Source of the DNA: Tsuneonella troitsensis | GTDB taxonomy: Bacteria > Pseudomonadota > Alphaproteobacteria > Sphingomonadales > Sphingomonadaceae | DNA: 64,000 nt | NCBI RefSeq assembly: GCF_001441535.1 | Contig: NZ_LMAU01000001.1 | Span: 62,001-126,000 of the forward strand | Reading direction: 5' to 3' | In this document: positions 1 to 64,000 of the stretch, in pieces | How the letters are laid out: the number at the start of each line of letters is the position of its first letter | Numbering within the stretch: the stretch's first letter is position 1 | Made by a program: the position numbers and the translations under genes | Notes under the pieces: model-generated | What the model saw: only the letters and a program-made list of their open reading frames with translations | Told to the model about the DNA's origin: nothing | Databases searched by the model: none

Positions 1-541
1 TGTCGGCCGGGTTGCGGCTGAGCGCTGCTACGACGGTGATCATCGGGATCAGAGCCAGGTCCTGGAACAGCAGGACCGAAAACGCCCGCTCGCCGAACGG
101 TGTTCGCAGTCGACCCGCGGACTGCAGCATCGGCAGCACCTGCGCGGTCGACGACAGCGCCAATGGCATGCCGAGGGCAACCGCGGCGGGCCAGGAAAAA
201 CCGGTCGCCAGCCCGATTGCACCGGTCAGCGCGACACCGCACAAGACGACCTGCGCGAGCCCGAGCCCGAAAATTTCCTTCCTCATGCGCCACAGGCGTT
301 GCGGCGCAAGTTCCAGCCCGACAACGAACAAGAGGAGGACGATGCCCAGCTCGGCAATGGCAATCTTGCTTTCGGCTTCGCCCGTCAGGCCGAGAACCTG
401 CGGCCCGATGACCGCGCCGGCAACGAGGTAGCCCAGCGTCGCCCCCAGTCCCAGGCGGCGGAACAGCAGCACGAAGCCCAGCGCGAAGCCGAGCATGACA
501 ACCGCATCGCGCAGGAAATGCGAAGCGGCTTCGTGCTCCAT
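1..541 (-). CDS. CPA2-family cation:proton antiporter (KefB/KefC-like), N-terminal part only
   Basis: The reading frame starts at an ATG complementary to 539-541 and runs off the left edge of the window, leaving about 180 residues. The translation is a chain of hydrophobic helices. It contains GATLGYLVAGAVIGP, GIVLLLFVVGLELAP and a later FSVLLFQDLALIPM segment, which are hallmark helices of the monovalent cation:proton antiporter-2 family (inner membrane K+ or Na+/H+ exchange). The C-terminal regulatory domain (RCK/TrkA-N), if present, lies outside the window, so KefB, KefC and YbaL types cannot be told apart. Confidence 0.85.
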   Translation of the reverse strand, partial: MEHEAASHFLRDAVVMLGFALGFVLLFRRLGLGATLGYLVAGAVIGPQVLGLTGEAESKIAIAELGIVLLLFVVGLELAPQRLWRMRKEIFGLGLAQVVLCGVALTGAIGLATGFSWPAAVALGMPLALSSTAQVLPMLQSAGRLRTPFGERAFSVLLFQDLALIPMITVVAALSRNPAD

Positions 542-639
542 GGGCAGACTTTCGTGCGGGCGCCCGGCTTGCTTCGAACGGAGCTTGCCGGAGACGCGAG
601 GTTACGGTCCCGGTGCTTCTACGATTTAGCGCCCCGTGG

Positions 640-1173
640 TCAAAGCCTCAGGTTGGCCCGCACACCGATCATGTCGATTCCGGGGTTCTGCTGGCTGTCG
701 AACAGCCGGGCGTTCGAGATGTGCACCCAGCTGGCTTCGATGCTGAGACGCGGAGCAACCGCCATGCCAATGGCGATCTCGGGCGCGAACAAGACCCTGC
801 TCCCAAGATCGGTTCGCAAGCCAGTCAGTGGATCGACCCGCAGGTCCGGTGCGTTGTGAACCACCAGGCCGACACCGGGGCGCACGAAGACGCCCCCAAA
901 GCCAAACTTGCGGCTGACGCCGCCACCCACGAAATCGGTCCCGCCCTGCTCGCTGTTGACCGAACCGAAGACATACGGCTCGATCCGGGCAAGAGGCAGG
1001 ACCGGGTCGAAGCGATAGCCAAGCTGGAGGTCGACACCGTCTTCGCGCGTATCGAGGGTAAACGGCGTGTCGACGGCGTGCTTATAAACGCCCCCATACA
1101 GCTCTCCTGCGAATGCCGGTGCGGCGACTACGAAACTGGTGATGGCCCCTGCGAGCGCGACGATCCTGAACAT
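640..1173 (-). CDS. Acyloxyacyl hydrolase, PagL-like lipid A 3-O-deacylase
   Basis: A protein of 177 residues with an N-terminal signal peptide (MFRIVALAGAITSFVVAAPAFA, cleaved after AFA) and alternating beta-strand character, as expected of a small outer-membrane barrel. Near the C-terminus, WVHISNARLF matches the PagL catalytic His-x-Ser-Asn segment. The third catalytic residue, Glu in PagL, appears to be Asp in the following NPGID. PagL enzymes remove the 3-O acyl chain of lipid A in the outer membrane. A longer in-frame extension upstream exists, but the start at 1173 is chosen because it gives a clean signal peptide. The gene is divergent from the MATE exporter gene. Confidence 0.75.
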   Translation of the reverse strand: MFRIVALAGAITSFVVAAPAFAGELYGGVYKHAVDTPFTLDTREDGVDLQLGYRFDPVLPLARIEPYVFGSVNSEQGGTDFVGGGVSRKFGFGGVFVRPGVGLVVHNAPDLRVDPLTGLRTDLGSRVLFAPEIAIGMAVAPRLSIEASWVHISNARLFDSQQNPGIDMIGVRANLRL

Positions 1174-1282
1174 GGTGCGGCCATACGCTGTGACTTGCTT
1201 GCCGCAAGCTGAAGGGAAAATCCTGCCCCCATCGATCTCCCGCTTTTCGGGATCGAGCGGCGCGACTATCCGGGCCGGCTTT

Positions 1283-2671
1283 ATGTCAGAGACACGCGCC
1301 CTTTCCCCCTGGCGGATCGAGCTTCGCGAGACCCTGCGTCTCGCATGGCCGCTGGCGCTCGCCAACCTTCTCCAGATGCTCGTCCATGCGGTGGACGTGA
1401 TCTTCGTCGCCCGCCTGGGTGAGCGCGAACTGGCCGCCTCGGCGCTCGGCATCGCGCTGTTCGGCCTTCTGATGTGGGCTTTTTCCGGCCTCACCGGAAT
1501 CGTCGCCGCGCTTATCGCCGAGGAGCTCGGTCGCAGACGTCATGCCGTCAGGCAGGTGCGCCGTTCGGTTCGCATGGGGTTGTGGCTGGCGGTCGCTTCG
1601 GGCGTCGTCGGCATGGCGATCTGCTGGCAGGGCGAGGCGCTCATGCTGCTGAGCGGGCAGTCCGCAGAGCTTTCCGCGCGGGCTGGCGATTTCCTGCGGA
1701 TCATCATGTGGGCGATGATCCCGATGGTTCTCGCCAGCGTCCTACGCAATTTCGTGTCCGCGCTCGGCCGGCCGATTTTCGCGACCGCGATCACCGGGCT
1801 GGCGCTGGGCGCGAGCCTGCTGTTCAACTGGATGTTCGTGTTCGGCAACCTCGGCGCGCCGGCCCTTGGCCTCGAGGGATCGGCGCTGGCAAGCGTGCTG
1901 ACTTCGGTGTTCGTCTTGACGAGCTATGTCGTCGCGATCGGTGCCGATCGCCGGCTGCGACGCTATCGCGTCTTCGGCAACTGGTGGCGGCCCGAGTGGT
2001 CGCGCCTGCGCGAGATCGTAACTCTGGGCAGTCCGGTGATGATAATCATCATCGCCGAAGCAGGCTTATTCAGCGGTGCGGCACTGCTGATGGGTCGCAT
2101 CGGCGAATCCGAATTGGCGGGTCATACGGTAGCGCTGCAGATCGCCGCGCTCGCCTTCCAGGTGCCGTTCGGCGTGGGTCAGGCCGCGACGATCCGGGTC
2201 GGATATCACTTCGGCGCTGGCGACCACGCCGCAATCGGTCGTGCCGGCTGGATCGGTATCGGGGTCGCTGCAGGCTTCATGTGCCTGACGGCGGCGCTGA
2301 TGATATTCGCGCCGATGCTGCTGCTGCAGATCTACGTCGATCCCTTCGCGCCCGAGAATTCGGCGATGGTCGGCTTCGCGGTCGCCTACATGCTGGTGGC
2401 CGCCGGCTTCCAATTGTTCGACGGGGTCCAGGCCGTTGCCGCTGGCGCCTTGCGCGGCTTGCAGGACACCCGGGTGCCGATGCTCATCGCGATATTCAGC
2501 TACTGGGTGCCCGGGTATGGAGTGGCCATCTGGCTCGGCTTCTACACCCCGCTCAAAGGAACGGGCGTATGGATCGGGCTTGCCATCGGGCTGGTGTTCG
2601 CCGCCGGGCTGCTTACCTATCGCTGGGCCCGGCGCGAGACGTTCGGCCTGCTGCCCTCCCCGTCGGCCTGA
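1283..2671 (+). CDS. MATE family efflux transporter
   Basis: A protein of 462 residues with about 12 hydrophobic segments in two halves. The first half opens with LRLAWPLALANLLQMLVHAVD and VARLGERELAASALG, which are typical of the multidrug and toxin extrusion (NorM/DinF) family of Na+- or H+-coupled exporters in the inner membrane. The second half repeats the pattern (GSPVMIIIIAEAGLFSGAALLMG). The start at 1283 (MSETRALSP) is preferred because the upstream extension is compositionally unlike the family and overlaps the divergent deacylase gene. The substrate cannot be inferred. Confidence 0.88.
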   Translation: MSETRALSPWRIELRETLRLAWPLALANLLQMLVHAVDVIFVARLGERELAASALGIALFGLLMWAFSGLTGIVAALIAEELGRRRHAVRQVRRSVRMGLWLAVASGVVGMAICWQGEALMLLSGQSAELSARAGDFLRIIMWAMIPMVLASVLRNFVSALGRPIFATAITGLALGASLLFNWMFVFGNLGAPALGLEGSALASVLTSVFVLTSYVVAIGADRRLRRYRVFGNWWRPEWSRLREIVTLGSPVMIIIIAEAGLFSGAALLMGRIGESELAGHTVALQIAALAFQVPFGVGQAATIRVGYHFGAGDHAAIGRAGWIGIGVAAGFMCLTAALMIFAPMLLLQIYVDPFAPENSAMVGFAVAYMLVAAGFQLFDGVQAVAAGALRGLQDTRVPMLIAIFSYWVPGYGVAIWLGFYTPLKGTGVWIGLAIGLVFAAGLLTYRWARRETFGLLPSPSA

Positions 2672-2709
2672 AATAGCCATCGGCCTGAAATAAAGGTCGG
2701 CCAGACGGG

Positions 2710-2737
2710 TTGACGCTCCTTCGCGGCGCACTAAATG
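2710..2737 (+). promoter_or_regulatory. Probable sigma-70-type promoter of groESL
   Basis: TTGACG at 2710-2715 is followed after 16 bp by TAAATG at 2732-2737. This places transcription start just upstream of or inside the CIRCE element, the usual arrangement for HrcA control. The -35 match is strong and the -10 is weak. A heat-shock sigma-32 promoter could overlap but was not distinguished. Confidence 0.5.
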
Positions 2738-2745
2738 CGCTCTCG

Positions 2746-2772
2746 CTGGCACTCTCCATGGGGGAGTGCCAA
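2746..2772 (+). promoter_or_regulatory. CIRCE operator (HrcA-binding inverted repeat) upstream of groES
   Basis: The left arm CTGGCACTC (2746-2754) and right arm GAGTGCCAA (2764-2772) are separated by exactly 9 bp. Eight of nine arm positions pair, and the match to the CIRCE consensus TTAGCACTC-N9-GAGTGCTAA is clear. It lies 38 bp before the groES start. In this family, HrcA represses groESL through this element and is itself kept active by GroEL. Confidence 0.93.
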
Positions 2773-2810
2773 GGATATCCATTCATTCAACCCGAGAGAG
2801 GGCAAGCACT

Positions 2811-3098
2811 ATGGCATTCCGTCCGTTGCACGACCGCGTTCTCGTCCGCCGCATCGAGGCAGACAGCAAGACCGCCGGCGGCATCATCATCCCCGATAGC
2901 GCGCAGGAAAAGCCGAGCGAAGGCGAGATCGTCGCCATCGGAGACGGCGCGCGCGACGACGATGGCGATCGCATCGCGCTCGACGTCAAGGTCGGCGACC
3001 GCGTGCTCTTCGGCAAGTGGTCGGGCACCGAAGTGAAGATCGACGGCGAAGACCTGCTGATCATGAAGGAAAGCGACATCATGGGGATCCTCGGCTGA
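2811..3098 (+). CDS. groES: Co-chaperonin GroES
   Basis: A protein of 95 residues, the normal family length. It begins [17 protein letters not shown] and contains the mobile loop with [19 protein letters not shown] and the C-terminal [14 protein letters not shown]. GroES forms the heptameric lid of the GroEL cage in the cytoplasm. An in-frame upstream start exists at 2766 but lies inside the CIRCE element, so 2811, preceded by a purine-rich GAGAGGG, is used. groEL follows after 53 bp, so the two form the classical operon. Confidence 0.97.
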
Positions 3099-3112
3099 TT
3101 GCCGGATCCTGA

Positions 3113-4795
<1,683 letters not shown>

Positions 4796-4822
4796 GCTCG
4801 CACCAACATCTGAGCTACACGA

Positions 4823-4860
4823 GGGGCTGGCGGAGCGATCCGCCGGCCCCTTTCATTTTG
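4823..4860 (+). terminator. Rho-independent terminator of groESL
   Basis: A 12-bp stem, 4823-4834 pairing with 4839-4850 with one G:T wobble, is closed by a GCGA tetraloop and followed by TTTCATTTT. It lies 27 bp after the groEL stop. Confidence 0.9.
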
Positions 4861-5003
4861 TGTCCGCGTCCCATCGTTGCCGAGCCATTGGCATGTCTGA
4901 GCCGCCGAGGTGGCTTCGTGTCGCGTTCAGGACACTTTTCGTCGCGTGGCCCTTGATGGAAAATCGAATGCCCTGTTAATCTAATGCAAAGCATGATGGG
5001 GAC

Positions 5004-6020
5004 ATGATCGGGATCATGACTATGGGACGGATAGCGCGGCTGGGGGCCGCATTCGCGCTCGCGTTGACGGGCATTTCGACCGCTCACGCAGCGGAGGCCG
5101 ACTTCAAGACATCGTTCGACGCGGTGCTGGGCACCGAAGTCCGCAAGCCGCAAAGCTTCGACGCAAAGTACGCCTGGCCGCTCGAAGCGACGGTCGCCCA
5201 AATCGCCAATGGTTCGGCTGGGCGGATCGGTGTCTATGCCGTCGACCTGGCCAGCGGCCGCGAAGTCTCCGTGCTTGGCAACCAGCGCTTCCCGATGGCA
5301 TCGACCAGCAAGATCGCGATTGCCGCGACATTCCTCGAAGGCGTTGAGAAGGGCCGCTGGAGCCTGACCAGCGAATTCCCGCTGATGGTGCCGGTCGCAT
5401 CCCCGCGCTTCTCGGGCAGCAAGGCGCCCGTCCGCCCTGGTCAATACATGAAGGCGATCGACCTGATCGAAATCATGATCACCCGGTCGAGCAATCCGGC
5501 GACCGACGCGCTGCTCGCAGTGGTCGGCGGACCTGCGGCGGTGAACAACTGGGCGAGCCGCAACGGCATTACCGACTTCAACATCACGCGCGACATCGCC
5601 ACGTTGGTGCGCGACGACGGCGAGGTCGACCCTGCCCATCGGATCGACGTGCGCGACAGCGCCACGCCGCAGGCGATGGTCCAGCTCCTCGCCGGATTGT
5701 ATCAGGGCAAGTTCCTCAAGGAATCGAGCCGCAAGGTCATCCTCGGCGCGATGGAGCGCTGCCGGACCGGCACCCGCCGTATTCCGGGCATGCTGCCCGA
5801 CGGCGCGCGCGTCGCCCACAAGACCGGCACGCTGTCGAACACCGCCAGCGATATCGGCATCATCCATACGCCGGACGGCCGCGCGATCGCGGTTGCCATC
5901 TATGTCACGGGTCAGGGTTCGAAGCCCGCGCGTGACGCCAAGATCGCCAGCATAGCCCGGGCGCTGTACGATGGCTACCAGGCGACGCCTGCGCGCGCAT
6001 ACGCCAACGCCAATTACTAA
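5004..6020 (+). CDS. Exported serine hydrolase of the class A beta-lactamase/transpeptidase fold
   Basis: A protein of 338 residues with a signal peptide ending near residue 30 (THAAEA), so probably periplasmic. It has the SxxK motif (S100-T-S-K103), an SxN-like S162-S-N164 and KTG at 273-275, in class A order. The Glu-x-x-Leu-Asn omega-loop motif needed for class A deacylation is not evident in the region around residues 195-220. True beta-lactamase activity is therefore uncertain, and a DD-peptidase-like or other serine hydrolase role is equally possible. It has its own leader after the groEL terminator and converges on the DJ-1/PfpI gene 3 bp away. Confidence 0.8.
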   Translation: MIGIMTMGRIARLGAAFALALTGISTAHAAEADFKTSFDAVLGTEVRKPQSFDAKYAWPLEATVAQIANGSAGRIGVYAVDLASGREVSVLGNQRFPMASTSKIAIAATFLEGVEKGRWSLTSEFPLMVPVASPRFSGSKAPVRPGQYMKAIDLIEIMITRSSNPATDALLAVVGGPAAVNNWASRNGITDFNITRDIATLVRDDGEVDPAHRIDVRDSATPQAMVQLLAGLYQGKFLKESSRKVILGAMERCRTGTRRIPGMLPDGARVAHKTGTLSNTASDIGIIHTPDGRAIAVAIYVTGQGSKPARDAKIASIARALYDGYQATPARAYANANY

Positions 6021-6023
6021 AGG

Positions 6024-6683
6024 CTAGACCAGCGCGGCGGCCATGCGCGCCGCCGCCGCATCGTAGATGTGCTCCCTGAGTTCACGAGTCTGCTCTTCGC
6101 CAGCAGATGAAGGCGTCCCGCTGTCGAAGGGCGGATGCGGATCGTATTCCAGGGCGAGTTGCACCCTGCGTGCCGCTTCCTCGCCGGCGTAGCGCGCGGT
6201 CAATGTGAGCGCGAAGTCGATCCCGGCGGTCACTCCGCCGGCGGTGATCACATTTCCGTCTTCGACCACCCGTTCGGCAACGTGCCTTGCGCCGACGAGG
6301 GGGAGAAGGTGCGTGTAGGCCCAGTGGGTCGTGGCGCTCTTTCCTTCGAGCAATCCTGCCCGCCCGAGCAGGAACGCACCGGTGCATACGCTGGTCACCC
6401 ATTTCGCGCCGAGCGCCTGGCGACGGATGAAATCCACCGTCGCATGATCTCCCAACGCCTCGGTTACGCCGTGGCCGCCAGGAACGCAGAGGATGTCTGG
6501 CTGAGGCGCGTTGTCGAAAATCGCGGTCGGAACGAGGGCAAAGCCGGAATCGGTGTCGACAGGGTCGAGCGTTCTTGCAGCGACAGCCACCGTGCCACCC
6601 GGAATTCGGCTCAGGACCTGTGCCGGCCCGGTCATGTCGAGCTGGGTCACCCCTGGAAACAGGACGAATACGATCTGGGTCAT
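6024..6683 (-). CDS. DJ-1/PfpI family protein (isonitrile hydratase-like)
   Basis: A protein of 219 residues with a single class I glutamine-amidotransferase-like domain. The nucleophile elbow is the Cys in SVCTGAFLLGRAGLL, followed by the family's TTHW segment; the N-terminus IVFVLFPGVTQLDMTGPAQVL is typical of the GlxA/InhA branch. Unlike GlxA-type regulators it has no C-terminal AraC helix-turn-helix. Isonitrile hydratase is the best-characterised enzyme of this shape, but substrate specificity in the group is poorly predictable. It is a single gene, convergent with the serine hydrolase. Confidence 0.8.
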   Translation of the reverse strand: MTQIVFVLFPGVTQLDMTGPAQVLSRIPGGTVAVAARTLDPVDTDSGFALVPTAIFDNAPQPDILCVPGGHGVTEALGDHATVDFIRRQALGAKWVTSVCTGAFLLGRAGLLEGKSATTHWAYTHLLPLVGARHVAERVVEDGNVITAGGVTAGIDFALTLTARYAGEEAARRVQLALEYDPHPPFDSGTPSSAGEEQTRELREHIYDAAAARMAAALV

Positions 6684-6710
6684 TGCGATTGCCTAGGCCG
6701 CGTCTGGGCA

Positions 6711-6744
6711 AACGAAAAGGGCGGCGCCTTGCGGCACCGCCCTT
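6711..6744 (-). terminator. Rho-independent terminator of the small lipoprotein gene
   Basis: Read on the minus strand, a 12-bp stem (6744-6733 with 6728-6717, one wobble) closed by GCAA is followed by a T-rich TTTTCGTTT. It lies 27 bp after the stop of the lipoprotein gene. Confidence 0.85.
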
Positions 6745-6770
6745 CCCGAATTTCGCGTGAAAGCGAAGGC

Positions 6771-7043
6771 TCAGTCGACCTTGGCTTCTTCCACGGTCTC
6801 GTCCTGCACTTCGGCTTCAGCAGCAGCAGCAGCTTCGGTCGTCGCAGCAGCAGCTTCGGTCGCGGTCGCGGCGGTCGCGTCGGCAGCAGCGTCAACGGCT
6901 TCGCCAGCGGCGTCGGCATTGGCTTCAGCGTCGGCCATCGCAGCGTCGGCGGTCTCAGCAGCGGCGTCTTCGGTCTTTTCCGAGCAAGCCGAGAGGGTCA
7001 GGGCGGCGGCGCCAGCGGCGGCGGCGAGAATGATCTTACGCAT
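6771..7043 (-). CDS. Small alanine/glutamate-rich lipoprotein
   Basis: A protein of 90 residues: MRKIILAAAAGAAALTLSAC is a lipoprotein signal with lipobox LSAC, giving a mature chain starting at Cys20. The rest is low-complexity, almost wholly Ala, Glu, Asp and Thr, and probably helical or disordered. No enzymatic domain is visible. It is single, with its own terminator, and diverges from polA across a 212-bp gap. Small acidic lipoproteins of this sort are common in sphingomonads; a structural or envelope role is a guess. Confidence 0.8.
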   Translation of the reverse strand: MRKIILAAAAGAAALTLSACSEKTEDAAAETADAAMADAEANADAAGEAVDAAADATAATATEAAAATTEAAAAAEAEVQDETVEEAKVD

Positions 7044-7255
7044 AGTTCGTTGTTCCCTTGAACAGCGGTTTTAAAAGCCCGGCGAAACCCGCCGTGCGCC
7101 GCCTAAATAATGGCGACTTTGTGGCACTGCAAGTCGATTCGCACATTTTCGCCCGAATTCTGCCGCAAACTGCCTTGAAGTTGCCCGAATTCCGCCATTT
7201 TTCCGTCCGGTCAAAATCGGCTGACCGGCCCGTCATCGGATGCTAGCAGGTGTCG

Positions 7256-10099
7256 ATGGCAGACAAGCAGCATCTCTATCTGGTCGACGGGTCGGCCTAC
7301 ATCTTTCGCGCCTATCACCGCCTTCCTCCGCTTACGAACCCGGCGGGCACCCCCGTTGGCGCGGTTTACGGCTACACGACGATGCTTTGGAAGCTGGCGG
7401 AGGACCTGAACAAGGCCGACGGGCCCACCCACCTGGCCGTGATCCTCGACAAGGGTTCGACGAGTTTCCGCAACGCGCTTTACGACCAGTACAAGGCCAA
7501 TCGCCCGCCCCCACCGGAAGATCTGGTGCCGCAGTTTCCGCTGATCCGCGACGCAACGCGGGCGTTCAGCCTGCCGTGTATCGAAGAGGACGATCTCGAG
7601 GCGGACGACCTCATCGCCAGCTATGCGCGCGAAGCGACGCTGCGAGGATGGGACGTGACCATCGTCAGTTCCGACAAGGATCTGATGCAGCTAGTGGGCA
7701 AGTGCGGCGAGGGTGGCGGCTGTATCGACATGCTAGATACGATGAAGAATCAGCGGATCGGCATCCCCGAAGTGGTGGAGAAGTTCGGCGTCCCGCCCGA
7801 GCTGGTGGGCGACGTCCTCGCGCTGATGGGCGACAGCGTCGACAACATTCCGGGCATCTACGGCGTCGGCCCCAAGACTGCGACAAAGCTGATTCAGGAG
7901 CACGGCAGCCTGGCGGGCGCGCTCGACGCGGCACCTTCCATGAAACCGTCCAAACTGCAGGAGCGGCTGGTCGCAGGCCGGACGATGGCGGAACTTTCGC
8001 GCGTGCTGGTCCAGCTCAAGGAAGACTGCGCGCTGCCGATTCCGATCGACGAAATGAAGCTGGACGGCGTCCCGCCCGAACCGCTCGCGGCGTTCCTCTC
8101 CGAGCACGGGTTCACCAGCCTTCTGAAGCGCCTCGATGGCGGCAGGGGCAGCCCGGACCGACCGACCCAGCTCCATCCGGCGAAGCCTCAGACACCCGGC
8201 GCTGCGGCAAGTTCGAGCGGCAACCGCCAGCCGCTGCCGGACATGCCTTCGATCGACCGCACCACATACGAGTGCGTGACCTCGATGGAGCGGCTTACCT
8301 ACTGGATCGAACGCGCATTCGCGGCTCGGGTGGTGGCCATCGATACCGAGACGAGCAGCCTCGACGCCATGCGCGCGGAACTCGCCGGGATCAGCCTCGC
8401 GCTCGGTCCGAACGACGCCTGCTACATTCCGTTGGGCCACGGCGGCAGCGACATGTTCGCCGAAAAGCCCGTGCAGGTTCCGCGCGCGGCGGCCTACGAC
8501 GCGCTGCGCCCGTTGCTCGAGAGCGATGCGGTCCTCAAGATCGGACAGAATATCAAGTACGATCTCAACATCCTCTCGCGCTGCGCCGGGATAAGCGTGG
8601 CCCCGATCGACGACACGATGATCCTGAGCTTCGCGCTGGATGCCGGACGCAGCCTCGACGGGATCGGGGGTGGGCATGGCATGGACGAATTGAGCCAGCG
8701 GCACCTCGGTCACACCACGCTGACGTTCAAGGACATCTGCGGTAGCGGCAAGAAGGCGATCCCGTTCGGCGAAGTCCCGCTCGACCGGGCAACCGAATAC
8801 GCCGCGGAAGATGCCGACGTCACCTGGCGCCTGTGGAAGCACCTGCGGCCGCGACTCTCCGAAGAGGGCGGCACCCAGGTCTATGAGCGGGTGGATCGCC
8901 CGCTGATCCCGGTAGTCGCGCAAATGGAGCGGCACGGCATCAAGGTCGATCGCCAGCGACTTGCACGCTTGAGCGATGAGTTCGCGACCGAGATGGCGCG
9001 GATCGAGCGCGAGATCTTCGACATCTGCGGCTTCGAGTTCACGATCGGCAGCCCCAAACAATTGGGTGACGTGCTGTTCGACAAGCTCGGCTACAAGGGC
9101 GGCCGCAAGGGCAAGAGCGGCCAGTATTCGACCGACCAGGCCATTCTCGAAGGACTCGCCGGACAGGGTGCTGTCGTGGCGACCAAGGTGCTCGAATGGC
9201 GCCAGCTGACGAAACTCAAGTCGACCTATACCGACTCGCTCCAGGCCGCCATCAATCCGGACACTGGCCGCGTCCATACCAGCTACAGCCTCGTGGGCGC
9301 GCAGACCGGTCGGCTTTCCTCCACCGACCCCAACCTGCAGAACATTCCCATCCGCACCGAAATCGGGCGCCAGATCCGGGAGGCCTTCGTGGCCGAGCAA
9401 AGCAACGTCCTGCTCGCGGCGGACTATTCGCAGATCGAACTGCGCCTTGCCGCCCATATGGCCGACGTTCCGCAACTGAAGGAAGCGTTCGCCGCAGGCG
9501 AGGACATACATGCGCGCACGGCGCTGGAAATGTTCGGCACCGTCGACCGCGACACGCGCGCTCGTGCAAAGACCGTCAACTTCGCGATCCTGTACGGCAT
9601 CAGCCGGTGGGGCCTTGCCGGAAGGCTGGGGATCGAGGCGGACGAGGCGCAGGCGATCATCGACACCTATTTCCAGCGTTTTCCGGGCATTCAGGCCTAC
9701 ATTCACTCCACGCTCGAGAGCGTGCGCGAGACGGGCTATTCGCAGACATTGTTCGGTCGCAAGACGTGGTTCCCGCGGATCAAATCCGGCAATCAGGCAG
9801 AACGACAAGGCAGCGAGCGCGCTGCGATCAACGCACCGATCCAGGGCACGAGTGCCGATATCATCAAGCGCGCGATGGCGCGGATGATGCCGGCGCTGAA
9901 CGATGCAGGGCTGGGCCATGTGCGGATGCTGCTGCAGGTCCACGACGAGCTCGTGTTCGAATTGCCCGAAGGCGACGTTGCGGCGGCATCGCCCGTCATC
10001 GAGCGGGTGATGGCCGAAGCGGCGCTTCCGGCGGTCGCGCTCGAGGTGCCGCTCGGAATCGAAATCGGCCACGGGTCGAACTGGGGCACGGCGCACTAG
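7256..10099 (+). CDS. polA: DNA polymerase I
   Basis: A protein of about 947 residues with all three domains. The 5'-nuclease domain is at about 1-290 (LYLVDGSAYIFRAYHR, GDSVDNIPGIYGVGPKTA). The 3'-5' exonuclease has its metal ligands intact (AIDTETSSLD, GQNIKYDLNIL, YAAEDADVTWRLW). The polymerase domain carries motif A DYSQIELRLAAH at about 723 and motif C HDE at about 896-898. It fills gaps and removes primers in repair and lagging-strand synthesis. A GTG at 7250 is in frame, but the ATG at 7256 has an AGG at good spacing. A histidine kinase gene follows 39 bp downstream. Confidence 0.97.
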   Translation: MADKQHLYLVDGSAYIFRAYHRLPPLTNPAGTPVGAVYGYTTMLWKLAEDLNKADGPTHLAVILDKGSTSFRNALYDQYKANRPPPPEDLVPQFPLIRDATRAFSLPCIEEDDLEADDLIASYAREATLRGWDVTIVSSDKDLMQLVGKCGEGGGCIDMLDTMKNQRIGIPEVVEKFGVPPELVGDVLALMGDSVDNIPGIYGVGPKTATKLIQEHGSLAGALDAAPSMKPSKLQERLVAGRTMAELSRVLVQLKEDCALPIPIDEMKLDGVPPEPLAAFLSEHGFTSLLKRLDGGRGSPDRPTQLHPAKPQTPGAAASSSGNRQPLPDMPSIDRTTYECVTSMERLTYWIERAFAARVVAIDTETSSLDAMRAELAGISLALGPNDACYIPLGHGGSDMFAEKPVQVPRAAAYDALRPLLESDAVLKIGQNIKYDLNILSRCAGISVAPIDDTMILSFALDAGRSLDGIGGGHGMDELSQRHLGHTTLTFKDICGSGKKAIPFGEVPLDRATEYAAEDADVTWRLWKHLRPRLSEEGGTQVYERVDRPLIPVVAQMERHGIKVDRQRLARLSDEFATEMARIEREIFDICGFEFTIGSPKQLGDVLFDKLGYKGGRKGKSGQYSTDQAILEGLAGQGAVVATKVLEWRQLTKLKSTYTDSLQAAINPDTGRVHTSYSLVGAQTGRLSSTDPNLQNIPIRTEIGRQIREAFVAEQSNVLLAADYSQIELRLAAHMADVPQLKEAFAAGEDIHARTALEMFGTVDRDTRARAKTVNFAILYGISRWGLAGRLGIEADEAQAIIDTYFQRFPGIQAYIHSTLESVRETGYSQTLFGRKTWFPRIKSGNQAERQGSERAAINAPIQGTSADIIKRAMARMMPALNDAGLGHVRMLLQVHDELVFELPEGDVAAASPVIERVMAEAALPAVALEVPLGIEIGHGSNWGTAH

Positions 10100-10138
10100 C
10101 GCTTGTCTGCCTACTCCCGGGACCGTAATCGACCGCAT

Positions 10139-11449
10139 ATGGACGAGAGGGCAATAGCGGCCGAGGCTGGCCAAGCGCGATACAGCGCCCCTGCCATGCG
10201 CAGGCACTGGGGCACGCTTGCCACGCTGGGAGTCGTCGCGGCCGCCCTCATCTCCGCGATCTTCCTGATCTACCAGACCATCGAAGCCGAGCGCGCCCAA
10301 CGGGCCCAGGTCGTGCGAACCAACGCGATCCTGGTGGAACTGCAGAACGTCAGCCGGTCCGCGCTCAATGCCGAGACCGGTCAGCGCGGATACGTGCTCA
10401 CGCTCGATCGCCGCTACCTGCAGCCCTACAACCTCGGCAGCGCACAATATCGGCCGGCTCTCGAACGTCTCCGCACGCTGCTGGGGAACGAAACGACACC
10501 CCGCCAGCGCGAGCTGGTCGACGAGATCGAGACCTTGTCGGGCGCCAAGTTCGCAGAGATCGAGCAATCGCTGGAACTCGTTGCGGACGGCAATCTCATC
10601 GGGGCCCGCAGCCTGATCCTCACCGACGAAGGTCAGGAGGCCATGGAGCGCCTGCGGCAGGCGGTGCGCGAAATGGAGGACATCGAGCGAGGCATCCTCC
10701 TCGAAGCGTCCAGCGATGCGGCCCGCGCGGAAGGTCGCGTTCTGCCACTGCTGCTGGGGCTGCTCGCGCTCATCCTGGTGGCGCTTTGGCTGGGCCTTCG
10801 CCTGTCGATCCGCACTGCCAAGGCAGAGGCCGAGGCCGCCCAGACTACCGCGCTGGCCGAAGCGCGCGACCGGGCCGATCTGCTGGCCCGCGAACTCAAC
10901 CACCGGGTGAAGAATCTCTTCGCCGTCATCCTGGCGATCGTGCGGATGAGTGCGAAGGACAGCCCCGAAGCCAAGCCCACGGTCGATCGAATTGCCGAAC
11001 GGATCAACGCGCTCCTTACCGCTCACGAGGTGACCCAGGGGACCCTGGAGACCCCGGTGGCTTCCCTGAGGGCATTGGTGGAAACGACCGTGCGTCCTTA
11101 CCTGACGTCGGCCCGCAAGGCGGATCTATCAGGCCCCGAGGTCCAGTTGCCCGCGAAGCAGGTCACGCCGCTCGGCCTGGTTCTTCACGAGTTGACGACC
11201 AACGCCGTCAAGTATGGCTGCTGGCAATCGGGCGGGACCCTGAAGGTCCACTGGAAGCAGCAGGGCGATACGGTCACGATCGAATGGCGCGAGGAATGCC
11301 CGGGCGACGGCGTGGAGCCCGAACGGCAAGGTTTCGGCAGTTTGCTGATGACCGGTTCGGCAAAGCAACTTCGCGGATCGATCGATCGCCAATTCACCAA
11401 GGACGGCGTCGAGGTGACCATAAGTTTCCCCGCGAATGGCAACGCATGA
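10139..11449 (+). CDS. Sensor histidine kinase with CHASE3 and HWE-type kinase domains
   Basis: A protein of about 436 residues. A membrane helix near residue 25-45 is followed by a roughly 150-residue periplasmic CHASE3-like helical domain (contains the family's NAETGQRGYVLT), then a second helix (LLLGLLALILVALWLGLRL) and the kinase. The H-box is ELNHRVKNLFAVILAIVRM, the form found in HisKA_2/HWE kinases, and the N-box region is HELTTNAVKYG. HWE kinases in alphaproteobacteria often feed the general stress or light response. No response regulator is adjacent. A TTG at 10103 could add 12 residues; the ATG is preferred. Confidence 0.88.
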   Translation: MDERAIAAEAGQARYSAPAMRRHWGTLATLGVVAAALISAIFLIYQTIEAERAQRAQVVRTNAILVELQNVSRSALNAETGQRGYVLTLDRRYLQPYNLGSAQYRPALERLRTLLGNETTPRQRELVDEIETLSGAKFAEIEQSLELVADGNLIGARSLILTDEGQEAMERLRQAVREMEDIERGILLEASSDAARAEGRVLPLLLGLLALILVALWLGLRLSIRTAKAEAEAAQTTALAEARDRADLLARELNHRVKNLFAVILAIVRMSAKDSPEAKPTVDRIAERINALLTAHEVTQGTLETPVASLRALVETTVRPYLTSARKADLSGPEVQLPAKQVTPLGLVLHELTTNAVKYGCWQSGGTLKVHWKQQGDTVTIEWREECPGDGVEPERQGFGSLLMTGSAKQLRGSIDRQFTKDGVEVTISFPANGNA

Positions 11450-11500
11450 GGAAACGCGACCAACTTGCCACCGCCCCGTGCGAACCATAAGCGGCAAGGA

Positions 11501-12580
11501 ATGTTCAGCGATTTCGATCTCGGCCGTCTAGACCCTGCGCGATATACCATCGACTGGGCCGCCATCGTCCACGCTGCGATCTTCGCGGTCGGTGCGATCC
11601 TGTTGGCTTTCGCGTTCCACCGGCTCGTGTTCGCGATTGCCGGGCGCCTTGCCGCGCGCACGGAGACCCAAGTCGACGAAATGGTCGTCGATCAGTTGCG
11701 CGGGCCAATGCGCTGGGCTGCGGTGGCAATCGGCCTTTCAGTTGCCGCGCAGGGGGATCCCTCGATCGCAACCGTCTGGCACGCGATTGCGCGGTTTGCC
11801 GTTCCCGCCCTGCTCGGATGGATCGCGTACACGCTGGTCAAGGCGTTCGCGGCTGCGATCGATTACAGGGCGGAAATTTCCACCGACGTGGCTGCCGCAC
11901 GAAGCCGCCGCACCCGCGTCGCGATCCTGTCGCGGACGGCGATCTTCGCGATCGTCTTCGTAACCGTCGGCCTCATGCTGTTCCAGCTTCCAGGGGTGAG
12001 CGAGGTCGGCGCTACCTTGCTCGCCTCCGCGGGCCTCGCGGCCCTCGCGGTGGGCGCTGCGGCCCAACCGGCGCTTAAGTCGTTGATCGCGGGCCTGCAG
12101 ATGGCAATTACCGAGCCGCTGCGCTTGGGCGACATGGTGGTCATCGATGGCCATACCGGCCGTGTCGAGGATATCCGCATGAGCTTCGTCGTCGTGCGGA
12201 TGTGGGACGAACGGGCCGCGATCGTGCCCACGAGCCGGTTCCTCGACAATACGTTCGAAAACTGGTCGCGCGCCAGCGAAGTCCTGACCGGCCCGGTGTT
12301 CCTGCACCTCGCGCCCGAAACGCATGTCGCGCCGATCCGAGCCGAGTTCGAACGATTCCTGGGCGAGCAGCCACAGTGGGACCGGCGCACCGCCACCGCC
12401 CTGATGACCGAAGCGCGCGCCGGGTCCATCGAACTGCGACTGGCGATGAGCGCGGCAACCATCGGCGAACTGTTCGAACTGCGCTGCGCGGTGCGCGAAC
12501 ACATGCTCGACTGGCTGCGGCGGGAACAGCCCGATGCGCTGCTCCACGCCGCCATTACCGCCGGCGCCGGTCGGCCCTAG
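11501..12580 (+). CDS. Mechanosensitive ion channel of the MscS family
   Basis: A protein of about 359 residues with several N-terminal membrane helices. The pore-lining helix has ASAGLAALAVGAAAQPALKSLIAG, which follows the MscS TM3 pattern of Ala/Gly repeats. The cytoplasmic beta domain follows (LRLGDMVVIDGHTGRVEDIRMSFVVVR and TSRFLDNTFENWSR). MscS channels open under membrane tension to release solutes during hypo-osmotic shock. A TTG at 11465 would add 12 residues. The stop codon interlocks with that of the convergent CDC48-like gene. Confidence 0.87.
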   Translation: MFSDFDLGRLDPARYTIDWAAIVHAAIFAVGAILLAFAFHRLVFAIAGRLAARTETQVDEMVVDQLRGPMRWAAVAIGLSVAAQGDPSIATVWHAIARFAVPALLGWIAYTLVKAFAAAIDYRAEISTDVAAARSRRTRVAILSRTAIFAIVFVTVGLMLFQLPGVSEVGATLLASAGLAALAVGAAAQPALKSLIAGLQMAITEPLRLGDMVVIDGHTGRVEDIRMSFVVVRMWDERAAIVPTSRFLDNTFENWSRASEVLTGPVFLHLAPETHVAPIRAEFERFLGEQPQWDRRTATALMTEARAGSIELRLAMSAATIGELFELRCAVREHMLDWLRREQPDALLHAAITAGAGRP

Positions 12581-14919
12581 TCTTCCTTGCGGTCGACCGC
12601 CACGGGCGCGTGCTTGTGCTCTCGGGTCGGTGTGAGAATACCATCCGGAACGAAGCCGATGCCCGTCGCTGCCGCGGCGACACGTTTCTTCAGTTCGCCG
12701 CGCATCTTGCGGTATTCCTCTTCCATTGCGGGAGTCACCGTCGCGCGTGAATCCTCGAGCGCGTCGGCGAAATCTGCGGCGGTCACTTCCTTGACCTCGC
12801 CGCCTGCCCGGCGAAGCGCGTTGAGACCGGCTCGCCTGACCACGTCCTCCAGGTCTGCGCCCGTGAAACGATCCGTATCCGCAGCCACCTTGCCCAGATC
12901 CACGTCCTTGGCGAGCGGCATGGCGCGCGTGTGGATGCCCAGGATCATCGCCCTGCCCGCCTTGTCCGGTGTGCCGACATACACGAGCTCGTCGAACCGC
13001 CCCGGCCGAAGCAAGGCGGGATCGACCAGCGTCGGCCGGTTGGTGGCTCCGATCACGACGACCGACTGCAGTTCTTCCAGTCCGTCCATTTCGGCCAGGA
13101 TCGTATTGACCACGCGGCCCGTCACCTGCGGCTCGCCCTGGCCGGAGCCGCGGGCGGGCACGAGGCTGTCGATCTCGTCGATAAACAGGACGCACGGCGC
13201 GACCGAGCGGGCGCGCTGGAAGAGGCGGGCGATCTGCTGTTCGCTCTCGCCGTACCATTTCGACAGGAGGTCCGAGCTCTTGATCGATATGAAATTTGCC
13301 TCGGCCTCCTTGGCGACGGCCTTTGCGAGCAAGGTCTTGCCGGTGCCCGGAGGGCCGTAGAGCAGGAATCCCTTAGCCGGCCGGATGCCCAAGCGGCGGA
13401 AGGCTTCTGGGTTCTTGAGAGGGAGTTCGACCCCTTCCTTCAGCTTGTCGATGGCATCGGTAATCCCCCCGATATCGGACCAGCCGATGTTGGGAACCTG
13501 CACCATCACCTCGCGCATCGCGCTGGGCTGCACGCGCTTCAGCGCCGCAACGAAATCCTCGCGACCGACATACAGCTCTTCAAGCACCTCGGCGGGAACC
13601 TCGCGCGCATCGAGGTCGAGCTTGGGCATGATCCGCCGCACGGCTTCGATCGCCGCCTCGCGCGCCAGCGCCGCGATGTCGGCACCAACGAAACCGTGGG
13701 TGGTGCGGGCGAGTTCGTCCAGGTCGACCTTGTCGCCAAGCGGCATGCCGCGGGTGTGGATCGACAGGATTTCGCGGCGCCCCTTCTCGTCCGGCACGCC
13801 GATCACGATCTCGCGATCGAACCGGCCCGGCCGCCGGAGCGCCTCGTCGATTGCGTCGGGACGGTTGGTTGCCGCGATCACCACGATGTTGGACCGCGCC
13901 TCGAGGCCGTCCATCAACGTCAGCAACTGCGCGACGAGGCGCTTTTCGGCCTCCCCCGACACCTGGCTACGCTTGGGCGCGATCGAATCGATCTCGTCGA
14001 TAAAGATGATCGCGGGCGAACTTTTCGATGCTTCTTCGAAAACCTCGCGCAGGCGCTTCTCGCTCTCGCCATAACCCGAACCCATGATCTCGGGCCCGTT
14101 GATGGTGATGAAGTGCGCATCGCTTTCGTTCGCGACCGCCTGTGCGAGCCGGGTTTTGCCGGTTCCAGGCGGGCCGTGAAGCAGCACGCCCTTCGGCGGA
14201 TCGACACCCAGGCGCGTGAAGAGTTCGGGATACCGGAGCGGCAACTCCACCATCTCGCGCAGCTGCTGGATGGTGTCGCCTATACCGCCGACGTCATCGT
14301 AGTTGACCACTGCGCGGCCATCGCGCGGCTCTTCGAATTCGGCGCGCAGTTCGACCTCTGTGTTCTCGTCTATATGGACGATGCCCTTGGGCGTCGTCGA
14401 GACGACCGAGAGCCTGATCTGCGTGAGCGCATAGGCCGGGGCGTTGAACATGCGGCGCACTTCGGGCGGCATGTTCTGCACCGGTTGCTGCCCGGTAGTC
14501 GCGACAACGTCTCCCGCGAGCAGGGGTTTGCCGAAGAAGTTGCGCTGCAGGGCCTGCGTCGGGCCCTGAAGGCGCATTTCACGCTGTGCCGGGGCGAACA
14601 CGACGCGGGTGGCCGGCCGCGACTGCGCGGCTCGGATTGTGACGTGCTCGCCGGATCCGATTTCTGCATTGCCACGCTGCAGCCCGTCCAGTCTGACGAC
14701 TTCCAGCGCCTGATCCTCGTCATAGGTTGGAACGGCGACCGCCGCGGTCGTCCGCTTGCCTTGGATTTCGACGATATCGCCCTCGGTAATGCCGAGCGCC
14801 TTAAAGGCAGAACGCGGCATACGCGCGATACCCTGTCCGCTTTCTTCCTGCCGGGCCGCCGCGACCTGCAGCCGGATGGTCTTTTCGCCTGCCGATGTAT
14901 CGGCGTCCACTTCGGCCAT
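12577..14919 (-). CDS. CDC48/VCP (p97)-like double AAA+ ATPase
   Basis: A protein of 780 residues with the architecture of archaeal VAT and eukaryotic p97. An N-terminal double-psi barrel/CDC48 domain covers about 12-195. AAA domain D1 has Walker A GPPGTGKT at 249-256 and Walker B with IIFIDEIDS near 305. D2 has Walker A at 522-529 and Walker B VLFIDEIDS near 577. Both domains carry a TNRP sensor segment and the arginine-finger region (LRRPGRFD, LRPGRFD). Such proteins unfold substrates as hexamers; the bacterial partner protease or substrate is not evident here. It is a single gene whose stop overlaps that of the MscS gene by 4 bp. Confidence 0.92.
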   Translation of the reverse strand: MAEVDADTSAGEKTIRLQVAAARQEESGQGIARMPRSAFKALGITEGDIVEIQGKRTTAAVAVPTYDEDQALEVVRLDGLQRGNAEIGSGEHVTIRAAQSRPATRVVFAPAQREMRLQGPTQALQRNFFGKPLLAGDVVATTGQQPVQNMPPEVRRMFNAPAYALTQIRLSVVSTTPKGIVHIDENTEVELRAEFEEPRDGRAVVNYDDVGGIGDTIQQLREMVELPLRYPELFTRLGVDPPKGVLLHGPPGTGKTRLAQAVANESDAHFITINGPEIMGSGYGESEKRLREVFEEASKSSPAIIFIDEIDSIAPKRSQVSGEAEKRLVAQLLTLMDGLEARSNIVVIAATNRPDAIDEALRRPGRFDREIVIGVPDEKGRREILSIHTRGMPLGDKVDLDELARTTHGFVGADIAALAREAAIEAVRRIMPKLDLDAREVPAEVLEELYVGREDFVAALKRVQPSAMREVMVQVPNIGWSDIGGITDAIDKLKEGVELPLKNPEAFRRLGIRPAKGFLLYGPPGTGKTLLAKAVAKEAEANFISIKSSDLLSKWYGESEQQIARLFQRARSVAPCVLFIDEIDSLVPARGSGQGEPQVTGRVVNTILAEMDGLEELQSVVVIGATNRPTLVDPALLRPGRFDELVYVGTPDKAGRAMILGIHTRAMPLAKDVDLGKVAADTDRFTGADLEDVVRRAGLNALRRAGGEVKEVTAADFADALEDSRATVTPAMEEEYRKMRGELKKRVAAAATGIGFVPDGILTPTREHKHAPVAVDRKED

Positions 14920-15286
14920 TGATGCGGGCCCCTTCCTCGTCGTTCCTGTCGTTCCCCTTCAGCTAGGGAGCGGGGGGCACTTTGCCAATGAACGGGGGAC
15001 GATTTGGTGCCGGGACCTGCGTGGGCTCGAGGCGAAAAAAAGGCCCGGAGGGAAAACCCGCCGGGCCTTGAAAGTCTTGGGAGAGGATGCCTGAAAGGCA
15101 GAGAGGGATATGCTGCGTTGCGGCAGATTGTGCAAGTGCGAAAAGAACAAACACCCTGCCGTTTTTTGCAACTGCAGTCCGATTTTAGCTTTGCGACCGG
15201 TTCGTTACGGCAAACCGACAATGGTGCACTGCGGCGTGAACGGGCCTACGCAACAGGATGACAGCCCCGCCGACGAACGCTAGAGC
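14920..15286. other. Intergenic region between the CDC48-like gene and the CoA-transferase operon
   Basis: 367 bp without a convincing gene. It must hold the divergent promoters of the CDC48-like gene (leftward) and the CoA-transferase operon (rightward), but no strong consensus promoter was picked out. Its only clear element is a hairpin with a leftward U-run at 15035-15069, described separately. Two short overlapping leftward reading frames (about 14959-15171) run through that hairpin and are not considered genes. Confidence 0.6.
15035..15069 (-). terminator. Strong Rho-independent terminator reading leftward, with no gene before it
   Basis: On the minus strand, 15069-15061 (AAGGCCCGG) pairs perfectly with 15048-15040. 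The loop contains a nested CCC/GGG pair, and a run of seven T follows (15041-15035). No leftward coding sequence ends just before it; the next gene rightward is on the plus strand. It may end a short RNA starting between about 15100 and 15280, or act as an insulator ahead of the CDC48-like gene. Confidence 0.7.
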
Positions 15287-16015
15287 ATGGCGCCAATGGA
15301 CAAGATCTACCCTTCCGCAGCGGCCGCGCTCGACGGCGTTCTCACCAACGATATGCTGATCGCAAGCGGAGGCTTCGGCCTTTGCGGGATCCCCGAGCGT
15401 CTGCTCGACGCAATCCGAGACAGCGGCGTGACCGGCCTGACGTTCGCCAGCAACAATGCCGGGATCGACAACGAGGGTATCGGAAAGCTGCTCCGGACCC
15501 GGCAAGTCAAGAAAATGATCGCATCCTACGTGGGCGAGAACAAGGAGTTCGAAAGGCAATTCCTCGCCGGCGAACTCGAGGTCGAGTTCTGTCCGCAGGG
15601 AACGCTAGCCGAACGGATGCGCGCCGGCGGCGCGGGTATTCCGGGCTTCTACACGAAGACCGGTGTCGGCACACAAGTGGCCGAAGGTAAGGAAAGCAAG
15701 ATTTTCGACGGCCCCAATGGCGCCGAAGAGTACATCCTCGAGCGCGGCATTTTCGCCGACCTTTCGATCGTGAAGGCCTGGAAAGCGGACGAGACCGGGA
15801 ACCTAGTCTTTCGCAAGACCGCCCGGAATTTCAACCTGCCGGCGGCGACGTGCGGCAAAGTGTGCGTGGTCGAGGTGGAAGAGATCGTCCCCGTGGGTAG
15901 TCTCGATCCCGACTGCATCCACCTGCCGGGTGTCTATGTGCAGCGGATGATCGTCGGCGCGCCGTACGACAAGAAAATCGAGTTCCGCACCGTCCGGGAA
16001 CGAGAAACGGCATGA
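15287..16015 (+). CDS. scoA: 3-oxoacid CoA-transferase subunit A
   Basis: A protein of 242 residues of CoA-transferase family I. The glycine-rich [19 protein letters not shown] and the [15 protein letters not shown] segment are characteristic of the alpha subunit. Paired with the B subunit it moves CoA between succinyl-CoA and an acetoacetate-like acid in ketone body or polyhydroxyalkanoate metabolism. A second ATG at 15296 (MDKIYPSA) fits the family start equally well. The stop overlaps the start of the next gene by 4 bp (ATGA), which separates it from subunit B. Confidence 0.92.
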
Positions 16016-17049
16016 CGGAGGCTCGGCGGCGGGCATTGCGCAGCGCGTTTCGCGCCGCGGCGACTGTCATGCTGGCCGCCCCTTTCCTTTCCGGATGTGT
16101 TGCGGCGGCTCTCCCCGTACTCGCGGCAGGCGGCATCATCACGACTCGCGGAGACGACCGGCCCAAGACAGCCCGGCCGCCGGTCGCACTCCCATCGCAG
16201 GCAGTCACCGCGTCTGCCGGTACTGTAGTTGTTGCACCTGGCACCTTGCCCTCTCCGGTCTCGCGCGAAGTGACCTATGCGGACGGTTCCGTCGTCACCG
16301 TCACCAATGCTCTGCCCACCGCGCGCGAAGGGGCTGCGACCGTCGGGCCGCAAATGGCAGCCGCAGAAGCGTTGGCCCCTTCGGAACGGGACGCGATCCC
16401 ATCCGCATCGACGATTTCGCCACCTGTGGCGCAGCTCACCGGTTTGACAGAGCTACCACCGCCTTCCGGGTACGATGGCAAGGCCGTCGCGAGCGGAGCT
16501 CAGGCCGCATTTGCGGCTTTCGCCGTGGAGCAAGCTGCCATTCCCGTCGTAGGCTCGGAGCGTCGCTCGGTGTTGCTGGCGGACCCCTTCGCGATGACGC
16601 CCGAGACCCGGACATGCTCGATCCACCCGGCAGCGGTGCTGGTTGATCTGGACCCCGAAGGCACCACGATCGATCTGTCTCGACCGCTGTCCGGCGATCG
16701 AATGCTGGCTGAAAAGCTTGCCGCTCTGCGCGCCGAGGGCGTCACGGTTGGTTGGACGAGTAGCCAGACTGCCGACCGGGCCGGCGAAGTTCGAAAAGCG
16801 CTGGTTTCGTCCGGTCTCGATCCTGCCGGGCGGGACGAACTCGTCCTGTTGCGGTTTCCCGAAGAGCGCAAGCAGACCCGGCGCGACGAATTCGCGCGGG
16901 CGCACTGCGTCGTGGCCATCGCGGGCGACGAACGCGCCGACTTCGACGAGCTGTTCGCCTACCTGCGCAATCCCGCTGCCGCAGCGCCACTCGAGCGCCT
17001 GATAGGTGCGGGCTGGTTCATCATCCCCGCACCGCTTTCCCCGAATTAA
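16012..17049 (+). CDS. Predicted lipoprotein with a C-terminal HAD-like domain, inside the CoA-transferase operon
   Basis: A protein of 345 residues. A signal with lipobox LSGC puts the acylated Cys at about position 29. A Pro/Ala-rich linker follows. The C-terminal half (about 190-345) has [16 protein letters not shown], a HAD-like first motif with DxD, then alternating Ala-rich helices including [16 protein letters not shown]-like content and [20 protein letters not shown], which resembles HAD acid-phosphatase-type proteins. The function is unknown. It starts 4 bp inside scoA and ends 14 bp before scoB, so it is co-transcribed. Nothing in the sequence links an envelope lipoprotein to CoA transfer. 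Confidence 0.75.
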
Positions 17050-17063
17050 GGACCCGACGACCG

Positions 17064-17714
17064 ATGCCCGAAACTACGAACGGCTGGACGCGTGACGAAA
17101 TGGCCGCGCGCGCCGCGCGCGAATTGCAGGACGGATATTACGTCAACCTCGGCATCGGCATCCCGACGCTGGTCGCAAACCACATCCCCCAAGGCATGCA
17201 CGTGACCCTGCAGAGCGAGAACGGGATGCTGGGAATTGGACCTTTCCCCCACGATGACGAAGTCGATCCCGACCTAATCAATGCCGGCAAGCAGACGATC
17301 AGCGAGCTGCCGCACAGCGCCTATTTCGACAGCGCGGCCAGCTTTGCGATGATCCGCGGTGGGCACATCGACCTTACCGTGCTTGGCGCGATGGAGGTCT
17401 CCCAAGGCGGCGACATCGCCAACTGGATGATTCCGGGCAAGATGATCAAGGGCATGGGCGGTGCGATGGACCTCGTCGCAGGCGTCAAGAAGATCATCGT
17501 GGTGATGGAGCACACCGCCAAGGATGGCAGCCCCAAGTTCATCCCCGAATGTACCCTGCCGTTGACCGGGCGCAACGTCGTCGACATGGTCATCACCGAC
17601 CTAGCGGTATTCCAGCGACCAGATCACGACAGCCCATTCCGCCTGATCGAGATGGCGCCGAGCGTCACCACCGAAGAGATCGCCGCGAAGACGACCGGGC
17701 ATTACGAATTCTGA
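17064..17714 (+). CDS. scoB: 3-oxoacid CoA-transferase subunit B
   Basis: A protein of 216 residues. Family I beta subunit signatures include [17 protein letters not shown] and [12 protein letters not shown], which carries the catalytic Glu that forms the glutamyl-CoA thioester. Next comes the [27 protein letters not shown] block. It works with subunit A encoded 1 kb upstream. Translation is close-coupled to the GST gene, which starts 6 bp after its stop. Confidence 0.94.
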
Positions 17715-17720
17715 GCGGAC

Positions 17721-18404
17721 ATGGCGGCCTATACCCTCGTAACCGCCAACCGGAACTATTCGAGCTGGTCGCTCAGGCCGTGGGTACTGATGAAGGCGCT
17801 CGGGATACCCTTCGCCGACCGGATCGAGCCGTTTACGAAACCGTCGAACTACGAAGAGTTTCGCGCCTTCTCTCCAACGGGGCAGGTGCCCGTGCTGATC
17901 GACGGAGCGCGTACGGTCTGGGATTCATTGGGGATCGTGCTCTACCTGGCCGACAGACATCGGGGCGTCTGGCCGAACAGCGATGAAGCGCGTGCCTTCG
18001 CGCAATCGGCAGTCACCGAAATGCACGGCGGATTTTCCGCCCTGCGCAGTGCCTGCACGATGAACGTTGGAGTACGCGTCGAGCCGGTCGCGCACAGCCC
18101 TGCCCTTGCCCGTGACATCGCGCGCATCGGCGAATTGTTCGAGACTGCGCTGGACCGCTTCGGGGGTCCCTGGCTGGGCGGTGCCACGTTCACCGCGCTC
18201 GACGCGTTCTACGCTCCGGTTGCGTTTCGCGTGCGGACCTATGGGCTCAATGTCGGCAGGGGACTGGGTTGGGTCGAGCGGGTCATCGACCACCCGGCCA
18301 TGCAGGAATGGGAAGCGGCCGCATTGGCCGAGGAATGGCGGGAGGCGAGCCACGAAGAAGAGCTTGCCGCCGCGGGCCGAATCGTCGCAGACTATCGCGC
18401 ATAA
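17721..18404 (+). CDS. Glutathione S-transferase family protein
   Basis: A protein of 227 residues with an N-terminal thioredoxin-fold domain (NRNYSSWSLRPWVLMKALGIPF, then TGQVPVLIDG with the conserved cis-Pro). A C-terminal all-helical domain begins near residue 90. The Ser pair in NYSSWS is the probable catalytic position. The subgroup is soluble and cytoplasmic; substrate unknown. It sits 6 bp after scoB, so it may be a tail gene of that operon. Confidence 0.88.
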   Translation: MAAYTLVTANRNYSSWSLRPWVLMKALGIPFADRIEPFTKPSNYEEFRAFSPTGQVPVLIDGARTVWDSLGIVLYLADRHRGVWPNSDEARAFAQSAVTEMHGGFSALRSACTMNVGVRVEPVAHSPALARDIARIGELFETALDRFGGPWLGGATFTALDAFYAPVAFRVRTYGLNVGRGLGWVERVIDHPAMQEWEAAALAEEWREASHEEELAAAGRIVADYRA

Positions 18405-18447
18405 ACCCGGCGGTCGCCCTTATGATGATCGCGGGTCGGGAGAGTTC

Positions 18448-19578
18448 ATGGACAATCGCGTTTGCGCGCTGACCGGCGCGGAGTTTCCCTTGTTCGCGTT
18501 CAGCCACTGCCGCGACGTCGTGGCCGCGGTCAGCAAGGCGGGCGGTTTCGGCGTGCTGGGTGCAACGCGCTTCAGCCCGGAACAGCTCGAGGAAGAGCTC
18601 GCCTGGATCGATGCCCACGTGGGCGGCGCCCCGTATGGCGTCGACGTGATCGTACCCGAAACGATCGATCCGCGCGTGGCCGCATTGTCTGACAACGCCA
18701 CCCGCGCAGCGGCGATCGATCCCAAATATGCCGAGTTCGCCGCCGATCTCCTGGCGGAATACGGGATTGAGGCAAACCGCACGGTCGCGCCTTTGCGTGA
18801 ACGGATGGGCATCACTCCAGAAAACGGCATGGCCCTGATGGAAGTCGCCTTCCGCCACCCGATCCGCCTTATCGCCAACGCGCTCGGGATCGCACCTCCC
18901 GCCATGATCGCTGAGGGCAAGAAGCGCGGCGTTCCGGTCGCGGCCCTTGTCGGAGCCAAGGAGCACGCGATCCGCCAGGCCGAGGCCGGGGTCGACATCA
19001 TAGTCGCGCAAGGGGGTGAGGCTGGCGGCCACTGCGGCGAGGTATCGACGCTCGTCCTCATTCCCGAAGTCGTCCGCGCGCTGCGGAATGCCGGTCACGA
19101 TACGCCGGTGCTCGCCGCCGGCGGCATCATGACCGGCGGGCAGATGGCCGCGATGATGGCAGCGGGCGCGGATGGGGCCTGGACCGGCAGCGTCTGGCTC
19201 GCCACTCCGGAAAGCGAGGCGAGCGAGACGTTTCGGCAGAAGATGGTGACCGCGCGCAGCCGCGACACCGTCCGCTCGCGCAGCCGCACGGGCAAGCCCG
19301 CGCGCCAGCTGCGCACCGCCTGGCACGAGGCGTGGGATTCCGAAGGGGGCCCCGGCGCGTTGCCGATGCCGCTGATGGGCATGGTGTCCGAACCCGCGTT
19401 CGCCCGCATCGAACGCGCCGCCGAGGCAGGAAACGCCGAAGCGCGCGATCTCGTCACTTATTTCGTCGGTCAGGGTGTGGGGCTGGTGGAGGAAATCCGG
19501 CCCTCGCGCGCTGTCGTTCAATCGTTCCGCGAAGAATACGTCGAGGCGATTGAACGCCTCGCTGCATCGCTCGGCTGA
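18448..19578 (+). CDS. Nitronate monooxygenase (2-nitropropane dioxygenase family)
   Basis: A protein of 376 residues with the FMN-binding TIM barrel of the family. VAQGGEAGGHCGEVSTLVLIPEVV holds the catalytic-region Gly/His cluster and VLAAGGIMTGGQMAAMMAAGADGAWTGS the phosphate-binding end. Family members oxidise nitronates to carbonyls and nitrite; several close relatives have other FMN-dependent roles. The start at 18448 is preceded by GGGAGAG; a much longer in-frame extension overlaps the GST gene and is rejected. An MFS transporter gene follows 5 bp on. Confidence 0.88.
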   Translation: MDNRVCALTGAEFPLFAFSHCRDVVAAVSKAGGFGVLGATRFSPEQLEEELAWIDAHVGGAPYGVDVIVPETIDPRVAALSDNATRAAAIDPKYAEFAADLLAEYGIEANRTVAPLRERMGITPENGMALMEVAFRHPIRLIANALGIAPPAMIAEGKKRGVPVAALVGAKEHAIRQAEAGVDIIVAQGGEAGGHCGEVSTLVLIPEVVRALRNAGHDTPVLAAGGIMTGGQMAAMMAAGADGAWTGSVWLATPESEASETFRQKMVTARSRDTVRSRSRTGKPARQLRTAWHEAWDSEGGPGALPMPLMGMVSEPAFARIERAAEAGNAEARDLVTYFVGQGVGLVEEIRPSRAVVQSFREEYVEAIERLAASLG

Positions 19579-19583
19579 CCGGC

Positions 19584-20855
19584 TTGCGCCGTTTTCGCAG
19601 CACCTCGCCCCAGCGAGCCCTGTTCCTGCTGACGGCCATCGGCACGATAGGCTTCGTCGACCGGATCGTCGTCAACGCGCTGGTCGAGCCGCTGAAGGCA
19701 GAGTTCGCACTGTCCGATGCCCAGATCGGTCTCCTCGGTTTCGCCTATGCGGCGCTCAACATTTCGCTCGGCGTGATCGTCGCACGACTGGCGGAAAGTC
19801 GGCGACGCCTGACCTTTACGGCAGTCGGCACATTCCTGTGGTCGCTCGCCGCGACCGCCAGCGGCCTGGTGACGACATGGGGGCAACTGCTTGCCGCGCG
19901 GATCGCAGTGGGCGTTGGCGAGGCGGTGGGCCTGCCCGCGAATCAGTCGGTCATCGCCGACTATTACCCGCCGCACAGGCGGGCGAGCGCCATGTCGATC
20001 CTGCTGCTGGCGCCGCCGATCGGCGCGTTCATCGGTTTGGCCGGGGGAGGTTACATCGCGCAGATATGGGGCTGGCGCTGGGCGTTCATCGTCACGGGCG
20101 TCCCGGGCCTGCTGCTGGCGTTGCTCGTCTGGCTGCTCGTATCCGAGCCGCAGCGCGGCGTGCATGACGCCAACACCGACGACAACGTCCCCTCGACATG
20201 GGCGGTCGTACGCCGCTTGTGGGATGTCCGCAGCGCGCGTCATCTGGTTGCGGGCTCCTCGCTTGCCGCGCTCATGGGATTCGGGCTGCTGGCGTTCGTT
20301 CCGGCGCTACTTTCGCGGCGCTTCGGCCTAACCACCGGAGAGGCGGGCCTGGCAACCGCGCTGATGGCCACGGTGCCTGCCGCACTGGCGATCCTGGGAG
20401 GCGGGTTCATCGCCGATCGTTTCGCGGACCGCTTTCCGCGTATCTACGCCTGGCTGCCGGGAATGAGCCTGCTGCTTGCCTTTCCCGTTTATGCGCTCGC
20501 CATTACCCGCTCGGATCTCTGGACGCTGATCGCGCTGATCCTCGTGTCGACACTGCTGCAGTTCAACTATCTCGGGATGACGACGGGGACGGTTGCCAAT
20601 CTCCTGCATCACCGGATGCGGGCGACTGCCAATGCGCTCACGAACGTTCTGGGCGGACTGGCGGGCGGAATCGGCCCACTGATGATCGGCTGGGGAAGCG
20701 ATCGCCTGTCCGACGCCGGTTACGACACCGGACAGGCGCTTGCGCTCTCAATGGCGGCATGCGCTGCGATCTACCTATGGGCAGGCGCGCACTACATGCT
20801 GGGGGCGCGCACGATCGCAGGCGACCTCGCGGCCGTGCGCGAAGGCCGGATTTAG
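19584..20855 (+). CDS. MFS transporter
   Basis: A protein of 423 residues with twelve predicted membrane helices. It opens with ALFLLTAIGTIGFVDRIVVNALVEPL and the loop 2-3 signature region RLAESRRRLTFTAVG; helix 5 has AIGVGEAVGLPANQSVIADYYP-like residues as in the spinster/sugar-phosphate branch. The start codon is TTG at 19584, 5 bp after the nitronate monooxygenase stop, which suggests co-transcription. The substrate is not inferable. It converges on metK with a 9-bp gap. Confidence 0.85.
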   Translation: MRRFRSTSPQRALFLLTAIGTIGFVDRIVVNALVEPLKAEFALSDAQIGLLGFAYAALNISLGVIVARLAESRRRLTFTAVGTFLWSLAATASGLVTTWGQLLAARIAVGVGEAVGLPANQSVIADYYPPHRRASAMSILLLAPPIGAFIGLAGGGYIAQIWGWRWAFIVTGVPGLLLALLVWLLVSEPQRGVHDANTDDNVPSTWAVVRRLWDVRSARHLVAGSSLAALMGFGLLAFVPALLSRRFGLTTGEAGLATALMATVPAALAILGGGFIADRFADRFPRIYAWLPGMSLLLAFPVYALAITRSDLWTLIALILVSTLLQFNYLGMTTGTVANLLHHRMRATANALTNVLGGLAGGIGPLMIGWGSDRLSDAGYDTGQALALSMAACAAIYLWAGAHYMLGARTIAGDLAAVREGRI

Positions 20856-20864
20856 TCGTACGAC

Positions 20865-22082
20865 TTAGGCGGCGGCAGCCTTCAGCGCGTCGACGAGGTC
20901 GGTCTTTTCCCAAGGGAAGTCGTCACCGGTCGCGGTGCGGCCGAAGTGGCCGTATGCGGCGGTCTTGCGATAGATCGGCTTGTTGAGGGCAAGTCCCTCG
21001 CGGATGCCGCGCGGGGTAAGCCCGCCCAGCTTGTCGCCAGCCACCTTCGTGATGGCCGCTTCCAGCTTTTCGTCCGAGACCGTGCCCGTCCCGTGGGTGT
21101 CGACGTAGAGCGAAAGCGGCTGCGACACACCGATCGCATAGGCGATCTGGATCGTGCAACGCTTCGCAAGGCCGGCGGCGACGACATTCTTGGCGAGATA
21201 GCGGGTCACATATGCGGCAGACCGGTCGACCTTGGTCGGATCCTTGCCGCTGAACGCGCCGCCGCCGTGCGGCGCCGCGCCACCATAGGTATCGACGATG
21301 ATCTTGCGACCGGTCAACCCGGCGTCGCCGTCAGGTCCGCCGATCTCGAAGCTGCCGGTCGGGTTGATGTGGTAGACGGTCTCGTTGGTCAGCAATTCGC
21401 GCGGCATGACATCCGCGATCACGCCGCGGACATAGGTGTGCAGCTCCGCTTCCTTGGCGCCTTCGTCGTAGCCCTTGGCGTGCTGCGTCGAGACGACGAT
21501 CGCGGTCGCCGCGGCGGGCTTGCCGTCACGAAAACGCAGGGTCACCTGGCTCTTGGCATCGGGCTCGAGAAAGGGCGCCGCTCCGCTCTTGCGGTCGCGC
21601 GCCATGCGCTCGAGGATCTTGTGGCTGTAGTCCAAGGTCGCCGGCATCAGGTCGGGCGTCTCGTCGCAAGCGAAACCGAACATGATGCCCTGGTCGCCCG
21701 CGCCTTCGTCCTTGTTTTCGCCGGCATCGACGCCCTGCGCGATATGCGCAGACTGCGGATGCAGGTTGTTGGAAAAGTCGAGCGTCTTCCAGTGGAAGCC
21801 GTCCTGTTCGTAACCGATATCGCGCACAACGCCGCGCACGGTATCCTCGATCTCCTGCTCGACGCCGGGGGCCCAGTTGCCGTCGGTGTCCATGATCCCC
21901 TCGCCGCGAATCTCGCCCGCCAGGACGACTTTTTGCGTGGTCGTCATGGTCTCGCAGGCCACGCGTGCGTGCGGGTCCTTCGAAAGGAACAGATCGACGA
22001 TGGCATCGGAAATCTGGTCGGAAACCTTGTCGGGATGGCCCTCGGAGACCGATTCGGACGTGAACAGGAAATCGGAACGCAT
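20865..22082 (-). CDS. metK: S-adenosylmethionine synthase
   Basis: A protein of 405 residues, full length. It has [22 protein letters not shown] at the N-terminus, the hexapeptide GAGDQG in [13 protein letters not shown] and the P-loop-like [19 protein letters not shown]. It makes SAM from methionine and ATP. It is last in the minus-strand run hisS-prfA-prmC-DUF4167-lnt-metK but has a 54-bp gap ahead containing an AT-rich imperfect palindrome, which suggests its own regulated promoter. No good Shine-Dalgarno lies at normal spacing: GGGG is 12 nt from the ATG. Confidence 0.97.
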
Positions 22083-22099
22083 GGCTTTTTTGGACCCCG

Positions 22100-22119
22100 A
22101 TATAAGGAAAGCTTTATGT
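22100..22119 (-). promoter_or_regulatory. AT-rich imperfect palindrome before metK, possible SAM/SAH-responsive operator
   Basis: Read on the minus strand the 20 bp are ACATAAAGCTTTCCTTATAT, an imperfect inverted repeat (ACATAAAG facing CTTATAT) centred about 28 bp before the metK ATG. It resembles, from memory, a palindrome with ATAAAG/CTTTAT half-sites reported upstream of metK/ahcY genes in alphaproteobacteria and assigned to an ArsR-type regulator. The resemblance was not checked against a database. It overlaps the likely -10 region, which would suit a repressor. Confidence 0.45.
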
Positions 22120-22136
22120 GTGAATGTGGCCGCGAC

Positions 22137-23714
22137 CTAGCCGCCGATGCGCCGCCTGACAAGCAACGAAAGTGCAAACAGCAACAGGCCCCATCCCAGC
22201 GATAGCGGGTTGCCGAGGCGTGAGAACCAGGTCGGTTCGAGTGCGGGGGGCACCCGCGCGTCCATGCGCCCGCCGGTGAAACTGGTTGGAAGATGATCGC
22301 GAACCACGCCGTTCGCGTCGATAACCGCACTGATGCCGCTCACCGTGGCGCGCAGGACCGGGAGGCCCTCTTCGATCGCGCGCATACGGGCCTGAGCAAG
22401 ATGCTGGGGTGGCCCGAACTTCCCGAACCAACCGTCGTTCGACGGATTGAAGATGTAATCCGGCCGGTTTGCGCGATCGACCACCTGGCCTGCAAAGACG
22501 ATCTCATAGCAAATCTGCATCCCCGCTTGGCCCCATCGACCCAGATCGAGGGTGCGCGGTCCCGGACCGGGTATGAAGTCGATCGCGCCGGCTACCAGCC
22601 GCGTCGCGCCGAGCGGTTCGAGGAGCCAGCGAAGCGCCAGATATTCGCCATAAGGTACAAGGTGCGCCTTGCTGTAGCTGCCGACGAATTCGCCCCGGTC
22701 GTCGAGCGCGGTCACGGCGTTGTAAGCACCGACGGCCTTGCCATCCTCGATCTCGAGATCCACCGCCCCGGTCAGCAGGACACTGCCAGGCCCGATAACC
22801 CTCGCGATCCGGGCGCGCGCGAAGTCGGGGTCGGCCCCGGCCGTGGTCGCGAGATAGTAGCGCTTCGGATAACCCGGGCGAAGGTAGTCGGGCAGGCCGG
22901 ACTCCGGCCAGAGCACAAGCCGCTCGCCAGCATCGCGTCGCGGTGCAGTGAGAGCCGCCAACTCGCGAAACTGTTCCTCGTAGAGGGCTGGATTGTCGAG
23001 TTCGCGCTGGGTAAAACCGGGCTGGACAAGCGCGACCTCGACCGAGCCCTCGCGCGATGGCGGCGCGGGTAAGTACATGGCCACCCCCAACAGCGCGAAG
23101 ACCGCGAAAGCACGCAGCCAAGCACGCCGGGAAAGCAGCACGACCACGCCTGATCCCACCAGTGCCGCCAGCCCAGACAGCGCATAGGTCCCCGTCCACG
23201 GCAGGAGGGCGGCGAGGCCGGGCCGATCCCAAGGCCCCAGGAACATCAGCCCCAGCGGATCCCATGCATAGCCGGTAAAGACCCAGCTTCTGAGCCATTC
23301 GGAAATGACCCAGGCACCGCCGAACGCAAACGCCAATGGCAGGGGACGCGCGCCGCCGACCGCGCGAGACAGGCCCGCAGCGATCGCGGGATAGACCGCG
23401 AGATAGAGGGCCAGCAATGGCACCGCGATCATGCCCAGGAAGGCGGGCATCTGCGACTGGTGGGTAAAGGCGGCCGCGATCCAGTTGTTCGCGAAGGTGA
23501 AGTGCGAGAGGCCGAATAACCAGCCGAGCAGCGCGGCCCTGCGCCAGTCCGGCGCCGCCCCGATTAGCCCGACCAAGCCTGCAACTCCGATGAGCGCAAG
23601 TGGCCAAAGGTTGAGCGGCGGGAACCCGGTCGCTGCAAGCAGGCCGAAAGCCAGCGCCGCCGTGCGCGGCCACGAAGTGATCGCCGACCAGACGCGGGAA
23701 AGCCGTTCCTCCAC
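22137..23714 (-). CDS. lnt: Apolipoprotein N-acyltransferase
   Basis: A protein of 525 residues. About six N-terminal membrane helices are followed by a periplasmic nitrilase-fold domain. The Glu-Lys-Cys triad is visible as Glu in LWPESGLPDY, Lys in SKAHLVPYGEYLALR and Cys in MQICYEIVF, and a C-terminal membrane helix follows. It adds the third acyl chain to lipoproteins in the inner membrane, acting on the several lipoproteins encoded in this window. It lies between DUF4167 (22 bp upstream) and metK. Confidence 0.94.
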   Translation of the reverse strand: MEERLSRVWSAITSWPRTAALAFGLLAATGFPPLNLWPLALIGVAGLVGLIGAAPDWRRAALLGWLFGLSHFTFANNWIAAAFTHQSQMPAFLGMIAVPLLALYLAVYPAIAAGLSRAVGGARPLPLAFAFGGAWVISEWLRSWVFTGYAWDPLGLMFLGPWDRPGLAALLPWTGTYALSGLAALVGSGVVVLLSRRAWLRAFAVFALLGVAMYLPAPPSREGSVEVALVQPGFTQRELDNPALYEEQFRELAALTAPRRDAGERLVLWPESGLPDYLRPGYPKRYYLATTAGADPDFARARIARVIGPGSVLLTGAVDLEIEDGKAVGAYNAVTALDDRGEFVGSYSKAHLVPYGEYLALRWLLEPLGATRLVAGAIDFIPGPGPRTLDLGRWGQAGMQICYEIVFAGQVVDRANRPDYIFNPSNDGWFGKFGPPQHLAQARMRAIEEGLPVLRATVSGISAVIDANGVVRDHLPTSFTGGRMDARVPPALEPTWFSRLGNPLSLGWGLLLFALSLLVRRRIGG

Positions 23715-23736
23715 CGCGCTCGCCTCCGTCAGCGGA

Positions 23737-24528
23737 TCAGCCGAGTGCCTTCAGGCTTTCGCCGTCGTCGCCCGCCTCGTCGGCAGCAGGCCGTCGGCGG
23801 CGGGGCGGAAGCTTGCGCTTGGGCTTTTCATCAGCCTCGTCCGCGTCGCCGACTGGAGCGTCGATCGAGGAAGAAATCGAAGGCGGAAGCGCGGCTACGT
23901 CGATTTCACCGCCATTGCCGGCCGGCGCTTCGTCGCGGACGCTGTCGCGGCGCGGGCGACCGCGGCGCGGGGCGGCATCCGCTCCGGCATCGCGCGAACG
24001 GTCGCGGCTGCGGTTATTGCGCGTGAACGGATTGTCCGTCGGGACGAAGTCATCGTCCTGTGTGGACTCCCCGTCCTGCCGGGGGTCGATGCGCTGCTGG
24101 CCGGAGGCGTCATCGCGCTCGTCGCCGCGATTGCGCGAACGTTGCCGATCGTTCGGCCTGTCCTGACCGCGATCGTTCGCGCGATCATTCAGGCGACTCT
24201 GCGGCTGGCGCAGCACGTCGAATTCGTCGTCGTCGCCGTCTTCCTCGGGCTGGAAGTCGCGATCGTCGCGCCGGCCGCTACTACTGCGGGTATCGTCCTG
24301 CCGCGACTTGTTGTCGGCGATGACGCGGAAATAGTGGTCCGCGAACTGCAGGTAGTACTCGGCCTGCACCCGGTCGCCGTTATGGGCGGCGTCCTGTGCC
24401 AGCTTCTTGTACTTGTCGAGCATCTGCGGGGCATTGCCCCTTGCGCGGCTGTCGATGCGGTTCTGGTTGCCACCGCCCTGCGGACGGTTGCCGCGGCCGC
24501 GGCGGCGATTGTTGCGATTGTTATTCAA
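23737..24528 (-). CDS. DUF4167 domain protein, basic and disordered
   Basis: A protein of 263 residues. The N-terminus is Asn/Arg/Gly-rich (MNNNRNNRRRGRGNRPQGGG), then comes the short conserved DUF4167 core with MLDKYKKLAQDAAHNGDRVQAEYYLQFADHYFRV (about residues 36-70). A long, charged, low-complexity tail is rich in Asp and Arg. The composition suggests RNA or ribosome association, but function is unknown. It follows prmC at a distance of 243 bp and precedes lnt; this neighbourhood with prfA-prmC recurs in alphaproteobacteria. Confidence 0.85.
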   Translation of the reverse strand: MNNNRNNRRRGRGNRPQGGGNQNRIDSRARGNAPQMLDKYKKLAQDAAHNGDRVQAEYYLQFADHYFRVIADNKSRQDDTRSSSGRRDDRDFQPEEDGDDDEFDVLRQPQSRLNDRANDRGQDRPNDRQRSRNRGDERDDASGQQRIDPRQDGESTQDDDFVPTDNPFTRNNRSRDRSRDAGADAAPRRGRPRRDSVRDEAPAGNGGEIDVAALPPSISSSIDAPVGDADEADEKPKRKLPPRRRRPAADEAGDDGESLKALG

Positions 24529-24771
24529 GGAAAAATGCTTCCTTCTGAGTGGTAGTCCCGATTATCTCCCTGATACCGGGTACGACCGCATGACCCCTTT
24601 TGCCGCGGGTCGAGACCGACGCGCGGTGCCCCATTTGTCCTGTGCAGAACAGGTTCTCACCCGGACAGCGCAGCAAATGTAGGAGCTAGACCTGACCGGG
24701 AGGCGTCATGCCATGACCGGTCGGTCTGGAATCAGAGTTAGACACCGCGACGCGGTTTGCCAAGCCCTAAC

Positions 24772-25599
24772 TCAGTCGCGGCGGAGGATAAGCGCTCGTG
24801 CGCGCCCCCCGAGATCGCGGCGCAGTTGGGCCGTGAAGCCGGCATCGGCGGCGATCGCCGTTACGCTTTCGGCCTGCGAAAAGCCGATTTCCAGCACCGC
24901 TATGCCCGATGAATTCATCACCAGAGGCAGTCGAGGTATGAGGATTCGATAGTCATCGAGGCCGTCGGGACCCGCGAAAAGCGCCGAAGCGGGTTCATGG
25001 TCGCGCACATCGGCCGAAAGATCGGCATCGTCCTCAACATATGGCGGGTTGGCGACCACCAGGTCGAACGATCCCAAGCCGTCGCTCCATCCGCTTGTGG
25101 TCCAGTCGGAAACAATGATTCGCGCGCGGTCGGCGAGTCCGTTTGCCGCCGCGTTCGCTTCGGCGACCGCGCAGGCTGCCGCGCTCGCGTCGATCCCCAC
25201 GCCCGTCGCAGCCGGAAGTTCCGCGAGCAAGACCAGGAGCAAGGCGCCCGAACCCGTGCCGCAATCGAGAATGCGAAGCGCGTCCGGATTTGCTTCGAGC
25301 GCCGCGTCGACGACAGTCTCGCTATCGCCGCGCGGGATCAGGACGGCAGGCGACACCTCGAGGGTGAGCCCGCGAAATTCGGCCTCGCCGAGGATGTAGG
25401 CGACCGGCTCTCGACCCATACGGCGGCGAACGACATGCCCCCAGCCCGACGGCACCTCGTCGGCCATGCGGCGCAGCAGCATGTCGCTGCGGTTCGTGCC
25501 GAGCAGCCCCGCCATCAGCAATTCCGCGTCGAGCCGCGGAGTATCGGACGTTGGCGCGAGCGCCTCGGCAGCTTCGACGATGGCGACCCGGACGCTCAC
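24772..25599 (-). CDS. prmC: Peptide chain release factor N5-glutamine methyltransferase
   Basis: A protein of 275 residues. An N-terminal helical domain recognises the release factor; the C-terminal Rossmann methyltransferase has the SAM loop ILDCGTGSGALLLVLL and the NPPY motif (VVANPPYVEDD) that binds the substrate glutamine amide. PrmC methylates the GGQ glutamine of RF1 and RF2. It starts 6 bp after the end of prfA, which encodes its substrate. Confidence 0.95.
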   Translation of the reverse strand: MSVRVAIVEAAEALAPTSDTPRLDAELLMAGLLGTNRSDMLLRRMADEVPSGWGHVVRRRMGREPVAYILGEAEFRGLTLEVSPAVLIPRGDSETVVDAALEANPDALRILDCGTGSGALLLVLLAELPAATGVGIDASAAACAVAEANAAANGLADRARIIVSDWTTSGWSDGLGSFDLVVANPPYVEDDADLSADVRDHEPASALFAGPDGLDDYRILIPRLPLVMNSSGIAVLEIGFSQAESVTAIAADAGFTAQLRRDLGGRARALILRRD

Positions 25600-25605
25600 C
25601 CGCGT

Positions 25606-26676
25606 CTATTCGCCCAGCGCGGCAAGCCGCTTCGCCTCGTCCTCGGCGGTGAGGGCGTCGATCAGTTCACCAAGGCCCGGACCGGCCAACACTTCGTCGA
25701 GCTTGTGCAGCGTCAGGCCGATCCGGTGATCGGTGACGCGCCCTTGCGGGAAATTGTAGGTGCGGATGCGCTCGGACCGGTCGCCCGAACCCACCATCGC
25801 CTTGCGCGCCTCGGCCTCGGCCCCGTGCGCCTCGGCGCGCTTGAGGTCGTAGAGGCGGGTGCGGAGCACCTGCATCGCCTTGTCGCGGTTCTTGTGCTGG
25901 CTGCGCTGGTCCTGCTGGATCACGACGAGGCCGGTCGGCAGGTGAGTCAGGCGCACGGCGCTGTCGGTGGTGTTCACGTGCTGGCCGCCCGCCCCGCTGG
26001 CGCGGTAGATGTCGATCTTGACCTCGTTCATGTCCAGCTGGACGTCGACTTCGTCGGGTTCGGGCAGGACGGCGACGGTCGCGGCGCTGGTGTGGATGCG
26101 TCCGCCGCTTTCGGTCACCGGCACGCGCTGGACGCGGTGGACGCCCGATTCGAACTTGAGCTTGGCGAACACCCCGCTGCCGGCGATGTTGGCTACGATT
26201 TCCTTGAATCCGCCAAGGTCGTTGGCGTTGATGCTGACCGGCTCCACCCGCCAGCCCTGTTCGGCGGCGAACCGCTCGTACATCCGATAGAGGTCCGCCG
26301 CGAACAGCGCGGCCTCGTCACCGCCGGTGCCGGCGCGGATTTCGAGCATCGCGGGCCGCGCATCGGCCGAATCGCGCGGTAGCATGGCGACCGCCAGGGC
26401 GCGCTCGGCGTCGGGAAGATCGTTGCGCAGGCGCATGATCTCTTCCTCCGCCAGCGCCTTCATGTCGGGGTCGGCGTCGTCGAGATCCTGCAGTTCGGCC
26501 AGCTCGCCGCGCATGGTCCGGACCTGCTCGGTCAGGCGCACGATCGGTTCGAGCTCGGCATAATCGCGGCTCGCGGCGACGAACGCCTCTCCGTCCAGCG
26601 TGCCCGACGCCAGCCGCGCCTCGAGCTCGGCGAAACGATGCGCGATCTGGTCGAGCCTTTCGGCGGAAATCGTCAT
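25606..26676 (-). CDS. prfA: Peptide chain release factor 1
   Basis: A protein of 356 residues. The GGQ motif is in [19 protein letters not shown], flanked by DIYRASG and RLTHLPTGL, and the C-terminus has [23 protein letters not shown]. The stop-codon-recognising domain is in the middle. It releases the peptide at UAA/UAG. Its ATG shares one base with the TGA of hisS (TGATG at 26678-26674), so translation is coupled, and prmC follows after 6 bp. A longer in-frame frame upstream runs antisense-free through hisS in another frame and is not part of the gene. Confidence 0.96.
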
Positions 26677-27995
26677 CAGGCGTCCGGATCGATCCAGTCG
26701 GGGAGGCCGATGCCCGAATGCTCCGTCTGGCGCAGCCACTGCGCGTTCTGGGCCTTCGCGACGATGCCGGACACGTCGGCGGGAGCGACGCGGGCTTGCT
26801 CGCCATCGTGGAGGTCGCGCACGGTGACTTCGCCGGCGGCGATTTCGTCCTCTCCGATGAGCACGGCGACGAGCGCGCCCGCCTCGTTGGCGCGGGCCAT
26901 CCGCTTCTTGAGCTTGCCGGTGGCGTAGATCTCGACGTTGTTCCACTCGGCCCGCAGGGAGCGGGCGAGCGAATTGGCCTGGGCCAGACCGGCATCGTCC
27001 ATCGGGATGATCGCGACGTCGAACCGCTCTTGCGGGGCACGTTCGCCCACCAGCATCGCCAGCCGCTCGATCCCGGCGGCCCAGCCGACCGCCGGGGTTG
27101 CCGGTCCGCCGAGCGATTCCATCAACCCGTCGTAGCGCCCGCCGCCCAGCACGGTGCCCTGCGCACCGAGGCGGTCGGTGACGAATTCGAACGCGGTGTG
27201 GCGATAGTAGTCGAGACCGCGGACCAATGCAGGGTTGCGTTCCCACGCCACCCCGGCGGCGTCGAGGCCGGCGGTGACCGCCCCGAAGAAGTCCTGCGCT
27301 TGCGGCGACAGGAAGTCGTCGATCTTCGGCGCATCGGCGACGAAGGCCCGGTCGCGCGGATCCTTGCTGTCGAGGATGCGCAGCGGGTTCTTCTCGAGCC
27401 GTTCCTGCGAATCCTCGCTGAGTTCGCCGCGCACGCCGCGAAAGTGCTCGACCAGCGCGGCGCGCCAGGCTTCGCGGCTGTCGCCATCGCCCAGCGTGTT
27501 GAGGTTGAGCGTCACCCCGTCGGCAATGCCGAGTTCCTTCAGCAACTGGTCGGCCATCGCCAGCAGTTCCACATCGGCCTGCGGCTCGCCCGCGCCCAAT
27601 ATCTCGGCATCGAGCTGGTGGAACTGGCGGTAGCGGCCCTTCTGCGGGCGCTCGTAGCGGAACAGCGGGCCGTGGGTCGCGACCTTGAGCGGCGCGTGCT
27701 GCTGCCAGCCGTTGGTGATGTAGGCGCGCGCGATCCCGGCGGTGAATTCGGGCCGCAGCGTCAGGGATTCGTCGCCCCGGTCGAGGAACGAGTACATTTC
27801 CTTCGAGACGATGTCGGTCGTCTCGCCGATCGAGCGGGCGAACACCTCGGTCCGTTCGAACACCGGCATCTCGATCCGGCGGAAGCGATAGAGCTTGCGG
27901 ACGCGCTCGAAGGTCTCGACCACGAATGCGAACGCCTCGGCCTCGGCGCCGAAGATGTCCTGTGTCCCTCGAATGGCCTGTGGCGTCTTGCTCAT
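26676..27995 (-). CDS. hisS: Histidine-tRNA ligase
   Basis: A protein of 439 residues. It has class II motif 1 region [10 protein letters not shown], motif 2 [13 protein letters not shown] and the histidine-binding motif [13 protein letters not shown]. Motif 3 region is [27 protein letters not shown], and a C-terminal anticodon-binding domain follows. The start at 27995 ([10 protein letters not shown]) fits the family; 14 more in-frame codons lie upstream. It leads the hisS-prfA-prmC cluster and diverges from the M61 peptidase gene. Confidence 0.96.
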
Positions 27996-28088
27996 GGTGC
28001 GGGCCGTTAGCGCGTTCGTGCCGCGCACGGAAGCCACTCGTCGAACCGAGGGTTGCGCGGGGCGAAACGTTCCCCCATGCGGCGCGCC

Positions 28089-30023
28089 ATGAAGTCACGT
28101 GTCACGGTCGCAGCCGCCCTTCTCGCCGCATCGCTTTCCACCCCCGCAATCGCCGAACGCTCAACGCCGCCGGTGACCGCCGCGGCGCCTGTTCCGGCCC
28201 TGCCGCCAAGCCGCGACGTGGCCTATCCCGGAACGATGGCGCTTACCGTCGATGCCAGCGACACCGTCGGCCGCGCATTCCGCACCGTGCAGACGATCCC
28301 GGTCGAACGCGGCGCGCGCGAGATCGTGCTGGTCTATCCCAAGTGGCTGCCCGGCAACCACGGCCCGACCGGGCAGATCCACCGGCTGGGCGACCTTCGG
28401 TTCTCCAGCGGCAACCGCACGCTGGAGTGGGAGCGCGATGCAGGAGAGCCATACGCCTTCCGCGTGACGCTGCCCGCCGGCACGCGCGAGGTGACCGCGC
28501 ACCTCACCTATACATCGCCCTTCTCGTCGGGCGACTGGCGCCCGCTGATGACGCAGGCGATCGCCAACGTGCAGTGGGAGAAGATGACCCTCTATCCCGC
28601 CGGTCACGCGGTTCGCCAGATCCGGGTCAAGCCGAAGCTGATCCTGCCCGCGGGCTGGACCGCCGCCGCCGCGCTCGACGGGGCGAGGCAGACCGGGCGC
28701 ACGGTGGAATGGGCCGAGACCGATTACGAGACGCTGGTCGATTCGCCCGTGTTCGCCGGCGCGCACCGCGCGAACTGGGACCTGGGGCAGAACGTCACGC
28801 TGAACGTCTTCGCCGACCAGCCGCGCCAGCTTGCCGCACCCGACGAGCTCTTGCCGACCCATCGCAAGATGGTCGCGGAGACCATCGCCCTGTTCGGCAC
28901 CCGCCAGTTCGACCGGTACGAATTTCTCGTCGCCCTGACCGACGAGCTGGGCGGGATCGGGCTGGAGCATCACAGGTCGAGCGAGAACACCTTTTCGGGC
29001 AATGCCTACACCGACTGGAAGGGCCAGGCGCATCGCCGCAGCCTGCTGCCGCACGAGATGGTGCACAGCTGGAACGGCAAGCACCGACGCCCGGCGGCGC
29101 TGTGGGCACCGGATTATCACACGCAGGTCAACGGCGGCCTGCTGTGGGTCTACGAAGGCCAGACGAGCTTCTGGGACAGCGTGCTCGCCGCACGATCGGG
29201 CGTGCAACCCAAGGATATCGCACTGGGCGAAATCGCCGAGAACGCCGCGAACTATTCGACGCAAGCGGGGCGGACGTGGCGGTCGGTCGAGGACACGACC
29301 TTCAACCCGGCGCTGGCCTATCGCAAGCCGCAGCCGTTTTCGTCGCTGTCGCGCGGGACCGACTACTACAGCGAGGCGGCGCTCATCTGGCTCGAGGCCG
29401 ACCAGATCATCCGGCGCGGGACCGGCGAAGCGAGGGGGCTAGACGACTTCGCCAAGGCGTTCTTCGGTACGGCAGAGGGCGACTGGGGAACGAAGCTCTA
29501 CACCTTCGAGGATGTCGTTTCGACGTTGAACGCCGTTCACCCCTACGACTGGGCGACGTTCCTCGACGCGAAGTTCCGCAAGCCGGGTCAGCCCGCGCCG
29601 ACGAAGGGCATCGAGATGGCGGGCTACAAGCTCGTCTGGAAGCCCGAGCCCAACCCCTTCACCAAGGCCGGCGGCGCGGCGGGCGATTTCGCGTGGTCGC
29701 TGGGCTTCTCGGTCGGAACCGACGGCGCGGTATCGGGCACCCGCTGGGGCAGCCCCGGCCACGACGCGGGCCTCGTCCCCGGAACCACGGTCGTTTCGGT
29801 CGACGGGTTCGCCTTCACGCGCGACCGGCTCACCACCGCGGTCAAGGAAGCGAGCGGAGGCAAGGCGCCGATCAAGCTGATCGTGAAGCGCGGAGACCGG
29901 TTCGACACCGTGGACCTGCAATGGAACGGCGGTTTGCGCTTTCCGTGGATCGAACCGGCGGGCGAAGGCGAACAGCCGCTCGACCGTCTGCTCGCGCCCC
30001 GCACGGCCCAACCCACGCAATAG
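28089..30023 (+). CDS. M61 family metallopeptidase (glycyl aminopeptidase-like), exported
   Basis: A protein of about 644 residues with a signal peptide ([18 protein letters not shown]). A beta-rich N-domain precedes the peptidase domain, which has the zinc motif HEMVH at 322-326 (in [16 protein letters not shown]) and the downstream Glu in [11 protein letters not shown]-terminal PDZ-like domain (about 530-625) contains [21 protein letters not shown]61 enzymes cleave N-terminal Gly or Ala. An ATG at 28077 is an alternative start with no better ribosome site. The 82-93 bp before it must hold divergent promoters with hisS. Confidence 0.9.
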
Positions 30024-30081
30024 CCTCGCCCCGCCGTATTCGTGTTGCGGCGCAGCAAGGCTGCGCCTAAAGGCCCGCCCC

Positions 30082-30618
30082 ATGCAGATCGACAAAATCC
30101 CCGTGGGCGACAATCCGCCCGAGAGCCTCAACGTGATCATCGAAGTGCCCACCGGCGGCGAACCGGTGAAGTACGAATTCGACAAGGCCAGCGGCGCGCT
30201 GTTCGTCGACCGCATCCTGCACACGCCGATGCGCTACCCGGCGAACTACGGCTTCATACCGCACACCCTGTCGGACGATGGCGATCCGCTCGATGCGCTG
30301 GTCATCAGCCGCTCGCCGTTCATTCCCGGCTGCGTCGTGCGGGCCCGCCCGATCGGCGTTCTAAACCTCGAAGACGAGCACGGCGGCGACGAAAAGCTGA
30401 TCTGCGTGCCGGTCGACACGACGTTCCCCTATTACTCGGACGTCGCGGAGCGGCAGAACCTGCCCTCGATCGTGCTGCAGCAGATCGAGCACTTCTTCAC
30501 CCACTACAAGGATCTCGAAGCCGAGAAGTGGGTCCGCGTCGGCAAGTGGGGCGACGCCGCCGAAGCGCGCCAGATCGTGCTCGACTGCATCGCCCGCGCA
30601 AAGGCCGCGAAAGCCTAA
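30082..30618 (+). CDS. ppa: Inorganic pyrophosphatase
   Basis: A protein of 178 residues, the normal family I length. It has the signature DDGDPLDALV with the metal-binding aspartates, YEFDKASGALFVDRILHTPMRYPANYGFIP, and HFFTHYKDLE near the end. It hydrolyses PPi released by polymer synthesis. It is a single gene 58 bp after the M61 peptidase and convergent with pmbA. Confidence 0.97.
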   Translation: MQIDKIPVGDNPPESLNVIIEVPTGGEPVKYEFDKASGALFVDRILHTPMRYPANYGFIPHTLSDDGDPLDALVISRSPFIPGCVVRARPIGVLNLEDEHGGDEKLICVPVDTTFPYYSDVAERQNLPSIVLQQIEHFFTHYKDLEAEKWVRVGKWGDAAEARQIVLDCIARAKAAKA

Positions 30619-30649
30619 CCCGGCAGGCTGGCGTGGGCGCCATGGCGCC

Positions 30650-31993
30650 TTAGCCGCCGGCCACCGTCATCCCGTCGACCCGCAGGCTGGGCGCGTTGAC
30701 CGGGCGCCACGTCTCGAGGTCGTTCGCCGCGCGCAGGCTGGCGAACATGTCGAGCAGGTTGCCCGCGATGGTGAACCCGGCGACCGGTCCTTCGACCCTG
30801 CCCTTCACGATTCGCCGCCCGGCAGCGCCGCGGCTGTAGTCGCCGGTCACCATGTTGACGCCCTGGCCGATGAGGTAATCGACCAGGATGCCGTCCTCGA
30901 TATCGGCGATCAGTTCGTCGAAGCTCGCATCGCCCGCGAGCAGGTCCACGTTGGATGCGCCCACGCCCGGCGCGCCGCCGGTGCCCCGGCTCGCATGCCC
31001 GGTCAGCGGGAGCGAAAGCTGCGCGGCCGAGGCGACGTTGGTCAGCCAGCCGGTCACCCGTCCGTCCTCGACCAGCACGCGCGGGGCGCAGGGCACGCCC
31101 TCTCCGTCGAAGGGCCGCGATGCGATTCCCCGGGGACGCAGCGGATCCTCGACCACGCGGATGCCCGGTGCGAACAGCGCGGCACCCTCGCGCCCGGCGA
31201 GGAAGCTCGCCTTGCGCGCGATCTGCGGCGCGCCCATCGCCCCCAGCAGGTGGCCGACGATCGAGGCCGAGACGCGGTTGGCGAACACCACCGGCATCGG
31301 CCCGCCGGCAGTCGCGGCGGGTGCGAGGCGGGCCACCGTGCGCTCCCCCGCCAGACGGCCGATCACCTCGGCTCCCGGCAGGTCGGACAGGTGCCGGGCG
31401 CTGCGCATGGCATAGTCGCGCTGCATCGCCTCGCCCTCGCCCGCGATCACGCTGACGCCGATGCTGTAGGCGGTCCCGTGATAGAGCGCGGCGAACCCGG
31501 TGCTGGTCGCCAGCGCGGCTGCGGCGCGGGTGGCGCTGGCCGAGCCGCCTTCGCTGTTGGTCACGCCGGCAACCGCGCGCGCCGCTTCCTCAACGGCGAG
31601 GGCGGTTTCGCGCAGCTCCTCGGGCGACGGATCGGCGTGGTCCGCGATGCCGAGGTCGGGGAACGGGCCTTTCGCCAGCGCTTCGACGGCCGCGAGGCCG
31701 GCATAGGGGTCTTCGGGCGCGAGCCGGGCCATCGCCACCGCGCGCTCTGCTAGCGCCTCGATCCCGGCAGGAGAGAGGTCGGCGCTCGATACGCTTGCCG
31801 AGCGGCGGCCGACGAACGCGCGCAGGCCGACCTCGACATTTTCGGAGCTGTCGACGTCTTCCAGTGCGCCGAGCCGGACGCCGACACCGCGCGCGATGCT
31901 GCCGCGACCGACCGCGTCGGCCGAATCCGCGCCGTGCCGGCGAGCGGCGGCTACGAGTGCCTCTGCGGCATCGAGCAGGTTTTGCGTGTTCAT
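30650..31993 (-). CDS. pmbA: TldD/PmbA family protein, PmbA (TldE) type
   Basis: A protein of 447 residues with the N-terminal LLDAAEALVAAARRHGADSADAV and central and C-terminal Gly-rich blocks (VNMVTGDYSRGAAGRRIVKG, VAGFTIAGNLLDMF) of the family. It lacks an HExxxH metal motif, which fits the TldE/PmbA partner rather than catalytic TldD. The TldD/E pair is a zinc protease that matures peptides such as microcin B17 and degrades unfolded CcdA. tldD is not in this window. Confidence 0.88.
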   Translation of the reverse strand: MNTQNLLDAAEALVAAARRHGADSADAVGRGSIARGVGVRLGALEDVDSSENVEVGLRAFVGRRSASVSSADLSPAGIEALAERAVAMARLAPEDPYAGLAAVEALAKGPFPDLGIADHADPSPEELRETALAVEEAARAVAGVTNSEGGSASATRAAAALATSTGFAALYHGTAYSIGVSVIAGEGEAMQRDYAMRSARHLSDLPGAEVIGRLAGERTVARLAPAATAGGPMPVVFANRVSASIVGHLLGAMGAPQIARKASFLAGREGAALFAPGIRVVEDPLRPRGIASRPFDGEGVPCAPRVLVEDGRVTGWLTNVASAAQLSLPLTGHASRGTGGAPGVGASNVDLLAGDASFDELIADIEDGILVDYLIGQGVNMVTGDYSRGAAGRRIVKGRVEGPVAGFTIAGNLLDMFASLRAANDLETWRPVNAPSLRVDGMTVAGG

Positions 31994-32049
31994 GCCATGC
32001 CGCTAGGCGGCGGCGCGGCGCGCGGCAAGCGCGCCCTTGGCGGGACCGC

Positions 32050-32457
32050 TCAGATCGAGGAGATGAACCGGAACAGGGCGGTCAGCGCGAACGGCAGTCC
32101 AATCGCGAGCGCCCAGAGCATCATCTGGTCGCGGCGGTAGGCAGGGCGAAACGAAGGATCCGCCGCGGCTTCGTCCGAAATCTGCATCCAGCGCGCTTCG
32201 AACAGGCGGCAGGCCGGAATGATCGCGGCGACGAGCACGGCCAGGGCGAGATAGGGCAGGAGCGAGGTCGATCCGGATCGCAGCGCGCCCACGGTCACGA
32301 AAATCTGCAGGCCGGTATAGACGAGCAGCGCATAGGCGATGTTGTCGCTCATCCGCTTGCGCCAGTCGAGCTTGCGCTCGCCGCGTTCCTGATAGCTCGA
32401 ATAATGCGGCTGCGAACCGTGCGGCTCCGCGTCGGTGCGATCGATCGCCTTGACCAT
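32050..32457 (-). CDS. Small membrane protein of unknown function
   Basis: A protein of 135 residues: a charged N-terminus (contains ERKLDWRKRMSDNIAYALLVY) and three hydrophobic segments at about 38-55, 66-84 and 112-133. No named domain was recognised. Codon use and composition match the neighbours, and the frame is the only sensible one in the 640 bp between pmbA and lptB. The inner membrane is the likely location. Confidence 0.75.
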   Translation of the reverse strand: MVKAIDRTDAEPHGSQPHYSSYQERGERKLDWRKRMSDNIAYALLVYTGLQIFVTVGALRSGSTSLLPYLALAVLVAAIIPACRLFEARWMQISDEAAADPSFRPAYRRDQMMLWALAIGLPFALTALFRFISSI

Positions 32458-32634
32458 CGGTCTTGTCTCCCCAGACCTCTCTCCGGCAGCGACTATCTCA
32501 CTTTCGCCCGCGCCCTACAAGGCTGCTGTAACGATAGTGTAACGCAATGATACGCCAGTGCCCTGCCGCGTATCATGCACGAATCCTGCCAAGCGGATGC
32601 CGATGGGGGTTTTCAGGCACTCGCACGGTGCTAC

Positions 32635-33438
32635 ATGCCTGTTCCGATGAGCATGCTCGATCCCCAGGCCCCGACGCAGGCGCCGCCCGTCGCCCACGCC
32701 AATGCCCCGCTCCCCAACGGCGGGCTCGAGGTGATCTCGATCGCCAAGAGCTACGACAAGCGTTCGGTGCTGTCCGACATTTCGCTGACCGTCGGCAAGG
32801 GCGAAGTACTCGGCCTGCTCGGCCCCAACGGCGCGGGCAAGACGACCTGCTTCTATTCGATAATGGGCCTCGTGCGCCCCGATTCGGGCCGCATCCTGAT
32901 GGACGGCGAGGACGTGACGAAGCTGCCGATGTACCGCCGCGCGGTGCTGGGCCTCGGCTACCTGCCGCAGGAAACGAGCATTTTCCGCGGGATGACGGTC
33001 GAGCAGAACATCGACTGCGTGCTCGAACTGGTCGAACCCGACAAGGCCACCCGCGCGCAGGAGCTTGAGCGGCTGCTCGACGAATTCGGCCTGACACGCC
33101 TGCGCGAGAGCCCGGCGATGGCGCTTTCGGGCGGCGAGCGGCGGCGTTGCGAGATCGCCCGGGCGCTGGCCGCCAAGCCTTCGATCATGCTGCTGGACGA
33201 GCCGTTCGCCGGGATCGATCCGCTGTCGATCAGCGACATCCGCGACCTGGTGAAGGACCTCAAGACCCGCGGCATCGGGGTCCTGATCACCGATCACAAC
33301 GTGCGCGAGACGCTGGAGATCGTCGACCGCGCGTGCATCATCTATGGTGGCCAGGTGCTGTTCGCAGGCACGCCCGAGGCACTCGTCGCCGACGAGAACG
33401 TCCGCAGGCTCTACCTCGGCGAGAACTTCACGCTGTGA
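32635..33438 (+). CDS. lptB: LPS export ABC transporter ATP-binding protein LptB
   Basis: A protein of about 267 residues. It has Walker A GPNGAGKTTCFYSIMG, Q-loop LPQETSIFRGMTVEQNI, signature ALSGGERRRCEIARAL, Walker B MLLDEPFAGIDP, and an H-loop in ITDHNVRET. The combination is diagnostic of LptB, the ATPase that drives LPS extraction by LptFG. The usual partners lptC and lptA are not just upstream. The start at 32635 is the first of two nearby ATGs (32635, 32647); a longer extension is possible but lies in the probable promoter. rpoN follows after 8 bp. Confidence 0.93.
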   Translation: MPVPMSMLDPQAPTQAPPVAHANAPLPNGGLEVISIAKSYDKRSVLSDISLTVGKGEVLGLLGPNGAGKTTCFYSIMGLVRPDSGRILMDGEDVTKLPMYRRAVLGLGYLPQETSIFRGMTVEQNIDCVLELVEPDKATRAQELERLLDEFGLTRLRESPAMALSGGERRRCEIARALAAKPSIMLLDEPFAGIDPLSISDIRDLVKDLKTRGIGVLITDHNVRETLEIVDRACIIYGGQVLFAGTPEALVADENVRRLYLGENFTL

Positions 33439-33446
33439 CCTGACCG

Positions 33447-34916
33447 ATGGCGCTGGGTCCCCGTCTCGACCTTCGGCAGTCCCAATCGCTGGTGATGACG
33501 CCGCAGCTGCAGCAGGCGATTCGCCTGCTCGCGCTGTCCAACATGGAGCTCGAGGCGTTCATCGGCGAAGCGCTCGAGGCCAATCCCCTGCTCGAGATGG
33601 GCGAGGTCAGCCGCGACGATGCAGCCGATGCGCCGCTCGAGGCGATGCCTTCGGAAACCGGGGCCGACGCGCTGGGCGAAGGCGAATCGGCGCTCGACAT
33701 CGACCCGGCCACGCTCGACCGCGATCGTGACACCGGCGATGCCGACTGGAGCGCCGCGTCGTCCGGGTCCGGCGATTCCGGTCCCTCGATCGACGAGCGC
33801 GGGTCGGGCGACGGGCCGAGCCTGGCCGATCACCTCCACGCGCAGATCGGCGCCGCGGCGCGCGACAGCCGCGAGGAATTCATCGCCCGCGCGCTGATCG
33901 ACCAGCTCGACGAGGCGGGATATCTGTCCGTGCCTCTCGGCGAAGTCGCCGCCGCCCTGGGCGTGCCGCTGGCCGAAGCCGAACGGGCGCTGGGCATCGT
34001 CCAGACGCTCGAGCCCACCGGCGTCGGCGCGCGCACGCTGGCCGAATGCATCGCGCTCCAGGCCAGGGAAGCCGACCGCTACGATCCCTGCATGGCGCGG
34101 CTGATCGACAACCTAGACCTGGTCGCACGCGGCGACGTCGCCCGCCTCAGGCGCCTGTGCGAGGTCGACGAGGAGGATTTCGCCGAAATGCTCGCCGAGC
34201 TGCGCGCCTACGATCCGCGTCCGGGCCTGCGCTTCGGCGGCGGCGGCGAGGCGGCGATCGTGCCCGACGTGCTGCTCAAGCCCGCGGGCACTGGATGGGA
34301 CATCGCGCTCAACGAAGCGACCCTGCCCCGCCTTATCGTCAACCGCAGCTACTTCGTGGAACTGCGCGGCGGAGCGGGGGGCGACAAGGCCGCACTGGGC
34401 TGGCTGAAGGAACAGCTGGCGGAGGCGAACTGGCTGATGAAGGCGCTCGACCAGCGCGCCAAGACGATCCTGAAGGTCGCCGCCGAGATCGTGAAGCGGC
34501 AGGACGGCTTCTTCCGGCGCGGCGTATCGGAACTGAAACCGCTGACGCTGCGCGCCGTGGCCGAGGCGATCGAGCTGCACGAAAGCACCGTCAGCCGGGT
34601 GACGAGCAACAAGTACCTGTCGTGCCCGCGCGGCACGTTTGAGCTGAAGTACTTCTTCACCAGCGGCGTCGCCACGTCCGACGGCGAAGGCGCGGCGAGC
34701 GCCGAGGCGGTCAAGTCGGCGATCCGCCAGCTCATCGAGGCGGAGGATCCGCGCGCCATCCTGAGCGACGACACCCTCGTCGACCTGCTCAAGGACAAGG
34801 GCTTCGACCTCGCCCGCCGCACGGTCGCCAAGTACCGCGAGGCGCTGGGGATCGGTTCGAGCGTCCAGCGGCGGCGGCAGAAGAAGCTGGCGGGAGCGGC
34901 CTGCGCCGGGCTCTGA
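33447..34916 (+). CDS. rpoN: RNA polymerase sigma-54 factor
   Basis: A protein of 489 residues. The N-terminal Gln/Leu-rich region I is LRQSQSLVMTPQLQQAIRLLALSNMELEAF. An acidic region II follows at about 55-115, then the core-binding domain, the HTH segment with LREIAEAIELHESTVSR-like residues and the C-terminal RpoN box ARRTVAKYREALGI. It directs RNA polymerase to -24/-12 promoters. It sits 8 bp after lptB, a linkage common in proteobacteria. The hpf and ptsN genes often found next are absent; ctrA follows. Confidence 0.96.
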   Translation: MALGPRLDLRQSQSLVMTPQLQQAIRLLALSNMELEAFIGEALEANPLLEMGEVSRDDAADAPLEAMPSETGADALGEGESALDIDPATLDRDRDTGDADWSAASSGSGDSGPSIDERGSGDGPSLADHLHAQIGAAARDSREEFIARALIDQLDEAGYLSVPLGEVAAALGVPLAEAERALGIVQTLEPTGVGARTLAECIALQAREADRYDPCMARLIDNLDLVARGDVARLRRLCEVDEEDFAEMLAELRAYDPRPGLRFGGGGEAAIVPDVLLKPAGTGWDIALNEATLPRLIVNRSYFVELRGGAGGDKAALGWLKEQLAEANWLMKALDQRAKTILKVAAEIVKRQDGFFRRGVSELKPLTLRAVAEAIELHESTVSRVTSNKYLSCPRGTFELKYFFTSGVATSDGEGAASAEAVKSAIRQLIEAEDPRAILSDDTLVDLLKDKGFDLARRTVAKYREALGIGSSVQRRRQKKLAGAACAGL

Positions 34917-34936
34917 CGGCATCGCCTGCGGGGCGG

Positions 34937-35035
34937 GAATCGTCCGCAAGTGACTGTTGCACAAAAGACTCGTTAATTTTCGCGGGTGCGCTTTACTCGC
35001 CGTTAACCTTTTTCCTTCAGATGTTTTGTGGTTAA
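34937..35035 (+). promoter_or_regulatory. ctrA upstream region with GANTC methylation sites and TTAA half-sites
   Basis: Within the 185-bp gap before ctrA lie two GANTC sites (GAATC 34937-34941 and GACTC 34967-34971) and three TTAA tetramers (34973-34976, 35003-35006, 35032-35035). In Caulobacter, ctrA promoters are controlled by CcrM methylation of GANTC, by GcrA and by CtrA autoregulation at TTAA-N7-TTAA. Here the TTAA copies are not at the canonical 7-bp spacing, so only half-sites are claimed. Confidence 0.55.
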
Positions 35036-35101
35036 TCCGAAGCAACACCCGTTGACGGGTCGTTACTACGGGGACTTGGGCACTCAGGGGGGAACCTGGC
35101 C

Positions 35102-35797
35102 ATGCGCGTGTTGCTGATCGAAGACGAGCCGACGACGGCCAAGGCGATCGAGCTGATGCTCACGACTGAAGGATTCAACGTCTACCAGACCGATCTCGGC
35201 GAGGAAGGCTTGGACCTCGGCAAGCTGTACGATTACGATATCATCCTGCTCGACCTGAACCTGCCCGACATGCACGGGTACGACGTTCTGAAGAAGCTGC
35301 GCGTCGCCAAGGTGCAGACGCCGGTTCTGATCCTGTCGGGCATCTCGGAAATGGATTCGAAGATCCGGAGCTTCGGCTTCGGTGCCGACGACTACGTGAC
35401 CAAGCCGTTCCACCGCGAAGAACTGGTGGCGCGCATTCACGCCGTGGTTCGCCGCAGCAAGGGACATAGCCAGTCGGTCATCCGCACGGGCAAGCTGGCG
35501 GTCAACCTCGATGCCAAGACGGTCGAGGTCGACGGCGCCCGCGTGCACCTGACCGGCAAGGAATACGCCATGCTGGAGCTGCTTTCGCTCCGCAAGGGCA
35601 CGACGCTGACCAAGGAAATGTTCCTCAACCACCTCTACGGCGGGATGGACGAACCCGAGCTCAAGATCATCGACGTGTTCATCTGCAAGCTGCGCAAGAA
35701 GCTGAGCCACGCGTGCGGCGGCGAGAACTACATCGAGACCGTCTGGGGCCGCGGCTACGTGCTGCGCGATCCCAACGAGGAGGCAGAAGCCGCCTGA
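35102..35797 (+). CDS. ctrA: Cell-cycle response regulator CtrA
   Basis: A protein of 231 residues. The receiver domain (1-120) starts [20 protein letters not shown], with phospho-acceptor Asp in [16 protein letters not shown] near 51 and the conserved Lys in DDYVTKPF. An OmpR-type winged helix (about 125-225) contains [17 protein letters not shown] and [17 protein letters not shown], nearly invariant in alphaproteobacterial CtrA. It controls cell division, replication and motility through the CckA-ChpT relay, in which DivK (at 54.75 kb) acts upstream. Its promoter region carries GANTC and TTAA sites. Confidence 0.96.
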
Positions 35798-35828
35798 ATT
35801 CAATCTTTCCTTTTGGACGGGGGAAGAG

Positions 35829-35865
35829 CCGCCCGGAGTGTTCGCACTCCGGGCGGTTTTCGTTT
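35829..35865 (+). terminator. Rho-independent terminator of ctrA
   Basis: A perfect 12-bp stem (35829-35840 with 35845-35856) has a TTCG tetraloop and is followed by TTTTCGTTT. It lies 31 bp after the ctrA stop. Confidence 0.95.
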
Positions 35866-35883
35866 GCCGGCAGACAAGTCGGC

Positions 35884-36717
35884 TCAGATGAACTGACCAG
35901 GCGCTCCGAGCAGCATGCGGGCGCCTTCATGGAAATGGTCGACCGGCGGGTCCTTCAGGCGGAATTCCCGCAGGACCTGTTCGCCCGGCGCTACCCCCAG
36001 TCGGAAGTTGCCGCCTTCGAGCAGTCCGGCGATCCATTCCAGGAAGCAGCCGAGCGATTCGGCCAGCACGACCTTCACGTCCTCGTCCCGTCCGAACAGG
36101 ATCACCTGACCCACGCGCCCGCCCGGCCACGGATCGAAATCGAGGCCGATGTTTCCGCTCGATCCATCGTTGGTGAGTGGTATCCATTTCGGGTTCACGT
36201 ATGCAGGGTCCACCGCGCCCTCGGGCCAACCTGCCCCGGGCACCGGATACCGGTTGCCCCCGAATTCGGCCAACGTCTTCTGCCACTGCTGCCAATCCCG
36301 CGCCGCCTGTTCGAGCGGCAGGATCGGCAGGCCGTAGATGTGGCCTCGGCGATCGTCGTTCTCGCCATCGTGCCACTTGTAGAACTGGCGCCAGGATCGC
36401 GGCATCGCGATGCCGACCACCTGCTCGAACGCATCGATCTGCGCGTCGGTGGCCGGCGGATTGAACGCGTATTTCTCCGGCGGCAGATGGGCGGCGTACC
36501 ACGCGTCCAGCCGGGCCAGCACCGGCGCGATATCCTCTTCGAGCAGCGGCCGCGGTTCGCCGCTCGGGCGCGCAGGAGATTCGGTCATCGACAACTCCGG
36601 GTTTCGGTTGAAGCGCATGATCGCGCAAGCGGTCGGCAGCAATCCACCGGCGGCAATGACACCGAGAATCGAACCGCCGATCAACAGCTTGCGCCTCGTG
36701 GGGTCATGCTCGTCCAT
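35884..36717 (-). CDS. SMI1/KNR4 domain protein with an N-terminal Tat-like or membrane-anchor signal
   Basis: A protein of about 277 residues. The N-terminus has a twin Arg (TRRKLLIGGSILGVIAAGGLL) followed by PTAC, so it may be a Tat substrate, a lipoprotein or a membrane-anchored protein. Residues from about 75 carry an SMI1/KNR4-like domain: ATDAQIDAFEQVVGIAMPRSWRQFYKWHDGEN is the classical start of the fold, with LGCFLEWIAGLLEGG at its end. Bacterial members are often toxin immunity proteins that act in the cytoplasm, so an export-type signal is unusual. No toxin gene is adjacent. A GTG two codons upstream is an alternative start. Confidence 0.75.
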   Translation of the reverse strand: MDEHDPTRRKLLIGGSILGVIAAGGLLPTACAIMRFNRNPELSMTESPARPSGEPRPLLEEDIAPVLARLDAWYAAHLPPEKYAFNPPATDAQIDAFEQVVGIAMPRSWRQFYKWHDGENDDRRGHIYGLPILPLEQAARDWQQWQKTLAEFGGNRYPVPGAGWPEGAVDPAYVNPKWIPLTNDGSSGNIGLDFDPWPGGRVGQVILFGRDEDVKVVLAESLGCFLEWIAGLLEGGNFRLGVAPGEQVLREFRLKDPPVDHFHEGARMLLGAPGQFI

Positions 36718-36811
36718 CCGCACGGACTATCGCGCAGTTGCTAACGTCCGGTCACCAGTGTGCGCGAGGTCTGGACCGCCCGACGCAAATGCGGCTAGGC
36801 GCGCGGCCCTT

Positions 36812-37513
36812 ATGACCGCGCACAAACCCGGCGATCCGACGACCCTCAACCGCCTCTACGGCCGCAGCCAGGGCAAGCCACTGCGCGCCGGGCAGCAGGC
36901 GCTGGTCGATACCCTGCTGCCGCAGATCGCGGTGCCCGCCGAGGGGCCGGTGACGGCGCAGGCGATGTTCGGCGATGCGCGCCCGCTCCATTTCGAAATC
37001 GGCTTCGGCGGCGGCGAGCACCTGGCCTACCGCGCGGACCTTTTGCCCGATCACGGCTTCATCGGGGCCGAGCCGTTCGTCAACGGCGTGGCCCAGGCGC
37101 TCGTTCACGTGCGCGAAGGCGGGCTCGCGAATGTCCGCATCCATCACGGCGACGCGCTCGAGGTGCTGCGCCGCGTGCCCGACGAGTCGCTGACGATGCT
37201 CTACCTGCTCCACCCCGATCCGTGGCCCAAGGCCAAGCACGCCAAGCGGCGGATGATGAACGACGGTCCGGTGCGGATGATCGCTGACAAGCTGAAGCCG
37301 GGCGGCGAATTCCGCTTCGGCACCGATCACCCGGTCTATCTGCGCCACGCGCTGATGGTCATGCGGCGCTTCGCGGACGCGTTCGAGTGGGTCGTCGAAG
37401 GCAAGCAGTCCTGGCAAAACCGCCCATCCGGCTGGCCCGAGACCCGCTACGAACACAAGGCCCGCACGGTCTATGGCCACGAGGTCTGGTACTTCAGGTT
37501 CCGCCGCCGCTGA
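36812..37513 (+). CDS. trmB: tRNA (guanine-N7)-methyltransferase
   Basis: A protein of 233 residues with Rossmann SAM-binding FEIGFGGGEHLAYRA, FIGAEPFVNGVAQAL, LLHPDPWPKAKHAKRRMMN (the PDPWxKxxHxKRR signature) and the C-terminal GWPETRYEHKA (family TxYE). It methylates G46 in the tRNA variable loop. The start at 36812 (MTAHKPGDPTTLNRLYGR) fits the family; the in-frame region upstream runs antisense to the SMI1/KNR4 gene. It converges on maeB with a 12-bp gap. Confidence 0.95.
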   Translation: MTAHKPGDPTTLNRLYGRSQGKPLRAGQQALVDTLLPQIAVPAEGPVTAQAMFGDARPLHFEIGFGGGEHLAYRADLLPDHGFIGAEPFVNGVAQALVHVREGGLANVRIHHGDALEVLRRVPDESLTMLYLLHPDPWPKAKHAKRRMMNDGPVRMIADKLKPGGEFRFGTDHPVYLRHALMVMRRFADAFEWVVEGKQSWQNRPSGWPETRYEHKARTVYGHEVWYFRFRRR

Positions 37514-37525
37514 CTGGTCGCGTCG

Positions 37526-39799
37526 TCAGCCCACCACACCCGCTGCCGCGAGCACCGCAAGCGTCAGGACGTCGGGCGCCAGTGCGGTCATCGGGGCGAT
37601 CTGGACCGGCTTTTCCATGCCGACCATCATCGGGCCGATCGTCGTCGCGCCGGCGAGTTCGCGCAGCAGCTTGGCCGAAAGGTTGGCCGACTGCAGCCCG
37701 GGCATGATGAGCACGTTCGCGGGCGCCGACAGGCGGCTGAACGGATAGAGCTCCATCACCTTGGGATTGAGCGCGGCGTCGGGCGCCAGTTCGCCTTCGT
37801 ACTCGAAACCCGGATCCTCGGCATCGAGGACGGCCACCGCCTCGCGGATATTGCCCAGCCATTGCCCCGGCGGATTGCCGAAGGTCGAATAGGACAGGAA
37901 CGCGACCCGCGGCTCGTGCCCCAGACGCTTGGCGACCGCCGCGGTTTCCTTGGCGATGTGCGCGAGCTGGACCGCCGTGGGCCGCTCGTTGATCGTGGTG
38001 TCGGCGAGGAACACGGTGAAGTTCTTGCCGATCATCAGGTGAATGCCGAACGGCACGGCCCCGGGCTTGTCGGCTTCCTTGGCATCGAGGACCAGGCCCA
38101 CTTCGCGCGCGGTCTGCGCGAACGTGCGGGTGAGCCCCGTGATCATCGCATCGCCGTGGCCCAGCGCCACCAGCAATGCGGCGAACACGTTGCGTTCCTG
38201 GTTCACCATCCGCCGCACGTCGCGCATGGTCCGCCCGCGCCGCTGGAGCCGCTGGTAGAGATATTCGACCATCTGCGGCACCAGGCTGCTGTCGGCCGAG
38301 TTCTGGATCTCGAATTCGCCGGGCCTGCTCGCGCCCAGCATGTGCAGCTTGTCGACGATCGCCTTGGTCCGGCCGACGAGGATCGGGGTGCCGTATCCGA
38401 AATCGCGGAACTGGATCGCGGCGCGCAGCACGACGTCTTCCTCGGCCTCGGCAAAGACCACGCGCTTGGGATTGGCTTTCGCGTCCTCGTACACGCGGGT
38501 GAGCACCGATGTCGTCGGGTTGAGCCGCGCCTTCAGGCTGTGGCGATAGGCCGCCATGTCGGCGATCGGCGCCTTGGCGACACCCGAATCCATCGCCGCC
38601 TGCGCGACCGCGCTGGAGACGACCTCCATCAGGCGCGGATCGAACGGCGCGGGGATGATGTAATCGGTGCCGAACTTGTGGTTCACGCCGTAAGCGGCGG
38701 CGACCTCGTCCGGAACGCGCTCGCGAGCCAGGCTGGCGATCGCCTCGGCCGCGGCCATCTTCATCTCTTCGTTGATCGCGGTCGCCTGCACGTCGAGCGC
38801 GCCGCGAAAAATGAACGGAAAGCCGAGGACGTTGTTCACCTGGTTGGGATAGTCCGAGCGGCCGGTGGCGATGATCGCATCCGGACGCACGGCCTTTGCA
38901 GCTTCGGGGCGGATCTCGGGCTCGGGATTGGCCATCGCGAAGATGATCGGACTGGGTGCCATCTTCGCGACCCATTCCGGCTTGAGCGCACCCGCCGCGC
39001 TGAGGCCGAGGAACACGTCGGCGCCGACCAGCGCCTCTTCCAGGCTGCGGGCGTCGGTGACGGTGGCGTGCGCGCTCTTCCACTGGTCCACGTCCGCGCG
39101 GCCCGGATAGATCGGACCCTGCCGGTCGCAGACGATCACATGGTCGCTGGGCACGCCGAGCGACTTGATGAGTGCGGTGCAGGCCAGTGCGGAGGCGCCG
39201 GCACCGTTCACCACCATGCGCACGTCCTTCAGGCTACGCCCGGTCAGGTGGCAGGCGTTGATCAGGCCCGCCGCGGCGATGATCGCGGTACCGTGCTGAT
39301 CGTCGTGCATGACCGGGATCTTCATCCGCTCACGCAGGGCCGCTTCGATCACGAAGCATTCGGGCGCGGCGATGTCTTCCAGGTTGATGCCGCCGAACGT
39401 CGGCTCCATCAGCGCGACCGCTTCGATGAACTTGTCCGGGTCCTCGGTATCCAGCTCGATATCGATCGAATCGACGTCGGCGAAGCGCTTGAAGAGGACG
39501 GCCTTGCCTTCCATCACCGGCTTGGCCGCCAGCGCGCCGAGATTGCCCATGCCCAGGATCGCGGTGCCGTTCGTGATCACCGCGACAAGGTTCGAACGGG
39601 CGGTGTAGCGCGCGGCGTTCGCGGGGTCGTCGGCGATGGCCTGGACGGGGGCCGCGACGCCGGGAGAATAGGCCAGGCTCAGGTCGCGCTGGGTCGCCAT
39701 CGGCTTCGATGCGACGATCTCGATCTTACCGGGACGAATCGTTTCGTGGTAGAACAACGCCTCGCGTTCGGTGAAGGCGGTGGGCTTGTCGTCGGCCAA
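37526..39799 (-). CDS. maeB: NADP-dependent malic enzyme fused to a phosphotransacetylase-like domain
   Basis: A protein of 757 residues in two parts. The malic enzyme domain (1 to about 420) has LAYSPGVAAPV, VITNGTAILGMGNLGALA, HDDQHGTAII and the NADP-binding VVNGAGASALACTALI. The C-terminal phosphate acetyl/butyryltransferase-like domain (about 430-757) contains ILVGRTKAIVDKL and IMPGLQSANLSAKLLRELA. The second domain is thought to mediate acetyl-CoA regulation rather than catalysis. It turns malate into pyruvate with NADPH. Monocistronic, divergent from mutS. Confidence 0.95.
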   Translation of the reverse strand: MADDKPTAFTEREALFYHETIRPGKIEIVASKPMATQRDLSLAYSPGVAAPVQAIADDPANAARYTARSNLVAVITNGTAILGMGNLGALAAKPVMEGKAVLFKRFADVDSIDIELDTEDPDKFIEAVALMEPTFGGINLEDIAAPECFVIEAALRERMKIPVMHDDQHGTAIIAAAGLINACHLTGRSLKDVRMVVNGAGASALACTALIKSLGVPSDHVIVCDRQGPIYPGRADVDQWKSAHATVTDARSLEEALVGADVFLGLSAAGALKPEWVAKMAPSPIIFAMANPEPEIRPEAAKAVRPDAIIATGRSDYPNQVNNVLGFPFIFRGALDVQATAINEEMKMAAAEAIASLARERVPDEVAAAYGVNHKFGTDYIIPAPFDPRLMEVVSSAVAQAAMDSGVAKAPIADMAAYRHSLKARLNPTTSVLTRVYEDAKANPKRVVFAEAEEDVVLRAAIQFRDFGYGTPILVGRTKAIVDKLHMLGASRPGEFEIQNSADSSLVPQMVEYLYQRLQRRGRTMRDVRRMVNQERNVFAALLVALGHGDAMITGLTRTFAQTAREVGLVLDAKEADKPGAVPFGIHLMIGKNFTVFLADTTINERPTAVQLAHIAKETAAVAKRLGHEPRVAFLSYSTFGNPPGQWLGNIREAVAVLDAEDPGFEYEGELAPDAALNPKVMELYPFSRLSAPANVLIMPGLQSANLSAKLLRELAGATTIGPMMVGMEKPVQIAPMTALAPDVLTLAVLAAAGVVG

Positions 39800-39839
39800 G
39801 GTGTCCCCCTGTTGTGTGGCGCGGCTGCCCTAACGGAAC

Positions 39840-42539
39840 TTGGCGCGAGGCAACAGGGGAAAGGCGCGCGGTGCGCCGTTCCGAATCGGCAGGCCAGCCG
39901 CTACCCCCCCTGGCGTGGCGGCAGGCGCAACTCCGATGATGGCCCAATACCTTGCGCTGAAGGCGCAGGCCGATGGCTGCCTGCTGTTCTACCGCATGGG
40001 GGATTTCTTCGAGCTGTTCTTCGACGATGCCCGCATCGCCGCGCAGGTACTCGACATAGCCCTGACGAGCCGCGGCGAGCACGACGGGGCGCCCATCCCG
40101 ATGTGCGGCGTGCCGGTGCATTCCGCGGAAAGCTATCTCGCGCGGCTGATCCGTTCCGGGCAGCGCGTCGCCATCGCCGAACAGGTCGAGACGCCCGACG
40201 AGGCAAAAGCCCGTGCCAAGCGCGAGGGCACGCCATCGTCGAAGGCGCTCGTCGCGCGCGACATCGTGCGGTTCGTGACGGCGGGCACGCTGACCGAGGA
40301 ATCGCTGCTCGAACCGCGGCGCGCGAACGTCCTTGCCGCGGTCTGCGACGTGCGCGGCACCTGCGGCGTCGCGGCGGTGGACGTGTCGACCGGTCGGATG
40401 ACGCTGGAGGAATGTGCTCCCGAAGACATCGCAGCGGTCATCGCGCGGCTTTCACCAAGCGAGACGGTCGCGCCCGAAGGCTGGGACCAGGCGCCGGACC
40501 AAGTCATGCCCCGCCCCCGCCAAGACTTCTCGAGCGACGGCGGCGTCGAGCGACTGTGCAAGGTCCACGGCGTCGCGACGCTCGACGGGTTCGGCGTATT
40601 CGGCCGCGCCATGACGGCGGCGGCGGGCGGACTGATCGCCTACCTCGACCATGTCGGGCGCGGCACGCTGCCGCTCCTGTTGCCGCCGGTCGCGGTCGGC
40701 AGCGGCGGAACGCTGGCGATGGACGCGGCCACACGCGCGAGCCTGGAGATCGTCGAAGCGAGCCGAGGGGGCCGCGCGGGCAGCCTGATCGACGCGATCG
40801 ACCGCTGCGCGACGGGCGCGGGGGCGCGGCAACTCGCCGAAGACCTGTCCGCGCCGCTGACCGACAGGGCGGCGATCGTCGACCGGCTGGCGCTGGTCGA
40901 TCGGCTGCACGGCGACCCGCTGCTGCGGGCGGACGTTCGCTCCGCGCTGCGCGCCTTGCCCGACATCGGCCGCGCGATCGGGCGCGTGGTGGCTGGACGC
41001 GGCTCGCCGCGCGATCTCGGCCAGTTGCGCGACGGCCTCGACGGCGCGCGGCGCCTGCGCGATCACCTGGCGGCCCAGCCCGATCGCCCCGCAATGCTCG
41101 ACGCGCTCCTGCCGGACCTCGGCGGGCATGGCGCGCTGACCGATCTGTATACCCGCGCGCTGGTCCCCTCGCCGCCGACCGAGCGCGGCCAGGGCGGCTT
41201 CATCGCCGAAGGCTACGACGCGGCACTCGACGACCTCCGGCGCACCAGCGGCAACGCCCGCCGCGCGATCGCCGCGCTGGAGGCCAAGTATCGCGCGGAA
41301 ACCGGCACGCCCTCGCTGAAGATCCGCCACAACGGTGTGCTCGGCTACTTCATCGAGGTGCCCGCCAGGCACGCGGACGCGCTGATGGCGCCGGACAGCG
41401 GGTTCACCCATCGCCAGACGATGGCCGGCGCGGTCCGCTTCAACTCGCTCTCCCTGCACGAGGAAGCGAGCCGGATCGCCGAAGCCGGCGGCCATGCGCT
41501 CGCAGCCGAGGAATCGCATTTCGAGGAGCTCGTGACCCATGCCGTGGCCGCGCGCGAGAATATCGCGCGCACCGCAGCAGCGCTGGCCCGGATCGACGTG
41601 GCCGCCAGTCATGCCGAACGCGCGGCAGAGGGCGGATGGGCGCGTCCTGAGATCGTGGACGAGCCGGTTCTGCGGGTGACGGGCGGGCGACATCCCGTGG
41701 TCGAGACCGCTCTCGCCGCGTCCGGCGAGCGGTTCGTGGCGAACGATTGCGCACTGGCCGATGACGACCGGCTGTGGCTCATCGGCGGGCCCAACATGGG
41801 CGGCAAGTCGACATTCCTGCGCCAGAACGCGCTGATCGTCCTGCTGGCCCAGTCGGGTGCGTTCGTGCCCGCTCTCGGTGCCGTCGTGGGCCTCGTCGAC
41901 CGCCTGTTCAGCCGGGTCGGCGCGAGCGACCAGCTGGCCCGAGGCCGATCGACGTTCATGGTCGAAATGGTCGAGACCGCCGCGATCCTTTCGCAGGCGA
42001 CCGAACGCAGCTTCGTGATCCTCGACGAGGTCGGTCGCGGCACCTCTACCTATGACGGCCTCGCACTTGCCTGGGCCGTCGCCGAGGCGGTCCATTCGAC
42101 CAACCGCTGCCGGTGCCTGTTCGCGACGCACTATCACGAACTCGCGCGACTGGCGGACACTTGCGAGGCGCTTTCGCTGCACCATGTTCGCGCGCGCGAA
42201 TGGAAGGGCGATCTGGTTCTGCTGCACGAACTGGCGGAAGGGCCGGCGGACCGCAGCTATGGCCTTGCGGTCGCGCGGTTGGCCGGCGTGCCGCAGCAGG
42301 TCGTCGCGCGTGCGAAAGCCGTGCTCGACAAGCTCGAAAAAGGTCGCGCCGAAACCGGAGGGCTGGCTGCGGGGCTCGGCGACCTGCCGCTGTTCGCCGC
42401 CGCCGCGCACGCGGAAGAAGCGGCGTGCGACACCCTGCGCGATCGTCTGCGCGCGCTCGACGTAGATGCGTTGTCTCCACGCGAGGCGCTGGAAGAACTC
42501 TATTCACTCAAGCGCGAGGCGGGTGAAAGCGAGCCTTAA
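39840..42539 (+). CDS. mutS: DNA mismatch repair protein MutS
   Basis: A protein of up to 899 residues. The mismatch-reading domain has FYRMGDFFELFFDDA (the Phe-x-Glu reader is in this block). The ATPase has Walker A GGPNMGGKSTFLRQNA, Walker B SFVILDEVGRGTSTYDGLALAWA and H-loop ATHYHEL. The start is uncertain: TTG at 39840 gives a 32-residue lead, an in-frame GTG lies at 39915, and the ATGs at 39936/39939 would remove residues normally present before MAQYLALKAQ. No mutL lies here. It diverges from maeB. Confidence 0.95.
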   Translation: MARGNRGKARGAPFRIGRPAATPPGVAAGATPMMAQYLALKAQADGCLLFYRMGDFFELFFDDARIAAQVLDIALTSRGEHDGAPIPMCGVPVHSAESYLARLIRSGQRVAIAEQVETPDEAKARAKREGTPSSKALVARDIVRFVTAGTLTEESLLEPRRANVLAAVCDVRGTCGVAAVDVSTGRMTLEECAPEDIAAVIARLSPSETVAPEGWDQAPDQVMPRPRQDFSSDGGVERLCKVHGVATLDGFGVFGRAMTAAAGGLIAYLDHVGRGTLPLLLPPVAVGSGGTLAMDAATRASLEIVEASRGGRAGSLIDAIDRCATGAGARQLAEDLSAPLTDRAAIVDRLALVDRLHGDPLLRADVRSALRALPDIGRAIGRVVAGRGSPRDLGQLRDGLDGARRLRDHLAAQPDRPAMLDALLPDLGGHGALTDLYTRALVPSPPTERGQGGFIAEGYDAALDDLRRTSGNARRAIAALEAKYRAETGTPSLKIRHNGVLGYFIEVPARHADALMAPDSGFTHRQTMAGAVRFNSLSLHEEASRIAEAGGHALAAEESHFEELVTHAVAARENIARTAAALARIDVAASHAERAAEGGWARPEIVDEPVLRVTGGRHPVVETALAASGERFVANDCALADDDRLWLIGGPNMGGKSTFLRQNALIVLLAQSGAFVPALGAVVGLVDRLFSRVGASDQLARGRSTFMVEMVETAAILSQATERSFVILDEVGRGTSTYDGLALAWAVAEAVHSTNRCRCLFATHYHELARLADTCEALSLHHVRAREWKGDLVLLHELAEGPADRSYGLAVARLAGVPQQVVARAKAVLDKLEKGRAETGGLAAGLGDLPLFAAAAHAEEAACDTLRDRLRALDVDALSPREALEELYSLKREAGESEP

Positions 42540-42564
42540 CCTTCCGCGGGCATGATAGCGTCCC

Positions 42565-42948
42565 ATGCGCGGGTACATGTTTCGCAATCGCTGGCTGGCC
42601 ATGCTGTTCGTCGCCCTCGTCCTAGCGGGGGTGACCCGGGTTGTCGGCACCGGCAAAGGCGACGGCATCATCGACGAAGCGACCGAGCAACTCGCAGCAC
42701 AGCGCGAGCGGGCCGAGGCATTATCGGACGAGATCGAGGCGGAAGCCCCCGAACAGGCCGAGACGGAAGATGATGCCGCCGAGTTACTCGCATCCGACGA
42801 GGACCTTATCGATCCCGCGATTGGCGAAGACCCCACGCCGCCGGACGAATTCGCCGGCGACAATGGGGTCGATTCGGCAGTCGTGGAAGAAGGCGATATC
42901 TTCCTGGTCGACAACGGCCCGGCGGAGACGGTCCAGCCGGGCTATTGA
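42565..42948 (+). CDS. Short acidic single-pass membrane protein of unknown function
   Basis: A protein of 127 residues. One hydrophobic helix at about 8-25 (WLAMLFVALVLAGVTRVV) is followed by a strongly acidic, Glu/Asp-rich tail with coiled-coil-like spacing at 35-65 (EATEQLAAQRERAEALSDEI). No domain was recognised. It begins 25 bp after mutS, so it may be co-transcribed, and ends 9 bp from a convergent small gene. ATG 42577 is an alternative start. Confidence 0.7.
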   Translation: MRGYMFRNRWLAMLFVALVLAGVTRVVGTGKGDGIIDEATEQLAAQRERAEALSDEIEAEAPEQAETEDDAAELLASDEDLIDPAIGEDPTPPDEFAGDNGVDSAVVEEGDIFLVDNGPAETVQPGY

Positions 42949-42957
42949 TCGGTTCGG

Positions 42958-43236
42958 TCAGGCGTCGTCGGGATCGCGGCTCTCGCCGTACGTTTCGTCC
43001 TCGTCGTCCATGTTCGGCTCGCCCCGGAAGGCGCCCATGTCGATCCGGCCCGACGCTTCCATGTCGCGCATGTGATCGACCAGATCGGGAGTCTCGGTCG
43101 TGTCGTGCTTCACGCTGGCGGTCGGATCGCCCTTGCGCAGGGCGTTCGCCTGCTCGGCGACCGTCTGCGCCTGCGACTGTTCGTCGTCCTGTTCGGAATT
43201 GTGGGTTTCGGGGGCGAGGTTCGGATCGGTAGCCAT
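42958..43236 (-). CDS. Small acidic hydrophilic protein of unknown function
   Basis: A protein of 92 residues with no membrane segment or signal. It is Asp/Glu/Gln-rich, with a distinctive C-terminal stretch DHMRDMEASGRIDMGAFRGEP followed by NMDDEDETYG. It looks like a conserved sphingomonad orphan rather than an antisense frame because the composition is even and the overlapping frames are Arg-rich. A GGAGACACG lies just before the ATG. Function unknown. Confidence 0.7.
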   Translation of the reverse strand: MATDPNLAPETHNSEQDDEQSQAQTVAEQANALRKGDPTASVKHDTTETPDLVDHMRDMEASGRIDMGAFRGEPNMDDEDETYGESRDPDDA

Positions 43237-43292
43237 CGGTCGTGTCTCCTTTGCTCCCTGAACCAGCAGCGGCTCGGAGTCGTTCCCGCAGC

Positions 43293-44162
43293 TCAGCGCG
43301 ACGGAACGGGCTCCGGACCCGAATAGTCGTAGAATCCCCTGCCGACCTTGCGGCCGAGCCAGCCGGCCTCGACATACTTCACCAGCAGCGGCGCGAGCCG
43401 GAACTTGGGATCGCCGGTCGAGCCGTGAAGCACCCTGACGATCTCGAGGCAGGTATCGAGCCCGATGAAGTCCGCCAGTTGCAGCGGTCCCATCGGATGA
43501 TTGAGGCCGAGCCTGCAGGCCGCGTCGATGTCGGCCACGCTCGCCACGCCCTCGCCGAGTGCAAAGGCGGCTTCGTTGATCATCGGCATCAGGACGCGGT
43601 TCACGACGAAGCCGGGGGCATCCTGCACCTCGACCACGTGCTTGCCCAGGCTTTCGCCGAGCGCCTTGGTCCGTGCGATGGTATCGGGCGAGGTGGCGAG
43701 GCCGGCGATCACCTCGATCAGGCCCATCACCGGAACCGGGTTGAAGAAATGCAGCCCGATGAAGCGGGCAGGGTCGGCGGACCAGTTCGCCATGCGCGTG
43801 ATCGGGATAGAGCTGGTGTTGGAGGCCAGGATCGCATCGGCGCCCAGCACCTTGCTAGCGGCCTCGAAGATTGATTGCTTGACGCGCTCGGTTTCCGTCG
43901 CGGCCTCGATCACGAAGCCTGCGGCGGACATCGGCGCGAGGTCGGCGACGGGCTCGATCCGGGCGAGGGCCGCTTGGGCGTCCGCAGCAGCGAGCTTGTC
44001 CTTGGCAACCAGCCGGGCAAGGCCCTTGTCGATCCCCGCCTTGCCCTTTTCGGCGGCGGCCAGATCGATGTCCGACAGGAGCACCCGGTAGCCGTGCTGG
44101 GCGAGGGTCTGGGCAATGCCGGTCCCCATCTGTCCCGCGCCGATGACGCCGATCGTGTCCAT
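43293..44162 (-). CDS. 3-hydroxybutyryl-CoA dehydrogenase
   Basis: A protein of 289 residues. NAD-binding Rossmann motif IGVIGAGQMGTGIAQTLAQHGY is at the start, and the catalytic region FIGLHFFNPVPVMGLIEVI contains the His of the His-Glu pair. A C-terminal dimerisation domain has PGFVVNRVLMPMINEAAFALGEGVAS. It oxidises 3-hydroxybutyryl-CoA to acetoacetyl-CoA, or the reverse, in fatty acid or butanoate metabolism, the same pool served by the CoA-transferase at 15-17 kb. Both hbd and paaH-type names are used for this shape, so no symbol is given. Confidence 0.92.
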   Translation of the reverse strand: MDTIGVIGAGQMGTGIAQTLAQHGYRVLLSDIDLAAAEKGKAGIDKGLARLVAKDKLAAADAQAALARIEPVADLAPMSAAGFVIEAATETERVKQSIFEAASKVLGADAILASNTSSIPITRMANWSADPARFIGLHFFNPVPVMGLIEVIAGLATSPDTIARTKALGESLGKHVVEVQDAPGFVVNRVLMPMINEAAFALGEGVASVADIDAACRLGLNHPMGPLQLADFIGLDTCLEIVRVLHGSTGDPKFRLAPLLVKYVEAGWLGRKVGRGFYDYSGPEPVPSR

Positions 44163-44220
44163 GCCGAAATCCCTTCGCAGTTGCAGCGAAGGGGCGGTTA
44201 GCGAGCGGGCCGATGTAAAG

Positions 44221-44787
44221 CTAGCGGTTTGCTCCCGGCACCCAGGTCACGTCCGTACGACCCTCGTCGTTCTCCAGCCGGGCAAGCTGGAAGAGAAAGT
44301 CGGACAGCCGGTTGATATAGGCAAGCGCGGCGGGATTCACCGGCTCGTGACCGGCGAGCGCGGTCATCGCACGCTCGGCCCGGCGCACCGAAGCGCGGGC
44401 GACGTGAACGCGCGCAGCGCCCTCGCTGCCGCCGGGCAGGACGAAGCTCGTCAGCGGCTTCAAGCGCTCGGTCGCGGCATCGATCCGGCCTTCGAGCCAG
44501 TCGACCTGCGCGGAGACCACGCGAAGCGTCATCTCGCCCGGCTCGAAGTCGTCTCCGGGCGTCGCGAGATCGGCGCCCAGGTCGAACAGGTCGTTCTGGA
44601 TGCGGATAAGGTAGGCGCGCGCCTCTTCGCTCGCCGCGAGTGCGGCCAGACCGATCGCCGAGTTCGCTTCGTCGACCGCGCCGATCGCTTCGATCCGCGC
44701 CGAGTGCTTTAGGCACCGCGATCCGTCGACGAGACCCGTGGTGCCGTCGTCGCCGGTGCGCGTGTAAATCTTGTTGAGCTTTACCAC
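44221..44787 (-). CDS. Cob(I)yrinic acid a,c-diamide / cob(I)alamin adenosyltransferase, PduO type
   Basis: A protein of 188 residues. The PduO-type ATP-binding N-terminus YTRTGDDGTTGLVDGSRCLKH carries the TxxGDxGxT signature, then IEAIGAVDEANSAIGLAAL and later LPGGSEGAARVHVARASVRRAERA. It transfers the adenosyl group of ATP to cob(I)alamin to make coenzyme B12. It lies between the hydroxyacyl-CoA dehydrogenase and the HIG1 gene (13 bp upstream of its start). Confidence 0.93.
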   Translation of the reverse strand: MVKLNKIYTRTGDDGTTGLVDGSRCLKHSARIEAIGAVDEANSAIGLAALAASEEARAYLIRIQNDLFDLGADLATPGDDFEPGEMTLRVVSAQVDWLEGRIDAATERLKPLTSFVLPGGSEGAARVHVARASVRRAERAMTALAGHEPVNPAALAYINRLSDFLFQLARLENDEGRTDVTWVPGANR

Positions 44788-44800
44788 CGAAGGAAGCGGA

Positions 44801-45028
44801 TCAGCGCGCCATCATGATGATGACCGCCACCACCACGATAGCCAGCGCCTGATACTTGATGCGGTTGAACATCATCTTGTTCTGCAGGAGCTGCATCTCG
44901 TGCTGGCGTTCGCCGCCCGCGTCGATGTCTGCCCGGTGCGATTGCAGGAACGCGACGATGCCGCGCACCAGCGAATAGGCGACCAGTCCCATGAGGACGA
45001 CGAGCACGATGATCAGGAAGGTCTGCAT
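44801..45028 (-). CDS. HIG1-domain twin transmembrane small protein
   Basis: A protein of 75 residues with two membrane helices (about 3-25 and 55-73) joined by a polar loop. The loop and second helix contain LLQNKMMFNRIKYQALAIVVV, which matches the hypoxia-induced-gene-1 (HIG1) family. Mitochondrial relatives associate with respiratory supercomplexes; in alphaproteobacteria the role is not established. The gene lies 13 bp before the adenosyltransferase gene and 4 bp after gluQRS, in one minus-strand run. Confidence 0.85.
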   Translation of the reverse strand: MQTFLIIVLVVLMGLVAYSLVRGIVAFLQSHRADIDAGGERQHEMQLLQNKMMFNRIKYQALAIVVVAVIIMMAR

Positions 45029-45032
45029 GGCG

Positions 45033-45866
45033 CTAATCTAGGTGGTGCCCAAGCGAAATGCCAGCGGGGAAGCGATGCGCGCGCAAAGCGTCCGCTAGCG
45101 CGCGTCCATCCTCGCCGCGCAGGCGCATTTCGTCCAGCCCGCTGGAGCCGCGCCGCTTGGCGAGCTTCCGGTTGCCCGCCTCGACGAGCAGCGGATGATG
45201 ATGCCAGCGCGGCACCGGCAGATCGAGCAGTGCCTGCAGCAGGCGGTGCACATTGGCCGCGGCGAACAGGTCCATGCCACGGGTGACCAGGGTCACCCCG
45301 TCGGCAGCATCGTCGATGGTCGCGGCGAGGTGATAGCTTGCGGGCGCATCCTTGCGCACCAGCACCGGATCGCCCGCCAGCTCCGGCTGCGCCTGCCGGA
45401 TTCCGGCAAGCTCGTCTTCCCATGACAGCGACCCGGCCATCGCCATCGCCTTGCCCAGGTCCAGCCGCCATGCCGCGCCCGCCGGATCGACCTCGCGGCC
45501 ACGGCAGGTTCCCGCATAGACCGGCCCCTCTGGCCCGGTTCGCCTGGCCGCTTCGGACACTTCGGCGCGGGTGCAGGTGCAGGGATAGAGCAGCCCCATT
45601 TCGCGCAGCCGCTGCGCCGCCGCGTCGTAGCTTGCCAGCCGCGTCGACTGCGCGGGCACCTCGTCCCAGGTCAGGCCCAGCCACGCGAGATCGGCGCGGA
45701 ATTCGTCCGCCAAGTCGGACCGCGAGCGCGCGCCGTCGATATCCTCGATCCGCAAGAGGAACCGTCCGTCGCGCGATCGGGCGATGTCGTGCGCCACGAT
45801 CGCCGCGAACGCGTGCCCCAGGTGCAGCGATCCGTTGGGGCTCGGCGCGAATCGGGTGACTTCCAT
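45033..45866 (-). CDS. gluQ: Glutamyl-Q tRNA(Asp) synthetase
   Basis: A protein of 277 residues, a GluRS catalytic domain without the anticodon-binding part. The class I HIGH-like motif is RFAPSPNGSLHLGHAFAAI, a Cys-rich YPCTCTRAEV block lies near residue 95-105, and the KMSKS-like segment is KLAKRRGSSGLDEM. It charges queuosine-34 of tRNA(Asp) with glutamate. queC at 62 kb belongs to the queuosine precursor route, although the two are not linked. It precedes the HIG1 gene by 4 bp. Confidence 0.94.
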   Translation of the reverse strand: MEVTRFAPSPNGSLHLGHAFAAIVAHDIARSRDGRFLLRIEDIDGARSRSDLADEFRADLAWLGLTWDEVPAQSTRLASYDAAAQRLREMGLLYPCTCTRAEVSEAARRTGPEGPVYAGTCRGREVDPAGAAWRLDLGKAMAMAGSLSWEDELAGIRQAQPELAGDPVLVRKDAPASYHLAATIDDAADGVTLVTRGMDLFAAANVHRLLQALLDLPVPRWHHHPLLVEAGNRKLAKRRGSSGLDEMRLRGEDGRALADALRAHRFPAGISLGHHLD

Positions 45867-45934
45867 TTCGCCGCCCTAGCCGCAATCGGCTGTGGATTCA
45901 GCCGGTGTCATGAACTTGACTCGCGAATCGGCAA

Positions 45935-46576
45935 ATGGTCCTTTCGGTCAATCGAGAGGGCATAGGACACGTGTTCAAGGCCGATCTGATCGAGCGAGCC
46001 GCGCAATTCCGCCGCGCAGAGGACGATCCCTCGCGCAAGCTGGAAAGCTGCCCCGCGCTCGTCCTCAACGCCGACTACACTCCGCTGTCGTATTACCCGC
46101 TGAGCCTGTGGCCGTGGCAGACCGCGATCAAGGCGGTATTCCTGGAACGGGTGGACATCGTCGCCAGCTACGAACGCTGCGTGCATTCGCCCAACCTCGA
46201 CATGCAGATCCCCAGCGTGATCGCGCTGCGGCAATACGTTCGCCCAAGCGAGTTTCCCGCCTTCACCCGCTTCAACCTGTTCCTGCGCGACCGGTTTGCC
46301 TGCCAGTACTGCGGCAGCGAGAAGGACCTGACCTTCGACCACGTGATCCCCCGCCGCCTCGGCGGCCGGACGACGTGGGAGAACATCGCCACCGCCTGCG
46401 CGCCCTGCAACATGAAGAAGGGCGGCCGCACTCCGCAGCAGGCTCACATGAACCTCGTCCGCCCGATCCGCCCGACGAGCTGGCAGCTCCACCAGCACGG
46501 CAAGGCCTTCCCGCCGGGGTACCTGCACGAGACGTGGCGGGATTGGCTGTATTGGGAGATCGAGCTGGAGGCTTAG
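45935..46576 (+). CDS. HNH endonuclease family protein
   Basis: A protein of 213 residues. An N-terminal domain carries LNADYTPLSYYPLSLWPWQTAIKAVFLERVDIV. The HNH domain (about 120-165) has FACQYCGSEKDLTFDHVIPRRLGGRTTWENIATACAPCN, with two CxxC pairs holding zinc and the catalytic DH. The family is widespread and single-copy in alphaproteobacteria, where its role is not established. The GTG at 45971 with AGGA upstream is a good alternative start. The gene ends 17 bp before the first palindromic repeat of the GIY-YIG unit. Confidence 0.85.
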   Translation: MVLSVNREGIGHVFKADLIERAAQFRRAEDDPSRKLESCPALVLNADYTPLSYYPLSLWPWQTAIKAVFLERVDIVASYERCVHSPNLDMQIPSVIALRQYVRPSEFPAFTRFNLFLRDRFACQYCGSEKDLTFDHVIPRRLGGRTTWENIATACAPCNMKKGGRTPQQAHMNLVRPIRPTSWQLHQHGKAFPPGYLHETWRDWLYWEIELEA

Positions 46577-46593
46577 CGAGTTTGTCTGTCGCG

Positions 46594-46622
46594 CTTGATT
46601 CCCGCATGCGCGGGAATGACGA
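46594..46622 (+). repeat. Palindromic repeat copy A (REP-like), same orientation as copy C
   Basis: 29 bp with an 8-bp stem, ATTCCCGC (46598-46605) pairing with GCGGGAAT (46610-46617), and loop ATGC. It is an inverted copy of B, 26 of 29 positions identical. Two of the three differences are a compensatory C:G to T:A change within the stem. Copies A and B face each other across 14 bp. Confidence 0.85.
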
Positions 46623-46636
46623 GTCGCACCATACAT

Positions 46637-46665
46637 TCGTCATCCCCGCGCATGCGGGGATCCAG
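46637..46665 (-). repeat. Palindromic repeat copy B, just upstream of the GIY-YIG gene
   Basis: 29 bp with stem ATCCCCGC (46642-46649) and GCGGGGAT (46654-46661), loop GCAT. It is inverted relative to A and C and matches C at 27 of 29 positions. It ends 20 bp before the GIY-YIG start codon. Confidence 0.88.
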
Positions 46666-46685
46666 CGACCGAAAGATTCGTGCGA

Positions 46686-46997
46686 ATGCACCCAGATTTC
46701 CAGCCTACCGTGTACTTAATGGCCTCCGCCCGAAATGGCACGCTTTACATCGGCGTGACTTCAAACCTGCTCCAGCGGGTCGCCCAGCATCGCGAAGGCA
46801 CCTTCGGCGGCTTCACGACCAAGTACGCTGTGAAATGCCTCGTCTGGTTCGAACAGCACAGCACGATGGAGCACGCGATCGTGCGCGAAAAGCAGCTCAA
46901 GAAATGGAACCGGGCGTGGAAGCTCGACCTGATCAAGAAGGCTAACCCTGAGTGGCGCGACCTCGCGGAGGATTTCGGATTCGAACCGTTGCGCTGA
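46686..46997 (+). CDS. GIY-YIG nuclease family protein
   Basis: A protein of 103 residues, a lone GIY-YIG domain of the short UPF0213/YhbQ-like group. The motif is spread as VYLMASARNGTLYIGVTSNLLQRVAQHREG, with catalytic Arg in LLQRV and a likely Glu in TMEHAIVREKQLKKWNRAWK. An in-frame GTG lies 6 bp upstream. The gene is bounded by inverted 29-bp palindromes: copy B ends 20 bp before the ATG and copy C begins at the base after the TGA. Function in bacteria is not settled; the setting suggests a small mobile or palindrome-processing unit. Confidence 0.9.
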   Translation: MHPDFQPTVYLMASARNGTLYIGVTSNLLQRVAQHREGTFGGFTTKYAVKCLVWFEQHSTMEHAIVREKQLKKWNRAWKLDLIKKANPEWRDLAEDFGFEPLR

Positions 46998-47026
46998 CTG
47001 GATCCCCGCGTTCGCGGGGATGACGA
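46998..47026 (+). repeat. Palindromic repeat copy C, abutting the GIY-YIG stop codon
   Basis: 29 bp with stem ATCCCCGC (47002-47009) and GCGGGGAT (47014-47021), loop GTTC. It is an inverted copy of B (27/29). It also lies 9 bp beyond the end of the convergent kynA and could serve as a bidirectional transcription stop, though no U-run follows. Confidence 0.88.
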
Positions 47027-47035
47027 GATGGGGCG

Positions 47036-47827
47036 CTAGATGGCCGTCCGAACGCTCAGCAGTTCGGGAAAAAACGCCTGCTTCAGCACGCCTTCGAGGT
47101 AAGGCACCCCCGCGGTCCCGCCGGTGCCGCGCTTGAAGCCGATGATGCGTTCGACCGTCTTCAGGTGACCGAAGCGCCAGCGCTGGAAGTGGTATTCGAG
47201 GTCGACCAGCTTTTCGGCCAGTTCGTAGAGGTCCCAGTGCGCTTCGGGGTCGCGGTAAATCTGGGCCCAAGCGGCCTCGACCGCCAGCGACGGGGTCCAG
47301 CCGCCCGAATGATCGCGCTCCAGCAGCTCCGCCGGAATTGCGAACCCGCGCCGCGCGAGCAGGCGCACTGCCTCGTCATACAGGCTCGGGCGGGCGAGTT
47401 CGGCGCGAAGCTCCGCCGCCACCTCTGGTGTCGCCTCGTGCATCGTCACCATCTTGGGATTGCGCCCGCCCATCAGGAATTCCATCATCCGGTACTGCGG
47501 ACTCTGGAAACCGCTGGAGTTCGCGAGGTGCGGGCGGACCTGCGAGTAATCGGCCGGGGTCATCGTGCTCAGCACTTCCCACGAGGAGATCAGCTGACCC
47601 TGTGCCCGCGCGACGCGGGCGAGCATCTTGAATGCGGGCCGCAGATCGTCGGCGACGATCTCGTCGCGCGCGGCCTTGAGTTCATGGAGGCAGAGCTTGA
47701 GCCACAGCTCGCTCGCCTGGTGAACGATGATGAACAGCATCTCGTCATGCGCGCCCGAGGTCGGGTGCTGCGCCGACAGGATTTTGTCGAGATCGAGATA
47801 CGAGGAATAGGTGACGTCGCGGGCCAT
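47036..47827 (-). CDS. kynA: Tryptophan 2,3-dioxygenase
   Basis: A protein of 263 residues. The N-terminal SYLDLDKILSAQHPTSGAHDEMLFIIVHQASELWLK contains the substrate-side His and Tyr region. The block SSGFQSPQYRMMEFLMG and the C-terminal FGHLKTVERIIGFKRGTGGTAG, with the haem-ligand His (RFGHLK), are diagnostic. It opens the indole ring of tryptophan to N-formylkynurenine with haem and O2. No other kynurenine pathway genes are in the window. Confidence 0.96.
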   Translation of the reverse strand: MARDVTYSSYLDLDKILSAQHPTSGAHDEMLFIIVHQASELWLKLCLHELKAARDEIVADDLRPAFKMLARVARAQGQLISSWEVLSTMTPADYSQVRPHLANSSGFQSPQYRMMEFLMGGRNPKMVTMHEATPEVAAELRAELARPSLYDEAVRLLARRGFAIPAELLERDHSGGWTPSLAVEAAWAQIYRDPEAHWDLYELAEKLVDLEYHFQRWRFGHLKTVERIIGFKRGTGGTAGVPYLEGVLKQAFFPELLSVRTAI

Positions 47828-47850
47828 GCGGCGGCTTAGCCCGGGGCGGT

Positions 47851-48297
47851 TCAGCCGTCGATAGTGCGCGCCGCCGGGTGATGCTTGTCGAGGTGCCGCT
47901 TCACGATCTTCAGGTTGCGGGTGTTCGACTTGAACACGAAGTCGATCGCGTCACCCACCACCGGAATCGCGCCGACTGCGGTATCGAACAGCACGTTGCC
48001 GCTCATCCGCCACAGCTTCCATTTCGGAAGGCCGAGGTTCCTGGCCTCCCAGACGATATACATGCCCATCGCCGCGGCGACGAAATCTCCGATGACGGGG
48101 ACCAGGCCGATGATCGAATCGAGGCCGATGCGATAATTCACGCCGGGGATCGCGAAACTGTTCTCGAGCAGTTGCTCCATCGCCTCGATCCGGCGGCGGA
48201 TCGAGACGGGGTCCGTCCCCATCGGCACCTCGAAGCCCATCGGGCGTGCGCCCTTGTCGCGCTCGCTCGCGGGATCGATCCTGGTCGTCGGTTCCAT
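47851..48297 (-). CDS. DUF4112 domain membrane protein
   Basis: A protein of 148 residues. DUF4112 core: GLDSIIGLVPVIGDFVAAAMGMYIVWEARNLGLPKWKLWRM followed by NVLFDTAVGAIPVVGDAIDFVFKSNTRN, two Gly/Pro-rich hydrophobic hairpins with the VPVxGD repeat. The C-terminus is basic. Function unknown; membrane association is likely. The start at 48297 (MEPTTRID) is preferred over a longer frame with an Arg-rich extension. It ends 23 bp before kynA's start, so the two may be co-transcribed. Confidence 0.85.
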   Translation of the reverse strand: MEPTTRIDPASERDKGARPMGFEVPMGTDPVSIRRRIEAMEQLLENSFAIPGVNYRIGLDSIIGLVPVIGDFVAAAMGMYIVWEARNLGLPKWKLWRMSGNVLFDTAVGAIPVVGDAIDFVFKSNTRNLKIVKRHLDKHHPAARTIDG

Positions 48298-48337
48298 CGG
48301 CGTAATCTCCTGCCCGTCCTGCGTGGTGCGGGGCCGT

Positions 48338-49792
48338 TTATGTGGGGGCCAGCGCCAGCGGGTACAACGGATGGACCGCCCAGCGGTTCTCGGCAAATCC
48401 CTGGATATCGCCGCGCACCAGCGACCAACGGACCGGCGCGCCGAGCGGGATATAGCCCTGCTGCGCGGTCAGGCGGGTTTCCGCCTCGGCCAGCAAGGTC
48501 GCCCGCGCCGCCGGGTCTACCTCGCGATTGGCGGCGCGGACAAGCTCATCGGCCTTGGGATCGCACAGCACCCGCCGTACGGCGCAGGCGAACTGGTTGA
48601 GGTACCACCGCCGGTTGCCGAACCGGGCGAGCGTGTCGATCAGTTCGAGGTCCGCCGCCTGGCCCGCACGCGCCCGTACGGCATTGACGCCGACCTCGCG
48701 CCAGTCGGCGGCGATCTCCCGCAGGAGCAGGTCGGACCCCGGTCCTTCGGGCAAGGCGACGGTCAGGGTCTTGTCGCCCGCATAACCAGCGATCCGGCGC
48801 GCTGCATCGGCGCGCCGCTCTTCTATCGTCGAATTGGACCACCGTTCGGTCGCCGTTTCGCCGACCGCCGAAACGGGCACGATCCGCGTACTGGGAATCC
48901 ACCCGGCGATGTTGAACGGGGCGAGCAGCGTCTCGCGCTCGATCGCCAGCCCCAGCGCCTCGCGCCGGGCAGGCTCGGCCAGCAGACCCTCGGGACGCAG
49001 CACGCGCAGACCGAGCAGCCCCTGTGCTGCGTCGAGCCGCACCGTTCCGCGCGACAACGGCCCGGTGGGGGCGAGCGGAAAGTCGACGATCGTCCCGCCC
49101 AGCACCAGGTCGACTTCGCCCGCCACGAAGGCATCGACCGCTGCACGGGACGGCAGGGCGCGTATCGCGAGCACGCGGGTCCCTTCGCGCCAGTTCTCGC
49201 TGATCGGCAACCCCCGCGCCTCGGGCGGCAGGAGCGACAGCCGGACCGCGCGCTCGTCTCGCTCGAGGGTCATCGGTCCGGAGCCGGCCTGGCGATGGAA
49301 TACCCCCATCTCGGGCTGCGCCAAAAGCTGCAGCAAGTCCGGCATCGGACTGGACAACCGAATTTCGATCACGCGCCCGGTCATGGCGCGCACTTCGGAT
49401 ACGGGCGCGAGGTCGAGACCGAGCGAGGTCCCCGACAGATCGCGAAGGGTGCGCCGCAGGGCGTCGCGGACCTGTTCGGCGGTCATGGGACGACCATCGG
49501 GCCAATCGGAGTTCCGCAGCCGGAAGATGTACGACATTCCGTCGTCGGTCACGATCCAGCGCTCCGCCAGCGCTGGGATCACTTCGCCGGTAGCGTCGAG
49601 ACCGACGAGGCCCTCCACGGTCGCGGCGCGTACCTGCTGTCCCGGCATCGACAAACGCAAGCCCGTTTCGAACGGGGCATCGCGGTCCCCGATAAGCGCG
49701 ATCCGCACGGCTCCCGAATCGGCAGAGGAACCGCATCCCGCAAGCAGGAGAACTGCGGCGGCGATGCAGAAAGTTCGGGTGCGGTCGAGCAT
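48338..49792 (-). CDS. ABC transporter substrate-binding lipoprotein, family 5 (peptide/nickel type)
   Basis: A protein of 484 residues. The signal with lipobox LLAGC (MLDRTRTFCIAAAVLLLAGCGSS) gives a lipoprotein. The body has the SBP_bac_5 pattern EGLVGLDATGEVIPALAERWIVTDDGMSYIFRLR and WPDGRPMTAEQVRDALRR. Such proteins bind peptides, nickel or other solutes for Opp/Dpp-type importers. No permease or ATPase gene is adjacent, so it is an orphan here. The start at 49792 is chosen for the clean lipoprotein signal. Confidence 0.85.
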   Translation of the reverse strand: MLDRTRTFCIAAAVLLLAGCGSSADSGAVRIALIGDRDAPFETGLRLSMPGQQVRAATVEGLVGLDATGEVIPALAERWIVTDDGMSYIFRLRNSDWPDGRPMTAEQVRDALRRTLRDLSGTSLGLDLAPVSEVRAMTGRVIEIRLSSPMPDLLQLLAQPEMGVFHRQAGSGPMTLERDERAVRLSLLPPEARGLPISENWREGTRVLAIRALPSRAAVDAFVAGEVDLVLGGTIVDFPLAPTGPLSRGTVRLDAAQGLLGLRVLRPEGLLAEPARREALGLAIERETLLAPFNIAGWIPSTRIVPVSAVGETATERWSNSTIEERRADAARRIAGYAGDKTLTVALPEGPGSDLLLREIAADWREVGVNAVRARAGQAADLELIDTLARFGNRRWYLNQFACAVRRVLCDPKADELVRAANREVDPAARATLLAEAETRLTAQQGYIPLGAPVRWSLVRGDIQGFAENRWAVHPLYPLALAPT

Positions 49793-49849
49793 TGCCGACC
49801 GGTTAGCAGGTCCGCGCCCGCCAGTCAGCGGCCCGATTGGCCGCAAAGC

Positions 49850-50224
49850 TCAGATAGTGCGAAGCCGCTTCGGGTCGGGTTTCGCCAGCGGCCCGATCGA
49901 CGCCGGTCGCACAAAACGCGGAGCCGCGGTTTCCCCTGTGCCGACGGTGCTGCGCGGCGCCTTGGGATCGATTTCTTCGCCAAAGGCTATTCCGAAGCGC
50001 GTGTCGTGCACCCACGCCACGTTGCCCGTCACCGGCGGCAGGTTTTTCAGCGTGACGGTAACCCTTGTTCCCGCGAGCACCTGCAGATCGCTTTCGGCCA
50101 TCATACCCGCGGGAGACAGATTGCGTACGCGCACGCGGTGCGTGGCGGGATCGCCGTCGAAGCGCAGTTCCGCGCTCAGGAACAAGCTGTCACGGTTGAC
50201 GTGTCGTGTATCCACACCAGACAT
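49850..50224 (-). CDS. PilZ domain protein
   Basis: A protein of about 124 residues, mostly one PilZ-like barrel. HVNRDSLFLSAELRFDGDPATHRVRVRNLSPAGMMAES contains an R-V-R-N-L-S-P-x-G run like the D/NxSxxG motif of c-di-GMP binders, and GNVAWVHDTRFGIAFGEEI is the typical final strand pair. The RxxxR motif is not in canonical form (N-R-D-S-L), so c-di-GMP binding is uncertain. A longer frame to 50305 exists; 50224 fits the domain better. Confidence 0.78.
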   Translation of the reverse strand: MSGVDTRHVNRDSLFLSAELRFDGDPATHRVRVRNLSPAGMMAESDLQVLAGTRVTVTLKNLPPVTGNVAWVHDTRFGIAFGEEIDPKAPRSTVGTGETAAPRFVRPASIGPLAKPDPKRLRTI

Positions 50225-50347
50225 CGCGAGCGTGTTCTCCGGAATCGTTTCTTCGGCCCAGCCTGCCTCGAACGGCACGCATGGCCAGAGCGTTAGGCCG
50301 GACAATCTAAATAATGCTTAACCCGGCGGAAGGGTTTGCCGCGCGTA

Positions 50348-50806
50348 TCAATCGTCGCGAGAGATCTTTTCGCGGCGTTCGTGCGCTTCCTGCGCCTCGA
50401 CCGTCATGGTCGCGACCGGCCGGGCGATCAGCCGCTTCAGGCCGATCGGATCGCCGGTGACTTCGCAGAAGCCGTATTCTCCTGCGTCGATCCGCCGCAG
50501 CGCCGAATCGATCTTGGCGATCAGCTTGCGCTGGCGGTCGCGGGTCCGCAGTTCGATACCCCAGTCGGTTTCGCTGGATGCACGGTCGTTAAGATCCGCC
50601 TCGCGGATCGGACCGTCCTGCAGCGACTGAAGAGTGGCATTCGCGGCGGAGAGGATCGAACGCTTCCATTCGAGAAGCAGCATCCGGAAGTAATCCTGCT
50701 GCGCCGGGCTCATGTACTCCTCGTCTTCCGACGGAGCGTAATCGGGCGCCAGCGACCGCCGGGCTTTTTCGAGTACATCGATGTCTTCGCTCGCCAAGGT
50801 GGCCAT
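50348..50806 (-). CDS. dksA: RNA polymerase-binding protein DksA
   Basis: A protein of about 152 residues. A long coiled-coil has YMSPAQQDYFRMLLLEWKRSIL, and the tip region has DLNDRASSETDWGIELRTRDRQRKL with the acidic D-x-x-D-x-A tip. The zinc-finger region reads GEYGFCEVTGDPIGLKRLIARPVATMT: of the four canonical Cys only the first remains, a form found in alphaproteobacterial DksA. It tunes transcription with ppGpp at promoters of rRNA and biosynthesis genes. Confidence 0.93.
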   Translation of the reverse strand: MATLASEDIDVLEKARRSLAPDYAPSEDEEYMSPAQQDYFRMLLLEWKRSILSAANATLQSLQDGPIREADLNDRASSETDWGIELRTRDRQRKLIAKIDSALRRIDAGEYGFCEVTGDPIGLKRLIARPVATMTVEAQEAHERREKISRDD

Positions 50807-51085
50807 CGTCGCCCTCAATAATCCTGTCCCGCCAGGCCCGCTGCCCCGGGCGTTCCCGGTGGCACCATCCCGGCGGCCTCGGCGCGCCTATAGGGACGGG
50901 TCCGGACGGGCACAAGCCAACTCGCCGGTAGCGCGCCCCTAGGCGGGGAAAACTTAAGCGGGGCCGAACAAATCACGCTGTGGCCGATATTTTTCCGGCG
51001 CGCCGTTAACGACTTGTTGACCATAAAGCGGTGAAGTCGGGCCAACGGCGGCATGGGGGCCTGCCGGAGTTGGGGGGAATAACCG

Positions 51086-51412
51086 ATGGAACTTCGCCGG
51101 ATAGAAAGCGGGTCGATACTCAAGGGACCGACTGCCGCGGACATGCTTTTGGCGCACTGCCTTGCCGCCGCGGCGCAGGGCGATACGTCAGCGCTATACG
51201 ACCTTGGAGTGGCCTACTCGACCGGAAGCCACGGCGTAAGCTGCGACCTGATCGAAGCCCACAAGTGGTTCAATCTTGCCGCGGTGCGCGGTCACGAGGA
51301 AGCGGCCTGGTGCCGCGCCGACATCTCCGACGAGATGACCGCTCGCGATATCGCTGAAGCCCAGCGCCGGGCGCGCGAATGGCTGCGGACCGGAGAACGC
51401 CGCGCCGCGTGA
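51086..51412 (+). CDS. Small Sel1-repeat protein
   Basis: A protein of 108 residues. GDTSALYDLGVAYSTGSHGVSCDLIEAHKWFNLAAVRGHEEAAWCRADIS is one to two Sel1-like (TPR-related) helical repeats with the expected A-x-x-x-L-G-x-x-Y and A-x-x-W-F-x-x-A-A pattern. No signal peptide, so cytoplasmic. Sel1 proteins usually act as adaptors. It lies alone, 280 bp from dksA, convergent with the acyltransferase gene (12 bp gap). Confidence 0.82.
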   Translation: MELRRIESGSILKGPTAADMLLAHCLAAAAQGDTSALYDLGVAYSTGSHGVSCDLIEAHKWFNLAAVRGHEEAAWCRADISDEMTARDIAEAQRRAREWLRTGERRAA

Positions 51413-51424
51413 TCGGCAGAACGC

Positions 51425-52558
51425 CTATCCCTTCTTGAAAGGCGTGCGTTCGGCCAGCCATTCGGCATCGACCGCCACGCCTTCGCGCTCGCGCTCGAGA
51501 AAATCGGCCACCGCCGCGCGGAAGCCGGGATCGGCGATCCAGTGGGCCGAGGTGGTCTGGACCGGGCCATAGCCGCGCGCGATCTTGTGCTGGCCCTGCG
51601 CGCCGGCCTCCACCCGCGACAGGCCCCGCTCGATCGCTTCGTCGATCGCTTGGTAATAACACAGCTCGAAATGCAGGAAGCGCCGGTCTTCCACGCAGCC
51701 CCAGTACCGCCCATACAACGCATCGTCGCCCGCGAAGTTGAGCGCACCGGCCACCGGCCGCTCGCCTTCGAACGCCATGACCAGCACGATTCGCGATCCC
51801 ATCCGCTCACCCAGCAGATCGAAGGCCTCGCGTGTGAGGTACGGGCTGCCCCATTTGCGGCTGCCGGTATCCTGGTAGAACACCCAGAACGCGTCCCAAT
51901 GTTCCGGCAGGATGTCCGCGCCCGAAAGGCGGCGTATCACCACCCCCTCTTGCGCGGCGGCGCGCTCCTTGCGGATCGCCCGGCGCTTGCGACTGGCGAG
52001 ATCGCCCAGGAAGTCGTCGAACGAGCCATAGCCGCGGTTCTGCCAGTGGAACTGGATGTCGTGGCGGATGAGCCAGCCGGATGCCTCGAACAGCGGAACC
52101 TGCGCGGGTCCGACGAAAGTCGCGTGGATCGACGACAGCGCGTTCGCCTCGGCGAACTTCTCGGCAAAGCGCAGGAGATGCGGCGCCAGCGCCGGCTCCC
52201 GCGACAAGATGCGCGGACCGCTCGCCGGCGTGAACGGCGCGGCGATCTGGAGCTTGGGATAATAGCGCCCGCCGGCGCGATGCCACGCGTCCGCCCAGGC
52301 GTGATCGAACACGTATTCGCCCTGGCTGTGGCCCTTGAGATAGGCCGGCAGCGCGGCGACGAGCCTTCCCGCATCCTCCAGCACCAGCGGGGTCGGCAGC
52401 CAGCCGGTTCCTTCGCCCACGCTGCCCGAATCCTCGAGCGCGGAGAGAAACGCATGGGTCATGAAGGGATTGCTTCCGCCAGTGAGCGCGCCCCACTGAT
52501 CTTCGGGCAGGCCGGCAACGCCGTCCGCCATGCGCGCGACGAGGGCACCGTCGCTCAT
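51425..52558 (-). CDS. GNAT/FemAB-like acyltransferase (COG3146 group)
   Basis: A protein of 377 residues. The N-terminal half has NPFMTHAFLSALEDSGSVGEGTGWLP and DHAWADAWHRAGGRYYPKLQIAAPFTP, and the C-terminal half has HWQNRGYGSFDDFLGDLASRKRRAIRKERAAA, all characteristic of the COG3146 family once named for peptidoglycan-related biosynthesis. The actual substrate is not established. It leads into the GDPD gene with a 4-bp overlap (52555-52558) and belongs to the run HAD-RidA-GDPD-acyltransferase. Confidence 0.85.
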   Translation of the reverse strand: MSDGALVARMADGVAGLPEDQWGALTGGSNPFMTHAFLSALEDSGSVGEGTGWLPTPLVLEDAGRLVAALPAYLKGHSQGEYVFDHAWADAWHRAGGRYYPKLQIAAPFTPASGPRILSREPALAPHLLRFAEKFAEANALSSIHATFVGPAQVPLFEASGWLIRHDIQFHWQNRGYGSFDDFLGDLASRKRRAIRKERAAAQEGVVIRRLSGADILPEHWDAFWVFYQDTGSRKWGSPYLTREAFDLLGERMGSRIVLVMAFEGERPVAGALNFAGDDALYGRYWGCVEDRRFLHFELCYYQAIDEAIERGLSRVEAGAQGQHKIARGYGPVQTTSAHWIADPGFRAAVADFLEREREGVAVDAEWLAERTPFKKG

Positions 52559-53295
52559 GCCAGCCCCGCCCCTTCGGCGATCGGCGCGTCGGCATGGGCC
52601 GCCGCCCGCGCGCGCAGGTCCGGTGAGCGCACGGTCCAGGTCAATAGCGGCACGCCCCGCGCGCGGTGCGCGGCGGCAAAGGCGCTAGGAAGATCGCGCA
52701 CGTCATAGGCCAGGAAATGGGGCCGAGCATGGCGGAATGCCAGTCGGCGTCGCAGGCGACCGGCCATGCCACGATCGTTTTCTTCGGTCACGACCAGACC
52801 GCGCACCACGCCGGGCGCATGATCAGCGAACCATTTCGGCACACGCGGGTCGAAACTCATAACCGCAACTGCGCCTTCGTGTGACCGCAGTGCTCGCTCG
52901 ACCGCCGCACACAAGGGCACGGGATCAAACTCCCGCTTCGACTTGATCTCGATCAGGAGCGGAACCAGCCCCCCGACCTGCGCCAGCAACGCCTCGATCG
53001 TCGGAATGCGCTCTCCGCCCACGCGCAGAGCGATCCGTTCCAGCTCCGCGCAGTCGCGCGCGGCGACATCGCCCGCCTCATCCGTCAGCCGCTCCAGCGT
53101 CCAGTCGTGGAACACCATCGCGCGCCCGTCGCGGCTGATCTGGACGTCGCACTCGATGCCCAAGCCGCGGGCGATCGCGCCCTCGAACGCGGCAGTCGAG
53201 TTCTCGGCGACGCCATCGCCATGCAAGCCGCGGTGGGCGTATTCCCAATCGCGCAGCCAGCCGGCCCGCCCGGCGGCGGAGGCCGCAGCCTGCAT
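52555..53295 (-). CDS. Glycerophosphodiester phosphodiesterase family protein
   Basis: A protein of 246 residues, a GDPD TIM barrel. YAHRGLHGDGVAENSTAAFEGAIARGLGIECDVQIS carries the catalytic HRG, the Glu-Asn and the metal-binding E-x-D; MVFHDWTLERLT has the second catalytic His. It releases glycerol-3-phosphate from phospholipid head groups. No signal peptide is seen. The start at 53295 is preferred because the upstream extension overlaps ridA. It overlaps the acyltransferase start by 4 bp. Confidence 0.9.
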   Translation of the reverse strand: MQAAASAAGRAGWLRDWEYAHRGLHGDGVAENSTAAFEGAIARGLGIECDVQISRDGRAMVFHDWTLERLTDEAGDVAARDCAELERIALRVGGERIPTIEALLAQVGGLVPLLIEIKSKREFDPVPLCAAVERALRSHEGAVAVMSFDPRVPKWFADHAPGVVRGLVVTEENDRGMAGRLRRRLAFRHARPHFLAYDVRDLPSAFAAAHRARGVPLLTWTVRSPDLRARAAAHADAPIAEGAGLA

Positions 53296-53299
53296 TCGA

Positions 53300-53761
53300 T
53301 CAGTCGGCGCGGATGGCGACAATCGCATCGACCTCGACCGCGGCGCCAAGCGGAAGCACCGGCACGCCGACCGCGCTGCGGGCGTGCTTGCCCGCCTCGC
53401 CGAACACGTCCGCCATGAGTTCGCTCGCGCCGTTGGCGATCTTGGGCTGGCCTTCGAAATCGGCGGACGAACTGACGAACGCGCCCAGCTTCACCACGCG
53501 CTCCACCCGGTCGAGCGATCCGAGCGCGGCCTTGAGCTGCGCCAGGATCATCAGCCCGCAAGCCCGCGCGGCGGCGACACCGTCTTCCATCGGCACGTTC
53601 TCGCCCAGCCGCCCCTTCACCAGCGCGCCGTCCACGAACGGCAACTGGCCAGAGACATAGGCCACGCCGCCATGGACGACGACGGGAACGTAGGCCGCGA
53701 CCGGCGCGGCTGCGACCGGCAGCTCGATCCCAAGTTCGGCGAGACGGGCGTCGATACTCAT
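53300..53761 (-). CDS. RidA family protein
   Basis: A protein of 153 residues. The long-form RidA (YjgF/YER057c/UK114) pattern appears as VVHGGVAYVSGQLPFVDGALVKGRLGENVPMEDGVAAARACGLMILAQL. The C-terminal VGVPVLPLGAAVEVDAIVAI shows an E-V-D-A end, but the Arg that cleaves enamine/imine intermediates (usually R before V-P-x-L-P) is not in the standard place (SAVGVPVLP). It therefore probably belongs to the Rid4-7-like branches with unknown activity. It overlaps the HAD gene by 4 bp. Confidence 0.88.
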   Translation of the reverse strand: MSIDARLAELGIELPVAAAPVAAYVPVVVHGGVAYVSGQLPFVDGALVKGRLGENVPMEDGVAAARACGLMILAQLKAALGSLDRVERVVKLGAFVSSSADFEGQPKIANGASELMADVFGEAGKHARSAVGVPVLPLGAAVEVDAIVAIRAD

Positions 53762-54393
53762 GTGGTTTCCTCTTCGCGTATGATTTCGTCGAGCAGCCAA
53801 GGCAGGGCATGCTCCCAGGTATCGATCCGCGCATGGGCGTCGCCGACCCGATGCGCGCAGGTGATGCGCTCCGCCAGCATCGGCTCGCCGCACAGGTGCA
53901 GGCGGCGGATGTGCGGCACCTCGCTGCCGACCGAGGCGTGGTGCTGCGCCAGGTCGTCGATGAAGACCGCGCGGCTCGGCGCGTATTCGTCCATGATCGC
54001 CTTGAGCGCGGGCCCCTTGGGGCCCTGGTTGGTGAACACCCGCGTGTGAATGCCGTGACCCGCAAGCTGTTCGAAGCGCATGTCCCGGTGGCGATCGGTC
54101 AGGTTGGTAAGCACGACGACGTCGGCATGCTCGGCTAGCCTCGCCATGCCCTCGACCGCCCCCGGGATCGGGGTCTGGCGGTGCATTTCGGTGTCGAAGA
54201 ATCCGCGCAGCAGGCGCCAGATCTCTTCTGGCGGGACCGGCGCATCGCCATCGGCATATTTCATCGCGCCGGCAAAATCATTGCCGACCATCTCGAAGCG
54301 GACACCCTGGCTCTCGTGCAGCCAGTCGCGAAAGGGCGCGACCATGTAGAGCAGGACCTCGTCGCAGTCGGAGATCACCAGCGGCCGGCTCAT
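53758..54393 (-). CDS. HAD-like hydrolase
   Basis: A protein of 211 residues. Motif I is VISDCDEVLLYMV, in which the nucleophile is Asp in DCDE; the second Asp in DxD fits, then E rather than the usual G. Motif II is in VVVLTNLTDRHRDMR and motif IV in AVFIDDLAQHHASV. The cap is small and helical (about 25-85). Substrate unknown. Its stop overlaps the ridA start and its start overlaps the DUF3572 stop, each by 4 bp, so the genes are translationally coupled. Confidence 0.85.
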   Translation of the reverse strand: MSRPLVISDCDEVLLYMVAPFRDWLHESQGVRFEMVGNDFAGAMKYADGDAPVPPEEIWRLLRGFFDTEMHRQTPIPGAVEGMARLAEHADVVVLTNLTDRHRDMRFEQLAGHGIHTRVFTNQGPKGPALKAIMDEYAPSRAVFIDDLAQHHASVGSEVPHIRRLHLCGEPMLAERITCAHRVGDAHARIDTWEHALPWLLDEIIREEETT

Positions 54394-54758
54394 GCGGTAA
54401 GCTCCCGGTGCGCGGCGACAAGCTTTTCCGGTGGCACGTTAAGGGCATCGGCGGCGAGGAGCAGGTCGGGTTCGTGCCCGGCCAGATATTCGAGCACGGC
54501 GGCAAGCGTCGTGCGGTCGGTCAGGTTGTCGCGCAGCACGTCCGGCGTAAGGCCGGTGAGCGACAGCAGACGCTCCGCCCGATCGTCGTCGGCCAGCACC
54601 CAGCCGAGTGCCGACAGCGCGAGGGTATCGGCATCTCCGGGTCGATGATGAATTTCGGCGGTGATCGTCAGCGTCCCATTGTTTCGGTGAACCGTAGGCC
54701 CTAGTCGCGCCGAAGCCCGAGGTTCGGGCGCAACCGGGAGTGGCTCACGCAGTGGCAA
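54390..54758 (-). CDS. DUF3572 domain protein, start codon unresolved
   Basis: The conserved part (about 90 residues, DADTLALSALGWVLADDDRAERLLSLTGLTPDVLRDNL onward) fits DUF3572, a small helical alphaproteobacterial family of unknown function. The family start should fall near 54650-54680, but the frame has no ATG, GTG or TTG there; only CTG (54671) or ATT (54653) are available. The next usable start is TTG at 54758, which would overlap divK. Divergence from divK recurs in this group. It leads the HAD-RidA-GDPD run. Confidence 0.7.
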   Translation of the reverse strand: MPLREPLPVAPEPRASARLGPTVHRNNGTLTITAEIHHRPGDADTLALSALGWVLADDDRAERLLSLTGLTPDVLRDNLTDRTTLAAVLEYLAGHEPDLLLAADALNVPPEKLVAAHRELTA

Positions 54759-55141
54759 AGAGAATCCTCGTTGTCGAGGACAACGACCTCAACCGCAAAC
54801 TGTTCTGCGACGTGCTGCGCGCCAACGGTTTCGAGGTCGAGCCGGTGGCCGACGGGGAGTTGGTGCTGAATGCCGCACGGGCGTTCGCGCCCGACCTCGT
54901 GATCATGGACATCCAGCTGCCCGGCGTGTCCGGGGTGGACCTGATCGCGGCAATGCGGCGCGACGCGATGCTGAACGACACCCCCGTCCTTGCCGTGACC
55001 GCCTATGCCGGTAAGGGTGACGAGGAGCGCATCCGCGATGCCGGGGCGACCGGCTACCTGTCGAAACCGGTGTCGATCGGCCCGTTCATGGCGGCGGTCA
55101 AAGGGCTCGTTCCAGGCCAGGGACCGGCACCCGCCGCTTGA
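54752..55141 (+). CDS. divK: Single-domain response regulator DivK
   Basis: A protein of about 129 residues, a receiver domain only: AKRILVVEDNDLNRKLFCDVL with the acidic pair, Asp in DLVIMDIQLPGVSGVDLI, Thr in AVTAYAGKGDEERI and Lys in YLSKPVSIG. The KGDEERIR and KPVSI/KPISV segments are specific to DivK. It controls the kinase activity of PleC/DivJ/DivL and hence CtrA phosphorylation. GTG 54752 gives the usual DivK N-terminus; GTG 54740 adds four residues. A pleD gene often follows but not here; ACP is next. Confidence 0.9.
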   Translation: MAKRILVVEDNDLNRKLFCDVLRANGFEVEPVADGELVLNAARAFAPDLVIMDIQLPGVSGVDLIAAMRRDAMLNDTPVLAVTAYAGKGDEERIRDAGATGYLSKPVSIGPFMAAVKGLVPGQGPAPAA

Positions 55142-55196
55142 CAAGCGCGCCTCCTGAACGCTTTCACCGCCGACGAACAACAGGACACCCCTTCCC

Positions 55197-55439
55197 ATGA
55201 CCCGCGATCAAGTCGACGCCCGCATCCGTGCCATCGCCGAGCCCTTCAACAAGAAGGGTGTGGAAATCGACGAGGACACGACGTTCGCCGGCGATCTGGA
55301 ATTCGACAGCCTGACGGTGATGGATTTCGTCGCCGCGATCGAGGACGAGTTCGACATCATCATCTCGATGAACCAGCAGGCCGAGATCGAGAGCTGGGGC
55401 GACCTGGTCGACACGGTCGCAAAAATGGCTTCGCAGTGA
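55197..55439 (+). CDS. Acyl carrier protein dedicated to sphingolipid synthesis
   Basis: A protein of 80 residues. The phosphopantetheine site Ser is in GDLEFDSLTVMDFVAAIEDEFDI. It differs from housekeeping AcpP, which has DSL followed by D/E-T-V-E-L. Its stop overlaps the start of the serine palmitoyltransferase gene (GTGA at 55436-55439). In Caulobacter and Sphingomonas an ACP beside spt supplies the acyl chain for this enzyme, so the same role is inferred here. Confidence 0.9.
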   Translation: MTRDQVDARIRAIAEPFNKKGVEIDEDTTFAGDLEFDSLTVMDFVAAIEDEFDIIISMNQQAEIESWGDLVDTVAKMASQ

Positions 55440-56692
55440 GCGAGGGCGTTTCCCAGCCGGACCAGCCGCAGGCGCTGGCGGGAGAAGGGCGCGACCTGTT
55501 CTCCAAGTTCGATCCGCTCATCGCGATGCGCGAAGGATTGCTGGCGGGCGGCCAGGAGGATCCGTTCAACCTGGTGATGGAGAAAGTCCTCTCCCCCACC
55601 CGCGCCATCTGCAACGGGCGGGACACGATCCTGCTCGGCACCTACAACTACATGGGCATGACGTTCGACGAAGACGTGATCGCCGCGGGCAAGCAGGCGC
55701 TCGACGAGTTCGGCAGCGGCACGACCGGAAGCCGAGTCCTCAACGGGACCTACCAGGGTCACAAGGAGTGCGAGGACGCCTTGCGCGAGTTCTACGCCAT
55801 GGATCACGCCATGGTGTTCTCGACCGGGTACCAGGCCAACCTCGGCATCATCAGCACGATCGCCGGCAAGGGCGATTACATCGTGCTCGACATCGACAGC
55901 CACGCCAGCATCTGGGACGGCTGCAAGCTGGGCGACGCCGAAGTCGTGCCGTTCAAGCACAACGACATCGAGGCGATGGACAAGCGGCTCGGCCGGATAC
56001 CCGAGGGCGCGGGCAAGCTCGTGATCCTCGAGGGCGTCTATTCGATGCTCGGCGACGTCGCCCCGCTCAAGGAGATGGTCGCGGTCGCCAAGAAGCACGG
56101 CGCGATGGTGCTGGTCGACGAGGCGCACTCGATGGGCTTCATCGGCGAGCACGGGCGCGGTGTCTGCGAAGCGGCGGGCGTGATCGACGACTGCGACTTC
56201 ATCATCGGCACCTTCTCCAAGAGCGTCGGCACGGTCGGCGGCTTCTGCGTCTCGAACCACCCGAAGTTCGAGATCATGCGGCTGGTCTGCCGCCCCTACG
56301 TGTTCACCGCCAGCCTCCCGCCGAGCGTGGTGGCGACCGCGGCGACATCGATCCGCAAGCTGATGCACGGCTCCAACAAGCGCGCGCACCTGTGGGAGAA
56401 TTCCAAGCGCCTCCACGGCGGGCTCAAGGCGCTCGGCTTCCAGCTCGGCACCGAGACGCCGCAGAGCGCGATCGTGGCGGTCATCATGCCCGACCTCGAA
56501 CGCGGCGCGATGATGTGGGAGGCGCTCCTCAAGGAAGGCCTCTACGTCAACCTCGCCCGCCCGCCGGCAACGCCCGCCAACATGACGCTGCTGCGCTGCT
56601 CGCTGTGCGCCGAACACTCGGCCGAGGAAGTCGAGACGGTACTCGGCATGTTCGAGCGCGCCGGCAAGGCGGTGGGGATCATCGAAGGCTAG
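55436..56692 (+). CDS. spt: Serine palmitoyltransferase
   Basis: A protein of 418 residues of the PLP-dependent alpha-oxoamine synthase family. It has TYNYMGMTFDEDVIAAGKQALDEFGSGTTGSRVLNGT, VLVDEAHSMGFIGEHGRG and the PLP-Lys in GTFSKSVGTVGGFCVSN. The NYMGM and SGTTGSR segments fit SPT better than KBL or AONS. It condenses serine with an acyl donor to 3-ketosphinganine, the committed step of the sphingolipids that replace much LPS in sphingomonads. Start codon GTG; coupled to the ACP gene. Confidence 0.95.
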   Translation: MSEGVSQPDQPQALAGEGRDLFSKFDPLIAMREGLLAGGQEDPFNLVMEKVLSPTRAICNGRDTILLGTYNYMGMTFDEDVIAAGKQALDEFGSGTTGSRVLNGTYQGHKECEDALREFYAMDHAMVFSTGYQANLGIISTIAGKGDYIVLDIDSHASIWDGCKLGDAEVVPFKHNDIEAMDKRLGRIPEGAGKLVILEGVYSMLGDVAPLKEMVAVAKKHGAMVLVDEAHSMGFIGEHGRGVCEAAGVIDDCDFIIGTFSKSVGTVGGFCVSNHPKFEIMRLVCRPYVFTASLPPSVVATAATSIRKLMHGSNKRAHLWENSKRLHGGLKALGFQLGTETPQSAIVAVIMPDLERGAMMWEALLKEGLYVNLARPPATPANMTLLRCSLCAEHSAEEVETVLGMFERAGKAVGIIEG

Positions 56693-57087
56693 GCTGAGGC
56701 GGGGAGCGTGCGCCGGGCGCGGTGCCGACAAATGCGGGGCAACCCGCCGAGGCTGCAAAGACGGTGGAGGATGCGCGAAGCACCCCCACCGCCGCGCCCG
56801 AAGGGGGGCGGCTCGTAGCGGCCGCCGCTCCTCCAACTGGTCACGCGACCGCGATCGCGGTTCGGCGCTAATGGGCGACACCGCGGGCAGCCCGTCGAGG
56901 GCCGCCGCAGCGGGTTCTGGATCCGAAGATGTTCTGGCGGCGGGCTCAGCCCCCGGGCGGGGCGAGTGGCGACGGCCGACGCGATGTGTGCTGCTCGATT
57001 CGCGCGCCGTATATAAGATTTTTCTTGATTAGCAAACGCTAATGCAAAGTGCCTGATTCGGCTATGCTTTCGCGAGCGACAATCGCG
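56693..57087. other. 395-bp structured, gene-free region after spt
   Basis: No supported gene. From 56714 to 56800 the sequence can fold with an outer 9-bp stem (56714-56722 with 56792-56800). This encloses a perfect GCGGG-GCAA-CCCGC hairpin (56734-56747) and a GGTGG/CCACC hairpin (56763-56790). Further GC inverted repeats follow, including CCGCGATCGCGG at about 56849-56860. The right end is AT-rich (57009-57048) and contains ATTAGC-AAAC-GCTAAT (57028-57043). No hallmark of RNase P RNA, tmRNA or SRP RNA was seen on either strand. Confidence 0.55.
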
Positions 57088-57738
57088 TCAGGCGCGCTCC
57101 ACCAGCGTTGCCTGCGAGCACTTGTCGGTGGCCGCATCGTCGCCGTCGGACAGATAGGCCAGCGCGACGAAGCCGCCGACCAGCAGTACCGCGAAGATCG
57201 TGGTGAGCGTGCCCAGGTACTTGTCGATCATCCGCTTGATCGGCGCGCCGAACACGCGGAAGAGGATACCGACCGTCATGAAGATCAGCGCGCGCCCGGC
57301 GATGCTGGCCAGGATGAACGGCACCAGCGCCATCTCGATGAAGCCGGCGGTGATGGTGAGCAGCTTGAACGGAACCGGCGTCGCCCCGGCCAGGAAGATC
57401 ACCTCCCAGTCGCGCTCGCGCAGGTGGCACGCGGCCACCGGGAAAGCTTCGGTGAGGCCCAGCATCCCGAGCATCGCCTGCCCCACGGTGTCGTAGAGCA
57501 GGTATCCGATCGCGTAGCCGAACAGGCCGCCCGCGACCGAGGCGATCGTCGCCACCGCGGCGAAGCGGATCGCCTTCTTCGGTTCGGCCAGGCACATCAG
57601 GCCCAGCAGCGGATGCGGCGGGATCGGGAAGAAGCTCGCTTCGATGAAGCTGATGAACGCGAGCCAGCCCACGGCGTGCGGGTGCGCGGCCTTGTCCATC
57701 GTCCAGTCGTAGAGCGCGCGCAGGGGTCTCATCACCAT
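57088..57738 (-). CDS. DedA/VTT-domain membrane protein, YqaA-like
   Basis: A protein of 216 residues with four to five hydrophobic segments. The VTT (SNARE-associated) core is visible as FISFIEASFFPIPPHPLLGLM and VIFLAGATPVPFKLLTITAGF, with the F-x-P-I-P and G-x-T-P-x-P-x-K motifs of the family, which has recently been linked to lipid scrambling or transport. It is a single gene. Two ATGs at the start (57738 and 57732) are both possible. The 3' end faces the structured region. Confidence 0.88.
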   Translation of the reverse strand: MVMRPLRALYDWTMDKAAHPHAVGWLAFISFIEASFFPIPPHPLLGLMCLAEPKKAIRFAAVATIASVAGGLFGYAIGYLLYDTVGQAMLGMLGLTEAFPVAACHLRERDWEVIFLAGATPVPFKLLTITAGFIEMALVPFILASIAGRALIFMTVGILFRVFGAPIKRMIDKYLGTLTTIFAVLLVGGFVALAYLSDGDDAATDKCSQATLVERA

Positions 57739-57980
57739 GATGCGGCGCGCGTTAGGCGGGCAGGCCCGGATAGGCAAGCAGCCGTTTATAACCTATTTGG
57801 CACTGAGCGGCGTGCTCGCCGCGCCGCCCGGAGCCCTCGCCCCCGAATTTGAGCAGTCGCTGCGGCGGCTGACCGCGCCCAACGGCGCTCAGGCTTATCT
57901 GTATTCGGCGGAAGAGCCCGAAACCTTGCGCGGCCCGCAGCACAGTCACACTCGCAGGTCAGGCACAGAAGGAATTCTTC

Positions 57981-58352
57981 GTGAATGCCGCTATCTCGCG
58001 GGCCGATGTCCTGTTGCGCCCCCTCATCGAGGCGGAGGTCACAAATCCACCGGAAGATCCCGTAGAGGGTTACTGCTGGCTCATCGCGGCGGATGCCACA
58101 GGAGAATGCGCCGAAATGCAGGGCAAGCTGGCGTATCGCCAGGCGGGCGAATGGCGGTTTGCAGAGCCTAGCGTCGGCATGCGCGTGTATGACCGGTCGA
58201 AAGGACAGTTCCTCATTTACCACACCGGGTGGACCTGCGCCGATCCCGTGGAAGAGCCGCAGGGCGGTTCCGTAGTGGATACCGAAGCGCGCATAGCGAT
58301 CGGCCTCATGCTGGAGGCCTTGAAGGGCCAAGGGATTCTCCCGCAAATTTGA
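57981..58352 (+). CDS. DUF2793 domain protein, apparently lacking its normal N-terminus
   Basis: A protein of 123 residues from a GTG. The body matches DUF2793, found in prophages and gene-transfer-agent-like loci (NAAISRADVLLRPLIEAEV, EGYCWLIAADATGEC, GEWRFAEPSVGMRVYDR). The reading frame continues upstream with GQAQKEFF, the family's hallmark start segment, to a stop at about 57868-57870. However, it contains no ATG, GTG or TTG before 57981. The gene is thus either 5'-truncated, frameshifted or started at a rare codon. No other phage or GTA gene is nearby. Confidence 0.7.
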   Translation: MNAAISRADVLLRPLIEAEVTNPPEDPVEGYCWLIAADATGECAEMQGKLAYRQAGEWRFAEPSVGMRVYDRSKGQFLIYHTGWTCADPVEEPQGGSVVDTEARIAIGLMLEALKGQGILPQI

Positions 58353-58470
58353 CGGGAACCGCGCCACCGAAACTACGTTTAGGCCGCACAAGGAGGGCTT
58401 CAGCGCCAGATTATTCCGGACAGGCACCCAAACCGATGCTTATCTGCAACAGTTCGGTGCTAAAGCCTGC

Positions 58471-58498
58471 TTGCCACCCATGTGGGGAAAAGTTAGAA
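58471..58498 (+). promoter_or_regulatory. Possible promoter of the OmpA-family gene
   Basis: TTGCCA (58471-58476), a 16-bp spacer and TTAGAA (58493-58498) lie 47 bp before the start codon, and a strong Shine-Dalgarno AAGGGGAA follows just ahead of the ATG. A weak prediction by consensus only. Confidence 0.35.
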
Positions 58499-58545
58499 AA
58501 TGATCCGCTCGATGGCTCAAATTCGCTAAAAAGGGGAATACTATA

Positions 58546-59697
58546 ATGCGGAAACTCGTCATTGGCATGGCGCTGGCATCGACTGCCATCGCTTCGCCCT
58601 CTCTCGCCCGCGACGGCGCATGGTATGTCGAATTGAACGGCGGACCGATGATCGTCGAAGACATCGAATTCGATGTCGGCGCAATCGATAACGCCGTGAC
58701 TGTCGACACCAAGAAGGGTTACGACTTCGGTGGCATCGTAGGTTACGACTTCGGCTTCATCCGCCTCGAAGCGGAAGGCAGCTATCGCTCGGCCGATATC
58801 GACACGCTGTCCTCGGCGACTGCTCTTCTTCCCACCAGTGCGGTAGGGGACGTTTCGGGAACCTACACTGCCGGTGGCGACGCCAACGTGCTGAGCTTCA
58901 TGCTCAATGCGATGGCCGACTTCGGTCCCGACGACGGCCTGCAGGGCTTCGTCGGCGGTGGTGTCGGCGTTGCCCGCACGAAGATCGACGGCGCGACCGT
59001 CGACCTTTCGAGCCCCGGCTTCCTCGACGATTCGGACACTGGCTTCGCGTGGCAGCTGCTCGCAGGTGTTCGCGCTCCGCTGACCGAGACGATCGACGTC
59101 GGCCTGAAGTATCGCTTCTTCAACACCGCAACCAACGACTTCGTCGATGCGCGCGGTCGCGACGTAAGCGGCAAGTGGCGTTCGCACTCGCTGCTCGGCA
59201 CCATCGGGTTCAACTTCGGTGGCGCACCTGCCCCGATGCAGACCTGCTGGGACGGCACGCAGCTTCCGATGGACGCAACCTGCCCCGCTCGGCCGGTTCC
59301 GCCCCCGCCGCCGCCCCCGCCGCCGCCGGTCGTTACCGCTCCGGTCTGCAACAAGGGCCCGTACATCGTGTTCTTCGAGTGGGACCGTTCGGACATCACT
59401 CCGGAAGCAGCGACGATCCTGAACAACGCCGTGTCGGCTTATGCCAACTGCGGCAGCGCAGCGGTCATGCTGGCCGGTCACGCCGACCGTTCGGGTGCGA
59501 CCACGTACAACGTGGGCCTCTCGCAGCGTCGTGCCGATGCGGTACGTTCGTACATGTCGGCTCGTGGCGTTCCGGACACCCGGATCTCCAGCGAAGCGTT
59601 CGGCGAATCGCAGCCGCGCGTTCCGACCGCCGATGGCGTGCGCGAGCTCCAGAACCGCCGGGTGGAAATCACCTACGGTCCGGGTTCGGGCATGTAA
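58546..59697 (+). CDS. OmpA family outer-membrane protein
   Basis: A protein of 383 residues. The signal peptide MRKLVIGMALASTAIASPSLA is followed by an eight-strand beta-barrel of about 200 residues (WYVELNGGPMIVEDIEF to LGTIGFNFGG). A linker contains a run of ten prolines near residue 245-256. The OmpA-like peptidoglycan-binding domain has NAVSAYANCGSAAVMLAGHADRSGATTYNVGLSQRRADAV and NRRVEITYG. It anchors the outer membrane to the cell wall. Strong ribosome site and its own terminator suggest high expression. Confidence 0.95.
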   Translation: MRKLVIGMALASTAIASPSLARDGAWYVELNGGPMIVEDIEFDVGAIDNAVTVDTKKGYDFGGIVGYDFGFIRLEAEGSYRSADIDTLSSATALLPTSAVGDVSGTYTAGGDANVLSFMLNAMADFGPDDGLQGFVGGGVGVARTKIDGATVDLSSPGFLDDSDTGFAWQLLAGVRAPLTETIDVGLKYRFFNTATNDFVDARGRDVSGKWRSHSLLGTIGFNFGGAPAPMQTCWDGTQLPMDATCPARPVPPPPPPPPPPVVTAPVCNKGPYIVFFEWDRSDITPEAATILNNAVSAYANCGSAAVMLAGHADRSGATTYNVGLSQRRADAVRSYMSARGVPDTRISSEAFGESQPRVPTADGVRELQNRRVEITYGPGSGM

Positions 59698-59725
59698 TCT
59701 TCGGCATCAGTCGAAAAATGGAACG

Positions 59726-59757
59726 GGGGCCGGAGAAATCCGGCCCCTTTTTCGTTT
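59726..59757 (+). terminator. Rho-independent terminator of the OmpA-family gene
   Basis: A 9-bp stem (59726-59734 with 59739-59747) and GAAA tetraloop are followed by TTTTTCGTTT, 28 bp after the stop. The sodC start codon lies 32 bp beyond. Confidence 0.95.
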
Positions 59758-59788
59758 GATGCTTCGAACCCATCAAACGGAGAACGAG

Positions 59789-60319
59789 ATGAACGCCCTA
59801 CATCGCCTGTTGATCGTGACTGCTGCCCTGCCCGTCGGCGCGTGCAGTACCATCGCAGATCTGCCGAACGAACGGATCGGCGGCGCAACCCTTTCGCTGG
59901 CCAACGGTATGCCTGCCGGTACAGTCCAGCTGGTCGCGAACGGAAGCACGGTCAGCCTTGTCGCGGCGGTTACCGGCATATCTCCGGGGCCACACGGTTT
60001 CCATCTGCATGCCGTCGGAAGTTGCCAGGCGCCCGATTTCACTTCGGCAGGCGGGCACCTGAATCCGCTTTCACGCGAGCACGGGACGGCCAACCCCGAC
60101 GGGCGCCATGTCGGCGACCTGCCCAATATCACGGTCCAGCCTTCCGGCACCGGCTCGCTGACAGCCGAACTTCCCGGCACACGCGCTCAGGTCGAGGAAT
60201 GGGTGTTCGATACCGACGGGACCGCGGTCGTCGTCCACGCGAACGCCGACGATTATCGGACCGATCCGACCGGCAATGCCGGTGGCCGGATAGCCTGCGG
60301 AATTATCAAGCGGTCTTGA
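59789..60319 (+). CDS. sodC: Cu/Zn superoxide dismutase, lipoprotein type
   Basis: A protein of 176 residues. The signal MNALHRLLIVTAALPVGAC has a lipobox-like VGAC. Copper and zinc ligands are visible in GPHGFHLHAVGSC, SAGGHLNPLSREHG (with the HLNP ligand pair), DGRHVGDLPN and VVVHANADDY, and the disulphide partners are in GSC and GGRIACGII. It removes superoxide in the periplasm. An in-frame extension into the OmpA-family gene is rejected. Its 3' end overlaps the convergent MFS gene by 14 bp. Confidence 0.95.
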   Translation: MNALHRLLIVTAALPVGACSTIADLPNERIGGATLSLANGMPAGTVQLVANGSTVSLVAAVTGISPGPHGFHLHAVGSCQAPDFTSAGGHLNPLSREHGTANPDGRHVGDLPNITVQPSGTGSLTAELPGTRAQVEEWVFDTDGTAVVVHANADDYRTDPTGNAGGRIACGIIKRS

Positions 60320-61919
60320 GCGCACCCTCGCCTGCCGCCTCTGCGCGCGCGAGAAGCGACGCGGAGGCGGCAGGGACGAGCCGGATCGCCGCGATCAGAC
60401 AGGCGAGACCGATGGGAACGGCCCACAGGGTCGAGCGGACCCCGAGTGAAATGTCCCCTCCGTTCGATGCCGAGACCCATCCCGCCAGGAACGGTCCAAG
60501 TGCCAGCCCGACGAGGGTTGTTGCCAGGAAGAACGTGGCGGTCGCCACACCGCGCATCCTCGGCAACACCAGCGACTGGCTCGTGGCCGCCGCCGCACCC
60601 AGCGCGCTCGCCGCGAGGAACTGGCCCAAGGCCGCGCAAACATAGAAAACTGTCTCGGACTGGGTGGTGAAGGTGATCCAAATCACCGGAACCGGTGCAA
60701 CCAGGCCGAACAGCACGACGAAGAGTCGTCCTGCGGCGAAGCGCACGAAGAGCCAGTCCGCCAGCCGCCCCCCGGCGATTACGCCCAGGAAGCCTGCAAC
60801 AGCAGCGGGTGCGCCTACCAGCCAACCGATCTGCGTCTTCGGGATCGAGAATGCGATCTCACCGTATGGAGCCGCGAAAAACGAGGCCGCGTAGGAAACG
60901 AAAGACACCATGCCATAGCCCAGGATAGTCATCAGGAACGCCGGCGATCCCCAGGTAAGGCGGAAACTGGGAAGATCGCGGGCGCGTTGTCCGCAGGCCC
61001 AACTGAACACCGCATAATAGCCCACCCCAAGAAACAGCCACTGATCCGACACCGATCGGATGAAATTGCCTTCTCCGGCCGGAACCAGCGCAGTCATCGC
61101 CACAGCAGCGCCTGCAAATCCGATCGCCGCGAGGATATTGAGCAATAGCGCGCCCACACCGCGCCGCAGCGCCCCGATCAGAGTGAACGGCGGAATGATC
61201 TGCAGGAGCTCGTCGAAAAATCCACGAAACGGTGCGGGGTCGCGCGGCGTCGGGATGCCGTCGATCGCGCCACGAACGGGTTCGCGAAGCGTCAGGACCC
61301 AGACCGCCAGCAGCAGGCCCGGCAATCCGACGGCAATGAAGGCAGCCTGCCATCCCGCCAGGCCCAGCGGTCCGCCACCGGGATAGGCCTCGTTCCATCC
61401 CTCCACGATCAGGCCGCCGATCAGCAGCGAAACGCCGCCGCCGATGTAGAGGCCCGACGAGTAGATCGCGAGCGCGGTTGCCCGAAGACGTGCGGGAAAC
61501 CAGTCGGAAATGAGCGAGTATGCCGACGGACCCGCCGTAGCCTCGCCCACGCCCACGCCGATCCGCGCGCCGGTGAGCATGGTGCCGTTCTTGGCGAAGC
61601 CCGACACCGCAGTCATCAGAGACCACAGGGCGAGACCGATGGTCATCAGGCGAACCCGGTGCCAGCTATCGGCGAGCTTCCCCAGCGGAATACCGAACAG
61701 CGCGTAGAAAATCGCGAAGGCGGTGCCGTACAGGAAGCCGAGAAACGCATCGTCGACCTTCAGGTCGGCTTTGATGTCGTTGGCCAAGATCGAGAGGATC
61801 TGCCGGTCGACGAAATTGAGCACATACACCAGCACCAGGACGCCCAGTGCGTACCAGCTGTAGGCCGGGACTTCCGCATCGTCCGGCACGCCCACAGCGG
61901 CCCCAGTGTTTTCGCTCAA
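60306..61919 (-). CDS. MFS transporter, spinster-like
   Basis: A protein of 537 residues with about 12 membrane helices. VLVLVYVLNFVDRQILSILANDIKADLKVDDAFLGFLYG and the GARIGVGVGEATAGPSAYSLISDWFPARLRATALAIYSSG block are typical of the spinster/sugar-porter-like branch common in sphingomonads. The substrate is unknown; relatives are often near aromatic or lipid catabolic genes, which is not so here. The start overlaps queC by 4 bp and the end overlaps sodC by 14 bp. Confidence 0.88.
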   Translation of the reverse strand: MSENTGAAVGVPDDAEVPAYSWYALGVLVLVYVLNFVDRQILSILANDIKADLKVDDAFLGFLYGTAFAIFYALFGIPLGKLADSWHRVRLMTIGLALWSLMTAVSGFAKNGTMLTGARIGVGVGEATAGPSAYSLISDWFPARLRATALAIYSSGLYIGGGVSLLIGGLIVEGWNEAYPGGGPLGLAGWQAAFIAVGLPGLLLAVWVLTLREPVRGAIDGIPTPRDPAPFRGFFDELLQIIPPFTLIGALRRGVGALLLNILAAIGFAGAAVAMTALVPAGEGNFIRSVSDQWLFLGVGYYAVFSWACGQRARDLPSFRLTWGSPAFLMTILGYGMVSFVSYAASFFAAPYGEIAFSIPKTQIGWLVGAPAAVAGFLGVIAGGRLADWLFVRFAAGRLFVVLFGLVAPVPVIWITFTTQSETVFYVCAALGQFLAASALGAAAATSQSLVLPRMRGVATATFFLATTLVGLALGPFLAGWVSASNGGDISLGVRSTLWAVPIGLACLIAAIRLVPAASASLLARAEAAGEGALKTA

Positions 61920-62629
61920 AAACCCTCTCCCAAGTTGTTCGGTCGGTCGCCGAAGTAGGCGACCCTATCCGTCAATCCCGCGTCCGCGAAGCCCTTTCGA
62001 CGCAAGCGGCAACTGTCGCAATGTCCGCACGCCGAACCATCGGGCGCCGGATCGTAACACGACCAGCTCCAGGCGGAATCGAGGCCCAGCCGCGCCGATT
62101 CGCGCGCAATATCGGCCTTGGTCATATGCTGGAGCGGCGCATGGATTGTGAAGGCATGGCCTTCTGCACCGGCTTTCGTGCCCAGCCGTGCCGTCTCGGC
62201 AAAGCTGGCGATGAACTCGGGGCGGCAGTCGGGATAGCCCGAATAATCGAGCGCATTCACCCCGATGAAAATGTCACGCGCGCCGGAGCTTTCGGCAAAG
62301 GCGGCGGTAAGCGCGAGAAACACGAGATTGCGCGCCGGCACATATGTCACCGGAATGTCGTCGCCGACACCGCCCTTGGGGACGGCAATGTCGTCGGTAA
62401 GCGCGGAGCCGCCGAAGCGCCTCAGGTCGAGCGGCAGCACGACATGCCGCTCCGCACCGAGACGGCTTGCGATGTCGCGAGCGCAGTCGAGCTCGCGAAC
62501 GTGGCGCTGCCCATAGTCGATCGACAACGCGTGAATGATGAAGCCCTGTTCCCGCGCGATAGCGGCGGAAACCATCGAATCGAGGCCACCCGAAAGCAGG
62601 ACCACGGCGATAGGGTGATCAGCGGACAT
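61916..62629 (-). CDS. queC: 7-cyano-7-deazaguanine synthase
   Basis: A protein of 237 residues. PP-loop ATP-binding VVLLSGGLDSMVSAAIA is at the start, and the zinc-binding cluster CYDPAPDGSACGHCDSCRLRRKGF with four Cys is near the C-terminus. It makes preQ0, the precursor of queuosine in tRNA. gluQRS at 45 kb acts on the finished queuosine. Downstream MFS is coupled by a 4-bp overlap, which is probably a transcriptional convenience. Confidence 0.95.
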   Translation of the reverse strand: MSADHPIAVVLLSGGLDSMVSAAIAREQGFIIHALSIDYGQRHVRELDCARDIASRLGAERHVVLPLDLRRFGGSALTDDIAVPKGGVGDDIPVTYVPARNLVFLALTAAFAESSGARDIFIGVNALDYSGYPDCRPEFIASFAETARLGTKAGAEGHAFTIHAPLQHMTKADIARESARLGLDSAWSWSCYDPAPDGSACGHCDSCRLRRKGFADAGLTDRVAYFGDRPNNLGEGF

Positions 62630-62673
62630 GGCGCCCCGCTAGGCGGTCGCAAAGGCGTGGGCAACCGCCGTTT

Positions 62674-63090
62674 CTAGCGGCAAGGCCCCAGTCGCCGCGC
62701 CTCGGCGGTAAAAGCGAACGGCAGGCCGGCTGCGATACCCTGGCTGTCGATCTGAACGAGGCTCGCGCTCTCGCGGCGGATGTTCGTCCGCCCGTAGCCG
62801 TTCCCCTTGCAGGTGTATTGCACGGTCACTTCGCTCGCGCCGTCATCGACGATGAAACGACTGCAAGCCGGACCGGAATGCTGGAGCTGGATCAACTCGG
62901 TGCCCGAGCGGAGGCACATCCGGCGGCTCTCTCGCCCGTCACGGAACCGTATTTCCCACTGGCCGTCCTCGAGCGCACTCAGCATCGCCAGCGAAGGCGC
63001 TTGGGCGGCCGCGGGGGTGAGCAATCCGGTCGCGTACATGCCGGCCGCGATCGCGAATGATCGCGCCGCGGCCACAATCGCCAGTCGCAT
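62674..63090 (-). CDS. Exported protein of unknown function, DUF3617-like
   Basis: A protein of 138 residues with a signal peptide (MRLAIVAAARSFAIAAGMYATGLLTPAAAQ). The mature part LEDGQWEIRFRDGRESRRMCLRSGTELIQLQHSGPACSRFIVDDGASEVTVQYTCKG resembles the compact, disulphide-bonded DUF3617 fold (W-E pair, CxG and three to four Cys). The family's function is unknown. The start at 63090 is chosen for the signal peptide; a longer frame to 63174 exists. Confidence 0.75.
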   Translation of the reverse strand: MRLAIVAAARSFAIAAGMYATGLLTPAAAQAPSLAMLSALEDGQWEIRFRDGRESRRMCLRSGTELIQLQHSGPACSRFIVDDGASEVTVQYTCKGNGYGRTNIRRESASLVQIDSQGIAAGLPFAFTAEARRLGPCR

Positions 63091-63187
63091 TGAAACAAAC
63101 TCCACCTGCGCCCGCGAATTACCGTCAGAACGCGCTTTTAGCAGAAACCGCGCCGCCGATAAAGTGTTCCTCACGCGCGACGGAGCG

Positions 63188-64000
63188 TTAGTCCCGGATC
63201 GGGAACTGCCGCGAACAGAACGCGCAGTCGACCATGATCACCCCATCCTCGTTGCGCATCTCTGCGCGCTCCTCGGGTGGAAAGCGGGAAATGACCTTTG
63301 CGTAGTGCTCGGTCGAGCAACGACAGCCGCGCTCGATCGACGGACCGCGTTGCACGCGAACCTCATCCTCCTCATGAAACAATCGCCAGACGACCGCCTC
63401 GAGCGACAAGCCACCGTCGAGCAGTTCATCATGGCGAACACTGCCGGCCATGATCGAGACGTGTTCCCATTCCGGATGGTCCATCCGTACGTGGAGCCGC
63501 TCGCGCCCTTCCTCGCCGTCCGCGAGATGCTGGACTAGCAACCCGGCCGCGACCACGCCGGACGCGCCGGAGCGCACCGCCACACGGATCAGGGTCGGCA
63601 CTTGCTCGGACTGGCTGAAATAGCTTTCGCACGCCTGCGCGAGCGATTCACCTTCCAGAGGCACGATCCCCTGATAACGACCTTCCCCGGCGGGAAGGTC
63701 GAATGTCATCGCAAGGTAGCCCTTCCCGAACAGCGCATAGAGCGACGGATTGGCACCCAGGGCCGCCAGTCGCTCGTGATCGAAATCGACGTAGCCGCGC
63801 AACTCGCCGCCGCGCCAATCACAAACCAGAAGCCGTACCACGCCACCCTCGGTCTGCGCCTGCATCGTCAGCTGCGCGCCCCCTTCGACGCTGTCGCTTT
63901 CCTTGAGCAGGCCGCCGATCAGCGCCGCGAGGACGAGGGCCTCGGCGAGCAGATGGGTGATCGCCGGTGGATAAGCGTGCGCCGACAGGATTTCTTCCAG
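63188..64000 (-). CDS. hslO: Hsp33 family redox-regulated chaperone, N-terminus beyond the window
   Basis: The frame runs off the right edge, leaving 270 codons of the C-terminal part. N-terminal fold residues appear as LAEALVLAALIGGLLKESDSVEGGAQLTMQAQTEGGVVRLLVCD. The C-terminal redox switch has the zinc cysteines CRCS and VDCAFCSRQF (C-x-C and C-x-x-C). Oxidation releases zinc and turns Hsp33 into a holdase chaperone. The start codon and any promoter are outside. Confidence 0.94.
   Translation of the reverse strand: MEEILSAHAYPPAITHLLAEALVLAALIGGLLKESDSVEGGAQLTMQAQTEGGVVRLLVCDWRGGELRGYVDFDHERLAALGANPSLYALFGKGYLAMTFDLPAGEGRYQGIVPLEGESLAQACESYFSQSEQVPTLIRVAVRSGASGVVAAGLLVQHLADGEEGRERLHVRMDHPEWEHVSIMAGSVRHDELLDGGLSLEAVVWRLFHEEDEVRVQRGPSIERGCRCSTEHYAKVISRFPPEERAEMRNEDGVIMVDCAFCSRQFPIRD

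Follow-up and report, generated by a model that had tools for sequence, protein, structure and literature searches.

Repetitive extragenic palindromes (REPs) of the CGTC kind were found in five phyla in a 2013 survey (Di Nocera 2013, PMC3733652), with Wolbachia, Rickettsia, Kosmotoga and Mesotoga among the hosts it names, and in which the CGTC-1 type is described by its CGTC tag, an 8-bp stem beginning with AT, a 4-nt loop and a CCA tail, and is equated with Neisseria dRS3 and Rickettsia RPE-6. The passages of that survey dealing with these repeats report no association with transposase genes and state that they 'apparently lack a dedicated transposase'; they place REPs mostly downstream of coding regions and name 'excinuclease ABC complex proteins' among the REP-decorated proteins. 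In the convention used there the terminal tag is the 'tail', two REPs with their tags inside form a TT pair and two with their tags outside an HH pair. The other system of reference is REP/RAYT (REPtron; TnpA-REP) with its REPINs, in which the enzyme is of the HUH/Y1 kind and the tag is GTAG. To our knowledge Y1 enzymes are the sole kind of REP transposase; GIY-YIG enzymes lie outside the transposase families known to us, and we know of no DNA transposition carried out by a GIY-YIG enzyme by itself. GIY-YIG homing endonucleases, of the I-TevI type, do exist.

The locus described here lies in a window of 64,000 nucleotides, the whole stretch of DNA that was analysed, and consists of a small nuclease gene with CGTC hairpins around it. 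Its features are as follows.

45935-46576, (+) strand: HNH gene, left neighbour of the unit
46594..46622, (-) strand: CGTC-1 REP copy A, the outer copy, with its tag facing copy B; 8-bp stem, 4-nt loop
46637..46665, (+) strand: CGTC-1 REP copy B, the unit's left end; CGTC tag outward, CCAG tail gene-ward
46637..47026, (+) strand: the whole REP(+)-GIY-YIG-REP(-) unit, 390 bp; HH arrangement, equal layout in relatives
46680..46997, (+) strand: small GIY-YIG nuclease gene; PF01541, conserved residues, model mean pLDDT 91.3
46998..47026, (-) strand: CGTC-1 REP copy C, the unit's right end; CGTC tag outward
47036-47827, (-) strand: kynA, right neighbour of the unit, transcribed toward the GIY-YIG gene

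The three 29-nt palindromes proposed in a sequence-only reading of this DNA are all present, with every position as given. B and C are inverted and identical at 27/29 positions, as it had claimed; B ends 20 bp before the ATG at 46686 (GTG 46680 is also a possible start), C begins at the base right after the TGA at 46995-46997, and the unit has inverted ends, around a gene whose enzyme is outside the known transposase families where a classical insertion sequence would have a transposase. The doublet that it saw in A and B has the 14-bp spacing it stated, but the name 'head-to-head' has to be given up: by the naming set out in the survey's passage on pairs (PMC3733652), A/B is a TT pair and B-gene-C an HH pair. 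The compensatory stem difference between A and B (T-A to C-G) is also there, together with one tail-base difference, the tail being CAA in copy A and CCA in copies B and C. Each of the three hairpins folds with an 8-bp stem and a 4-nt loop at -8.8 to -9.8 kcal/mol as single-stranded DNA (z -3.3 to -4.3). In the whole of the 2,902,267-bp home genome the pattern GTCATYCCCGCNNNNGCGGGRATC is matched perfectly at three places and no others, all of them at the GIY-YIG locus, and its reversed control at none; the hairpin set at this locus therefore exceeds chance. Set to a perfect stem, the REP detector gave 3 matches in the window and none in any of 10 Markov shuffles; a setting that tolerates one mismatch gave 20 matches over 20 shuffles of the window, or roughly one per 64 kb. 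The home genome holds its three perfect CGTC-1 copies at this one locus, with no dispersed CGTC-1 family, and at 2 places it matches another REP type, for which it has no cognate gene. Dispersed CGTC-1 palindromes are found in relatives, with 33 matches in genome G104 and 63 in G001.

In tag, 8-bp AT-first stem, 4-nt loop, CCA tail and a preponderance of HH dimers, the home hairpins and units fit the CGTC-1 REP family. They differ from it in that they flank a GIY-YIG gene, where the relevant passages of the survey have no mobility gene. The assignment to REPs made from sequence is thus upheld for the family, the type being CGTC-1 and not that of the GTAG REPs served by RAYT.

The gene encodes 105 aa from GTG 46680, or 103 aa from ATG 46686, and its product matches the GIY-YIG domain (PF01541) with an E value of 2e-15 and 57.3 bits against a cut-off of 22.6; apart from it, PF01541 is matched in the home genome only by a UvrC-like frame of 669 aa. 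Across 42 aligned sequences residues Y10, Y21, R31, H35 and E68 never change, and we take the Tyr, Tyr, Arg and Glu, with the invariant His, to be the catalytic set. An AlphaFold model made from the 42 sequences reached the mean pLDDT of 91.3 given above. By both sequence and Foldseek, the closest proteins of solved structure are those of UPF0213 (1zg2, 1ywl) and the UvrC nuclease domain (1yd6); a Foldseek search with the model had 1zg2 and 1yd6 as its best and 0 matches at E<=0.001. The protein is like the small GIY-YIG proteins (PF01541; UPF0213) and the N-terminal domain of UvrC in fold and in its conserved, catalytic-type residues. In contrast to the homing endonucleases, a length of 103-105 aa would leave little room for a DNA-binding tail. 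Among relatives at 70-98.5% identity, dN/dS had a median of 0.13 and was below 0.5 in every case (133 of 228 pairs were computable, with dS >0.1 and unsaturated), and a working protein has therefore been kept up, under what these ratios indicate to be strong purifying selection. The relatives are labelled 'GIY-YIG nuclease family protein', or 'excinuclease ABC subunit C' in 3/30 plasmid records among the matches listed. Because relatives are so annotated, some of the 'excinuclease ABC' proteins named as REP-decorated in that passage of PMC3733652 may belong to this gene family.

Relatives of the protein (E<=1e-5) occur in 87/119 family genomes and the exact palindrome in 61/119. In a first set, made up of the best locus from each of the 30 best of these 87 genomes, a CGTC-type REP lies within 200 bp of the gene in 30/30 loci with a widened detector, and within 135 bp in 21/30 with the stricter first detector; the widening followed inspection of the nine loci that had been missed and was fixed before 80 named loci were fetched. 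These 80, the best of at least 579 relatives in the genome collection, make up a second set, in which a REP is found within 200 bp at 67/80 loci and on both sides at 44 (an alternative detector, left out of the counts, gave 58/80). By record title the second set covers alpha-, beta-, gamma- and delta-proteobacteria, Planctomycetota, Bacteroidetes, Ignavibacteria, Bipolaricaulota, Anaerolineae and Neisseria gonorrhoeae, many entries being metagenome bins; the Anaerolineae locus, with just 141 bp on one side, has no REP. Around the 80 genes REP density is 9.5-12.9/kb within 50 bp of the gene vs 0.07-0.18/kb at 1-10 kb. A sequence-blind test, scoring the best inverted repeat between two 200-bp flanks, gave a score of at least 14 at 44/75 genes vs 0/375 random positions in the same loci (5/80 loci were dropped for short flanks). 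Forty lower-scoring paralogs from eleven genomes, taken from the matches listed, were added, and an extra REP type, GTCATTGCGAG...GCAATC, was defined after inspection of 13 negatives and is counted in a total of 137/150. Once contigs present twice were dropped (L101=L027, L190=L141), a CGTC-type REP was found within 210 bp at 135/148 distinct loci, with REPs on both sides at 101/148 and no recognised REP at 13/148; the 80-locus counts and the sequence-blind, permutation, target-duplication and flank tests were computed before those duplicates were removed. The nearest REP pair is +/- (CGTC outward) in 66/101 distinct two-sided units (68/103 before repeat removal), as are 57/104 of the neighbouring REP pairs with a gap of up to 160 bp at the 80 named loci. 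Between left and right REPs, stem changes are two-sided in 75 cases and one-sided in 25, and show signs of selection on hairpin pairing, with some bias in this ratio from a detector that tolerates one mismatch.

Several of the 13 REP-negative loci bear other palindromes, as judged by eye. A palindrome of the type CGTCATTGCGAGCG.AGCGAAGCAATCCAG, with longer forms, flanks GIY-YIG genes that have no simple CGTC REP (L102, L135, L137, L151 as a partial match, L168; L176, L189) and is probably a branched relative of the CGTC REP. At L181 (G087) and L187 (G050) the gene has palindromes without a CGTC tag and, by eye, lies just upstream of an apparent lpdA, one site in two genera. The N. gonorrhoeae gene (L112, 10001-10279) stands amid several dRS3-like REPs, about 200 bp either side, and has a 44-bp imperfect direct repeat on either side. 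At L243, L244 and L245 (Rhizobium, Shinella, Sinorhizobium meliloti) the CGTC REPs have longer stems, 9-10 bp by eye, and are CGTC-3-like. A Rhizobium plasmid gene is kept at one plasmid site in eight records (L242, from Rhizobium sp. K1/93, and seven related plasmids); the one copy inspected, L242, has no recognisable REPs and is possibly domesticated, and its candidacy as a plasmid empty site was dropped.

The pairing sets this family apart from UvrC and Y1 genes. CGTC REPs were found at 0/29 UvrC loci and, as these reach about 1.5 kb past the domain, 20 longer UvrC stretches were examined. The longest frame has a REP within 200 bp, on either side, in 0/20 of them (17/20 have at least 200 bp past the frame end, and in 3/20 the longest frame is not clearly uvrC); one lone REP match lay elsewhere in them. 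An association with UvrC, or with GIY-YIG genes generally, is rejected on these counts, and REPs nearby are what sets the present family apart from UvrC. Y1 transposases (PF01797) have 0 matches in the home genome and are present in 18/119 family genomes. No CGTC REP lies within 300 bp of any of 20 Y1-transposase loci (one chance-like hairpin without a tail is 334 bp off), and Y1 presence bears no relation to REP number (p=0.32), so that RAYT is rejected as the driver at this locus and in the family. What the home system shares with REP/RAYT and its REPINs is a nuclease gene between palindromes of a kind that relatives also carry elsewhere in the genome, in pairs; it differs from REP/RAYT in enzyme (GIY-YIG, not HUH/Y1) and tag (CGTC, not GTAG); because the Y1 enzyme and the GTAG tag were looked for and are absent, it is a counterpart of that system and not a member. 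The clustering of the palindrome with GIY-YIG genes, which the sequence-only reading had put up for checking, is borne out, since the perfect home copies lie only there and the 135/148 loci compare with 0/29 for UvrC and 0/20 for Y1; neither of the outcomes that would have spoken against it, palindrome copies spread independently of GIY-YIG genes or a gene without the repeats in all relatives, occurred.

Paralogs of one genome bear different REP types, and their left and right REPs are mostly alike, often down to the 3' tail. When REPs were permuted among the paralogs within genomes (40 loci), the observed protein-REP correlation, r=0.586, was above the permuted maximum of 0.379 (0/2000). Since flanking REPs travel with the gene, matching of this kind could by itself be linkage, and the dispersed copies provide a stronger test. 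Dispersed REPs of a given type, with unit copies subtracted, are commoner where units carry that type, with medians of 10 vs 1, 11 vs 0 and 14.5 vs 0 for three types (p=0.0018, 0.0006 and 0.0013; 34 genomes, represented by the units inspected in them and not by every paralog, with kinship ignored). REPs of the three types together, unit copies included, have a median of 10 in the 87 genomes with the gene vs 0 in the 32 without, kinship again being ignored. They still occur in 13/32 genomes without a detected gene, and G069 and G091 are REP-rich with no cognate unit among those inspected.

Solitary CGTC REP pairs in the four genomes inspected have tag-outward ends equal to those of the gene-bearing unit, and in G087 an extended tail, CCAGATAAG...CTTATCTGG, is common to REPIN and unit. 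The unit therefore resembles a REPIN with a gene in its spacer. The outer flanks of both are also alike: position -1 is a pyrimidine in 72/85 units and +1 a purine in 70/85, and for REPINs the left flank is a pyrimidine in 45/57 and the right a purine in 46/57. Complementarity of the outer flanks barely exceeds the highest shuffle in units (0.316 vs 0.312) and does not exceed the shuffles in REPINs. Duplicated units were found at unrelated sites within two genomes, three in G071 that are 95-96% identical over 443-489 bp and four in G111 that are 81-94% identical over 427-541 bp, with homology stopping 0 to about 140 bp outside the REPs; one G111 unit (L200) is decayed, with an early stop. The stretches common to the flanks of duplicated units (L173-L175 in G071, L196-L200 in G111) include AAGCGGACATT and GTCCGCAATGTCGG, and stretches like these are perhaps a second repeat that serves as target. 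At a G104 locus (L014, 1430-1900) the unit has on either side a 27-bp imperfect repeat of sequence found next to the neighbouring gene.

The clean empty site looked for between the HNH gene and kynA was seen only in part. All 10 other genus genomes searched have no copy of the unit along the kynA stretch, and HNH and kynA are near-adjacent, with a gap of about 0-30 bp, in 3 of the 10; the remainder have other DNA between the two genes or no whole HNH gene within the stretch. A base-exact empty site was found neither at kynA in these 10 genomes, nor at a G104 unit in two congeners, nor at two G104 REPINs, and at those sites there was no simple presence or absence of the element alone, bar the near-adjacent HNH-kynA cases. 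One congener that has no unit carries a pair of CGTC REPs close to the opposite side of kynA (L215 at 2320-2390, reverse-complemented). No consistent target-site duplication was seen in 57 REPINs and 96 units: for the REPINs 1 of 18 settings reached the shuffle maximum (3/57) and the others fell below it, and for the units flanking direct repeats scoring at least 10, not abutting the REPs, were found in 9/96 vs 7/379 shuffled pairs, the nine including one locus counted twice and two near-identical paralogs. With duplicated units and patchy presence on the one side and no base-exact empty site on the other, mobility is supported by copies and patchiness and not by an event caught in progress.

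The reading that we prefer, at a probability of roughly two in three, is that the 390-bp REP-GIY-YIG-REP unit is a small selfish, or recently selfish, element whose protein would be the dedicated nuclease of CGTC REPs and would allow REP pairs to be copied. The anatomy, the recurrence across phyla, the type matching, the duplicated units and the purifying selection are the observations on which it is built; binding, cutting, mobilisation and their route are what we infer from them. The protein would recognise its own REP type, probably where a CGTC-outward (HH) pair forms a hairpin or cruciform, and would cut at or near the hairpin base; the pair, whether it holds the gene or not, could then be copied to new places. 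In this scheme the pair that holds the gene would be autonomous and solitary CGTC pairs (REPINs) non-autonomous, a relation like that proposed for RAYT transposases and GTAG REPs. As a guess, a route by way of single strands or repair would go well with the lack of a consistent target duplication. The suggestion that a GIY-YIG enzyme fills the RAYT role has thus gained from the matching of dispersed types and from the unit copies within genomes, and keeps its conditional form as to cleavage and mobilisation.

Of the alternatives, the one that survives best, though we consider it unlikely, is that a homing-type selfish GIY-YIG gene landed in pre-existing REP pairs and that the REPs are spread by something else. 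The likeness of the unit to a REP pair with a gene in its spacer speaks for this, GIY-YIG homing endonucleases are known and share with the home gene a nuclease superfamily and a selfish-gene logic, and the 13/32 genomes with REPs and no detected gene fit it too. A homing endonuclease gene, however, lies in an intron or intein or splits its own target, and, with the REPs assumed to be that target, the home gene does neither: both REPs are whole, they stand on both sides at 101/148 distinct loci, and the gene is intergenic, with symmetric hairpin ends and no intron or intein. Dispersed REPs of a type accompany units of that type, and Y1 genes neither have CGTC REPs within 300 bp nor predict REP number. 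Somewhat less probable again is a domesticated guard: a nuclease of the host, kept beside REPs whose cruciforms it would trim or contain without moving the REPs. Such a guard would be expected to show the strong purifying selection seen here (median dN/dS 0.13) and to have a DNA-repair domain, that of UvrC, among its nearest solved relatives; it accords poorly with the patchy presence (87/119 genomes; absence at kynA in 10 other genus genomes), the multiple divergent copies per genome, the duplicated units and the decayed L200, and genomes with the gene have more REPs, not fewer. Hairpins that are mere transcription terminators or mRNA-stabilising ends, matching dispersed REPs by accident, are very improbable and as ordinary terminators are rejected, for although copy C directly follows the stop codon and the passage concerned in PMC3733652 has REPs mostly downstream of coding regions, there are REPs upstream too, these co-vary with the downstream copies and share their type, the nearest pair is +/- in 66/101 distinct two-sided units, and random positions in the same loci have no comparable repeat pair (0/375).

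The best reading of REP-nuclease-REP is thus as an autonomous partner of CGTC REPs, the GIY-YIG counterpart of REP/RAYT, with the association observed directly and cleavage and mobilisation proposed from it. No earlier report of a link between GIY-YIG and CGTC REPs was found in the open-access literature, where no paper among the matches listed joined GIY-YIG and REPs; one may be in print elsewhere. PMC6006769 cites the CGTC survey and is silent on CGTC REPs in its passages concerned, and the gene table in PMC9465073 has RayT and a GIY-YIG gene together as clade-specific, unlinked. A wider reading, which we would back about as readily as doubt, is that CGTC REPs, including Neisseria dRS3 and possibly the in-gene Rickettsia palindromic elements, are phylum-spanning mobile DNA run by a single-domain GIY-YIG nuclease. 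On this view the REP/REPIN way of life would have arisen twice, independently, and the co-evolution of enzyme and hairpin would have led to many specificities per genome.

In the relevant passages of the 2013 survey the spread of CGTC REPs is left without an enzyme; the GIY-YIG protein is a candidate for it, and the question can now be tested directly. The genomes offer many natural REP-protein pairs, several per genome. If the preferred reading is true, the family of GIY-YIG proteins of ~100 aa would have a role, in the spreading of REPs, in the cutting of hairpins of known sequence, or in both, and the paralogs would form a ready-made specificity panel, provided that every protein reads the hairpin belonging to it.
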